A stretch of 45,501 nt of DNA from Hyphomicrobiales bacterium (GTDB lineage Bacteria; Pseudomonadota; Alphaproteobacteria; Rhizobiales; Beijerinckiaceae), in the NCBI GenBank assembly GCA_019246665.1, contig JAFAQA010000148.1:1-45501 (forward strand), given 5' to 3'. The position numbers and the translations under genes are program-made. Below, piece by piece: positions 1 to 45,501 of the stretch. Each line of letters opens with the position of its first letter. Position 1 is the first letter of the stretch. Below the pieces are notes generated by a model. The model was not told the DNA's origin, searched no databases, and worked only from the letters and a program-made list of their open reading frames with translations.

Positions 1-101
1 CCGGAATGTCCGTGATGCTTGTGCGAGTCATCACTCACCTTCAGTGCTTGCGGCGCGAACGCCGCCTTCAGCTTGCCCTCGATGCGTTCCGACATCCGCA
101 T
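1..101 (-). CDS. bolA: BolA family protein, N-terminal part (runs off the window)
   Basis: Reading the minus strand from an ATG at 101 gives MRMSERIEGKLKAAFAPQAL and then VSDDSHKHHGHSG before the window edge. That is the start of a BolA/IbaG-type protein: a short N-terminal helix, then the S-D-x-S-x-x-H segment that precedes the Gly/His loop. BolA proteins partner monothiol glutaredoxins in iron-sulfur and iron regulation. The gene is divergent from the J-domain protein at 276, a neighbourhood known from Rhizobiales. An in-frame ATG at 95 is the alternative start. The ORF is too short and incomplete for the supplied track. Confidence 0.8.
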   Translation of the reverse strand, partial: MRMSERIEGKLKAAFAPQALKVSDDSHKHHGHS

Positions 102-275
102 GACGTTGAGGCTCCCTTGCCACTTGAGATCACGGCGTGAATACCCAGCTCGATAAACGTCACGAAGCCTGAGGCTTTCACGCGACGTGCTTTCGAAAAA
201 AATGCCATCGCAACAAGTTTTTTTCACGCTTTGAGCTTGGCGTTAACGGCTTCACGCCACATAATCACGGTAGCC

Positions 276-899
276 ATGGATTTGAACTCGCCCCTTTTCG
301 ATCGCGTCCGCACGCGCCCGCGCTGCGACGAAGCGGTCGCTGCCGAAGCGGAGCCCATCTGCGGACATCCGGGGTGTGCGCTCGCCGGGCTTTACCGTGC
401 GCCGCAGGGTCGTGGCCGGGAAGGGCAATATTTTCATTTCTGCCTCGACCACGTGCGCGCCTACAATGCGAGCTACAACTACTTCAAGGATATGCCCGAC
501 GAGGCCGTCGCGGCTTACCAGAAGGCGGATCTTTACGGGCATAGGCCGACTTGGCGGATGGGTGTCAACGGCTCGGCGGCTCATGGAGGCGCCAAGCTGC
601 ACGAGGCCTTCGCGGATGCGACGCTCGACGACGCTTTCGACCTTTTCGGCAGGCGGGGTTTTTCGCAAACCGGCGGGACGCCGAGACAAGCCTCACCCCG
701 CATCGGCAATGCGGCAAGGAAGGCGCTCGATACGCTTGGTCTCGAGCCTGGAGTCGATAAGACGGCGCTCAAGGCCCGTTTCAAGGAGCTGGTGAAGCGC
801 CTGCATCCGGACGCCAATAGCGGCGACAGATCCCACGAAGATCAGTTGCGCGAAATCATCAACGCCTACAATTATCTGCGGACGGCCGGGCTCGCCTGA
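276..899 (+). CDS. J-domain (DnaJ-like) molecular chaperone, small
   Basis: The last 60 residues form a J domain: LGLEPGVDKTALKARFKELV, then the HPD signature (RLHPDAN, near residue 177) and a closing helix INAYNYLRTA. The N-terminal part has paired cysteines (CGHPGCALAG and FCLDHVRAYN), typical of alphaproteobacterial proteins of this layout. The J domain would stimulate an Hsp70 such as DnaK; the client is unknown. I start at ATG 276 (MDLNSPLFDR), giving 207 aa, because the track's extension to 231 uses a weak upstream codon and adds non-family sequence. The gene lies between divergent bolA and co-directional cobS, suggesting a conserved cluster rather than a chance neighbour. Confidence 0.85.
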   Translation: MDLNSPLFDRVRTRPRCDEAVAAEAEPICGHPGCALAGLYRAPQGRGREGQYFHFCLDHVRAYNASYNYFKDMPDEAVAAYQKADLYGHRPTWRMGVNGSAAHGGAKLHEAFADATLDDAFDLFGRRGFSQTGGTPRQASPRIGNAARKALDTLGLEPGVDKTALKARFKELVKRLHPDANSGDRSHEDQLREIINAYNYLRTAGLA

Positions 900-1193
900 A
901 GGCACCCCGTCCACGAGAACGCCCGGGTCCGCGCTCTTTCCAAGCCCATCCTCAAGCCCTATTTCATTCGCAAAAATTGTTTTCCTTTTTGCCGGGCATG
1001 CTCTAGTTCCATCGGCTGTTCTTTAAGCTGCGGCGCGATCATAGGCGGTGCTTGCAGTATCAGGCCGGCTGCCACGCTTCCGCGCGTGCCTGGATCGTAG
1101 AGATCGTGGATGCTCGGAACTCGTCCGGGTATGGGACGATTGGCGTGCTGATTGAAAGATTGCGGTGGCTCCGTGGCCACGAGCGAGGACGAA

Positions 1194-2177
1194 ATGAACG
1201 CGAGCGTTGAGACGGCACCTCTCCCGGACATGAAGGTCTCGGTCAGACAGGTGTTCGGCCTGGACACCGATATGGAATGCCCCGCCTATTCGACGGCGGA
1301 TGAGCATGTGCCCGATTTCGATCAGGATTACGTCTTTGATCGCGACACCACCCTCGCGATCCTCGCAGGCTTTGCCCATAACCGACGCGTGATGATCTCA
1401 GGCTATCACGGCACCGGCAAATCGACTCATGTCGAGCAGGTGGCCGCGCGCCTCAACTGGCCTTGCGTGCGCGTCAATCTCGACAGCCACGTCTCTCGCG
1501 TCGATCTCGTCGGCAAGGACGCGATCGTGCTCCACGGCGGCAAGCAGGTGACCGAGTTCAGGGACGGCATCCTGCCTTGGGCGCTGCAAAACAATATCGC
1601 GCTTTGCTTCGACGAATATGACGCCGGCCGTCCTGACGTGATGTTCGTGATTCAGCGCGTACTCGAGGTTTCGGGCAAGCTCACGCTTCTGGATCAGAAG
1701 CGCGTCATCAGGCCGCACCCGGCTTTTCGCCTTTTCTCCACCGCGAACACGGTCGGGCTCGGCGACACTTCCGGTCTTTATCACGGCACGCAGCAGATCA
1801 ACCAGGGGCAGATGGACCGCTGGTCGATCGTTACCACGCTGAATTATCTGCCGCATGACCGCGAATCCGAGATCGTGCTCTCCAAGGCTCCGCATTACCG
1901 CACGAAGCAAGGGCGCGACACCGTCTCGAAAATGGTGCGCGTCGCCGATCTCACCCGCAACGCTTTCGTCGCCGGCGATCTGTCGACGGTGATGAGTCCG
2001 CGCACGGTGATCACCTGGGCGGAAAATGCCGAGATCTTCTCTGATATCGGCTTCGCCTTTCGCGTGACCTTCCTCAACAAATGCGATGAACTCGAGCGCA
2101 CGCTCGTGGCCGAGTTCTATCAGCGTTGTTTCGGGCAGGAGCTGAAGGAAAGCGCGGTCAACGTCGCGTTGAGCTGA
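1194..2177 (+). CDS. cobS: Cobaltochelatase ATPase subunit CobS (AAA+)
   Basis: AAA+ ATPase of the aerobic cobaltochelatase. With CobT it powers CobN, which inserts cobalt into hydrogenobyrinic acid a,c-diamide in B12 synthesis. Walker A is GYHGTGKST (about residues 70-78) and Walker B is ALCFDEYD (about 136-143). The N-terminal segment [20 protein letters not shown] is CobS-like. Start set at ATG 1194 (327 aa): GAGCGAGGAC just upstream is a good ribosome binding site, whereas the track's 1152 is TTG. The 294 bases between the J-domain gene and cobS hold no gene I can support. A HAD hydrolase separates cobS from cobT. CobN is outside the window. The porphyrin and Co chelatase ATPases are related, but pairing with CobT fixes the call. 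Confidence 0.93.
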
Positions 2178-2210
2178 GTTTTACGGGCGCTTCGCGCGGG
2201 CAGGCTCGGC

Positions 2211-2909
2211 ATGATCTCTGCCTTGTTCTTCGACGTCTTCGGGACGCTCGTCGATTGGCGCTCCTCGATCGCGCGCGAGGCGAGGGCCTTGCTCGGCTCC
2301 CTTGGTCATGATCTCGATTGGCATTCATTCGCCGAGGTATGGCGAGCCGAATACCAGCCCTCCATGGACGAGGTGCGGTCCGGACGACGGCCTTTCGTGC
2401 GGCTCGATGATCTCCATCGCGAGAACCTCGATCGCATTCTGCCGCGCTTCGGCCTCGATGGGCTCGCCGAGGAGACGCGCGCTTCGCTGAACCGGGCCTG
2501 GCATCGTCTCGATGCCTGGCCGGATGTGCCGAAGGGCATGCGACGGCTTTACGCGAAATTCCGACTTGCTCCCGTCTCGAATGGGAATATCTCGATCATG
2601 GTCGATCTCGCGCGCCATAACGGTTTCTTTTGGGACACGGTGCTCGGCGCCGAGATCGCGCGCGATTACAAACCAAACCCGGCCGCTTACCTTGCCTCGG
2701 CGCGTGCGCTCGATCTCGAGCCGTCAGCCTGCATGATGGTCGCGGCGCATTCCTCCGATCTGGCGGCGGCTGCGAAATGCGGGCTGAAGACAGCGCATGT
2801 GGCGCGTCCGAACGAGCACGGGCCGGGGACGGGCGAAACGAAGCCATCGGTCCCGATTGATTTCGCCGCCCGCGACATCGGCGATTTGGCTGATATATTG
2901 AAGGCATGA
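2211..2909 (+). CDS. HAD-superfamily hydrolase, type II haloacid dehalogenase-like
   Basis: A 232-aa HAD protein. Motif I is [11 protein letters not shown] with the nucleophile at Asp8. Motif II is PVSNGN, motif III includes the lysine of [11 protein letters not shown], and motif IV is [16 protein letters not shown]. The layout matches type II (S)-2-haloacid dehalogenases, which use an aspartyl ester to hydrolyse a C-halogen bond, but many family members are phosphatases, so the substrate is open. Residue VF after the nucleophile replaces the common AYG/VYG. The ORF starts 33 bp after cobS and its stop overlaps the cobT start in an ATGA, so it is probably translated within the cobS-cobT transcript. 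That placement is unexpected for a dehalogenase. Confidence 0.85.
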
Positions 2910-4798
2910 CCCTTATCTCGAACCGCAAGCCGGGCGCCCCCAGGCCAGCGCCCACCGAACCGCTCAAGCAGGCGGTCGCAGGGTGCATGCGCGCCCTTGC
3001 GCGCCGACCCGAGATCGAGATCGTCTACGCTTCCGACAAGCCGGCGCTCTTCGGAGCCGAGAAGGCGCGCCTTCCCGAGCCGCCGCGCAAGCCTTCCGCC
3101 GCTGACGTCGCGGTGCTCCGAGGTCACGCCGATTCGATGGCGCTCAAGCTTGCGTGTCACGACCCCGCCGTGCACCGGCGGCTTGCGCCGCAAGGACCTG
3201 ACGCGCGTGCGCTCTTCGATTCGGTGGAGCAGGCGCGCGTCGAGGCCATCGGCGCAAAGCGCATGGAAGGCGTGGCGTCAAATCTCTCCGCCATGCTGCA
3301 GGACCGCTATCATCGCGGCGCGAAATACGAGGACATCACGGATCGAGCGGATGCCCCGATCGAGGACGCCGTCGCGCTTATGGTGCGCGAGCGCCTCACA
3401 GGCGAGTCGCCTCCGCCCGCCGCGAGCAAGCTTGTCGATCTTTGGCGTGCCGAAATCGATGCGAAGGCCGGCGCGGAGCTCGATCGGCTCGACGGGAAGA
3501 TCGAGGATCAGCGCGCTTTCGCTCGCATCATGCGCGACGTTCTTGCTCATCTCGACATGGCGGAAGCCACCGAGCTCGAAAGCGAGGAGACCGAGGAGAG
3601 CGAAGAGGATCAATCCGACGAGAACCAGCAGCAGGAAGGCGAAGAAAGCGAAGAAGGATCTTCGCGCGAGCAGGCCGAGATGGAATCGAGCGAAGCTGCC
3701 GCCGAGGAGCTCGAGGACGGCATGAGCGAGGAATCGGACGCGCCTTCCGGAGAATTGCCGGACGAATCCGATGAAGCCGATTCCGAGGAGGCATCCGAAG
3801 CCTGGCGGCCCCCTTCGTCGGGCGCAAACGAGCGGCGCGCACCCGACTATAAGGCATATCTCACGAAGTTCGACGAGGTGATCGCGGCCGAGGAATTATG
3901 CGATCCTGAAGAGCTCACGCGTCTGCGCGGCTATCTCGACAAGCAGGTGCAGAACCTTCAAGGCGTCGTGGCGCGCCTCGCCAACCGGCTCCAGCGCCGG
4001 CTCTTGGCGCAGCAGAACCGCTCCTGGGAGTTCGATCTGGAGGAGGGCATGCTCGACGCGGCCCGCCTGCCACGCGTCATCATCGATCCGTTCCAGCCGC
4101 TTTCCTTCAAGCAGGAGAAGGACACCAATTTCCGCGACACGGTGGTAACGCTGCTTCTCGACAATTCGGGCTCGATGCGGGGCCGGCCGATCACCGTGGC
4201 GGCGACTTGCGCCGATATCCTGGCGCGCACGCTCGAGCGCTGCGGCGTCAAGGTCGAAATTCTCGGCTTCACCACGCGCGCTTGGAAGGGCGGCCTTTCG
4301 CGCGAAGCCTGGTTGCAATCGGGCAAGCCCGCCAATCCGGGCCGGCTCAATGATCTTCGGCACATCATCTACAAGGCCGCCGACGCGCCCTGGCGGCGCG
4401 CGCGCAAGAATCTCGGGCTCATGATGCGCGAAGGTCTCCTCAAGGAGAACATCGACGGAGAAGCGCTCGACTGGGCGCATCGGCGTCTCGTGCATCGGTC
4501 CGAGCAGCGGCGCATCCTGATGATGATCTCGGACGGCGCGCCGGTCGATGATTCCACCCTCTCGGTGAACCCCGGCAATTACCTCGAACGGCATTTGCGC
4601 CACGTGATCGAGGACATCGAGACGCGCTCCCCGGTCGAGCTCATCGCCATCGGCATCGGCCATGACGTGACCCGTTATTATCGCCGCGCCGTCACGATCG
4701 TCGATGCCGAAGAGCTCGGCGGCGTGATGACCGAGAAGCTCGCCGAGCTGTTCGATGAGAATGCGGCACCGGCAACGCCAAGGCACCGCGCGGCGTAG
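2906..4798 (+). CDS. cobT: Cobaltochelatase subunit CobT (VWA domain)
   Basis: A 630-aa CobT, the chaperone-like partner of CobS in aerobic cobaltochelatase. It has an N-terminal helical region and then a strongly acidic segment at about residues 224-300 (runs such as [16 protein letters not shown]). The C-terminal von Willebrand A domain has an intact [16 protein letters not shown], near residue 417. Length and order fit the family. The ATG at 2906 overlaps the HAD stop by 4 bp, indicating translational coupling. The acidic linker is typical of CobT and BchD-type subunits and generates many false ORFs in other frames. A palindromic repeat follows the stop codon. Confidence 0.93.
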
Positions 4799-4841
4799 AG
4801 AACGGGCAAGCGCTTCCGCGCATTTTCGCGAAAGGCAGATC

Positions 4842-4940
4842 TAGAGCATGATCCGCAAAACTGCCCCCACTTTTGCGACAAGATCATGCGGAAAAACAAA
4901 AAGATAACCTGACGCTACTGATCTCATCTAAACGCAGCGC
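4842..4940. repeat. Rhizobiales-type palindromic intergenic repeat (copy 1)
   Basis: After cobT the sequence reads GCATGATCCGCAAAA, a short loop, TTTTGCG, ACAA and GATCATGC. The arms GCATGATC/GATCATGC (4846-4853 and 4882-4889) and CGCAAAA/TTTTGCG (4854-4860 and 4871-4877) pair exactly. Elements beginning TAGAGCATGATC are common between genes in this order; I recall that from general knowledge, not a search. It could end cobT transcription as a hairpin, although no clean U-tract follows. Related but weaker copies lie at 17775 and 32877. Confidence 0.7.
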
Positions 4941-5000
4941 GTTCTAAGCCCTCGCATCATAAGGCGGCTCTCGGGGGAATGAGGGCGAAACAGGCACCCT

Positions 5001-6170
5001 CTACGGGGAGCGCCCGAGGCTGAGCGCGACGGGCAGGGCGAGCGCGCATAAGGCCGCCATGGCCCAAAACCCGCCGACGCCGAAATGCTCATAAAGCCAG
5101 CCCGAAGCCAGCGTAAGCGCTGCATTCGCGGCGCCGGCGGCAAGCGTGCCGTAAAGTGCCTGGGCGGTCGCGGCGAGACGCTTCGGCACGGTTTCGGCGA
5201 TGACACGCATGCAGGCGAGGTGGAAAAGCGCAAAGGTGAAGCCGTGCAGCGGCTCGACGAGCGAGAGCGCAATCACTTGCGTGCTCAGCGCGAGGACGGC
5301 CCAGCGCAAGATGCCGAGGCCCGCCGCGAGCGCCGCGGCCCGCCCTGGTCCGAGGTGATTGATGAGGGCGGGGCCAACGAGAAAGAACATGACGACCTCG
5401 GCCGAGACCGATTCGGACCAGAGCAGGCTCGCCGTCCCCGTGTCGATGCCGGCCGCATTCCAGCTGATCATTGCGAAACTGTCGTGCATCGCATGGCTGC
5501 CGAGCACCAGGGCGGCCGCCAACATGAGCCGCCTATATACGGGTATCCGCAGCAAGGTGAGCACCCCGCTCTTTTCCTGTTGTCCGGCATCGGATGGGGA
5601 CTCGACGATATTTGGCAGCGGCAGCGCGCAAAGCGCAGCGGCACCCAAGAGGATGGCGTTGAGCCAAAGCGTCACCACCAGCCCAAACGGACGCGCAGCC
5701 TCGCCCGCGAGAACCGAGCCGGCCACGAATGCCGCCGAGCCGACGCCGCGGACCCAGCCATATTGGAAGGGTTTGGCTCCCGATTTCGGCTCGGGGGTTC
5801 CGGAGGCCGAAAGTGCCAGGGCATCCGAAAGGGGCGCAAGGGGCGCCAAAAGGGAGGCTTGCAGGAGCGCAACGGGGAGCAGCATCAAGAGCCCCTGCGC
5901 GGGCAGAAAGAGGAGGGCGCAGGCTCCCGCCGCGGCAGCGCAGAAGGCGAGTAGCCGCCCCCACAGGCGATAACGGTCCGCGAGACGCCCGACGAGCGGG
6001 CCAGCGAAGAGCCTGATCGCCGTTGACGAGGCGAGCACGAGCCCAATCTCTTCGGCACCAAGGCCTCGGCTGCTGAGAAAAGCAGGCAGAAAAGGGGAAG
6101 ACACTCCGAAGGCCGCGTAAAGGGCCGCGTAAAGGAGGATGAACCTCATCAGGATGGAGAAGCGGAGCAA
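5001..6170 (-). CDS. MFS transporter, 3-phenylpropionate-permease-like (PPP family)
   Basis: A 389-aa inner-membrane protein with about 12 hydrophobic helices. The N-terminus (FILLYAALYAAFGVSSPFLP) and the loop motif GRLADRYRLWGR after helix 2 are typical of the MFS_1-like group annotated as PPP family or HcaT-like transporters. The substrate cannot be read from sequence. The track start is TTG at 6170, preceded by GAGGG; an in-frame ATG at 6149 (MRFILLY) is an alternative and would lose only seven residues. It begins 12 bp after the yacG stop, so the two are probably co-transcribed. The ORF is covered by long antisense shadows in other frames. Confidence 0.82.
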   Translation of the reverse strand: MLRFSILMRFILLYAALYAAFGVSSPFLPAFLSSRGLGAEEIGLVLASSTAIRLFAGPLVGRLADRYRLWGRLLAFCAAAAGACALLFLPAQGLLMLLPVALLQASLLAPLAPLSDALALSASGTPEPKSGAKPFQYGWVRGVGSAAFVAGSVLAGEAARPFGLVVTLWLNAILLGAAALCALPLPNIVESPSDAGQQEKSGVLTLLRIPVYRRLMLAAALVLGSHAMHDSFAMISWNAAGIDTGTASLLWSESVSAEVVMFFLVGPALINHLGPGRAAALAAGLGILRWAVLALSTQVIALSLVEPLHGFTFALFHLACMRVIAETVPKRLAATAQALYGTLAAGAANAALTLASGWLYEHFGVGGFWAMAALCALALPVALSLGRSP

Positions 6171-6182
6171 GGAGGAAGTCCC

Positions 6183-6386
6183 TCAATCTTTTTCGTGGGG
6201 CCTTTCGCTCATCGCCTCGTCCTCATCGGTGTCCTCCGGCTCCGAGACGGGGATCGCATAGGCCCCCTTGAGCCAGCGCCCGAGGTCGATATCAGCGCAA
6301 CGGCGCGAGCAGAAGGGCGTGAATGGCTCGGCGGGAGGCTTGCCGCAGATCGGGCAGCGCTTGCTAGTCCTGCTTTCACCCCTCAT
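6183..6386 (-). CDS. yacG: DNA gyrase inhibitor YacG (zinc protein)
   Basis: A 67-aa protein with a four-cysteine zinc site, CPICGKPPAEPFTPFCSRRC, followed by the family segment ADIDLGRWLKGAYAIP and an acidic tail (EPEDTDEDE). YacG binds the GyrB C-terminal region and blocks DNA binding by gyrase. ATG at 6386 is preferred; a GTG at 6389 is directly in front. It lies upstream of, and 12 bp from, the MFS gene. In many alphaproteobacteria yacG follows maf and an RNase gene; neither is present here, so the context has been rearranged. Confidence 0.9.
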   Translation of the reverse strand: MRGESRTSKRCPICGKPPAEPFTPFCSRRCADIDLGRWLKGAYAIPVSEPEDTDEDEAMSERPHEKD

Positions 6387-6553
6387 CACCGTTGCAGCCG
6401 GCTCACTGCACCGCCTCGGAAGGGCGCATTGAGGGGTTTTCTCCGCAGGCCTATCGCGCCAGACTCCGTATCACGATCTGCAATATCGCCCGAGCGGTTT
6501 TGCGAAAGGAAATGGTAGAATGGCAAAGCGAAACCCTCTCTCACTCTCTCGGC

Positions 6554-6591
6554 TTGGCTCAATCTACCCCTTTGGGGTATACAAGCCTTGT
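6554..6591 (+). promoter_or_regulatory. Promoter and operator of the toxin-antitoxin pair at 6590
   Basis: TTGGCT (6554-6559) and TATACA (6578-6583) sit 18 bp apart as a sigma-70-like promoter. ACAAG-C-CTTGT (6581-6591) is a perfect inverted repeat overlapping the -10 and the GTG start, a usual place for antitoxin binding. If the -10 is right, transcription would start at or near the GTG, so the message may be leaderless. This is inference from spacing only. Confidence 0.5.
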
Positions 6592-6936
6592 GGCGGCACT
6601 GACTCTTATAACGGTTGTCGAGACTAGTCCCTATCTCACGATGGTGTCGGGCATAATGAATGAGGCCGAAAGGACAGCGGTGGTCAACATGATCGCGTCA
6701 AACCCAACGGCTGGAGATCTGATCCAGGGGACCGGAGGCCTGCGAAAAGTTCGCGTTCCTTTGCGGGGTCGCGGGAAGCGCGGAGGCGGGCGGGTTATCA
6801 CTTTTTTTGCGACAGTGACATGCCGGTCTTTTTGATTGCGGCATATGCCAAGAACGATCGCAACGATCTCGATCAGAAGCAGCGCAGCGCTGCCAAGGCG
6901 CTCACCCAAGCCATCCGTGCTCAATACGGGAGATAG
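6590..6936 (+). pseudogene. RelE/HigB-type toxin gene with a -1 frameshift at a T7 run
   Basis: From a GTG at 6590 the frame reads VAALTLITVVETSPYLT, then NPTAGDLIQGTGGLRKVR and GRGKRGGGRVIT, the recognisable pattern of RelE/HigB-like mRNA interferases. At TTTTTTT (6802-6808) this frame ends soon in an off-family tail (TVTCRSF). Shifting back one base restores CDSDMPVFLIAAYAKNDRND and LDQKQRSAAKALTQAIRAQY, ending at TAG 6936, exactly the expected C-terminus. That stop is 4 bp before the antitoxin ATG. Either one T has been lost (a dead gene or a sequencing error), or ribosome or polymerase slippage on T7 makes the full toxin. The track's ATG at 6392 adds sequence outside the family. Confidence 0.75.
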
Positions 6937-6940
6937 GCCG

Positions 6941-7282
6941 ATGAACAGAAGAGATTTCGAGGGGCTGATGGCAGGGCTCAACGACGCTCTGTCATATGCC
7001 AACGGCAAAGCGAGCGCCGGAGCCCGCGAGCATCGCGTCGAAGTCAATCATACCTTTGTTGGGACCACGAGACTAAAGGCGGGACTGACGCAGGAAGAAT
7101 TCGCCAAGGTCACTGGCGCCTCTCTCGGCACAGTGCGCAAATGGGAGCGCGGTGAGCGCGTTCCTTCCGGGGCGGCTGGAATGCTCATACGAATTCTCGC
7201 GCGCGAGCCCAAGTTGGTGATCCAGGAAGCTGGCCTCGTACGCAAGAAATTGCGGGGTCAGCGGCGAGCCAAGGCGGCGTGA
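6941..7282 (+). CDS. HTH-domain antitoxin (HigA/NadS-like)
   Basis: A 113-aa protein with a Cro/C1-type helix-turn-helix, LTQEEFAKVTGASLGTVRKW, followed by ERGERVPSGAAGMLIRILAR, the usual ending of NadS/HigA-type antitoxins. The N-terminal part (MNRRDFEGLMAGLNDALSYA) would bind the toxin. Start set at ATG 6941 because it follows the reconstructed toxin stop by 4 bp, the normal spacing in this family; the track's start at 6836 lies inside the toxin. It probably represses the shared promoter through the ACAAG/CTTGT repeat at 6581. Its frame is intact although the toxin's is broken. Confidence 0.85.
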   Translation: MNRRDFEGLMAGLNDALSYANGKASAGAREHRVEVNHTFVGTTRLKAGLTQEEFAKVTGASLGTVRKWERGERVPSGAAGMLIRILAREPKLVIQEAGLVRKKLRGQRRAKAA

Positions 7283-7328
7283 GCTTATAGCTGCCTGCGG
7301 TGTCCCAGGCCGCGCGTTAAGCGCTTTC

Positions 7329-8219
7329 ATGCGCGAGGGCCTCATTCCCCACAAGATCACGACGATCTTGCGTCTCACCACGACGCCAGATCGAGCGCGT
7401 GTCCTCACGGAAGCGCTCGCTGAGGTTTTCGATCCGGAAAATTCCGCGGTCGCCGCCTTCGAGCAGAAGGACGGAAGCTGGCTCGCCGAAATCTATTTCG
7501 CCGAGGAGCCGGACAGAAAGGCGGTTGCGGATCTCGTCGCGCTCATCATGGGCAAGACCACGGCGGGCACGCTTCGTTTCGAAGCGCTCGCCGCGAAGGA
7601 TTGGGTGGCCGCGAGCCTCGAGGGGCTGAGACCCATCCGCGCCGGTCGTTTTCTCGTGCATGGCGCGCATGATCGCGCTCTCGTGCTCCCAAACGATATC
7701 GGCATCGAGATCGAGGCTTCACTCGCCTTCGGCACGGGCCATCACGGCACCACGAGGGGCTGTCTCTTGGCGCTCGATCGGGTCATCAAGCAAGAGCGTC
7801 CCGCGCGCGTGCTGGATGTGGGCACCGGCACGGGCGTGCTCGCCATCGCGGCCGCCAGGGCATTGCGAAGCGAGATCGTCGCGGGCGACATCGACCCGAT
7901 CGCGATCGAGGTGGCGCGTGAGAATGCGGGCCGCAACGGCGTTGCCTCTCGTCTTCGCCTCTATTGCGCGGCTGGCCTTCGACACCCGCTCGCCGACAAG
8001 CCTTCGAGCTTCGATCTCATCCTCGCCAACATTCTCGCAAGGCCGCTCGCGCAGCTTTCGCCTACTCTCGCCCGGGCCTTGTCGGAGAATGGCAAGCTCG
8101 TCATCTCCGGCTTGCTGGAATCGGATGTCGCACTCGCGCTCTCGGCGTTCGGCAGACAAGGGCTTCACCTCGACCGGCGCTACCTCATCGAAGGCTGGGC
8201 CACCTTGATCCTGCGTTGA
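7329..8219 (+). CDS. prmA: Ribosomal protein L11 methyltransferase PrmA
   Basis: A 296-aa SAM-dependent enzyme that trimethylates ribosomal protein L11. The catalytic domain has SLAFGTGHHGTTRGCL, then the SAM-binding loop LDVGTGTGVLAIAAA (about residues 160-174), the acidic GDIDPIAIEVARENA and the NILARPL motif that replaces NPPY in PrmA. The N-terminal 110 residues form the L11-binding domain. The ATG at 7329 follows the antitoxin gene by 46 bp. It is probably expressed alone, or with the thioesterase downstream. Confidence 0.93.
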   Translation: MREGLIPHKITTILRLTTTPDRARVLTEALAEVFDPENSAVAAFEQKDGSWLAEIYFAEEPDRKAVADLVALIMGKTTAGTLRFEALAAKDWVAASLEGLRPIRAGRFLVHGAHDRALVLPNDIGIEIEASLAFGTGHHGTTRGCLLALDRVIKQERPARVLDVGTGTGVLAIAAARALRSEIVAGDIDPIAIEVARENAGRNGVASRLRLYCAAGLRHPLADKPSSFDLILANILARPLAQLSPTLARALSENGKLVISGLLESDVALALSAFGRQGLHLDRRYLIEGWATLILR

Positions 8220-8381
8220 ACCTGGTGCCTGTGACCCGAGGTGATATTCGCCAAGGGCCAGAACATGAGAGTGAAAAGATGAAGGTAGGCTCCCCACGAG
8301 ATATTTGGTCTTCCCGTCTCACAACTCATTCCTCACCACTTGCCACTCCCGATTCACTACCGACTGTGCGCCAAGAGAGAG

Positions 8382-8771
8382 ATGATGCCGATTTTCGGAG
8401 CCGAGATTCCTTTTGCCCAATACTGCGGCGTCGAGCCCCTCGATACGGATGACGGGCGGACCTTGCTTCGTCTCGTGCTTGGGCCTCAACACCTCAACAA
8501 CGTCGGCATGGCGCATGGGGGCGTCACCTGCACGCTTCTCGATATCGCAATGGGCTCGGCTGCCCGGCGGCACGTCGATCTTCCGGTGATGACGCTTGAC
8601 ATGCAGACGAGCTTCATCGCGCCGGGCCGTGGCATCCTCGTCGCCGAGGGCCGCGTCGTGCGCGCGGGCCGTTCCGTCATCTTCAGTGAAGGCGAGGTGA
8701 GGATGCCGGGCGGCGAACTCGTCGCCAAAGGGAGCGGCCTTTTCAAGCCGGTTCATTCGCTTCGCTCATGA
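8382..8771 (+). CDS. Hotdog-fold thioesterase (PaaI/YdiI-like)
   Basis: A 129-aa hotdog protein with the PaaI signature NVGMAHGGVTCTLLDIAMG, containing the HGG turn near residue 44, then a conserved DMQTSFIAPGRGILVAEGRV strand block. Such enzymes hydrolyse aryl- or acyl-CoA thioesters. Start set at ATG 8382, after an AGAGAGAG tract; the track's TTG at 8340 adds a low-quality extension built from intergenic repeat sequence. The neighbouring acyl-CoA dehydrogenases make an acyl-CoA substrate plausible. A long imperfect hairpin begins 2 bases after the stop. Confidence 0.85.
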   Translation: MMPIFGAEIPFAQYCGVEPLDTDDGRTLLRLVLGPQHLNNVGMAHGGVTCTLLDIAMGSAARRHVDLPVMTLDMQTSFIAPGRGILVAEGRVVRAGRSVIFSEGEVRMPGGELVAKGSGLFKPVHSLRS

Positions 8772-8772
8772 G

Positions 8773-8853
8773 AGCAAGTAGCGAGTAGCGAGTAGCTAAT
8801 CGTGAGTTGCGAGTGAGCGCTTCCTATTCGCTACTCGCTATTCGCTACTCGCT
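8773..8853. repeat. Long imperfect hairpin built from GCGAGTA repeats
   Basis: The 28-nt arm AGCAAGTAGCGAGTAGCGAG... (8773-8800) pairs with ATTCGCTACTCGCTATTCGC... (8826-8853) with three mismatches across a 25-nt loop. Both arms are internally repetitive, with a period near 7. It starts 2 bases after the thioesterase stop, so it may act as a terminator or RNA-stability stem, though no U-tract follows. Similar CTCACCACTT-type strings occur at 8331 and 20180. Confidence 0.65.
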
Positions 8854-8949
8854 TCCACCAGCGTTGCCATCGCTCGACGGATCGGCTTAATTCGAAGGCG
8901 AGCCGAGATGAACTGAGCGCTGTCGTCGCTCTTGGGCCGGGAGGATGGG

Positions 8950-10155
8950 ATGGATTTGCGTTTCACGTCCGAGGAACAGGAGTTCCGGCAGGAAGTCCGC
9001 TCTTTCATCGCCGCCAATCTCGACCAGGAGACCCATGCGTCGATGTTGGCCGGCCATCGTCCCTCGAAGGATCAGATCGTCGCCTGGCAACGCGTGCTCA
9101 ACAAGAAGGGCTGGGCGACCGTCGATTGGCCGGCCGAATTCGGCGGCACCGGCTGGAATATCATCAGGCGTCATATCTTCCGCGAGGAGGTGCAGGCTTA
9201 TCCCGCGCCCGAGCCGCTTGCTTTCGGCGTCTACATGGTGGGACCGGTGATCATCACCTTCGGCAACGAGGATCAGAAGAAGAAATTCTTGCCGCGCATC
9301 GCCAATCTCGATGATTGGTGGTGCCAGGGTTTCTCCGAGCCGGGCTCGGGATCGGACCTTGCCTCGCTGAAGACGGCGGCGCGGCGCGATGGTGATCACT
9401 ACATCGTCAATGGGCAAAAGACCTGGACGACTTATGCCCAATACGCCGACTGGATCTTCTGCCTCGTACGCACCAACCCGCAAGCGGCGAAGCCCCAGGA
9501 GGGGATCTCCTTCCTGCTCATCGACATGAAGTCGCCAGGCTTGACGGTTCGCCCCATCGTCACGGTCGATGGCGGGCGCGAGATCAACGAGGTTTTCTTC
9601 GACGACGTCAAAGTTCCGATCGAGAATCTCGTCGGGGTCGAGAATCGCGGCTGGGATTGCGCCAAATTCCTCCTATCGAATGAGCGGGTGAACACAGCGC
9701 GCATCGGGGCCACCAAGGAAAGGCTGCGACGCCTGAAGAAGCTCGCGGCCGAGGCCCAGGAGGGCGGACGCCCGCTCATTGAGGACCAAAGCTTCGCCGA
9801 GAAGCTCGCCGACCTCGAGATCGAGTTGAAGGCGCTCGAGATTACGCAATTGCGGGTCCTCGCCAACGAGAACAAGAACGGCAAGGGCAAGCCCGACCCT
9901 GCCTCTTCCGTGCTGAAGCTGCGCGGCACCGAGCTGCAGCAGCGCATTACGGAGCTGACCTTGCAGGCGGCCGGCCCGCATGGGCTCGTCGGGGAAAATC
10001 TCGACGCACCGCTCGGACATAACGAGGATGAGATCGCGCCGGAATGGATGCGGCTCGCCGCGCCGACTTATTTCAACACGCGCAAGGTGACGATCTATGG
10101 CGGCTCGAATGAGATCCAGCGCAATATCATCGCCAAGCAGATCTTGGGCCTTTGA
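8950..10155 (+). CDS. Acyl-CoA dehydrogenase, pimeloyl-CoA dehydrogenase large-subunit-like
   Basis: A 401-aa FAD enzyme starting MDLRFTSEEQEFRQEVRSFI, as in PimC-type large subunits. Family motifs are CQGFSEPGSGSDLASL and LSNERVNTARIG, and the C-terminal YGGSNEIQRNIIAKQI. The residue corresponding to the usual C-terminal catalytic Glu (YEGT) is Gly (YGGS), so the base, if present, is elsewhere or in a partner. Start set at ATG 8950 behind GGGAGGAT; the track's TTG 8932 is upstream of that site. It is followed, 80 bp on, by a small-subunit-like partner, suggesting a heteromeric enzyme for a CoA thioester of a dicarboxylic, branched or ring-derived acid. Confidence 0.88.
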   Translation: MDLRFTSEEQEFRQEVRSFIAANLDQETHASMLAGHRPSKDQIVAWQRVLNKKGWATVDWPAEFGGTGWNIIRRHIFREEVQAYPAPEPLAFGVYMVGPVIITFGNEDQKKKFLPRIANLDDWWCQGFSEPGSGSDLASLKTAARRDGDHYIVNGQKTWTTYAQYADWIFCLVRTNPQAAKPQEGISFLLIDMKSPGLTVRPIVTVDGGREINEVFFDDVKVPIENLVGVENRGWDCAKFLLSNERVNTARIGATKERLRRLKKLAAEAQEGGRPLIEDQSFAEKLADLEIELKALEITQLRVLANENKNGKGKPDPASSVLKLRGTELQQRITELTLQAAGPHGLVGENLDAPLGHNEDEIAPEWMRLAAPTYFNTRKVTIYGGSNEIQRNIIAKQILGL

Positions 10156-10235
10156 ATTTTGCCTCTGAGTTTTCTTGGGACTTTACAATAACAAGCCGCT
10201 TTCCGGCACAACCCGTTCTCAGGTTCGCACGCGTC

Positions 10236-11369
10236 ATGGACTTCGACCTCTCCGATGAGCAGCGCCTCTTGCGCGACAATGTGGAGCGCCTCTCCGCCCC
10301 GACCGAAGCCGCGCCCCAAGGTACCGCATGGAGCCGCGAAAGATGGAAGCAATTCGCCGAGCTTGGCCTGTTGGCGCTTCCTTTCGACGAAGCGGATGGC
10401 GGCCTCGGGTGGGGCGCGGTCGAGACGATGATCGTCATGGAAGCCTTCGGCAAGGGGTTGGTGCGCGAGCCCTACCTTTCGACCGTGGTGATCGGCGGCG
10501 GTCTCGTGCGCCACGGCTGTGGCGATGCCGTGCGCAAAGAGCTTGCGGGGCGCATCGCCTCAGGCGAGCTGGTCGTGGCCTTCGCGCATGTCGAGCGCGA
10601 AGCGCGCCATGAGCTGGCGGATGTGGCGCTCTCGGCGCGCAAGACGACAGAAGGATTCGTGCTCGACGGCGTAAAGAGCGTGGTGCCGCATGGAGATGAG
10701 GCCGAGCTTCTCTTCGTCAGCGCCCGAACCGGGGGCGAACGTCACGCGCGCGATGGCATCTCGCTCTTTCGCATCGATGCCAAGGCCAAAGGCGTGACCC
10801 GGCGTGCTTACGGGCTCGCTGACGGAACGCCAGGGGCGGAGGTCAGGCTGGACAATGTCGTGGTGTCGGCTGATATGCTTGTCGGCGAGGTTGGAAAGGC
10901 GCTACCGCTCATCGAACGTGTCACCGACGAGGCGATTGCGGCTTTGTGCGCCGAAGCCGTGGGCGTGATGAGCGTGATGTGCGACATGACGGTGTCGTAT
11001 CTTAAGACGCGAAAGCAGTTCGGCCGACCGATCGGCGCCTTTCAGGCGTTGCAGCATCGCGCCGCAGACATGTTCATCGGGCTCGAGCAGGCCCGCAGCA
11101 TGGCCGTCTATGCCACGATGATGGCTACCGAAAACGACCCGGCTCAGCGCTCCGCCGCCATCTCGGCCGCCAAGGTGACGATCGGCCGAAACGGCCGCTT
11201 CATCGGCGAGCAGGCAGTGCAATTGCATGGTGGGATCGGCATGACCATGGAGTATCGCCTCGGCGCCTATTTCAAGCGCATGACGTCCATCGGATTGATG
11301 TTCGGCGATGCCGATCACCATTTGCGTAAGGTGGCGAAAGCCGGTGGCCTCGAACAAATTACTGCCTGA
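10236..11369 (+). CDS. Acyl-CoA dehydrogenase, pimeloyl-CoA dehydrogenase small-subunit-like
   Basis: A 377-aa protein starting [19 protein letters not shown], typical of PimD-type subunits. It keeps the C-terminal FAD-domain sequences [20 protein letters not shown] and [20 protein letters not shown], but lacks the EPGSGSD segment of standard acyl-CoA dehydrogenases and any YEGTxxIQ motif. That fits a structural or partly catalytic subunit of a heteromer with the 8950 gene. Start set at ATG 10236; the track's start overlaps the upstream gene and adds 28 off-family residues. proA follows 28 bp later and may share the transcript. Confidence 0.87.
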
Positions 11370-11397
11370 TCGAGGCGCGTTCAAAGGGGGAGTGGCG

Positions 11398-12711
11398 ATG
11401 TCGAGCAGCGTTCGTCGCGTGACCGAGCAAGCCATGCCGCGGAGCATCGAAGATGAGATGCGCCCCGAGCTTGCAGCGCTCGGCAGAGGCGCTCGTGCCG
11501 CGGCGCGCAAAGTCGCGCTCGCGACGCCCGAGCAGAAGAATACGGCTCTCCTCACCATGGCGGCTTCGCTGCGCGAGGCGGCGCCCTTCATCCTCGCCGC
11601 GAATGGGCGTGACATGGAAAAGGCCAAGCAGGAAACGGCGACTGGCGCCTTCCTCGACCGATTGCGGCTCGATCAAGCGCGCGTCGACGCGATCGCGCAA
11701 GCGCTCGAGGAGATCGCCGCACTTTCCGACCCCGTCGGGCGGATCACCGCGCGTTTCGAGCGGCCCAACGGGCTCGTCATCGAGCGTGTGGCGACGCCGC
11801 TCGGCGTCGTCGGGGTGATCTTCGAAAGCCGACCGAATGTGATGGCCGATGCGAGCGCGCTTTGCCTCAAGGCGGGCAACGCGTCGATCCTGCGGACAGG
11901 CTCCGCGAGCTTCCGCTCGGCGGAGGCGATCCATGCTGCCCTGGTCGCAGGCCTTGAGCGCTCAGGATTGCCGCGCCAGGCGATCGCCTTTGTTCCGACG
12001 CGTGATCGTGGCGCCGTCGGCGCCATGCTTTCCGGGCTCGACGGCACGATCGATGTCATCGTGCCCCGAGGCGGCAAGAGCCTTGTCGAGCGCGTGCAAA
12101 AGGAGGCACGCGTGCCGGTCTTCGCCCACCTCGAAGGGGTCTGCCACGTTTATGTGCACGCCGGCGCCGAGCTCGGCATGGCCCGGGACATCACCGTGAA
12201 CGCCAAGCTCCGCCGCACCGGCGTGTGCGGGGCCGCCGAGACGCTGCTCGTGGATCGTGCCGTCGCGCCGACCCATCTTGCGCCACTCGTGAGATCCCTG
12301 ATCGAGGCGGGGTGTGAGGTGCGCGGCGATGCGGCGACGCGCGCGGCCGATCCCCGCGTCACTCCCGCGAGCGAAGCGGATTGGGAGCTCGAATATCTCG
12401 ATGCCATCATTGCCTGTCGCGTCGTCGATGGGATCGATGCGGCGATCGAGCATATCGAGCGACATGGCTCGCACCACACCGACGCAATCGTGACCGAGGA
12501 CCGGGCAGCCGCAGAACGCTTCCTGACGGAGGTCGATTCGGCAATCGTCCTGCACAATGCCTCGACTCAATTCGCCGATGGAGGTGAATTCGGCTTTGGC
12601 GCCGAGATCGGCATCGCGACCGGTCGCATGCATGCTCGCGGGCCGGTGGGCGTCGAGCAGCTCACCTCCTTCAAATACCGCATCCGCGGAGCGGGGCAGA
12701 TACGGGCGTGA
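11398..12711 (+). CDS. proA: Glutamate-5-semialdehyde dehydrogenase (gamma-glutamyl phosphate reductase)
   Basis: A 437-aa enzyme of proline synthesis that reduces gamma-glutamyl phosphate with NADPH. Clear motifs: [18 protein letters not shown], the catalytic cysteine in [13 protein letters not shown] (about residue 276), and the closing [20 protein letters not shown]. Start set at ATG 11398 behind AAAGGGGGAG, since the track's 11308 lies inside the previous gene. In many relatives obgE and proB precede proA; here acyl-CoA dehydrogenases do, so proB is elsewhere. nadD follows after a repeat-containing gap, the usual order. Confidence 0.95.
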
Positions 12712-12769
12712 GAAGAGGCCCCACGCCTGCGCACTTCGCCGTTCGGCGCATGTCGACCGTCAGTAAATC

Positions 12770-12885
12770 GATTCCGACGTATGCTTCCCATCCGGCGGTA
12801 AAATCTATCCACAATGTTGAAGCTTTGTGGTCAGCGCTTTTCCTACATATGGGAACCATTTGTCGGGCCCGGACCACTAGGCGCG
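12770..12885 (+). repeat. Structured 110-bp intergenic repeat, copy A (upstream of nadD)
   Basis: The stretch from GATTCCGACGTATG to CACTAGGCGCG aligns over its length with copies at 14696 and 21966. Best-conserved blocks are GATTCCGACG, the middle TGTGGTCAG and the end ATGGGAACCATTTGTCGGGC. Short hairpins are possible at the same places as in the other copies. It ends 10 bp before the nadD ATG, so it probably lies in the 5' leader or promoter of nadD. No ORF runs through it on either strand that resembles a gene. Confidence 0.7.
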
Positions 12886-12895
12886 CCGTCCCCGC

Positions 12896-13498
12896 ATGAT
12901 CCCGAGCTTTCCTCCCCACAGCGGGGGCCAACGCATCGGTCTTTATGGCGGCAGCTTCAATCCGCCCCATGATGGCCACCGCCATGTGGCCTTGATGGCC
13001 ATGCGGCGGCTGGCGCTCGATCGGCTTTGGTTGCTGGTCACGCCGGGGAACCCCTTGAAGGATCATGATGGCCTGCCGCCACTCGAGGCCCGGCTTGCCG
13101 CGGCGCGCTCGGTCATGAGCCACTCGCGCATCGATGTGACCGGCCTCGAGGAAGCGCTTGGCTCGGATTTGACGGTGGACACCATCGCGGCGCTGACCTC
13201 GCGCCTTCCGTCGCTGCGCTTCGTGTGGATCATGGGCGGGGACAATCTCGCGAGCTTTCACCTTTGGCATCGCTGGCGTCGCATCGCCGATCTCGTTCCC
13301 CTGGCCGTCATCGACCGGCCGGGTGCGACTCATCTGGCCTTGCACTCCCCAGCTGCGCAAGCGCTGGCACGCTTCCGCATCCCCGAATCAGCCGCCTTGA
13401 CGCTTGCGGAACGAAGAGCCCCAGCCTGGATTTATTTGCATGGGCGTCGATCGAGCCTCTCCTCGACCGCGCTCAGAGCCAAAGAGCTCGGACGCTGA
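12896..13498 (+). CDS. nadD: Nicotinate-nucleotide adenylyltransferase
   Basis: A 200-aa nucleotidyltransferase that adenylates nicotinate mononucleotide in NAD synthesis. The N-terminal nucleotide-binding loop is GLYGGSFNPPHDGHRHVA (about residues 15-32), followed by WLLVTPGNPLK and the FVWIMGGDNLASFHLWHRW block. The C-terminal SSLSSTALR corresponds to the ISSTxIR motif. ATG at 12896. It sits in the conserved proA-nadD-rsfS-rlmH order. The 160 bp to rsfS contain no gene. Confidence 0.95.
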   Translation: MIPSFPPHSGGQRIGLYGGSFNPPHDGHRHVALMAMRRLALDRLWLLVTPGNPLKDHDGLPPLEARLAAARSVMSHSRIDVTGLEEALGSDLTVDTIAALTSRLPSLRFVWIMGGDNLASFHLWHRWRRIADLVPLAVIDRPGATHLALHSPAAQALARFRIPESAALTLAERRAPAWIYLHGRRSSLSSTALRAKELGR

Positions 13499-13658
13499 GC
13501 TCAAGCTGCGCATGATGCTGTTTTGCTGATGATTTTGTGAGAGCAATGGGGCTGCGATCAGGAGCTGCGCGCTAAAATGACTAGGCCAAAAGCTTCATCC
13601 GATTGTCGCAGAACCGCAATTGAAAAGAAACGTTTAAAGCGCCACACTATGGGTATCG

Positions 13659-14114
13659 TTGATTTGGGTCCGCCAAAGAGAAAGGAATCTGGCGCTGTTC
13701 CATCATGCGAGAAGTGAGGCGGTTCGACCGCTCACCGAGATCACCGCCGAAGCGTTGACGCCGGCCGTCGATCTCCTCCCCGTCGCCCTCACTGTGCTGG
13801 ACGACATGAAGGCCGAAGCGGTCGTCGATATTGACCTTACCGGCAAAACCTCCATCGCTGACGCGATGATCATAGCCTCCGGTCGTTCGCAGCGACATGT
13901 GGGCGCGATCGCCGACGCCGTGATTCGCGCTTTCAAGGAAGCGGGACAGGGTTCGGTGAGCGTCGAAGGTCTCCCCTTATGCGATTGGGTGCTGATCGAT
14001 GCCGGTGATCTCGTGGTTCACATCTTCCGACCGGAAATCCGGGCTTTCTACAACCTCGAGAAAATCTGGGGGCGGGATCGCCCCTCGGAGAATGCGGAAC
14101 GCGCTCGCGCCTGA
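13659..14114 (+). CDS. rsfS: Ribosome silencing factor RsfS (Iojap family)
   Basis: The core LDDMKAEAVVDIDLTGKTSIAD and ASGRSQRHVGAIADAVIRAF, plus GDLVVHIFRPEIRAFYNLEK, identifies RsfS, which binds L14 on the 50S subunit and blocks joining with the 30S under starvation. The start is uncertain: the track's TTG at 13659 gives 151 aa, while a TTG at 13755 gives 119 aa, nearer the usual length; neither has a convincing ribosome binding site. There is no in-frame ATG before the core. It is followed by rlmH 12 bp later, so the pair is probably co-transcribed. Confidence 0.88.
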   Translation: MIWVRQRERNLALFHHARSEAVRPLTEITAEALTPAVDLLPVALTVLDDMKAEAVVDIDLTGKTSIADAMIIASGRSQRHVGAIADAVIRAFKEAGQGSVSVEGLPLCDWVLIDAGDLVVHIFRPEIRAFYNLEKIWGRDRPSENAERARA

Positions 14115-14126
14115 GCGGGCTCGCTG

Positions 14127-14606
14127 TTGAATCTTGCAATTTGCGGGGTCGGGCGCCTCAAGGCAGGCCCCGAACGGCAATTGGCCGAACGCTATCTCGA
14201 GCGTGCAGGCAAATTGGCGCAAAGGCTTGGATTTTCGGGCCCGAGGGTGGTCGAGATCGCAGAAAGCCGCGCGCGTGACGAGACCACCCGCAAGCATGAG
14301 GAAGCGGTGGGTCTCGCCGCGAAAAGCGCGGGAGCCCTGCGCATCGCGCTCGATCAGCGGGGGCAAAACCTAACCAGCGCCGAATTCGCAGAGCTTCTGG
14401 GAAAGCACCGCGCCTCAGGAGTCAAAGGGATAACGTTTATCATCGGCGGCGCCGACGGCCTTGCCCCGGAAATTTTGGAGGCAGCGCATCAGGCGATGTC
14501 CTTCGGAGCCATGACTTTGCCGCATCAGCTCGTCAGAATAGTGCTCCTGGAGCAGATTTATCGGGCGCTGACCATTCAGTCGGGCCACCCCTATCATCGG
14601 GCCTAA
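14127..14606 (+). CDS. rlmH: 23S rRNA (pseudouridine1915-N3)-methyltransferase
   Basis: A 159-aa SPOUT methyltransferase that modifies pseudouridine 1915 in helix 69 of 23S rRNA. The knot region reads FIIGGADGLAPEILEAA, followed by SFGAMTLPHQLVRIVLLEQI and the invariant C-terminus GHPYHRA. It starts at a TTG at 14127, supported by the typical N-terminus MNLAICGVGRLKAGPE; no ATG is available. It lies 12 bp after rsfS. Confidence 0.93.
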   Translation: MNLAICGVGRLKAGPERQLAERYLERAGKLAQRLGFSGPRVVEIAESRARDETTRKHEEAVGLAAKSAGALRIALDQRGQNLTSAEFAELLGKHRASGVKGITFIIGGADGLAPEILEAAHQAMSFGAMTLPHQLVRIVLLEQIYRALTIQSGHPYHRA

Positions 14607-14695
14607 GCGCTTTCTTTAGCTGGATTGAAAGAGGATGAGGGGCCGGTTTTCGATAGATCGCTCGGGAATACGGGTGCGGCGGCTCACTCTTTGCG

Positions 14696-14810
14696 GATCA
14701 ATGCCGAGGGATGGTTGCCACCCCTCGCTAAAATTTATCGATGATATCAAGCACTTGTGGTGTTCTTGCTGTTTCCGGCAAAGTGGTAGCAATGTCGGAG
14801 CCGGACAACT
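14696..14810 (+). repeat. Structured 110-bp intergenic repeat, copy C (upstream of envC)
   Basis: This more diverged copy aligns with A (12770) and B (21966) in the same orientation: GATCAATGCCGAGGGATGGT, CTAAAATTTATCGATGATAT, CTTGTGGT and the end CAATGTCGGAGCCGGAC. CGAGGG and CCCTCG can pair at the position where copy B has CCGACGGA/TCCGTCGG. It ends directly at the envC ATG of the track. Confidence 0.55.
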
Positions 14811-16274
14811 ATGGCTGAGGGGAAAGGGTGGGCTGGTGGACGTGCCCTGGAGATTGGCTTCCTGAAAGAGCATTGGGCAGGCGCGAATTTGGGCAAACGC
14901 AAGATCATTTGCGGGGCCGTTTTCGGGGCAACTCTTGCCGCGGTCACGACCGCTGTCTGGTGCTTCGCTGGAGGCGCGGGCCTCGCCGCCGAAAATTCGA
15001 GCCCTGATTCGAGCTCGTCCAGTACGGCGGCGGCGAATGCCGGGATAGATACCAAGCTCAAGCAGCGCGAGGAGCGATTGCGCGAGCTGCAAGGCATCGA
15101 GCAATCGCTGCAACAGTCGGACGCGGAGCGCCAGAAGATCGAGGACGAGATTGCCGCGCTCAAGGCGGATCGCGAGAAACTCCGGCATGATCTCGTCGAG
15201 GCGGCCGACAAGGTTCGCGCCCTCGAAGAGCGGGCCAGCGACGCGGAGGAACGCCTGGCCCGGGAGGTGGCGCAGGAGAAGGCTCTGCAAGCTTCTCTCG
15301 AAGGGCGCCGTGAGCTCATCGGTCATGTGCTCGCGGCCCTGCAGCGCATCGGCGGCAAGCCGCCACCCGCAGTGATCGTCAGCGCCCAGGATATTCTTGT
15401 CGCCGTGCGCGCCTCGATGGCTCTGGGCGCCGTCTTGCCGCAGTTGCGCGACGAGGCGCGCGCCCTTGCCGGCGACCTCGCCGATCTCGTGCGTTTGCGC
15501 AACGAGATCGTGGCGGAGCGCGATAGGTTGAATTCCGGCCTTGGGGAGCTTCGTGAAGGCCGCACACGGCTTTCCGCCCTCATCGACGCGCGCCAGGCGA
15601 GCGTCGCGAACAATGAATTGGCGCTAGGAGAGGCCGCCAAGCACGCGGCGGCGCTCGCTCAGCGCGCGAAGAACCTGCGCGATTTCCTCGCAAGCCTGGA
15701 TAGCGACATTGCGCAGAGCGAGAAGCGCGCCGCCGAGGACCGCAAGGCGGCCGAGGCGCTTGCGATCTCGACGCAAAACAGCTTCACGGCCGCGAGCCTC
15801 AAGGAGCCGACGCGCCTCTCCCCGAAGATCAACTTCGCGGAGGCACGTGGCCTTTTGCCGCTCCCTGTGGCCGGTTCGATCTTTCGTGATTTCGGAGAGC
15901 CGGACGAGGTGACGGGGCAGGCAAGGGGGGTGTCCCTCACCACGCGTCCCCGCGCCGTGGTATCCTCGCCCATCGAAGGCGTGATAGCCCATGCCGGGCC
16001 GTTCAGGGGTTATGGGCAACTCTTGATCATCAATGCCGGTAACGGCTATCATATCGTACTTGCCGGTCTGGGTCATATCGACGTGGCGGCGGGGCAACCG
16101 GTGCTCGCCGGCGAGCCCATCGGCGAAATGGGCGACGGTAACTTGTTGACCACTGAGGTGGCGAAGGCCACATCGGCTGGCCCTGTTCTCTACGTCGAGT
16201 TCCGCAAGGACGGTTCGGCGATCAACCCCGGCCCATGGTGGGCCAAGACTGACCAACGGAAGGTTCGCGGCTGA
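14811..16274 (+). CDS. envC: EnvC-like murein hydrolase activator (coiled coil plus degenerate LytM/M23 domain)
   Basis: A 487-aa exported protein. A hydrophobic segment (about residues 33-58, IICGAVFGATLAAVTTAVWC) serves as signal sequence. Long coiled coils follow (about 77-330) and then a LytM fold, LPLPVAGSIFRDFGEPDEVT to LYVEFRKDG. The zinc-site His/Asp and the HxH pair of active M23 peptidases are absent (YVEF instead of HLHFE), as in EnvC, which activates amidases at the division septum. A TTG at 14889 just before the signal sequence is an alternative start. Its TGA overlaps the ctpA ATG by one base. Confidence 0.88.
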   Translation: MAEGKGWAGGRALEIGFLKEHWAGANLGKRKIICGAVFGATLAAVTTAVWCFAGGAGLAAENSSPDSSSSSTAAANAGIDTKLKQREERLRELQGIEQSLQQSDAERQKIEDEIAALKADREKLRHDLVEAADKVRALEERASDAEERLAREVAQEKALQASLEGRRELIGHVLAALQRIGGKPPPAVIVSAQDILVAVRASMALGAVLPQLRDEARALAGDLADLVRLRNEIVAERDRLNSGLGELREGRTRLSALIDARQASVANNELALGEAAKHAAALAQRAKNLRDFLASLDSDIAQSEKRAAEDRKAAEALAISTQNSFTAASLKEPTRLSPKINFAEARGLLPLPVAGSIFRDFGEPDEVTGQARGVSLTTRPRAVVSSPIEGVIAHAGPFRGYGQLLIINAGNGYHIVLAGLGHIDVAAGQPVLAGEPIGEMGDGNLLTTEVAKATSAGPVLYVEFRKDGSAINPGPWWAKTDQRKVRG

Positions 16275-17614
16275 TGCGCAAGTCATCACTTCTTCTCATG
16301 GGCGCAATGTTGGGCGCGGGGGCGGCGACGCTCGGTTTGGAGACGCGCTTCCTCACGAGCGAGCCGGCGCAAGCCGCCTCTGCCGGAGATACCTATCGAC
16401 AGCTCAACCTGTTCGGCGACGTATTCGAGCGCATTCGCTCCGATTACGTCGAGAAGCCCGACGATGGAAAGCTCGTGGAAGCCGCCATCAATGGCATGCT
16501 CACCTCGCTCGACCCGCATTCTAGCTACATGGACGCGAAGAGCTTCCGCGACATGCAGGTCAACACCAAGGGCGAATTCGGCGGGCTCGGGATCGAGGTC
16601 ACGATGGAAGATGGGCTGATAAAGGTCATCTCGCCCATCGCCGATACGCCGGCTTCGCGAGCGGGCATCCTCTCGGGCGATATCATCACGCAAATTGATG
16701 GTGATGCCGTGCAAGGCCTGACCTTGAATCAGGCGGTCGACAAGATGCGCGGCGCAGTGAAGACGTCCGTGAAGCTGACCATCGTGCGCAAGGACCGAAA
16801 GGATCCCCTCGAGCTGAAGCTCACGCGCGAGATCATTCAGGTGAAGAGCGTCAAGTTCCGGCCGGAAGACGATGTCGGCTATGTCCAGATCACCCAATTC
16901 AATGAGCAGACAACCGAAAATCTGCGCAACGCTCTCGACTCGCTGAAGAAGGATATCGGCGACGATAAGTTGAAGGGTTATGTGCTGGATTTGCGCAACG
17001 ATCCGGGCGGCTTGCTCGATCAGGCGATCGGCGTTTGCGACACTTTCCTCGACAAGGGCGAGATCGTGTCCACGCGTGGCCGCAATCCCGAGGACACGAA
17101 GCGCTGGGATGCGCGCCACAGCGATGTGACCAAGGGCAGGCGGCTCGTGGTGCTCATCAATGGCGGCTCGGCTTCCGCTTCTGAGATCGTCGCCGGCGCC
17201 CTTCAGGACCATAAGCGGGCAACACTGCTCGGCACGCGCTCCTTCGGCAAGGGTTCGGTGCAGACGATCATTCCGGTCGGCAACGATGCGGCGATCCGGC
17301 TCACCACGGCGCGCTACTACACGCCCTCCGGACGCTCGATCCAGGCGAAAGGCATCGAGCCCGACATCAAGGTACTCGAGGCCATTCCCGACGACCTGAA
17401 GGGCAAGGACGAGGCGAAAGGGGAAGCGAGCCTGCGCGGGCACCTCTCAAACGACAAGGGAGAAGATTTGTCGGCCTCGCAAGCCTATGTCGCGACCGAT
17501 CCGGCAAAGGATACGCAGCTCATCGCGGCACTTGATCTGTTGCGGGGAAAGACGGTCACCAAATCCGACCCCGCGACAAGCGAGCCGCCGAAGCCGGAAA
17601 CCAAGGAAAACTGA
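16274..17614 (+). CDS. ctpA: C-terminal processing peptidase CtpA (S41)
   Basis: A 446-aa periplasmic serine protease. The N-terminus MRKSSLLLMGAMLGAGAATL is a signal sequence. Next come a cap region, a PDZ domain (FGGLGIEVTMEDGLIKVISP, about residues 97-180) and the S41 core with catalytic Ser in NGGSASASEIVAGAL (about 299) and Lys in RSFGKGSVQT (about 325). The C-terminal 60 residues are Lys/Glu-rich and low in complexity. It is translationally coupled to envC, the usual arrangement, implying shared work in peptidoglycan turnover or division. Confidence 0.95.
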   Translation: MRKSSLLLMGAMLGAGAATLGLETRFLTSEPAQAASAGDTYRQLNLFGDVFERIRSDYVEKPDDGKLVEAAINGMLTSLDPHSSYMDAKSFRDMQVNTKGEFGGLGIEVTMEDGLIKVISPIADTPASRAGILSGDIITQIDGDAVQGLTLNQAVDKMRGAVKTSVKLTIVRKDRKDPLELKLTREIIQVKSVKFRPEDDVGYVQITQFNEQTTENLRNALDSLKKDIGDDKLKGYVLDLRNDPGGLLDQAIGVCDTFLDKGEIVSTRGRNPEDTKRWDARHSDVTKGRRLVVLINGGSASASEIVAGALQDHKRATLLGTRSFGKGSVQTIIPVGNDAAIRLTTARYYTPSGRSIQAKGIEPDIKVLEAIPDDLKGKDEAKGEASLRGHLSNDKGEDLSASQAYVATDPAKDTQLIAALDLLRGKTVTKSDPATSEPPKPETKEN

Positions 17615-17967
17615 TCTCAGTCTCTTCGACGAGATTTCTTTCTGAGCGTCGTGCGATAAAAAAGCGCGCGACGCATCAGCACAACTGACAGTCGAGCCGA
17701 ATGGAAATGCATTCGGCTTTAAAGTTCCGTATTGTCACGCGGCTGTTGACTTTGTCTTGAAGGTCAAACATCCGGCATGATCTTGCCGCAAAGTGGCGTG
17801 TTTTTCCGCAGCGCTTCGCCGCAGGCGAACTATTCTTTCGACCCTTCCGTTTCCTTTTCGCCGACCACATCTCTCTCCTTGCGATTTCGAGGAACCGCTT
17901 AAGCCACCGGACGTTGCATCCGCACGAGAGATCCGCGCCATGAGCAGCGGGACAGGGGTTGTGGCGG
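17615..17967. other. Intergenic region ctpA-nepR: two hairpins, repeat relic, EcfG promoter
   Basis: No gene seen in these 353 bases. GCGTCGTGCG...CGCGCGACGC (17646-17674) and AGCCGAATG...CATTCGGCT (17695-17718, a perfect 9-bp stem) are candidate terminators for ctpA, both without a good U-tract. GCATGATCTTGCCGCAAAGT at 17775 is a partial copy of the palindromic repeat at 4846. The EcfG promoter at 17891 is listed separately. phyR, often next to nepR in this group, is not here. Confidence 0.6.
17891..17915 (+). promoter_or_regulatory. EcfG-type promoter GGAAC-N16-CGTT upstream of nepR-ecfG
   Basis: GGAAC at 17891-17895, 16 bases, then CGTT at 17912-17915 match the established EcfG consensus exactly. 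The nepR ATG follows 52 bases after the -10. EcfG-dependent autoregulation of nepR-ecfG is known in alphaproteobacteria, so this is very probably the operon promoter. Confidence 0.85.
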
Positions 17968-18270
17968 ATGAGCAATGAGCGGCGAGCGGACACAAGGGAG
18001 ACGAGCGAGGAAGCGACCTCCAAGAGAGCGGCGTCGAAGGGAACGGCGTCCCAGGGAATGGTTTCAGGACGAATATCATCCGTTTCAGCGGGCGTGAACG
18101 TGTCGGTCGCCGACACGTCGGTGAGACGCCCTCCAATCGAGCGCTTCATCGAACGCGCTTTGCATGAAGCCTATGCGGCGACCCTTCGAGAGAAGGTGCC
18201 CCAAAGGTTCGTGGAGTTGCTCGATCGGTTGAAGGTAAGCCAGGGCGGCGACGATGGCCGCGCGCGATAA
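17968..18270 (+). CDS. nepR: NepR anti-sigma factor of the general stress response
   Basis: A 100-aa protein whose N-terminal half is Ser/Thr/Ala-rich and probably disordered, and whose C-terminal half has the NepR core: IERFIERALHEAYAATLREK and VPQRFVELLDRLK. NepR sequesters EcfG until phosphorylated PhyR, which mimics sigma, takes it away. Start set at ATG 17968 rather than the track's TTG 17959. The stop overlaps the ecfG start by 17 bp, supporting coupled synthesis of sigma and anti-sigma. An EcfG promoter lies upstream. phyR and its kinase are not in the window. Confidence 0.88.
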   Translation: MSNERRADTRETSEEATSKRAASKGTASQGMVSGRISSVSAGVNVSVADTSVRRPPIERFIERALHEAYAATLREKVPQRFVELLDRLKVSQGGDDGRAR

Positions 18271-18817
18271 ATTGAGGGATGATCTTGTCCGCGCGATCCC
18301 GAGCTTGCGGGCTTTCGCGCTCTCCTTATGCGGCAATCCAGAGCGCGCCGACGATCTCGTGCAAGAAACGTTGATGAAGGCTTGGGCGAATCTCTCGAGC
18401 TTCGTCGAAGGCACGAATCTCTCGGCCTGGCTTTTCACTATCCTGCGCAATGCCTTTTATTCGGATTTTCGCAAGCGTCGCCGGGAGATCGAGGACGCCG
18501 ACGGACAAATGGCGGGACGGCTCGCCAGCATGCCGGCCCAGCACGGCCATATGGATCTTCAGGATTTTCGCGCGGCGCTCATGAAACTCCCCATCAGCCA
18601 ACGCGAAGTGCTCATTCTGATCGGCGGTTCGGGAATGTCGTATGAGGAGGTCGCAGCTATCTGCAACTGCGCAGTGGGCACGGTGAAGAGCCGCGTCAAT
18701 CGGGCACGCAATCGTCTCGCCCAGATTTTGGCCGTGAACTCAGCCGACGAGTTCGGGCCCGACGCTCTCGTCCAGGCGACTGTCGAGCCGACGCTCGCAT
18801 CGGGCGGCAACGGGTGA
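18254..18817 (+). CDS. ecfG: EcfG-family RNA polymerase sigma factor (general stress response)
   Basis: A 187-aa ECF sigma factor. Region 2 reads ERADDLVQETLMKAWANLSS and SAWLFTILRNAFYSDFRKRR; region 4 reads LPISQREVLILIGGSGMSYE and CAVGTVKSRVNRARNRL. Adjacency to NepR and the promoter consensus upstream place it in the EcfG group. It would direct RNA polymerase to GGAAC-N16/17-CGTT promoters under stress. The tail after region 4 (about 25 residues) is typical of the family. Confidence 0.9.
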   Translation: MAARDKLRDDLVRAIPSLRAFALSLCGNPERADDLVQETLMKAWANLSSFVEGTNLSAWLFTILRNAFYSDFRKRRREIEDADGQMAGRLASMPAQHGHMDLQDFRAALMKLPISQREVLILIGGSGMSYEEVAAICNCAVGTVKSRVNRARNRLAQILAVNSADEFGPDALVQATVEPTLASGGNG

Positions 18818-18944
18818 TCGCGCAGGCCTGATCCTGCTGCGCAATGCGGTGAAGCTCGCGGGTTTGCGGGGCGTTCCCGTGATTGCGCGGCTTGCGCAAG
18901 CGACTATCCTGGAGCTTGGTAATCGCAGCTCCTCAAGGGCTTCC

Positions 18945-20135
18945 ATGCTCGAAAAATCCGGCGCGACCACAGCGCCAAATCCAGTCTCTCAATTTGCGCT
19001 CACCGAGGAGCAGCTCGCGCTTGCGGAGCTCGCGCGTGTATTCGCGCGCGACGAGCTCGCTTCACATGCGGTCACCTGGGACGAGACGAAGCATTTTCCG
19101 GTCGATGTCCTGCGCAAGGCGGCGGGGCTCGGCATGGGCGGCATCACCATCAGCGAGGATGTCGGCGGCTCGGGTCTCTCCCGCATTGACGCGGCGCTCA
19201 TCTTTGAGGCGCTCGCGACGGGTTGCCCCTCGATTGCGGCTTACCTTTCCATCCACAACATGTCGGCGTTTATGATCGAACGCTTCGGCTCCTCGGCCCA
19301 ACGCCGCCGATTCCTGCCGCGCCTCGTGAGCATGGAACATTTGGCGAGCTATTGCCTCACCGAACCGGGCGCGGGCTCGGATGCGGCAGCTCTCAAGACG
19401 CGAGCACGGCTCGACGGAAATCACTATGTGCTCGATGGCGTGAAGCAATTCATCTCCGGCGCCGGCGCCTCGGACATTTACGTCGTGATGGCGCGCTCGG
19501 GCGCTGAAGGCTCTTCCGGCATTTCGACTTTCGTCGTCGAGAAGAACACACAAGGACTGTCCTTCGGCGCCAACGAACGCAAGATGGGTTGGAATGCACA
19601 GCCGACACGCCAGGTGATCTTCGAGAATTGCAGGGTGCCGGCCGAAAATCGGCTCGGCGAGGAGGGCGTCGGCTTCAAGATCGCCATGGCTGGGCTTGAT
19701 GGCGGACGGCTGAATATCGCCGCCTGCTCGATCGGGGGTGCTCAAGGTGCGCTCGAAAAGGCGCTCGCCTACGTGGGCGAACGCCAAGCCTTCGGCAAAA
19801 AGCTCCGCGACTTCCAGGCCCTGCAATTCCGGCTCGCGGACATGGCGACCGAGCTCGAAGCGGCGCGCAGCTTTCTATGGCGGGCCGCGGCGGCGCTCGA
19901 CGCCAAGTCGGTCGAAGCAACACGGCTTTGCGCCATGGCGAAGCGCTTCGGCACGGATGCTGGATTCAAGGTTGCGAACGAGGCTCTTCAGCTTCTCGGC
20001 GGCTATGGCTACCTGGCCGATTACGGCATCGAGAAGATCGTGCGCGATCTTCGCGTCCACCAGATTCTCGAAGGGACGAATGAGATCATGCGGCTCATTG
20101 TGGCGCGTGATTTGATCATGAAGGATCAAGGGTGA
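18945..20135 (+). CDS. Acyl-CoA dehydrogenase, isobutyryl-CoA dehydrogenase-like
   Basis: A 396-aa FAD enzyme with all standard motifs: YCLTEPGAGSDAAALKTRAR, the FAD-binding ERQAFGKKLRDFQALQFRLA and the catalytic glutamate in LEGTNEIMRLI (about residue 376). The closest recalled family is isobutyryl-CoA dehydrogenase of valine breakdown (ACAD8-like), but short branched or straight chain specificity cannot be separated by eye. Start set at ATG 18945 (MLEKSGATTAPN); the track's extension from 18849 is not family-like. No valine-pathway partners (mmsA, mmsB) are present in the window. Confidence 0.88.
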   Translation: MLEKSGATTAPNPVSQFALTEEQLALAELARVFARDELASHAVTWDETKHFPVDVLRKAAGLGMGGITISEDVGGSGLSRIDAALIFEALATGCPSIAAYLSIHNMSAFMIERFGSSAQRRRFLPRLVSMEHLASYCLTEPGAGSDAAALKTRARLDGNHYVLDGVKQFISGAGASDIYVVMARSGAEGSSGISTFVVEKNTQGLSFGANERKMGWNAQPTRQVIFENCRVPAENRLGEEGVGFKIAMAGLDGGRLNIAACSIGGAQGALEKALAYVGERQAFGKKLRDFQALQFRLADMATELEAARSFLWRAAAALDAKSVEATRLCAMAKRFGTDAGFKVANEALQLLGGYGYLADYGIEKIVRDLRVHQILEGTNEIMRLIVARDLIMKDQG

Positions 20136-20210
20136 AGAAGAGATCAGTTGACGGGGGGCAGCATTGCGGCCACTCAGCACTCACTACTCACCACTTACCC
20201 ATCAAAGCTG

Positions 20211-21386
20211 ATGTTTCTAAGCTTTTTCACGGCTCTCAGGGATGCGCAGGTGCCGGTCACCTTGCGCGAGTATCTCACCTTGATGGAAGCGCTCGACGAG
20301 GACCTCGCCGGCACTTCGGTCGAGGATTTCTATTATCTTTCGCGTTCGTGCCTCGTGAAGGATGAGCGCAATCTCGACCGATTTGATCGCGTCTTCGGCG
20401 CAACTTTCAAGGGGCTTGAAAGCCTCTCACAAGCGTTCGAAAAAGCAGAAATTCCGGCCGAATGGCTCAGAAAGCTCGCCGAGAAACATCTGACAGAAGA
20501 AGAGAAGCAAAAGCTCGAGGCGCTTGGTTGGGACAAGCTGATGGAAGCTTTGCGCGAGCGTTTGCGTGAGCAGAAAGGCCGTCATCAAGGCGGCTCGAAA
20601 TGGATCGGCACGGCTGGCACCTCGCCCTTCGGCGCCTATGGCTACAACCCGGAAGGCGTCCGCATCGGCCAGGACGGAAACCGCAATTTTCGCGCGGTGA
20701 AGGTTTGGGACAAGCGCGAGTTCAAGGACCTCGACGGCGAGGTCGAGCTCGGCACGCGCAACATCAAGATCGCGCTTCGCCGACTACGAAAATTTGCGCG
20801 AACCGGAGCCGCGGAAGAGCTCGATCTCGACAACACCATCAGGGGAACGGCCGAGAGAGGGTATCTCGACATCAAACTGCGCCCCGAGCGGCGTAACGCC
20901 GTCAAGGTGCTCCTCTTCTTCGATGTCGGCGGCTCGATGGATTGGCACATCAAGCTCGTCGAGGAGCTGTTCTCGGCGGCCAAGGCGGAGTTCAAGCACT
21001 TGGAGCACTTCTATTTCCACAATTGCCTCTACGAGCATGTCTGGAAGGAGAACCGGCGAAGAAACACGGATCGCACCTCGATCTTTGACGTCCTCCACAC
21101 CTATCCTCATGATTACAAAGTTGTTTTCGTCGGTGACGCCTCTATGTCACCTTACGAGATCGCGATGGCGGGCGGCTCGATCGAGCATATGAATGAGGAG
21201 GCGGGACAAATCTGGCTTGAGCGCGTCACGCGCACCTATCCGCATGCGATCTGGCTCAATCCGGTTCCGCAGGGGCAATGGGCCTACACTCATTCGATCG
21301 GAATGATCGCGCAGCTCTTCGCCGGCCGAATGTACCCGCTCACACTCGAAGGGCTAGACGCTGGAATGCGCGAACTCGTGCGCTGA
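20211..21386 (+). CDS. VWA domain protein, CoxE-like
   Basis: A 391-aa cytosolic protein: helical N-terminus (FFTALRDAQVPVTLREYLTL), a charged middle, a Gly-rich TAGTSPFGAYGYNPEGVRIG segment and a C-terminal VWA domain starting KVLLFFDVGGSMDWHIKLVE (about residue 233). The MIDAS is DxGxS rather than DxSxS, which may alter metal binding. Family members usually work beside a MoxR AAA+ ATPase in maturing metalloenzymes; none is adjacent here. ATG 20211 is chosen because the track's start at 20148 translates repeat-like intergenic DNA; the ribosome binding site is weak. Confidence 0.82.
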   Translation: MFLSFFTALRDAQVPVTLREYLTLMEALDEDLAGTSVEDFYYLSRSCLVKDERNLDRFDRVFGATFKGLESLSQAFEKAEIPAEWLRKLAEKHLTEEEKQKLEALGWDKLMEALRERLREQKGRHQGGSKWIGTAGTSPFGAYGYNPEGVRIGQDGNRNFRAVKVWDKREFKDLDGEVELGTRNIKIALRRLRKFARTGAAEELDLDNTIRGTAERGYLDIKLRPERRNAVKVLLFFDVGGSMDWHIKLVEELFSAAKAEFKHLEHFYFHNCLYEHVWKENRRRNTDRTSIFDVLHTYPHDYKVVFVGDASMSPYEIAMAGGSIEHMNEEAGQIWLERVTRTYPHAIWLNPVPQGQWAYTHSIGMIAQLFAGRMYPLTLEGLDAGMRELVR

Positions 21387-21522
21387 CCCAGTCTATTGGG
21401 GTGCTTGGCCAGGTCTCGTTAGCCTGCTCATCTTGAAAAAACCCGGCAATGTCCCACGTTTAGTATAGTCCCGGGCTAATTGCCCGAGTTCTGAAAGACG
21501 ATCTTCATTCATGGAGGTGGTC

Positions 21523-21882
21523 ATGTCCATCGTATACAGGGAAAGCAACAGAGTGAAGGATTGGGTCAACCTAATCCTAGCAGGACTCTTGTTCATCTCT
21601 CCTTGGGTCTTGGGCTTTGCGGGGGAGAGCGTGCCCGCGTGGAATGCCTGGATTATCGCCGTCATCATCGCCATCTTGGCACTCGCGGCGATTTCGGCCT
21701 TTGCCGAATGGGAGGAATGGATTAGCGGCCTGCTCGGTATTTGGCTGATCATCGCTCCCTGGGTTCTCACATTCGCCTCGAATCAGCACGCGGTTTGGGC
21801 GCATGTGATCCTGGGCATCATAACGGCCGTTGTATCGTTCTGGTCGGTGTGGGATTACCGTCATACGCCTCACGCGGCCTGA
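21523..21882 (+). CDS. SPW-repeat membrane protein
   Basis: A 119-aa protein with four hydrophobic helices arranged as two repeats, each containing the SPW motif form: LFISPWVLGFAGES and LIIAPWVLTFASNQ. The function of this family is unknown. Start set at ATG 21523 because GGAGGTGGTC immediately precedes it and includes the track's upstream ATG at 21511. It stands alone, 136 bp after the VWA gene. CGGGC-TAATT-GCCCG near 21472 may form a small stem in the leader. Confidence 0.85.
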   Translation: MSIVYRESNRVKDWVNLILAGLLFISPWVLGFAGESVPAWNAWIIAVIIAILALAAISAFAEWEEWISGLLGIWLIIAPWVLTFASNQHAVWAHVILGIITAVVSFWSVWDYRHTPHAA

Positions 21883-24707
<2,825 letters not shown>

Positions 24708-24752
24708 GGGCTTTGCTCGGACCTCGGTTTTGGGCGTGCTGGGTGCCGCGCT

Positions 24753-25319
24753 TCACTTTCGGCGATAGAATAGCGCTCGTCCTGTGGGAATGAGCTGCAG
24801 GAGGATATCGAAATCAGCGATATTGCCTGTCAGCACCACAAGTCCGAGCTTGCCCGCTTGCAGGAACAGCACACAATCGTGGAGCGCTCGAAACCTGTCG
24901 TCTTTTTCATATCCTTGAATCCGGCACAAAATTCCCGCCAGCAGCGCCGCTCGCCCGAGGACCTCGGTATCGGGGGCGAAAAGTCGATGTGCCGGCATCG
25001 CTTTGATCAGCTTTCCAATCTCTGCAACCACCATGATCGTTCGTCCATCCGCGGGATTCAACACTCCGACGGAGTGCATCAATTCCTGGACGGCGACTGT
25101 CGAATGATTGATCTGCCGTTGCGCGATCAGATCGTCCAACACGATCGGGGATTGATCCTGCATCTGGTCAATATAGACACAGGTGTCCAGCAAGAGCCCC
25201 TGACCTCCGATCCGGCTCGCATCGACGAAAAGAAGCTCGGCATCGGCTCGTCGCGCCAAAGTCTTTTTCGGATCGAACCGCGCCCAGCGCCGCGCGGCGT
25301 CGTAGTCAAACTCCCCCAT
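24753..25319 (-). CDS. PIN-domain ribonuclease, VapC-like toxin
   Basis: A 188-aa protein with PIN landmarks: first acidic site GLLLDTCVYID, a glutamate in HSTVAVQELMHSVGV, and the C-terminal VLTGNIADFDILLQLIP. Such proteins cut RNA, usually tRNA or rRNA, when freed from their antitoxin. The N-terminal 40 residues are an extension beyond a minimal VapC. Its start overlaps the antitoxin stop by 14 bp, which supports a toxin-antitoxin operon. It converges on gyrB with a 45-bp gap. Confidence 0.78.
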   Translation of the reverse strand: MGEFDYDAARRWARFDPKKTLARRADAELLFVDASRIGGQGLLLDTCVYIDQMQDQSPIVLDDLIAQRQINHSTVAVQELMHSVGVLNPADGRTIMVVAEIGKLIKAMPAHRLFAPDTEVLGRAALLAGILCRIQGYEKDDRFRALHDCVLFLQAGKLGLVVLTGNIADFDILLQLIPTGRALFYRRK

Positions 25320-25689
25320 CTAAAAAGCCGAGCTTCAGTTCCGGGTCCGCCTTGCCGCGCGATTCTTTGAATACTTCAGCGAAGCTGTCCTCGAGCGCGA
25401 CTGTCGCAAGCGCAAAGGCGATGAGCTCAGAATCGCTCTCGATGCCCGTCTGCCGCTTGGCTTGTCTGATCAAAGCCGGGCTCACCCTGCCGCCGATGCG
25501 CCCGCTCTTTTCGCTCAGCAGACCTGATTGTTCCGCAGCCCGCATGACCGCCTCAAATCTCGTCTTGCTGATTGGCCCGCTTTCCTTGATGCCTCGCAGC
25601 TTGGTGCGACTCACAAAACCTCTTGGTCCTGTGTCTGGCGGTTGCTTGGCTTCGCCCCTCGCAAGGAGAGGGCTGATTATCTTCGCCAA
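25306..25689 (-). CDS. Antitoxin of the PIN-domain module
   Basis: A 127-aa protein beginning at TTG 25689, preceded by AGAGGTAAATTTAG. The central GGRVSPALIRQAKRQTGIES and DSELIAFALATVALED look like a ribbon-helix-helix-type DNA-binding segment, and the tail FAEVFKESRGKADPELKLGF would wrap the toxin. No family name is certain; the call rests on overlap with the PIN gene. A perfect inverted repeat (25710-25728) upstream is the likely operator. Confidence 0.65.
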   Translation of the reverse strand: MAKIISPLLARGEAKQPPDTGPRGFVSRTKLRGIKESGPISKTRFEAVMRAAEQSGLLSEKSGRIGGRVSPALIRQAKRQTGIESDSELIAFALATVALEDSFAEVFKESRGKADPELKLGFLDGGV

Positions 25690-25709
25690 CTAAATTTACC
25701 TCTGTGTCC

Positions 25710-25728
25710 AACAAAATTGGATTTTGTT
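25710..25728 (-). promoter_or_regulatory. Inverted-repeat operator of the PIN toxin-antitoxin operon
   Basis: AACAAAAT-TGG-ATTTTGTT is a perfect 8-bp inverted repeat centred about 30 bp upstream of the antitoxin TTG. It is AT-rich in a GC-rich region and lies where the -10/-35 would be. Antitoxin-toxin autoregulation through such repeats is usual for this class. Confidence 0.6.
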
Positions 25729-25830
25729 TGACATACAGCTTTATTGGCGGCCTTGCAACGCAAATAAGGCGGCACGGCCGGCCGATCGATGCAGGGCGGA
25801 CTTCATGTCGCTTTCGGTCCCTCCTGCCCA

Positions 25831-25892
25831 AACCGGACAACTCGTGTGCTACCTAACCCGGACAACTCGTCTGCTTACGACAGCTTACGACA
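25831..25892. repeat. Short tandem direct repeats
   Basis: AACCGGACAACTCGTGTGCT (25831-25850) recurs as ACCCGGACAACTCGTCTGCT (25856-25875), period 25, followed by GCTTACGACA twice in tandem (25873-25892). No gene lies here. Repeated terminal motifs of this kind occur at ends of some insertion sequences, but no transposase is nearby, so a relic is only a possibility. Confidence 0.5.
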
Positions 25893-25979
25893 CCTCCCTT
25901 GCGGATTTGGTGCTCTGCGGCCATATTATGGGCGCCTGCGCGCTTAGGCTTCGCCGGGCGTTAACAAAGAGGTTTTCCC

Positions 25980-26726
25980 ATGTCGTTCTTCGATGGCAAC
26001 GCGCGCTCCCCCATGAGCGCAGGCGTTTCGCGGGTCGGCGCCGCCCAGTACGACGCCGGTTTGCGGGCCTATATGCTCGGCATCTACAATCACATGACCC
26101 TAGGTCTCGCGATCTCGGCTTTGATCGCGTATGGCGCCTTTGTGCTCGCGAGAGCCAATCCCAGCGTGGCCTACACGCTCTACGTCAGTCCGCTTCACTG
26201 GCTCATCATGCTGGCTCCGCTCGGCTTCGTGATGTTCATGAGCTTCCGCTTCGATCGGATGAGCTATCAATCGCTGCTCTTCACCTTCTGGGCCTTCGCG
26301 GCCGTGATGGGACTTTCCCTCTCCACCTGGTTTCTGTTCTTCAGGCTCGGCTCGATCATCCAGGTGTTTTTCGTCACGGCGGCTGCCTTCGGCGGCTTGA
26401 GCCTTTACGGCTACACGACCCGCAGGAGCCTTTCCGGCATGGGCGCCTTCATGGCGATGGGCTTGATCGGCCTGATCGTCGCGATGCTCATCAACGTCTT
26501 CCTGCAGTCGAGCGCCTTCCAATTCGCCATCAACATCATTGGACTGGTGATTTTCGCGGGTCTCACGGCTTGGGACACGCAGCGCCTCAAGGACAGCTAC
26601 GACCAGGTAGCTTATGACGGCACCTTGATGGCCAAATACTCCCTGATGGGCGCGCTGACCCTCTATCTCAATTTCATCAACCTTTTCCAATTCCTGCTCT
26701 CGATCATGGGCAACCGCAACAACTGA
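25980..26726 (+). CDS. Bax inhibitor-1/YccA family membrane protein
   Basis: A 248-aa inner-membrane protein with seven likely helices. It starts MSFFDGNARSP and has the family landmarks AYMLGIYNHMTLGLAISALI, IFAGLTAWDTQRLKDSY and a closing SLMGALTLYLNFINLFQFLL with an internal acidic pair implicated in pH-dependent calcium leak in homologues. The ATG at 25980 follows AAAGAGGTTTT. A strong intrinsic terminator follows 30 bp after the stop, so it is probably monocistronic. Confidence 0.92.
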   Translation: MSFFDGNARSPMSAGVSRVGAAQYDAGLRAYMLGIYNHMTLGLAISALIAYGAFVLARANPSVAYTLYVSPLHWLIMLAPLGFVMFMSFRFDRMSYQSLLFTFWAFAAVMGLSLSTWFLFFRLGSIIQVFFVTAAAFGGLSLYGYTTRRSLSGMGAFMAMGLIGLIVAMLINVFLQSSAFQFAINIIGLVIFAGLTAWDTQRLKDSYDQVAYDGTLMAKYSLMGALTLYLNFINLFQFLLSIMGNRNN

Positions 26727-26755
26727 TCGGCCCATACCCCGGGCTTTTGTGTTTG

Positions 26756-26785
26756 CCCCTCCGCGCTTTGCGCGGAGGGGTTTTT
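26756..26785 (+). terminator. Rho-independent terminator after the Bax inhibitor-1 gene
   Basis: CCCCTCCGCGC-TTT-GCGCGGAGGGG followed by TTTTT: a perfect 11-bp GC-rich stem, 3-base loop and U-tract. It is the clearest terminator in the window and lies between convergent genes. Confidence 0.93.
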
Positions 26786-26850
26786 CATGTCCAAGGCGAA
26801 GAGAGAAAAGGGGAAAGTGAGGGAAGAAGTGAGAGAAGGTGCGGCGATCT

Positions 26851-27639
26851 TCACTCCACACTCCTTGCTCTTTCCCCGCTCAACGGGTTGTGCTCATCCC
26901 AACCATAAGAAACGGTCTCGAAACGCATCGAGCGCGTGTCGACCATCAAGAGCCGTCCCACCAGCCCTTCCCCGAAGCCGACGATCTCCCGGACGACCTC
27001 GATCGCCATGAGCGAGCCGATGACGCCCGCGAGCGCGCCGAGCACGCCGGCCTCCGCGCAAGCGGGCACCGCGCCCGGCGGCGGAGGCGTCGGGAAGAGG
27101 CATCGATAGGTCGGATTCAACGAGCCGTCGGGACGGCGTTCATGCGCGCGGATCGTGGTCAGGGAGCCGTCGAAGACGCCGAGCGCCGCCGTGATCAAGG
27201 GTTTTTTCTCGTAAAAGCACGCATCCGAAACGGCGTAACGGGTGTCGAAGTTATCCGAGCCGTCGGCCACGATGTCGTAGCCTCGCACGAGCTCGCGCGC
27301 GTTCTTGGCAGTCAATCTCGTTTCATGGGGTTCGTAACGCACATGCGGATTGAGGCGCTCGAGCGCCGCCGCAACGCTATTCGTCTTCGGCTTGCCAATG
27401 TCGCCCGTCCCATGAATGACCTGGCGCTGCAGGTTGGAGAGGGAGACCACATCGTCGTCGATGAGGCCGATGCCGCCGATCCCAGCCGCGGCGAGATATT
27501 GCAAAAGCGGAGAACCGAGACCGCCCGCACCGATCACCAGCACCCGGGCGGCCGCCAGCCTGGCCTGGCCGGGACCGCCGATCTCACGTAGCACGAGGTG
27601 GCGGGCGTAGCGCTCGATCTCGGATGCCGAGAGCGTCAT
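26851..27639 (-). CDS. moeB: Molybdopterin-synthase adenylyltransferase (MoeB/ThiF family)
   Basis: A 262-aa E1-like enzyme that adenylates the C-terminal glycine of MoaD in molybdenum cofactor synthesis. It has the nucleotide loop VLVIGAGGLGSPLLQYLAAA, the Arg/Lys-bearing SLSNLQRQVIHGTGDIGKPK, and ADGSDNFDTRYAVSDAC. The four zinc cysteines of E. coli MoeB are not conserved: YRCLFP has one Cys rather than CxxC, and the second pair is absent. That is common in the shorter alphaproteobacterial form. Its ATG overlaps the moaD stop as ATGA. ThiF or HesA are alternatives, but moaD next door decides. Confidence 0.88.
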   Translation of the reverse strand: MTLSASEIERYARHLVLREIGGPGQARLAAARVLVIGAGGLGSPLLQYLAAAGIGGIGLIDDDVVSLSNLQRQVIHGTGDIGKPKTNSVAAALERLNPHVRYEPHETRLTAKNARELVRGYDIVADGSDNFDTRYAVSDACFYEKKPLITAALGVFDGSLTTIRAHERRPDGSLNPTYRCLFPTPPPPGAVPACAEAGVLGALAGVIGSLMAIEVVREIVGFGEGLVGRLLMVDTRSMRFETVSYGWDEHNPLSGERARSVE

Positions 27640-27887
27640 CCTCCCGTCATCGGCGGAAAGAACGCGATCTCTCTCGCGCCGGCGATCGACGTCTCGGGCC
27701 GAGCATGGCGCCTGTCGATCGCGGCGCGCACCACCTCCGCATGCTCGAAGGCGTGCGCATATTCCTCCCCGCGTCCTTTCAACCAGCCGAGGAGGTCGTT
27801 GATCGTCGCAACATGCGAGGGAAGCTCGATCTCTTCCTCGGATTTGCCGATCCTCTCGCGTACCCAGGCGAAATAGGAAAGTTTCAC
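27636..27887 (-). CDS. moaD: Molybdopterin synthase small subunit MoaD
   Basis: An 83-aa ubiquitin-fold protein: VKLSYFAWVRERIGKSEEEI, then a variable loop and the C-terminus AREIAFFPPMTGG. The terminal Gly-Gly is what MoeB adenylates and what carries the thiocarboxylate sulfur for molybdopterin. GTG at 27887 is the start; it overlaps the pgsA stop as GTGA, and the moaD stop overlaps moeB as ATGA. The track's 153-aa version includes antisense-frame sequence of pgsA. The partner MoaE is not in the window. Confidence 0.9.
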   Translation of the reverse strand: MKLSYFAWVRERIGKSEEEIELPSHVATINDLLGWLKGRGEEYAHAFEHAEVVRAAIDRRHARPETSIAGAREIAFFPPMTGG

Positions 27888-28516
27888 GACGGTCGTCCCC
27901 CGCTGTCCATGCCGGTCTCGTCGTCGATCACGTGTCTCATCCCGGCCCGCATATAGTCCCATCCGGTATAGATCGTGAGCCCGGCCGCAATCCACAACAG
28001 CGACAGGCCGATCGTGACGGTGCCTGGCAGCACCGCTTCCCCGGCGGGCCCTGCGATGAGAAAGCCGATGGCGACGAGCTGTACCGTCGTTTTCCACTTC
28101 GCGAGCGCGGTCACCGGCACGCTGACGCGCAGCTCCGCGAGGAATTCGCGCAAGCCCGAGACCAGGATCTCACGGCAAAGGATGACAATGGCGGCCCATA
28201 TCGACCAGGATTGGATCGTCTCGGCATGCACCAGCATCAGGAGGGTGGCCGCGACAAGCAGCTTGTCCGCGATCGGATCAAGCATGCGGCCAAGCGTAGA
28301 TTGCTGCTGCCAGGCCCGGGCGAGATATCCATCGAAGTAGTCGGTGACGGCGGCCGCGGCAAAAATTGCGAGCGCCAACCACCGCATCCAGTTTTCGGTA
28401 TGCCAGAAGAGCAGGGCTGTCACGGCCGGAACGGCGAGCACGCGGCCATAGGTGAGGATGTTCGGCAGGTTCCAAATCCGCCGTGAGCGCGTGGTTAATG
28501 TCGGAGCATGCAACAT
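27884..28516 (-). CDS. pgsA: CDP-diacylglycerol-glycerol-3-phosphate 3-phosphatidyltransferase
   Basis: A 210-aa inner-membrane enzyme making phosphatidylglycerol phosphate. The CDP-alcohol phosphotransferase signature is complete: TDYFDGYLAR, then GRMLDPIADK (D-G-x2-A-R...G-x3-D-x3-D). It starts NLPNILTYGRVLAVPAVTAL, typical PgsA, and has about five helices. It is first in a pgsA-moaD-moeB operon with four-base overlaps at both junctions, so promoter signals should lie just upstream of 28516. Confidence 0.93.
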   Translation of the reverse strand: MLHAPTLTTRSRRIWNLPNILTYGRVLAVPAVTALLFWHTENWMRWLALAIFAAAAVTDYFDGYLARAWQQQSTLGRMLDPIADKLLVAATLLMLVHAETIQSWSIWAAIVILCREILVSGLREFLAELRVSVPVTALAKWKTTVQLVAIGFLIAGPAGEAVLPGTVTIGLSLLWIAAGLTIYTGWDYMRAGMRHVIDDETGMDSGGRPS

Positions 28517-28926
28517 TTGCAGGCGACTGAAACATCCGCCTCACCTGCGCGTCAACCCACGAGACTGTGAGACACGGCCGAATGACGGGCGGCGGGAGGG
28601 AGAGGTCTCGCTCCTTCCGGTGAATCGGGACCTTCCCCTTCTGCGCAAAGTGTTCCAGGAACCGAACGCACCCCATTTGACCAGCGTTTCGCCGAAACCG
28701 AGGGCTCTTCGAGGCCAATGGCCGGGCAAGAGCACGGCAAAGTGAAGGACGCCCGTCGCGGAAAAATGCGATAGCGTCGGCTGCGGGTGTCTCTGATTCG
28801 ACGGAGCGCTTCAGGGCCTTTCGCGTTCGAAAATCGACACTCGCCGGTTTTCGGGCCTTTCTACGTCGCTTCCGCCATCACCACGTTTTCTCCGACGGCA
28901 GGAAGAGGGAATCCACCGGGGAAGAG
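28517..28926. other. Divergent intergenic region pgsA / tcuA
   Basis: These 410 bases separate two divergent operons and must carry both promoters. ORFs on the track here (28541-28745) have no protein-like composition I recognise. No clear -35/-10 pair, operator repeat or RNA gene could be picked out by eye. Confidence 0.5.
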
Positions 28927-30324
28927 TTGATCGAAAAGAGCGCGAATTACGATGTGCTGATCGTCGGCGGCGGAAATGCCGCCATGTGCGCGGCGATCAG
29001 CGCGCGGCGCGCGGGCGCGCGCGTCCTCGTTCTCGAGGCTGCGCCGAAATTTTACCGCGGCGGCAATACACGTCACACGCGCAACATGCGCTGCGCCCAT
29101 GACGCTGCGACCGCGATCCTCACAGGCCCCTACACCGAAGCAGAGTTCTTCGACGATCTCATGCGCGTCACGCAGGGCGAGACCGATGAGGCGCTGGCGC
29201 GTCACATGATCCGTGAATCCAAGGCGATCCCCGATTGGCTCGTCGAGCAGGGCGTGCGCTGGCAACCCTCGCTCGGCGGCACGCTTTCTCTCGGCCGCAC
29301 GAACTCCTTCTTCCTCGGTGGCGGGCGCGCGATGCTGAATGCGCTTTACGACACCGCTGAGAGGCTCGGCGCCGAAGTTGCCTATGACTGCGAGGTCGTC
29401 GATCTTTCGATCGAGGATGGCATGTTCCTCTCCGCGACCATGGCGCGTGGCAAAGAACGCCTCGCAGTTCGCGCAACGACACTTATTGCCGCAGCTGGCG
29501 GCTTCGAGGCCAACCTTGAATGGATGAAGCAATATTGGGGGAAGACCGCGGATAATTTTCTCATCCGCGGCACGCCTTATAACCGGGGTTCGCTTCTCAA
29601 GCTGCTTCTGGCGAAGGGCGTGCAGGAGGTGGGCGATCCGACACAATGCCATGCGGTTGCGATCGACGCACGCGCTCCCAAATTCGACGGCGGCATCATC
29701 ACGCGGCTCGACTGTGTGATTTTTGGAATCGTGGTGAACAAGGATGCACGCCGCTTCTACGACGAGGGCGAGGACATCTGGCCGAAGCGATACGCGATCT
29801 GGGGACGCCTCGTCGCCGGCCAAAAGGATCAGATCGCCTTTATCGTCTTCGATGCCGCCTCGCGTGAGTTGTTCATGCCCTCGCTTTATCCTCCCATCGA
29901 GGCAAAGTCCTTGAGCGAGCTCGCGGCCCGGCTTGAGCTCGACTCGACAGCCTTCGAACACACGATGCGGGAGTTCAACGCGGCGGTGCGGCCGGGCACG
30001 TTCGACCACACGATCCTCGACGATTGCCGCACCGAAGGCCTCGTGCCGCCGAAATCCCATTGGGCGCGGCGCATCGAGCAACCTCCCTTTTTTGCCTATC
30101 CGGTGCGGCCCGGCATCACCTTCACCTATCTCGGAACGCGCGTGAACAAGGAGGCGCGCCTCATCATGCGCGACGGCAGGCCTTCAGCCAATATGTTCGC
30201 GGCGGGCGAGATCATGGCCGGCAACGTGCTCGGGCGCGGTTACGCGGCCGGCATTGGCATGACCATCGGCAGTGTCTTCGGACGCATCGCGGGACGGGAG
30301 GCCGCTGCCTATGCCCGCAACTGA
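28927..30324 (+). CDS. tcuA: FAD-dependent tricarballylate dehydrogenase TcuA-like
   Basis: A 465-aa flavoprotein of the fumarate reductase/succinate dehydrogenase type. The dinucleotide loop is YDVLIVGGGNAAMCAAISAR, then RGGNTRHTRNMRCAH. Active-site-type sequences include WLVEQGVRWQPSLGGTLSLG and the C-terminal AAGEIMAGNVLGRGYAAGIG. TcuA oxidises tricarballylate to cis-aconitate. It begins at TTG 28927 after GGGGAAGAG. The stop lies inside the next gene (14-bp overlap with tcuB). Substrate is inferred from the tcuAB pairing; other short polycarboxylates remain possible. The transporter TcuC and regulator TcuR are absent here. Confidence 0.87.
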   Translation: MIEKSANYDVLIVGGGNAAMCAAISARRAGARVLVLEAAPKFYRGGNTRHTRNMRCAHDAATAILTGPYTEAEFFDDLMRVTQGETDEALARHMIRESKAIPDWLVEQGVRWQPSLGGTLSLGRTNSFFLGGGRAMLNALYDTAERLGAEVAYDCEVVDLSIEDGMFLSATMARGKERLAVRATTLIAAAGGFEANLEWMKQYWGKTADNFLIRGTPYNRGSLLKLLLAKGVQEVGDPTQCHAVAIDARAPKFDGGIITRLDCVIFGIVVNKDARRFYDEGEDIWPKRYAIWGRLVAGQKDQIAFIVFDAASRELFMPSLYPPIEAKSLSELAARLELDSTAFEHTMREFNAAVRPGTFDHTILDDCRTEGLVPPKSHWARRIEQPPFFAYPVRPGITFTYLGTRVNKEARLIMRDGRPSANMFAAGEIMAGNVLGRGYAAGIGMTIGSVFGRIAGREAAAYARN

Positions 30325-31441
30325 GTTTGGCGCCACCGCGCCGCATTCGAGCGACGATCTCGCCGAGGCGGACCGGCTGATGACGATCTGCAATTCCTGT
30401 CGCTACTGCGAGGGATTATGCGCCGTCTTCCCGGCGATGGAGATGCGCCGCGCGTTCGCGGACGGCGATCTCAATTACTTAGCCAATCTCTGTCATGGGT
30501 GCGGCGCGTGCTATCACGATTGCCAATTTTCACCCCCGCACGAGTTCAACGTGAACGTGCCGCGCAGCTTGAGCCGCGTGCGGGCGCAATCCTATGCGAG
30601 CTATGCCTGGCCTCGCGCGCTCTCAAGCCTTTTTGCACGCAACGGGCTCGTGGTCGGCTTATCCTTGGCGCTCGCCGTCGCCGGCTTCCTCATCGGTTTC
30701 ACATTTCGCGATGGCCGAGCCACCCTCTTCGGCGCTCATGCAGGGCCGGGCGCTTTTTATGATGTGATGCCACACGGTGCCATGGTCGTGATTTTTGGCG
30801 GCGCATTCCTTTACGCTCTTCTCGCGCTCGTGATGGCGGCGCGTCATTTCTGGCAGGATATTGGTGAGGAACCGTCAGGACTGGCGGACCAGCGCTCACT
30901 TGCACAGGCAATGCGTGATGCTCTCGCACTGCGCTATCTCGACGGCGGCGGCTTGGGTTGCATGAATGAGGACGAGCGCCCGACTGATCGGCGCCGCTTC
31001 CATCATCACCTTACCTTCTACGGCTTCCTCGCCTGCTTTGCGGCCACATCGGTTGCCACGCTCTACCATTACCTTTTCGGCCGCGAAGCGCCCTATCCGA
31101 TCTACGATCTGCCGGTGCTTCTCGGCACACTCGGCGGCGTAGGCCTCGTCATCGGCTGCGCCGGTCTTTTCGCGGCGCGCTGGCGCCGAGAGCCCGCGAT
31201 CGCGGATGAAGAGCGGTTCGGCATGGATGTCGCGTTCATCGCCATGCTGTTTCTCACCGGTGCCTCGGGACTTGCACTACTGGCGCTCCGGGCAACGGTC
31301 GTCATGGGAATTGCTCTCGCGCTCCATCTCGGGGTGGTATTCGCTCTCTTCATCACCATGCCCTATGGCAAGTTCGTGCATGGCATTTATCGTTTTCTTG
31401 CCCTTCTGCGCTATGCGAAGGAGAGACGGAACTCGGGTTGA
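30311..31441 (+). CDS. tcuB: Tricarballylate/citrate utilisation protein TcuB (FeS and membrane protein)
   Basis: A 376-aa protein with two cysteine clusters for 4Fe-4S centres, CNSCRYCEGLC and CHGCGACYHDC, followed by about six membrane helices (for example NGLVVGLSLALAVAGFLIG). TcuB takes electrons from reduced TcuA flavin and passes them to the quinone pool. Start set at ATG 30311 (MPATEFGATAP), overlapping tcuA by 14 bp; the track's 30272 is deeper in tcuA. The CitB name is used for the same family. Confidence 0.88.
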   Translation: MPATEFGATAPHSSDDLAEADRLMTICNSCRYCEGLCAVFPAMEMRRAFADGDLNYLANLCHGCGACYHDCQFSPPHEFNVNVPRSLSRVRAQSYASYAWPRALSSLFARNGLVVGLSLALAVAGFLIGFTFRDGRATLFGAHAGPGAFYDVMPHGAMVVIFGGAFLYALLALVMAARHFWQDIGEEPSGLADQRSLAQAMRDALALRYLDGGGLGCMNEDERPTDRRRFHHHLTFYGFLACFAATSVATLYHYLFGREAPYPIYDLPVLLGTLGGVGLVIGCAGLFAARWRREPAIADEERFGMDVAFIAMLFLTGASGLALLALRATVVMGIALALHLGVVFALFITMPYGKFVHGIYRFLALLRYAKERRNSG

Positions 31442-31456
31442 GCGGGAATCAAGACG

Positions 31457-32878
31457 ATGCAGAATATCGAGCCTGTCTGGCGCTTCGTGGAGGCGAAGGA
31501 AGCGCGCTTCGTCGAGCTGAGCGACGAGGTCTGGGGCACCCCTGAGCTCAATTACCAGGAGCACCGTTCGGCCGCGGCTCATGTCGCGAGGCTCGAGCGC
31601 GAGGGATTCAAGGTCACGATGGGCATCGCCGGCTTGCCGACCGCGATGGTCGGAGAGGCAGGACAAGGCGGCCCCGTCATCGCGATCCTCGGCGAATATG
31701 ACGCGCTTCCCGGCCTCAGCCAGGCGGCCGGCGTCGCCGAGCGGCGGCCTCTGCCGCAAAGCCGCAACGGCCATGGTTGCGGCCACAACATGCTGGGGTC
31801 CGCCTCGCTTCTCGCCGCGACCGCGGTCAAGGATTGGCTCGCCGCGTCGGGTGTTGCGGGCCGCGTGCGCTATTTTGGGTGCCCGGCCGAGGAGGGAGGC
31901 TCGGGAAAAGGCTTCATGGTGCGCGAAGGCGCTTTCGAGGATGTCGATGTCGCGATTTGCTGGCATCCTTCCGCCTTCACGGGCGTCAACCGCCCCTTTT
32001 CGCTTGCCTGCGTCGAGATCGATTTCTCCTTCCTCGGGCGTTCGGCGCACGCCGCCGGTGCACCGCATCTTGGGCGAAGCGCGCTCGATGCGGTCGAGCT
32101 GATGAATGTCGGGGCCAATTACCTGCGAGAGCACATGCCTTCGACGGCGCGTCTCCATTATGCGCTGATCGACTCTGGCGGCATCGCGCCCAATGTGGTG
32201 CAAGCGAAAGCGGTGGTGCGCTATCTTGTTCGCGCCGGAACCCTCGGCGAGATGTGGGCCCTGGTCGCGCGCGTGAAGAAGGTCGCCGAAGGCGCTGCCT
32301 TGATGACCGAGACGCAAGTGACCGCGAGGCAGCTGAGCGGCGACGCCAATCTCGTGGGCAACGCTCCGCTCGAGGAGGCGATGTTCGCGAATATGATGCG
32401 ATTGGGGCCGCCGCGTTTCGATGTCGCGGACAAGGCATACGCCGCCGAGATCCAGAAGAGCTTGCGTCGCGAGGATATCGTGGCTGCCTATGGCCGTTTT
32501 GGCCTGCCGCCGAAAGAGGGCGAGACGCTGAGCGAAGAGATCTACCCGCTCGGCAGCGGCGTCGAGACATCGGTCGGCTCGACCGATGTGGGGACAGTGA
32601 GCTGGGTAGTGCCCACCGTCCAGTGCCGCGTCGCGTGCTACGCCATCGGCACACCGGGCCACTCATGGCAGCTCGTGGCGCAAGGCCTCTCGGGCCCGGC
32701 GCATAAAGGCCTCGCCTATGCGGCGAAGGTGATGGCGGGCACGGCGATCGATGTCTTAAGTGACGCTGATCTCCTGGCCCGTGCCCAGGCAGCGCACCGC
32801 GCCTTTCGAGCGGAGAATCCCTTCACCAATCCGATCGCGGATGATCTCGCACCGCCACTCGACATGGCCGCGCATTAG
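31457..32878 (+). CDS. M20-family amidohydrolase, AbgB-like
   Basis: A 473-aa zinc hydrolase. Metal-site sequences are GEYDALPGLSQ, NGHGCGHNMLGSAS, CPAEEGGSGK and the closing AIGTPGHSWQLVAQGLSGPAHKG; the dimerisation domain is inserted at about residues 190-310. The nearest known type is p-aminobenzoyl-glutamate hydrolase subunit B, which cleaves an amide bond, but AbgA is missing and the amide substrate is unknown. It starts 15 bp after tcuB, so it probably belongs to the tcu transcript. A second AbgB-like enzyme lies at 42753. Confidence 0.87.
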   Translation: MQNIEPVWRFVEAKEARFVELSDEVWGTPELNYQEHRSAAAHVARLEREGFKVTMGIAGLPTAMVGEAGQGGPVIAILGEYDALPGLSQAAGVAERRPLPQSRNGHGCGHNMLGSASLLAATAVKDWLAASGVAGRVRYFGCPAEEGGSGKGFMVREGAFEDVDVAICWHPSAFTGVNRPFSLACVEIDFSFLGRSAHAAGAPHLGRSALDAVELMNVGANYLREHMPSTARLHYALIDSGGIAPNVVQAKAVVRYLVRAGTLGEMWALVARVKKVAEGAALMTETQVTARQLSGDANLVGNAPLEEAMFANMMRLGPPRFDVADKAYAAEIQKSLRREDIVAAYGRFGLPPKEGETLSEEIYPLGSGVETSVGSTDVGTVSWVVPTVQCRVACYAIGTPGHSWQLVAQGLSGPAHKGLAYAAKVMAGTAIDVLSDADLLARAQAAHRAFRAENPFTNPIADDLAPPLDMAAH

Positions 32879-33305
32879 AGCATGAGGGAAAAGTGGAAGG
32901 CGCTTTTTCGAAAAGATCGGAGTTTATCAATAACCCGGTCTAAGAAATAACGGGCCCAAGTAAGTATCATCTCCACCGAAGCGGCGCGCTGGCTGGCCCG
33001 CGAGCGCAGCGATCTCACACCTCGATCCAAAGAGCGACGTCCTCGACCCCAAGAGGGTGTGCAGCGCACCTTTCATCGAGGACACCGTGAAAGACATCCC
33101 GAAATACGTAAGGGCGCCAAGGCGGCCGTTTCCCGCGTGACAGCTCCATCACTGCAGAAAAAAGGCCGCCTGCCTCGCGGCACTCGTCCGGTTCTCACGA
33201 GGCACGGCACTCCGCCGGTGAGCGGAGCACAGGCGCAGGTCTGATCCAGCCCGCCGCATGGCCGCACTATCGAGGGCGATCCATCTCCCTCCCATCACCG
33301 ACCCA
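32879..33305. other. Intergenic region with degenerate repeat; no gene supported
   Basis: The start (TAGAGCATGAGGGAAAAGTG at 32876) is a degenerate copy of the palindromic repeat at 4842. Downstream, one frame reads LDPKSDVLDPKRVCSAPFIE and then DTVKDIPKYVRAPRR before a stop near 33139, which looks protein-like but has no start codon or family I recognise; it may be a gene relic. The rest shows nothing. Confidence 0.45.
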
Positions 33306-33797
33306 TCACCGAGGGGCCGGGGCGTCATCAAGCCTGAACGACAGGGGCAGCGAGAAGAACAGGTTGCATGCGGTGAGTTCGGGCCCCGTCGGCCCCTGCC
33401 GCCAGAAGGGCCCTTCGATGTGCGCCGTAAAGCGGCCACTCCCCCGCTCCGTCATCGCCAGTAACGCATCCTCGGCGGCGCGACGCTCGGCGGGCGAAGG
33501 CTGATTCGGATGCTCGGGGTAGTAGGACGGTATGGTCAGGATGAGATAATCCATCCGGCACCCCGGCGCGGGGATCGGGATCGCGGATTTTCGCACCGCT
33601 ACCTCTCCTTGCGACCAGCGGTGACGCGTGCGGATTGCCTTCAGTCGCGGCCCTATCACGATATCCTCAGGGGAAAACGCCAGGGTCCAGGTCGGCATCG
33701 CCCCGGCCGGCGGAGCGGGTTCACCCGATGCCGCTTGCAGGGAAAGCAGCCCCAGCGCCATCAGCACCATCGCGCCATTTGTACGATGGCCATGCAT
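33306..33797 (-). CDS. Exported protein of unknown function
   Basis: A 163-aa protein with a signal sequence (MVLMALGLLSLQAASGEPAP) and no recognised domain. Features are a WTLAFSPEDIVIGPRLKAIR opening and an ending ACNLFFSLPLSFRLDDAPAPR. Start set at ATG 33797, because it overlaps the upstream gene's TGA by one base (TGATG); the track begins 20 codons earlier, inside that gene. It is probably co-expressed with the LprI/DUF3298 protein before it. Confidence 0.6.
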   Translation of the reverse strand: MHGHRTNGAMVLMALGLLSLQAASGEPAPPAGAMPTWTLAFSPEDIVIGPRLKAIRTRHRWSQGEVAVRKSAIPIPAPGCRMDYLILTIPSYYPEHPNQPSPAERRAAEDALLAMTERGSGRFTAHIEGPFWRQGPTGPELTACNLFFSLPLSFRLDDAPAPR

Positions 33798-34846
33798 CAG
33801 CGGGGCGGAATGGAGAGTGCCGGCTTGGCGGCGAGATAGGGCGTGAGAGCGGACCATGGCACGAGGCAGCGCGGAGCGCCGATGCGATACGCGGGGCCGA
33901 GATCATCGTCCGCGAACTGGACCGAGATGCCCACGGACGTGACCAGCCAATTTTCCGCATCGCTCACTCGAGGAGCAAGCTTTGCCGGATCCTTGACATA
34001 ATTATCGACCCTATCCGGCTCTGCTTCGGCGATGAGATGTTTGAGACACACCTCGGCCATCGGTTCCGCCCATTGCTTCGTCTTGTCGAGCACATCCTCG
34101 GCGACCAGCGGACGGCTTTGCCGCTTCAGCCAGGTGACGGGAAAGGCCTCCGAGTCCGGGTGATTGCCGCCGCTCGCCACGGAATATTGTAGCGTGATCA
34201 GAATCGTTTCGTCGGTGATGGCGAGGTCGTCATAGTTCAGTTCGCGAGCGAAGCCGTTACGGTCCTTCCGCCACTCCTCCACCCTTTGGGCGATGTATTT
34301 GTTCCAGGCGCTCTCGGCCTCGTCGCGAGGATGATCGATTTGCGGATAGGCCAGGACACTAGTGTCAAAGCCGATGCCATAGCCAAACTTTTCCTCATCT
34401 GGGTCCGTTCGGGGATCAATGCTGTAGAGGACGATGCGGCGGACGAGAACGCCATCGACCATGCTTGAGGCCGCCGCCAAAGCGGAGAGACGGAGACTAT
34501 ACTCCGTTTCCAAGCATTCCTTCGGCGAACGCGAATACCAGCGCGGTTTTCTTTTGAAGCCATCGAGACGGCAAACGGTGGCGGCGTAGTGCAACCAAGC
34601 GCGCTCGTTGTCACGCAGGGCGGCGCGGCTGGCCTCGGATAGTGGCGCGAGCGCTTGCGCGAAAGCTGGGGCGAGCGCGTCATCGGCCTGCGAAAGCTCA
34701 GGCGTAGCGCAGACGGTCTTCTCGAAAACCGTTGCCGCCTTCTTGCAATCAAAGCTCGCGGCTTGCGCGGCGGCGTCCTGAAAGACGAATGCCAGGAGAA
34801 GTGCCAGGGCGATCCCTGCGCGCACCAAGAAAGCAATGCATGACAC
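33797..34846 (-). CDS. Exported LprI-like plus DUF3298 (RsiV-type) protein
   Basis: A 349-aa secreted or periplasmic protein. After a signal sequence (GIALALLLAFVFQDAAAQA), residues about 32-100 match the LprI/DUF1311 lysozyme-inhibitor-like pattern: FDCKKAATVFEKTVCATPEL, then SEASRAALRDNERAWLHYAA with paired cysteines. The C-terminal part (ITDETILITLQYSVASGGNH and AEVCLKHLIAEA) resembles DUF3298, the RsiV-type lysozyme-binding domain. Lysozyme or cell-wall sensing is inferred. The start is GTG 34846. It is divergent from, and overlaps, a broken DUF2125 gene. Confidence 0.72.
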   Translation of the reverse strand: MSCIAFLVRAGIALALLLAFVFQDAAAQAASFDCKKAATVFEKTVCATPELSQADDALAPAFAQALAPLSEASRAALRDNERAWLHYAATVCRLDGFKRKPRWYSRSPKECLETEYSLRLSALAAASSMVDGVLVRRIVLYSIDPRTDPDEEKFGYGIGFDTSVLAYPQIDHPRDEAESAWNKYIAQRVEEWRKDRNGFARELNYDDLAITDETILITLQYSVASGGNHPDSEAFPVTWLKRQSRPLVAEDVLDKTKQWAEPMAEVCLKHLIAEAEPDRVDNYVKDPAKLAPRVSDAENWLVTSVGISVQFADDDLGPAYRIGAPRCLVPWSALTPYLAAKPALSIPPR

Positions 34847-35761
34847 AGGCGACGCCCCTTCCGACCCCGATGGACGAGGGAGAGATTAGACTGTCACGCC
34901 GGCCGATTGATTACCATATGCGCTGGAAACAAGTCGTCATCGAGGGTTTCCCCTTCGTCGCCCGCTTGCGTTTGACCAACGTTCGCTTCGGCGAGACGCA
35001 ACCGCTGCCTTACGATGTCGCGGCACCGCTCGCAATCATCGAGACGGCTCCTTGGATCGGGAGCGATATGCGGGTCGCGATGCCGCAAGGGGCGAGGCTT
35101 CGTGTGCCGAGCTTAAGCGCGGGGTTCGAAACCGATCTCATTGAAATCACCGCCGATTTCGGCCGACGTAAGCCCACTCTAACAATATCGGCGCACGGCA
35201 GCTATCGGGCACCGAATCACTTGCGAACCTCCACATCGATAGCGTCGACGGGCGGATACTCTTTAGGGGAACGCCGCTACCAAAGGGACAAAAAGACGTC
35301 GCTTCGTGAATTTGAGCTTCGGAAAACTTTCCTTCCCGGGGGTGATGCCGACGCCGAGCGATGTCATCGGGCGGGCGGAGATCAGTGCTGAACTGATCGG
35401 CCCATGGCCGCCCGGACCGATGCGGGAGGCGCTCGCAACCTGGCGAGACAATGGCGGCGCCATCGACCTTCTGCTGGGCACACTTCGTTGGGGCAGGACC
35501 GAGATCTCAATCAGCGACGGCGTGCTGACACTCGATCAGGCGCTGCAACCAGCCGGTTCGTTCACGATCGATGCGCTCGCGGTCCCCGGGAGCCCGTCCG
35601 CACCGGAGGCCGAAGCGGCGGCAATTCTCTTGGCGCCCTTGCTGAAATCCGGCCACACGTCGCAACCCGTTCAGAAAGCGTACATCGAAAATGGCATGCT
35701 CATGCTTGCCACGAAAACTGCTCGCTCTGCCGCGCGTCATTTGGCCGTGATGGCGAGCTGA
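34840..35761 (+). pseudogene. DUF2125 gene broken by two frameshifts
   Basis: Three frames in succession give one DUF2125-like protein. Frame one: VIEGFPFVARLRLTNVRFGE to ISAHGSYRAP (to about 35215). A second frame: ANLHIDSVDGRILFRGTPLP, then KGQKDVAS and a stop at about 35307. A third: ISAELIGPWPPGPMREALAT, GAIDLLLGTLRWGRTEIS and LTLDQALQPAGSFTIDALA, ending at 35761. The N-terminal membrane anchor expected in the family is not visible. The gene is therefore decayed or the assembly has two indels. The family is thought to be envelope-associated; function unknown. Confidence 0.75.
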
Positions 35762-35772
35762 GCGGCGGCATT

Positions 35773-35919
35773 TCACGTCTTTTCGTTCAGGCGCTCTCTA
35801 TACTCCCTCTTCTGTCGGTCGGCTTTCTCTTGCATTTTCCTCGCCCATTCCGGGAGAGGTGGGCTCGTTGCATCCGAATTTGAAAAATCCGATCCATTTA
35901 GCGGAAACGCCTCTCTCAT
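35773..35919 (-). CDS. Possible small protein, 48 aa
   Basis: An ORF below the track cutoff: ATG 35919 to TGA 35773, reading MREAFPLNGSDFSNSDATSP, then PLPEWARKMQEKADRQKREY and RERLNEKT. The second half is a charged amphipathic helix with a WARKMQEKADRQ core, unlike random sequence. It sits downstream of murQ on the same strand with a 74-bp gap. The ribosome binding site is poor (GAGGA touches the ATG). Codon use includes several AGG/AGA, unlike neighbours. Not recognised. Confidence 0.4.
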   Translation of the reverse strand: MREAFPLNGSDFSNSDATSPPLPEWARKMQEKADRQKREYRERLNEKT

Positions 35920-35993
35920 TCCTCGCGCCCGCGACCGTCGAGGCGCCGTCGGTCGATCTCAATCGTCAGCATCAGGCGCGCGCCACGTCTAAT

Positions 35994-36914
35994 CTAAGCT
36001 ACGCCTGGCGAGTGCGGCTTCTCCGTGCGCACGTCGCGAAGCGTGAGGCGCAAATTGCCCCCATGGCGGCGAAGCTGAGCCTTCGCCTCCTCGCGCCTGA
36101 CGCCGAGCGCCACGAGTGCAGCGAGCTTCACGTCGCCTTCTGCCTCGATGAGGGCTTGTCTGGCGCGGGCCGGGTCGCAACCTGCGATCCTCGCCACCAT
36201 GGCCTCGCTGCGCCGCCGCAACTTCGCGTTGGTGACGCGAAAATCAACCATCATGCCCTTGTAGACACGGCCGAGCCGCACCATCACGGCGGTCGAGAAG
36301 AGGTTGAGCACGATCTTCTGAGCCGTCCCGGCCTTCATCCGGGTCGAGCCGCCGATCACCTCCTCGCCGGTTTCGACGAGGATCGGGTGTTCGCTCGCTG
36401 CAAGTAGCGGCGCACCCGCATTGTTGGCGATGCCGATCGTGAGTGCGCCGCGCGTGCGTGCCTCGGTGAGCGCCGCGACCGTATAGGGCGTCGTGCCACT
36501 GGCCGCGATGCCGATGACCACATCGTGCTCGCCAAGATCGAGATCGCGGATGCGTGATTTCGCGTCTTCTTCCGAATCCTCCGCTCCTTCGATCGAGCAC
36601 CACAGGGCTTTGTCGCTTCCCGCGATGGCAAAGCCGATGCGCGCTTGCGACCAGTCGAAGGTCGGCGACAATTCCACTCCATCCTGCACCGCGACCCGGG
36701 CCGAAGTGCCGGCTCCCGCATAGATCAGACGCCCATGGCCGCGTGCGAGAAGGGCGGAAGCCGCCTCGACCGCGTCGGAAAGCGCCGGTAAAGCCGAACC
36801 CACCGCCGCGACGGCGGCGAGCTGGCCTTCATGGAGCGCCTTCAACACATCGAGCGTCGACCATTCGTCGAGGCCGGCGAAGCGACGGCTGAGGCTTTCG
36901 GTTCCGCTGGACAC
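35994..36914 (-). CDS. murQ: N-acetylmuramic acid 6-phosphate etherase
   Basis: A 306-aa SIS-domain lyase that removes lactate from MurNAc-6-phosphate in peptidoglycan recycling. Motifs: RLIYAGAGTSARVAVQDGVE, catalytic region KALWCSIEGAEDSEED, VIGIAASGTTPYTVAAL and EVIGGSTRMKAGTAQKIVLN. Start set at GTG 36914 (SSGTESLSRRFAGLDEWSTL) behind GGAGACGAG; the track's extension to 37043 lies over the divergent gene. It shares a 97-bp promoter region with a peptide-type ABC binding protein, hinting at uptake of muropeptides or amino sugars. A MurNAc kinase (amgK or anmK) is not in the window. Confidence 0.92.
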   Translation of the reverse strand: MSSGTESLSRRFAGLDEWSTLDVLKALHEGQLAAVAAVGSALPALSDAVEAASALLARGHGRLIYAGAGTSARVAVQDGVELSPTFDWSQARIGFAIAGSDKALWCSIEGAEDSEEDAKSRIRDLDLGEHDVVIGIAASGTTPYTVAALTEARTRGALTIGIANNAGAPLLAASEHPILVETGEEVIGGSTRMKAGTAQKIVLNLFSTAVMVRLGRVYKGMMVDFRVTNAKLRRRSEAMVARIAGCDPARARQALIEAEGDVKLAALVALGVRREEAKAQLRRHGGNLRLTLRDVRTEKPHSPGVA

Positions 36915-37011
36915 CCTCGTCTCCAGGCGTTGAGGAGATCCGCTGCCGCGCGAGGTTAATCCCGAGCTGCCATCTGCTATATGGGGTGACCGCGTCCGAA
37001 GAGGAAAGGCA

Positions 37012-38547
37012 ATGCCGGTTGATCTGCGATGCGCCGCGTTCATTGCGCTTGCGACCCTGGTGAGCGCTCATGGAATGTCCGAAAAAGCGATCGCCCAGGA
37101 GGCTACCGGCGCGCCATTGCAGCTTGCGATCGACTCCTCGCCCGCTGGGCTTGATCCGCACATCGTCACCGCCTTCAACAGCGTCGCCATTGTCAGCGGC
37201 ACGATTTACGAAGGGCTCACCGCGATCGACAAGGATCTGCAGGTTGTGCCGGGGCTTGCCGAAAGCTGGAGCATCTCTCCGGACGGCCTAATTTACACGT
37301 TCAAGCTGCGCCCGGGCGTGACCTTTCATGACGGGACGCCACTCGCTGCGGATGATGTCGTCTCGAGCCTGCGACGCGTTCAATCGAAGGAGGTCGCCTC
37401 GCCACTCGCGAGCCGTCTCGTCGCGCTGAGCGAGGCCCTTGCTGTCGATCCGCTCGATGTGGAGCTAAAGCTGAAGGAACCTTCAGCGCCGCTTCTCGCT
37501 GCGCTCGCCGGCATCGCGATCGTGCCGCGCTCGATGGAGGCGAACAAAGAGGCGCTGCAAAAAACGCCGATCGGCACCGGCCCATTCAAATTCGAGGCTT
37601 GGCAGCCGAATGGTTTCATCCTGCTTTCCCGCAATCTGCACTACCGTGAAGCCGGAAAGCCGAAGCTCGCGGGTTTGAAGTTCAACATTGTCCCCGAGGC
37701 CGCCACGCGAGCGGTCGGCCTCGAAAGCGGACAATATGAGTTGCTGCCACAAGTCGATGCCGCGACCGCGCTCGAGCTCAAGGAAAAGCCCGGGATCAAG
37801 CTGTCACAAACGCTTGAGCTCTCCGACACGGTGATCGGGCTCAATGTGGCGCGACCGCCTTTCGCCGATGCTCGCGTGCGTGAGGCGGTGAACTACGCCC
37901 TTGATCGGCAGGCCATCATCGATGCGGCGCTTTTCGGCGCCGGCGTGCCGGCGGGACCGCTCTCGCCGGTGCTCAAATCTTGGGCGCGGCCGGTCGCCGA
38001 TTTTCCATGCTATCGTCACGACCCGCAAAAAGCGCGCGCTCTGCTGGAAGAGGCGGGCATCGCCAAGGGGACGAAGCTTGTGCTGCGCGTGCTCGCTTCG
38101 CGTCAGGATATCAAGGACATCGCGCAGGTCGTGCAAGCCGAGCTCGGGGAAGTCGGGATCGGCGTCGAGCTCGCCAATGAGGAGACGGGTCAATTCGTGC
38201 AGGATTGGCGCAACGGGAATTTTGATCTCTTCGCCTCGGCCAATGCGGGGGGCGTCGATCCTGACGAATTCCTCTATCGCACCTTTCATACGGGCGGCTC
38301 GACCAACGTCTTCAGATATTCGGATGCAACGGTCGATCACGATCTCGAGGAGGCGCGCCGTCTTTCCGATCGCACCGAGCGCAAGGCGATCTATGATCGC
38401 TTGCAGATGCAGCTCGCCTGCTCAGGCCCGATCGTGGCGATCGCATACGGAACTTTGTTCAGCGCAGCTCGCGCCGAGCTGAAGGGATATGAAATCATGG
38501 CGAACCGATCCCTCGTCTCACTTCGTGACGCCTCGCTTTCACCTTGA
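37012..38547 (+). CDS. ABC transporter substrate-binding protein, oligopeptide/dipeptide type (SBP family 5)
   Basis: A 511-aa exported protein with signal sequence (RCAAFIALATLVSAHG) and SBP_5 landmarks: GLTAIDKDLQVVPGLAESWS, YTFKLRPGVTFHDGTPLAAD, GTGPFKFEAWQPNGFILLSR and VREAVNYALDRQAIIDAAL. It would deliver peptides, muropeptides, or another short solute to the two permeases that follow. It is divergent from murQ. The preceding 97 bp must hold both promoters; no repressor site is obvious. Confidence 0.92.
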   Translation: MPVDLRCAAFIALATLVSAHGMSEKAIAQEATGAPLQLAIDSSPAGLDPHIVTAFNSVAIVSGTIYEGLTAIDKDLQVVPGLAESWSISPDGLIYTFKLRPGVTFHDGTPLAADDVVSSLRRVQSKEVASPLASRLVALSEALAVDPLDVELKLKEPSAPLLAALAGIAIVPRSMEANKEALQKTPIGTGPFKFEAWQPNGFILLSRNLHYREAGKPKLAGLKFNIVPEAATRAVGLESGQYELLPQVDAATALELKEKPGIKLSQTLELSDTVIGLNVARPPFADARVREAVNYALDRQAIIDAALFGAGVPAGPLSPVLKSWARPVADFPCYRHDPQKARALLEEAGIAKGTKLVLRVLASRQDIKDIAQVVQAELGEVGIGVELANEETGQFVQDWRNGNFDLFASANAGGVDPDEFLYRTFHTGGSTNVFRYSDATVDHDLEEARRLSDRTERKAIYDRLQMQLACSGPIVAIAYGTLFSAARAELKGYEIMANRSLVSLRDASLSP

Positions 38548-38654
38548 GCCGCCCTCGCATCCGAAACTTCTCCGGTTCACGGCTCGGGGCGAGGCGAGAA
38601 GTTGACGCGGGCCGCTGACGCGCCGATGCGTGCAAATCCCGGGATCTCGTTTCG

Positions 38655-39605
38655 ATGCTGAGGCGACTTGTCTTCCCGCGCCTTGTCGACCTCGTGCTCG
38701 TCGTCCTGGGCGTGTCTGTGGTTGCCTTCCTGATGATCCGGCTCATTCCGGGCGATGCGGTCGCGATCATGCTCGGCGCCAACAGTGAAGTGACGCCGCA
38801 AGCACTTTCAGAACTGCGGGAGAGGATCGGCCTCGATCAGCCTTTCCTCGTCCAGTATCTGCGCTGGGCGTTCGCGGCGCTGCATGGCGATTTCGGCACC
38901 TCGCTGTGGACCGGCCGCCCCGTCGCCGAGGAGATCCTGGCCAACATCTGGCCGACACTCGAGCTTACCTTCCTGGCGCTTGCGATCGGCGCGGGGTGCG
39001 CCGTGCCTTTCGGCTGCTTGATGGCCAGCCGGCGCGGACGAGGGACAGACATCGCGCTTCGCATCGGCACTGTGCTCGGCCTCACCATTCCATCTTTCTG
39101 GCTCGGCATCGTGCTCATCCTCGCGGCTTCGCGTCTCCTGCCCGGTTTCGCTTCGCTCGGCTACGTGCCGTTCGCCGAAAACCCGCTCGGCAACCTCGCA
39201 CGGATGGCGATGCCTGCCTTCGCCTTGGCGCTGCCGATCCTCGCCGGCCTCTCGCGCCTCATCCGCTCCGCCATGCTGGACGCCCTCGGCCAGGATTATA
39301 TCCGCACCGCCCGCGCCAAGGGCGCGCCCGAGCGCGTCATCCTCTACAAGCATGCGCTGCGCAATGCGCTCATCCCGTTCGTCACTTATCTCGGCATCAG
39401 CGCGGGCTACCTTCTCGGCGGCGCAATCGTCGTCGAAGAGGTGTTCGCGATTCCGGGCCTAGGCCGCCTCATCCTCGGTGCGATCAGCGAGCGCAATTAC
39501 CCGCTTGTGCAGGCGAGCATCCTCATGGTCACCGTCGGCTTTGTCGTCTTGAATTTCGCGATCGACGTGATTTACGTCGTCATCGACCCGCGTTTGAGGC
39601 GCTGA
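38655..39605 (+). CDS. ABC transporter permease, DppB/OppB-like
   Basis: A 316-aa inner-membrane protein with six likely helices. The start RRLVFPRLVDLVLVVLGVSV and the N-terminal LIPGDAVAIMLG block are typical of DppB. The EAA loop that contacts the ATPase is DALGQDYIRTARAKGAPERV. It lies 108 bp after the binding protein and 4 bp before the partner permease. Confidence 0.93.
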   Translation: MLRRLVFPRLVDLVLVVLGVSVVAFLMIRLIPGDAVAIMLGANSEVTPQALSELRERIGLDQPFLVQYLRWAFAALHGDFGTSLWTGRPVAEEILANIWPTLELTFLALAIGAGCAVPFGCLMASRRGRGTDIALRIGTVLGLTIPSFWLGIVLILAASRLLPGFASLGYVPFAENPLGNLARMAMPAFALALPILAGLSRLIRSAMLDALGQDYIRTARAKGAPERVILYKHALRNALIPFVTYLGISAGYLLGGAIVVEEVFAIPGLGRLILGAISERNYPLVQASILMVTVGFVVLNFAIDVIYVVIDPRLRR

Positions 39606-39609
39606 GCCC

Positions 39610-40428
39610 GTGAAGCTCCCGCATGACCGTGTCCTTACCTTCGCGACCGTCTTGGTCGCCGCGGAGGTCGCGCTCGCGCTTTTCGCACCGTGGGTTGCCC
39701 CATACGATCCCCTGTCGCAGAGCATCGTGGCCCGGCTCAAAGGGCCGAACGCCATGCATCTTCTCGGCACGGATCAGCTCGGCCGTGATGTCTTGGCACG
39801 AATTCTCTTCGGCATGCGCTCGACGCTTCTCGACTGCGTACTCGCCGTTGGTTTCGCGCTCAGCATCGGGGGTGCCATCGGGGTCGCGGCCGCTTTCCTT
39901 CGCGGCTGGTTCGAGCGTTTGGCCATGCGCGTCATGGATGTGATCTTCGCTTTTCCGGTGATGCTCCTGGCCATCGGCATCATTGCCGTGCTCGGCCCCC
40001 GCGCCACGAGCTCCACCATCGCCATCGCCATCATCTACACGCCGATCTTCGCCCGCCTCTTGCGCGGGCCGGCGCTCGTGATCTGCGAGGCCGAATATGT
40101 GGCGGCCGCTCGCGCGATCGGCGCCTCGCCCTGGGCCATTCTCATTCGCCATGTGCTGCCGAATCTCGCCTCCGTGATCCTCGTGCAGACGAGCCTTGCA
40201 CTCTCTTCCGCGATCCTCGTCGAGGCTTCGCTTTCTTTTCTCGGTCTCGGCGCGCAGCCGCCTATGCCGTCGCTTGGTCTCATGCTCGCCGAGGGCCGCA
40301 ACTTCCTCGCACTCGCGCCCTGGAGCGCCGTCTTTGCCGGGTTTGCCATTTTGCTTATCGCTTTCGGCTTCAATCTCGTCGGTGACGCGCTGCGTGACCG
40401 GCTCGACCCGCGCCTGGCGAAGGCTTAG
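39610..40428 (+). CDS. ABC transporter permease, DppC/OppC-like
   Basis: A 272-aa partner permease starting at GTG 39610. It has the DppC sequence APWVAPYDPLSQSIVARLKG, LGTDQLGRDVLARILFGMRS, the EAA loop YVAAARAIGASPWAILIRHV, and ends GFNLVGDALRDRLDPRL. No ATP-binding DppD/DppF gene follows; a higBA module does. The ATPases must be encoded elsewhere, or the operon has been interrupted. Confidence 0.93.
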   Translation: MKLPHDRVLTFATVLVAAEVALALFAPWVAPYDPLSQSIVARLKGPNAMHLLGTDQLGRDVLARILFGMRSTLLDCVLAVGFALSIGGAIGVAAAFLRGWFERLAMRVMDVIFAFPVMLLAIGIIAVLGPRATSSTIAIAIIYTPIFARLLRGPALVICEAEYVAAARAIGASPWAILIRHVLPNLASVILVQTSLALSSAILVEASLSFLGLGAQPPMPSLGLMLAEGRNFLALAPWSAVFAGFAILLIAFGFNLVGDALRDRLDPRLAKA

Positions 40429-40501
40429 AGGCGCGGCGGGTTTTAGCACGAAAGCTTTCCTGTGCGGCAATGCAGCTTTGCTGTTTTTCATCTAAACGAG
40501 T

Positions 40502-40526
40502 TGCGCCCAAAATGGGCGCATAGTAT
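40502..40526 (+). promoter_or_regulatory. Operator and -10 of higBA
   Basis: TGCGCCCA-AAA-TGGGCGCA (40502-40520) is a perfect 8-bp inverted repeat, directly followed by TAGTAT (40521-40526), a possible -10. The higB ATG is 9 bases further on, so the leader is very short. Autorepression by HigA at such a site is established for HigBA modules. Confidence 0.7.
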
Positions 40527-40534
40527 CTTGCGGC

Positions 40535-40858
40535 ATGCGCATCATCGCACGCAGGACTCTGCGTGAGTTCGTCCAGCAGCTCGCAGGGCACAAGGATCAG
40601 GCGGCAGTGAAAGCAGCTTTGGATGCTTGGTTTGCTGAGGTGAAAAGGGCGCGCTGGAAAAATACGACGGAGGTGAAGCGATCCTATGCCAGTGCCAGCA
40701 TCGTGACCGGTGAGCGGATCGTCTTCAATATAAAAGGTAATGCATATAGGCTGATCGTCGCGGTGAATTTCGAGGCGAGCATCGTGTGGATCAAATGGAT
40801 CGGCACCCACCGGAGTTACGATCGAATCGAGGTGACAGAGGTAAAATATGGCGAATGA
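40535..40858 (+). CDS. higB: mRNA interferase toxin HigB
   Basis: A 107-aa toxin of the HigB (PF09907-type) group: MRIIARRTLREFVQQLAGHK, then a middle VKRSYASASIVTGERIVFNI with KGNAYRLIVAVNFEASIVWI and the ending IKWIGTHRSYDRIEV. It cleaves translated mRNA on the ribosome. It is encoded before its antitoxin, the order typical of higBA, and overlaps higA by 11 bp. Confidence 0.92.
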   Translation: MRIIARRTLREFVQQLAGHKDQAAVKAALDAWFAEVKRARWKNTTEVKRSYASASIVTGERIVFNIKGNAYRLIVAVNFEASIVWIKWIGTHRSYDRIEVTEVKYGE

Positions 40859-41228
40859 ATTGAAGCCCCTGCGAGCGGAAGCAGATTACGAGAAGGCCTT
40901 GATCGAAGTTGAACGCCTATGGGGCTCGAAAAGCGGCACTCCGAAGGGAGATCGACTCGACGTGCTCGTGACGCTGATCGAAGCCTATGAAGATGAACAC
41001 TATCCTATGGACCCGCCCGATCCGATCGAAGCCATCAAGTTCCGCATGGAACAACGAGGTCTTTCCCGGAAGGATTTGGAGCCTCTCATCGGAACTCGCA
41101 CGCGAGTGGCCGAGGTGCTGAACCGCAAGCGTGGCCTATCGATCGGCATGATCCGTCGCTTGCATGATCGCCTGGGCATCTCGGCCGACGTGCTGATCCA
41201 GCCATCCACAAAGAACAAGGCCGCTTGA
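40848..41228 (+). CDS. higA: Antitoxin HigA
   Basis: A 126-aa antitoxin with an N-terminal toxin-binding half (ADYEKALIEVERLWGSKSGT) and a C-terminal helix-turn-helix, AIKFRMEQRGLSRKDLEPLI followed by GTRTRVAEVLNRKRGLSIGM. It neutralises HigB and represses the operon. The 11-bp overlap with higB supports coupled translation. Confidence 0.92.
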   Translation: MANELKPLRAEADYEKALIEVERLWGSKSGTPKGDRLDVLVTLIEAYEDEHYPMDPPDPIEAIKFRMEQRGLSRKDLEPLIGTRTRVAEVLNRKRGLSIGMIRRLHDRLGISADVLIQPSTKNKAA

Positions 41229-41280
41229 TCGGCAACGCCGCGTTCCAGCGCCTCAGCGTAGCCATGGTCTCGCACCGCCC

Positions 41281-42582
41281 TCAATCGCGCGCGAAGATCC
41301 TGCGCAGTGACCGGAGATTGCTGATCAAGATCATGGCGGGAAGCCGGAGCGAGTAAAACGGGTAGCGCGCCGGCGGCAAGCTCGCGATCGGGAGGTCGTC
41401 GTGGCGAACCCCGCGCATCTGTTCGGCGGCGAGCTTGCCCATCAGCGTCTGCAACGCCACGCCGCGTCCGTTACAGCCATAGGCGGCGTGAAGCCCCCGC
41501 TCGAGCGTCACCAGCCGCGGCAAATGGTCGAAAGTCAGCGCGAGCTTGCCGCCCCAGCGGATCGGAAAATCGATCGCGCGAAGCGCCGGGAACAATTTCC
41601 GCGCGTGGTGGCGAATGCGATCGAAGAGATCAGGCCGCTCGCGCTCGGTGAAGCTGCCGCGTCCACCGATGATGAAGCGGCCTTCATCGTCCCGCCGGAA
41701 ATACACGCCGAGCTGCATCAGGTCGGAGACGGGAAGGCGCGACGGCAGGATGGTGCGGTCGAGCTCCGGCGGCAGCGGGTCTGTGGCAAGCTGATAGCTC
41801 GCGACCGGGATCATCGCGGTCCTCAAGCCAGGATGGAGATCGCCGAGATAGGCATTCGTCGCGAGCAGCACCTCTTTTGCAGTGACGCTGCCTTTCGCGG
41901 TCTCGAGACGCCAATGGCTGTTCTCGCGGACGAGCCGTTTGACGCGCGAATTGCCGAAGAGCACCGCGCCCGAGGCAGCGGCTGCGCGCGCGAGACCGCG
42001 CGCATAGCTGAAGGGCTGCACCATGCCGGAGCGCCGGTCGAGCATGCCGCCAGGATAAAATTCGGTTCCAGTGAGCTTGGCCATGCCGGCTTCGTCGAGA
42101 AGCTCGACGTTCTCGCCGCGCGCCATGAGCTCGCCAGCGCGGCGCTCGATCGCGGAGAGCACCTTTGGCGCATAGGCGGCTTGGATCCAGCCGTCGCGAT
42201 GGGCCTCGCATTGAATCTGGAAGCGCTCGATGAGCGAGAAAACGAGGTCAGCCGTGCCGGCGCCGAACCGATGAAGCGCCTCGCCACGCTCCCGGCCGAA
42301 CTTTGCGATCATCTCGCCCGGATCGAGCTTCAATCCGGCAATGACTTGGCCGCCATTGCGGCCGGAGGCGCCAAATCCGGGCTCCTCGGCTTCGAGGAGT
42401 ATCGGCTGCGTCCCGCTTTCGGCGAGATGCAGTGCGGCGGACAGGCCACAAAACCCACCGCCGACGATGGCGGTCTCGGCGGTAAAATCCTCTTGCAGCT
42501 CGGGAAAGCTCGGCCGTGGCGTGGCCGTTTCATTCCACAAGCCGAAGGGGCTCGGCTTTGCCGCCTGGGAAAACTCGTTCAC
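41281..42582 (-). CDS. FAD-dependent oxidoreductase, PuuB/DAO-like
   Basis: A 433-aa flavoenzyme of the DAO family. The FAD loop is TAIVGGGFCGLSAALHLAES (about residues 38-57), followed by GFGASGRNGGQVIAGLK, which is characteristic of gamma-glutamylputrescine oxidase (PuuB) and related amine oxidases. The C-terminal IRWGGKLALTFDHLPRLVTL closes the substrate domain. Start set at GTG 42582 behind GAGGTTAAG; the track's 707-aa version adds 274 residues antisense to the next gene. No puuA, puuC or puuD is present, so the amine substrate is open. Confidence 0.87.
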   Translation of the reverse strand: MNEFSQAAKPSPFGLWNETATPRPSFPELQEDFTAETAIVGGGFCGLSAALHLAESGTQPILLEAEEPGFGASGRNGGQVIAGLKLDPGEMIAKFGRERGEALHRFGAGTADLVFSLIERFQIQCEAHRDGWIQAAYAPKVLSAIERRAGELMARGENVELLDEAGMAKLTGTEFYPGGMLDRRSGMVQPFSYARGLARAAAASGAVLFGNSRVKRLVRENSHWRLETAKGSVTAKEVLLATNAYLGDLHPGLRTAMIPVASYQLATDPLPPELDRTILPSRLPVSDLMQLGVYFRRDDEGRFIIGGRGSFTERERPDLFDRIRHHARKLFPALRAIDFPIRWGGKLALTFDHLPRLVTLERGLHAAYGCNGRGVALQTLMGKLAAEQMRGVRHDDLPIASLPPARYPFYSLRLPAMILISNLRSLRRIFARD

Positions 42583-42752
42583 CTTAACCTCGCATTGCGG
42601 CTCAGAACGGACGCAAAGGGCTCTCTCATGAGGCCGGCCGCGGCGTCCACGATCGCGCGTGGCACAGTGCCGCCCAGGCGCTTCTGGCGTCAAGAAGCAT
42701 GGGTCGTGATTGGGGCGCGCTAAAACCGGCAGGGCGTCCAACAGCGGATAGG

Positions 42753-44381
42753 CTACGCGCCCCGCGGAATCCACCATTCCGTGCCGCGTGCGGTCGTGAT
42801 GTATTCGGGCCACCGATAGTGAATCGGCGCCGCGAAATCCGTCGGCAGAAGAGGGGCCGTCCAGCGCGTGCCGCCGATTCCGCCGCCGGTGCGCTCTCGA
42901 AACTCCGCCTTTGCTTCCTCGAGCGCCAGCGGATTGATCAAAAGATCGACGAGGGTGCCGGCGATCGCCCGAGCGGCCGAGAAGATCGTAGGGTCGATCG
43001 TCGCGGGGTAACCCCCGAGGGCGTTCCAGACCCAGTTCGGATATTGAAATCCGGCGCGCGGCGGCGCCAGCATGGCTCGTCCCACATAGAGGCGCGCCGT
43101 CGGGCAATGCCATGTGTATTCGGTGTAATCGTCGGATGTGTAGTTTTTCTGCCAAGGCGGGAGCAGCGCCCGCATGCGGGCTTCGTCCTCCTCGGGCGTG
43201 ACGAGCTCTTGCATCGCCTTGTGCATCGGCTCTCGCATCGGCTCCAGTCCGAGATTCTTCTGGATGTCGCGGCCGAAGCGCCTCGCCTCGTCGCCCCATT
43301 GCGGTGCGCCGCCAAGCATGAGGTTCGCGAAAGTGAGCGCCGAGATGGCGTGGTTCGGCAGGCCTGGCCGTGTCTTCGTCACCCATTCCTTGCGTACTGT
43401 GCAATGGGTGATCTTCGCCACCTGGTCGGCATTATTGTCCAGAACCGCGTAGATGCGCTCTTGCATCTCGAGCGTCGGAGCGCGGCTTGCATATTGGATC
43501 TGGCTGAAATTCGGCGGCAGATTGTCCGCCGTGGCTTGGCCAGCCGCCAGAATCGCTTCGTTGATCGTCCAAGTGCCGGTGTGCGGCAGCAGGGCCTCCT
43601 TGATCATCTTGCCGGTCGTGTACATGAGGCAGACCGCGTCGATGGCGCCAGGTGCTCGCGCCGTCGTATGGGCCGAGGCGCCCTCGTTGAGGCCCATCCC
43701 GGACCATTCCTCGGGATGGCGGCATTCAAAGCTATACATGCGGCTCCAATAGGAGCCGCAATGCGTGTCCCAGTTCACGGTGTTGGCGTGCGCCGTCGTG
43801 AAGGCCGGGTGGAAGCTGATCGCCGCATCGAGATCATCGTAAAAGCCGTGCACGGCGTGAACGGGCTTCGAGCCGCAAACCTTCTCGGCCGGCTCTCCGA
43901 AGAGGACGAGCGTGCCCGCAAGGTCGTGCTTTTCGAGCGCGGCCTTAGTAGCCAGAAGGCCGGCAAGCGCACCGAGACCCAGCGCCGAATGCGGATCGGT
44001 GTGGCCGGCCGCGTATTTGTGAACGCCGTCGCGGGGCTTTTCATACGGTACCGGGTCCTGGCTGTTGCCAGGGACGGCGTCATATTCGGCATAGGTCGCG
44101 ATCACCGGCTGTCCCGTGCCCAAGCGGGCGCAAAAAGCTGTCGGCATCCCGGCCGTGCCTTCCTCGACCTTGAAGCCTTGTTCCCGCAACAGCTTGATAT
44201 ACCAGGCGGCCGATCGGTACTCGCGCCAGGCGGGCTCATGGAAGTTCCAGACTTCGACATGGCGTTCAGAGAGCCAGCCCTGGCGCGCGGCAATCCAATC
44301 GAAGGCGGTCCGCTTCGCGGCGCTCATTGCTGCCGCTTTCCACTGCTTCGCCGAAGACTTGCGGATGCCCTCATCGTTCAT
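42753..44381 (-). CDS. M20-family amidohydrolase, AbgB-like (second copy)
   Basis: A 542-aa zinc hydrolase. Landmarks: TYAEYDAVPGNSQDPVPYEK, GHTDPHSALGLGALAGLLAT, LFGEPAEKVCGSKPV and MGLNEGASAHTTARAPGAID. It is longer than the usual 480 aa because of extra residues around 430-500 (TSDDYTEYTWHCPTARLYVG). The HGCGHN motif of standard AbgB is replaced by GHTDPHS, so metal ligation is altered or shifted. ATG 44327 (MSAAKRTAFDWI) is an alternative start. It lies upstream of the PuuB-like gene on the same strand with a 170-bp gap. Confidence 0.82.
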   Translation of the reverse strand: MNDEGIRKSSAKQWKAAAMSAAKRTAFDWIAARQGWLSERHVEVWNFHEPAWREYRSAAWYIKLLREQGFKVEEGTAGMPTAFCARLGTGQPVIATYAEYDAVPGNSQDPVPYEKPRDGVHKYAAGHTDPHSALGLGALAGLLATKAALEKHDLAGTLVLFGEPAEKVCGSKPVHAVHGFYDDLDAAISFHPAFTTAHANTVNWDTHCGSYWSRMYSFECRHPEEWSGMGLNEGASAHTTARAPGAIDAVCLMYTTGKMIKEALLPHTGTWTINEAILAAGQATADNLPPNFSQIQYASRAPTLEMQERIYAVLDNNADQVAKITHCTVRKEWVTKTRPGLPNHAISALTFANLMLGGAPQWGDEARRFGRDIQKNLGLEPMREPMHKAMQELVTPEEDEARMRALLPPWQKNYTSDDYTEYTWHCPTARLYVGRAMLAPPRAGFQYPNWVWNALGGYPATIDPTIFSAARAIAGTLVDLLINPLALEEAKAEFRERTGGGIGGTRWTAPLLPTDFAAPIHYRWPEYITTARGTEWWIPRGA

Positions 44382-44538
44382 TGCAAGCTCCCTCAGATTG
44401 GAGACGAGGTGAGCTGAAGATTAGGGCAGAGCCCGCGCATGGGCAAAAGGCAAAAATGATCGCAAGGAATGGACGACGATCGGACCGCAAGTGACATCGA
44501 GAGGTCGGAATACCCACGGCCATCGCCGCGCATCGTTT

Positions 44539-44946
44539 TCAAGCGCCGAGAATGGGTGGCAGGTCCTCGTCTTCACGATCTTCCGGCTTGTCCTGGGGAC
44601 CTTCACCCGGCTTCTCGCCATCACCGGTCCGCGGGGCCGCCTCTTCGGGCGTGATGCCGACCTCTGGAGTCTTCGTTTTCGCGGCTTTAGGTTTCATGCC
44701 CTTCCAGAAACGCCCAGGGCGCTCGGTGCTGCGGTAATAGTAATGAACGCGTTCTCCATCACCTCCCCACCACGCATCACGCGACGCATCGAAACCGCTT
44801 TCCGGGTGACTCTTCGCGCGATTTTCACCCTGCTTGTCACAATCCGCCGGTGTGCTGCATTGCGCGACGAGACGGAACTCGAGCGGGCGCCCGGACATGT
44901 CGTCGCCCACGGGCCAAATCACCTCGGTGAGATAGTAGATCGCCAC
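44539..44946 (-). CDS. Protein of unknown function, charged C-terminus
   Basis: A 135-aa ORF starting at GTG 44946 with AAGGAG upstream. The first 75 residues look folded, with many aromatics (YYLTEVIWPVGDDMSGRPLE, RDAWWGGDGERVHYYYRS) and two cysteines (QCSTPADCDK). The remaining part is Pro/Glu/Lys-rich and probably disordered. I do not recognise a family. It has no signal sequence. Confidence 0.6.
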   Translation of the reverse strand: MAIYYLTEVIWPVGDDMSGRPLEFRLVAQCSTPADCDKQGENRAKSHPESGFDASRDAWWGGDGERVHYYYRSTERPGRFWKGMKPKAAKTKTPEVGITPEEAAPRTGDGEKPGEGPQDKPEDREDEDLPPILGA

Positions 44947-45052
44947 GACTGGTTAAGCTCCTTCGCACCACCGGGCAAGAAACTCTCCAAGTTTCGCTTG
45001 GCCGAGAGCAGCTCTCCTCGAACACACTGACACGCTCTTCACTCGACGAGCG

Positions 45053-45074
45053 GAGCTGGCGTTGGCGCCAGCTC
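45053..45074 (-). terminator. Hairpin downstream of the exported protein gene
   Basis: GAGCTGGCG-TTGG-CGCCAGCTC is a perfect 9-bp stem with a 4-base loop, 51 bp beyond the stop of the minus-strand gene at 45126. It lacks a U-tract, so termination is only likely. Confidence 0.45.
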
Positions 45075-45125
45075 AGCTATTCGTCGGGGTGCCGGCTGCG
45101 ACTCGACATGCCTTTGAGGACATGC

Positions 45126-45404
45126 TCAGCCGCAGCGTGTGCCTGACTTTTTCACGCTGTCGCCCATTTCGTTTGATTTGGTGACGCTTACTTTCTTGCA
45201 GCGTACTCCAAATCCCTCGCCGACCTTTTTCTTGACGATCTTCTTCGTCCCGTAAGGCGTCTCTTTCTTTTTCACCGACACGTCCTCGTCGGTCTGCGCG
45301 ACCCGAATCTGGGCCTTTGGAAAAACATTTTGCGCACTGGCGATGCCGCCCACCGCGAGAGGCAGACCCACAGAAAGTGCAACCGCAATCGCAGCAATTT
45401 TCAT
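45126..45404 (-). CDS. Small exported protein of unknown function
   Basis: A 92-aa protein: signal sequence MKIAAIAVALSVGLPLAVGG ending ASAQ, then a basic mature part (VKKKETPYGTKKIVKKKVGE) with two cysteines. Start set at ATG 45404 because GATGGAGGTTCGC directly precedes it; the track's start adds 29 residues. GGAAC-N17-AGTT upstream (45461 to 45436, minus strand) is one base from the EcfG consensus. Function unknown. Confidence 0.65.
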   Translation of the reverse strand: MKIAAIAVALSVGLPLAVGGIASAQNVFPKAQIRVAQTDEDVSVKKKETPYGTKKIVKKKVGEGFGVRCKKVSVTKSNEMGDSVKKSGTRCG

Positions 45405-45435
45405 GCGAACCTCCATCCGGAACAGGTGGAGGCAG

Positions 45436-45461
45436 AACTTCCCTTTGGGGACTTTGGTTCC
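45436..45461 (-). promoter_or_regulatory. Possible EcfG-like promoter of the small exported protein gene
   Basis: On the minus strand GGAAC (45461-45457), 17 bases, then AGTT (45439-45436). The first base of the -10 differs from CGTT. The ATG follows 31 bases downstream, a suitable distance. Confidence 0.35.
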
Positions 45462-45501
45462 CCTCGATGGCTGCCTGGGCACTACTCGCATCGCGCTGAG
45501 G

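What the first reader, a model, noticed from the sequence alone, without database searches (positions are those of the whole stretch)
6590..6936. Toxin gene split at a T7 slippery run while its antitoxin stays intact
The RelE/HigB-like frame ends just after TTTTTTT (6802-6808). A -1 shift recovers the full family C-terminus and a stop 4 bp before the antitoxin. T7 is a classic site for ribosomal or polymerase slippage, so full toxin may be made only as a small fraction of product. The alternatives are a real inactivating deletion or a homopolymer read error. The promoter spacing also suggests a leaderless start at GTG 6590.
Basis: partly seen in the sequence, partly recalled or inferred. Interest (0 to 1): 0.62.

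Follow-up and report, generated by a model that had tools for sequence, protein, structure and literature searches.

The report
Recently broken HigB-type toxin, antitoxin intact
A small bacterial self-poisoning gene (a HigB2-type toxin) has lost one base in or beside a run of seven T's and most likely no longer works, while its antidote gene and control region are intact; this is the ordinary first step by which such gene pairs decay, and nothing found supports a built-in frameshift switch.

Summary
T7 lies at 6802-6808. Frame 0 (GTG 6590 to TGA 6835, 81 aa) is the N-terminal part of a RelE/HigB toxin, and the -1 frame (6808 to TAG 6936) is its C-terminal part, ending 4 nt before an intact HigA-like antitoxin (6941-7282). 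Joined, they match PF06296 and V. cholerae HigB2.

The slippage reading is not supported. In 119 aligned rows from homologs none is split at this site. The closest relatives (65-72% identical) lack the seventh T. One distant relative has the same in-register T7 but simply keeps frame 0. No downstream RNA structure was found, and U_UUU_UUU is reported as a weak bacterial slip site.

A recent one-base deletion fits best. Toxin-broken, antitoxin-intact copies occur in at least four other family genomes, none at this run. Sister species carry a different TA pair, a decayed remnant or nothing at this yacG-prmA site. A second HigB copy in the same genome is also broken. An assembly error remains possible, although a 418 kb sample shows no general homopolymer problem.

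The leaderless-start guess is well supported: in 115 homologous upstream regions the promoter places the start codon at about +1.

The parts
6554..6583 (+). Promoter: -35-like TTGGCT (6554-6559), 18-nt spacer, -10-like TATACA (6578-6583)
   Evidence: Sequence; the same geometry in homologs. The generic sigma-70 scan did not flag it, so it rests on conservation.
6565..6579 (.). Palindromic operator TACCCC-TTT-GGGGTA between -35 and -10, probable HigA binding site
   Evidence: Near-identical palindrome upstream of the close homologs; binding itself is inferred
6590..6835 (+). Frame-0 toxin product: 73 residues of HigB2-type toxin, then 8 off-frame residues and TGA; GTG start at predicted +1 (leaderless)
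6802..6808 (+). T7 run, in register ACT TTT TTT (heptamer U_UUU_UUU); site of the frame break
6808..6936 (+). C-terminal part of the toxin in the -1 frame, containing the equivalents of HigB-TAC F93 and K95 (Y86 and K88 of the joined reading)
   Evidence: residue roles from PMC9098466
6941..7282 (+). Intact HigA-like antitoxin, C-terminal HTH; own SD-like GGGAG at 6928-6932
   Evidence: pN 0.15 vs pS 0.60 against the closest homolog
6183..6389 (-). yacG, left flank of the insertion site
   Evidence: PF03884, 57 bits; conserved order in sister genomes
7329..8219 (+). prmA, right flank of the insertion site
   Evidence: PF06325, 187 bits

Best explanation
This is a HigB2/HigA2-type (PF06296) type II toxin-antitoxin operon whose toxin gene was recently inactivated by loss of one base in or beside the T7 run, probably by replication slippage. 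Translation from the leaderless GTG at 6590 gives an 81-aa product that lacks the last beta-strand, the residues equivalent to HigB-TAC F93 and K95, and the C-terminal helix, so it is expected to be inactive. The promoter, the palindromic operator and the antitoxin are intact, so the antitoxin can still be made and can still repress its own operon. Broken toxin with intact antitoxin is the expected first stage of TA decay, because the antitoxin cannot be lost while the toxin works. Shown here: the break, its uniqueness among relatives, intact flanks, parallel broken copies. Inferred: loss of activity, slippage as the mutational mechanism, continued autoregulation.
For: No homologous row outside the window is frame-split at this site; the closest read ATC AC[CA] TT[TC] TT[TC] CA[TC] straight through. 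Toxin-only lesions with intact antitoxins occur elsewhere in the family: a 2-bp deletion within a few codons of the same place in G223:C5:2198206 against a near-identical intact paralog, and nonsense codons in G308, G152 and G211; four confirmed and three more flagged among 86 family matches. At the same yacG-prmA site the sister genomes have a ParE-type pair (G002), a decayed remnant of it (G003) or no TA (G001). The genome's other HigB copy (C419) is also broken: altered toxin N-terminus and an antitoxin CAG-to-TAG difference. Key C-terminal residues fall after the break. The downstream frame still shows third-position-biased change (pN about 0.21, pS 0.64-0.83), like an intact pair, so the break is recent.
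Against: The downstream frame is still constrained, as it would also be if full toxin were made or if the base were a read error. Synonymous sites are near saturation, so 'recent' is loose. No second isolate of the species is held. The break lies exactly in the longest T run of the window's genes, which also fits sequencing error or slippage.
Confidence: 0.66

Rival explanations
1. The missing base is a sequencing or assembly error and the toxin gene is intact in the organism.
For: Single-base loss at a homopolymer in a 546-contig draft. Everything else in the gene pair is intact and constrained. GeneTack authors expect most isolated, homology-confirmed frame breaks to be sequencing errors (PMC3711429).
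Against: In 418 kb of this assembly, seven other homopolymers of 7 or more inside predicted coding segments are in frame, and only two suspicious frame changes were flagged, with about one-third sensitivity to simulated deletions. No split gene in about 24 kb of coding stretches compared with the sister genome G002. The many short contigs look like short-read assembly, where T7 is rarely misread (inference).
Confidence: 0.21
2. Programmed -1 ribosomal frameshifting or transcriptional slippage at T7 makes a small fraction of full toxin.
For: The heptamer T_TTT_TTT is in the exact register for -1 re-pairing, and the -1 frame restores the full family C-terminus. A GGAGG lies 15 nt upstream (6782-6786). 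The downstream frame is still constrained.
Against: No homolog has a split gene with a conserved slip site; one distant relative (L036) has the same in-register T7 and keeps frame 0. No downstream structure. U_UUU_UUU is reported as much less shift-prone than A_AAA_AAG (PMC5009743). Bacterial selection against transcription slippage is usually evident at nine A/T (PMC1088944). GGAGG falls in the conserved K-R-G-G codons and is further upstream than in dnaX (own knowledge).
Confidence: 0.07
3. Phase variation: the T run changes length reversibly at the DNA level and switches the toxin on and off in the population.
For: T7 is the kind of tract that can slip during replication.
Against: Seven bases is short for contingency loci (own knowledge); the close homologs have shorter or interrupted runs; no population data are held.
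Confidence: 0.05

Closest known systems
HigB2/HigA2 of Vibrio cholerae (PDB 5JA8, 5JA9, 5JAA, 5MJE, 9TV9; PF06296)
   Same: Joined toxin matches HigB2 at E 4.5e-20; antitoxin matches HigA2 at E 6.4e-5; toxin-first gene order (HigBA order in general: own knowledge)
   Different: The toxin reading frame is broken here; the solved HigB2 is one chain
HigB-TAC of Mycobacterium tuberculosis (PMC9098466)
   Same: Related HigB branch with a long C-terminal helix; the paper equates its F93 with HigB2 Y82, which aligns with Y86 here, so K95 falls at K88
   Different: No SecB-like chaperone gene in this operon; the toxin is broken
HigB/HigA pairs of Methylocystis and relatives (L002, L020, L100 and others)
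   Same: 65-72% identical toxin, 70-75% identical antitoxin, same palindrome and promoter spacing
   Different: Toxin intact in one frame, no T7
Bacterial -1 frameshift genes (dnaX, IS1/IS3 transposases)
   Same: A slippery heptamer in register
   Different: No conserved site, no RNA stimulator, singleton

Membership tests
HigB2-type RelE toxin (PF06296) with HigA antitoxin | Toxin sequence matches the family over its length | tested here: met
   36 bits joined (cutoff 27); each half alone about 15 bits; HigB2 E 4.5e-20
HigB2-type RelE toxin (PF06296) with HigA antitoxin | Toxin upstream, HTH antitoxin directly downstream in one operon | tested here: met
   4-nt gap; HTH_3 35 bits; HigA2 E 6.4e-5
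HigB2-type RelE toxin (PF06296) with HigA antitoxin | Catalytic and C-terminal residues present in one reading frame | tested here: not met
   Y86, K88 and the C-terminal helix lie in the -1 frame: a broken member, not a working one
HigB2-type RelE toxin (PF06296) with HigA antitoxin | Ribosome-dependent RNase activity neutralised by the antitoxin | not testable with these tools
Programmed -1 frameshift gene | Slippery heptamer in register | tested here: met
   T_TTT_TTT at 6802-6808
Programmed -1 frameshift gene | Frameshift site conserved among homologs | tested here: not met
   No homologous row outside the window is split at this site
Programmed -1 frameshift gene | Downstream RNA stimulator | tested here: not met
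   z-scores -0.27, -0.71 and -0.39; pseudoknots not modelled
Programmed -1 frameshift gene | Fusion product made in cells | not testable with these tools
   Needs mass spectrometry or a reporter
Leaderless mRNA | Promoter places the start codon at +1 | tested here: met
   6 nt between TATACA and GTG 6590; 28 of 35 TTGAC matches in 115 homolog upstream regions begin at -37 to -33
Leaderless mRNA | Mapped 5' end at the start codon | not testable with these tools
   Needs 5' RACE or TSS sequencing

The most novel reading that the evidence does not exclude
In this species the toxin is deliberately made only by -1 slippage at T7 from a leaderless GTG mRNA, giving a trace of full toxin and a large amount of truncated product, a new way of throttling a type II toxin.
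Probability: 0.06. Interest if true: 0.62.

Novelty: new member of a known kind. Interest (0 to 1): 0.2.

Why it matters
As a pseudogene it is a routine example of TA decay with the toxin going first, but a well-bracketed one: the same yacG-prmA site holds a different TA pair, its remnant or nothing in the three sister species. The family-wide promoter geometry predicts that HigB2-type toxins are translated from leaderless mRNAs, which is easy to test and bears on how toxin synthesis continues when normal initiation is disturbed. If the slippage reading were true after all, it would be a new layer of toxin control.

Tried and rejected
Conserved slip site in relatives: not found in 119 aligned homolog rows. 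Closer relatives: sister genus members lack the gene at this locus; samples of 397 family genomes and 398 order genomes, plasmids, genome contigs and viral contigs gave nothing above 72% identity. Structured RNA: no downstream structure, no Rfam match. Generic promoter scan found nothing; the promoter is argued from conservation instead. A first frame-change HMM was mis-parameterised and found nothing; the corrected one has about one-third sensitivity, and it does not flag the window's own short gene. Translation of the C-terminal fragment alone from ATG 6820 by re-initiation was considered and judged unlikely (no SD, a fragment of about 38 aa). Structure prediction was not run, because the joined reading is not a single-frame translation. 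Papers on programmed frameshifting in toxin genes: none found with the terms tried.

Full report
What is there. The window is a whole 45,501-base contig (C85) of a 4.86 Mb, 546-contig draft genome. Contigs of relatives placed in the same family match Methylocystis records by length (for example G017:C35 and L088, both 117,457 bases), so the organism is probably a Beijerinckiaceae-type alphaproteobacterium (inference). Between yacG (6183-6389, minus strand) and prmA (7329-8219, plus strand) lies a two-gene unit. A frame from GTG 6590 to TGA 6835 encodes 81 aa. A second frame, -1 relative to it, runs from the T7 run at 6802-6808 to TAG 6936. Four bases later ATG 6941 starts a 113-aa HTH protein. 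Neither toxin half reaches the PF06296 RelE cutoff; joined they do, 36 bits against 27, and they match V. cholerae HigB2 at E 4.5e-20. The downstream protein matches HigA2 at E 6.4e-5.

What the break removes. Frame 0 keeps 73 family residues up to ...RVITFF and then goes off frame. In the ungapped alignment to HigB2, HigB2 Y82 falls at Y86 of the joined reading (offset of 4 taken from the 110-aa chain; native numbering assumed). The M. tuberculosis HigB-TAC paper equates HigB2 Y82 with its F93 and shows that K95A abolishes toxicity, and that the long C-terminal helix contacts the P-site tRNA (PMC9098466). All of these lie beyond the break, so the 81-aa product is expected to be inactive. That is an inference, not a test.

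Is the T7 a programmed slip site? It has the right register (ACT TTT TTT, heptamer T_TTT_TTT). Nearly everything else speaks against it. Homologs came from 60 relatives, 397 family genomes and a genome-contig scan. The aligned table has 122 rows, three of them the window itself; none of the other 119 is split at this site. The 65-72% identical group reads ATC ACC TTC TTT CAC, ATC ACC TTT TTC CAC, ATC ACC TTC TTC CAC or ATC ACA TTT TTT CAY, without the seventh T. One distant homolog (L036) does have T7 in the same register and continues in frame 0. RNA folding downstream is no better than shuffled sequence. In E. coli U_UUU_UUU is reported as much less shift-prone than A_AAA_AAG (PMC5009743), and selection against transcriptional slippage is usually evident only at nine A or T (PMC1088944). 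In the scheme of PMC3711429 a programmed site needs a cluster of frame-broken homologs with a conserved site, while isolated cases are mostly indels or sequencing errors. This case is isolated. The closest homologs have CAC/CAT after the two Phe codons and the window has -GC, so the lost base need not have been a T.

Real deletion or read error? For a real deletion: toxin-broken, antitoxin-intact copies are a recurrent state of this family. G223 carries a copy with a 2-bp deletion within a few codons of the same place, with no homopolymer, against a near-identical intact paralog in the same genome (684 of 713 aligned columns identical). G308, G152 and G211 have nonsense codons inside the toxin and open antitoxin frames. 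Of 86 family matches outside this genome, seven were flagged with an internal stop or a split, and four of those I confirmed. The second HigB copy of this genome (C419) lacks its normal N-terminus and has an antitoxin TAG where the sister genome G002 has CAG. At the yacG-prmA site itself, G002 carries a ParE toxin with a small upstream gene, G003 only a degraded remnant of that ParE, and G001 no TA. Against a general error problem: seven other runs of 7 or more inside predicted coding segments in 418 kb of the assembly are in frame, and only two suspicious frame changes were flagged at about one-third sensitivity; 25 homologous coding stretches (23.7 kb) shared with G002 show no split gene. 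This lowers but does not remove the chance of an error at this one site.

Age. In comparisons with the closest relatives the -1-frame part has the same excess of third-position changes as the intact part and as an intact-intact pair (that script stopped after the first control pair). The antitoxin is likewise constrained (pN 0.15, pS 0.60). So the break is recent, or the gene is intact in nature. It is unlikely to be an old pseudogene. Synonymous sites are near saturation, so no finer dating is possible.

The leaderless start. The window has TTGGCT, 18 nt, TATACA, 6 nt, GTG 6590, with the palindrome TACCCC-TTT-GGGGTA between and overlapping the boxes. The same palindrome stands before the close homologs. 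In 115 distinct homolog upstream regions, 28 of 35 TTGAC matches begin 33-37 nt before the start codon, with a palindrome of varying sequence after them. With a standard promoter that places the start codon at about +1. Leaderless mRNAs are known for TA genes in M. tuberculosis (PMC8485053, abstract), and a TA regulator is translated leaderless in E. coli O157:H7 (PMC8630535). In S. meliloti all mapped leaderless starts were AUG, and non-AUG starts are said to be inefficient (PMC3616915), so the GTG here may lower toxin output further.

Verdict. Ordinary: a HigB2/HigA2-type TA pair with a recently broken toxin (0.66), or a read error (0.21); programmed slippage about 0.07, phase variation about 0.05.

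Noticed in passing
window 6554-6590; homolog loci L002-L124 and L191-L206: HigB2-type toxin genes across Alphaproteobacteria, other Proteobacteria and Acidobacteria share a promoter-palindrome-start layout that puts the start codon at about +1, suggesting family-wide leaderless toxin mRNAs.
   Followed up: partly
window 6390-7328; L137 (G002), L138 1-636 (G003), L134-L135 (G001): The yacG-prmA gap is a TA exchange site: HigBA here, a ParE-type pair in G002, a decayed ParE remnant in G003, no TA in G001.
   Followed up: yes
L019 1417-2119 (G000:C419): Second HigBA copy of the same genome is broken: altered toxin N-terminus, a short in-frame loss, and an antitoxin TAG where G002 has CAG.
   Followed up: partly
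L179 404-746 (G223:C5:2198203-2198545): A HigB paralog with a 2-bp deletion in the toxin and an intact antitoxin, beside a near-identical intact copy (L189) in the same genome.
   Followed up: yes
L036 2001-2345: A distant homolog (Terriglobia MAG) has the same T7 in the same register but stays open in frame 0.
   Followed up: partly
L153 about 7358 (minus strand); L171 about 16310: The only two other suspicious same-strand frame changes flagged in 418 kb of the genome; not at homopolymers.
   Followed up: no
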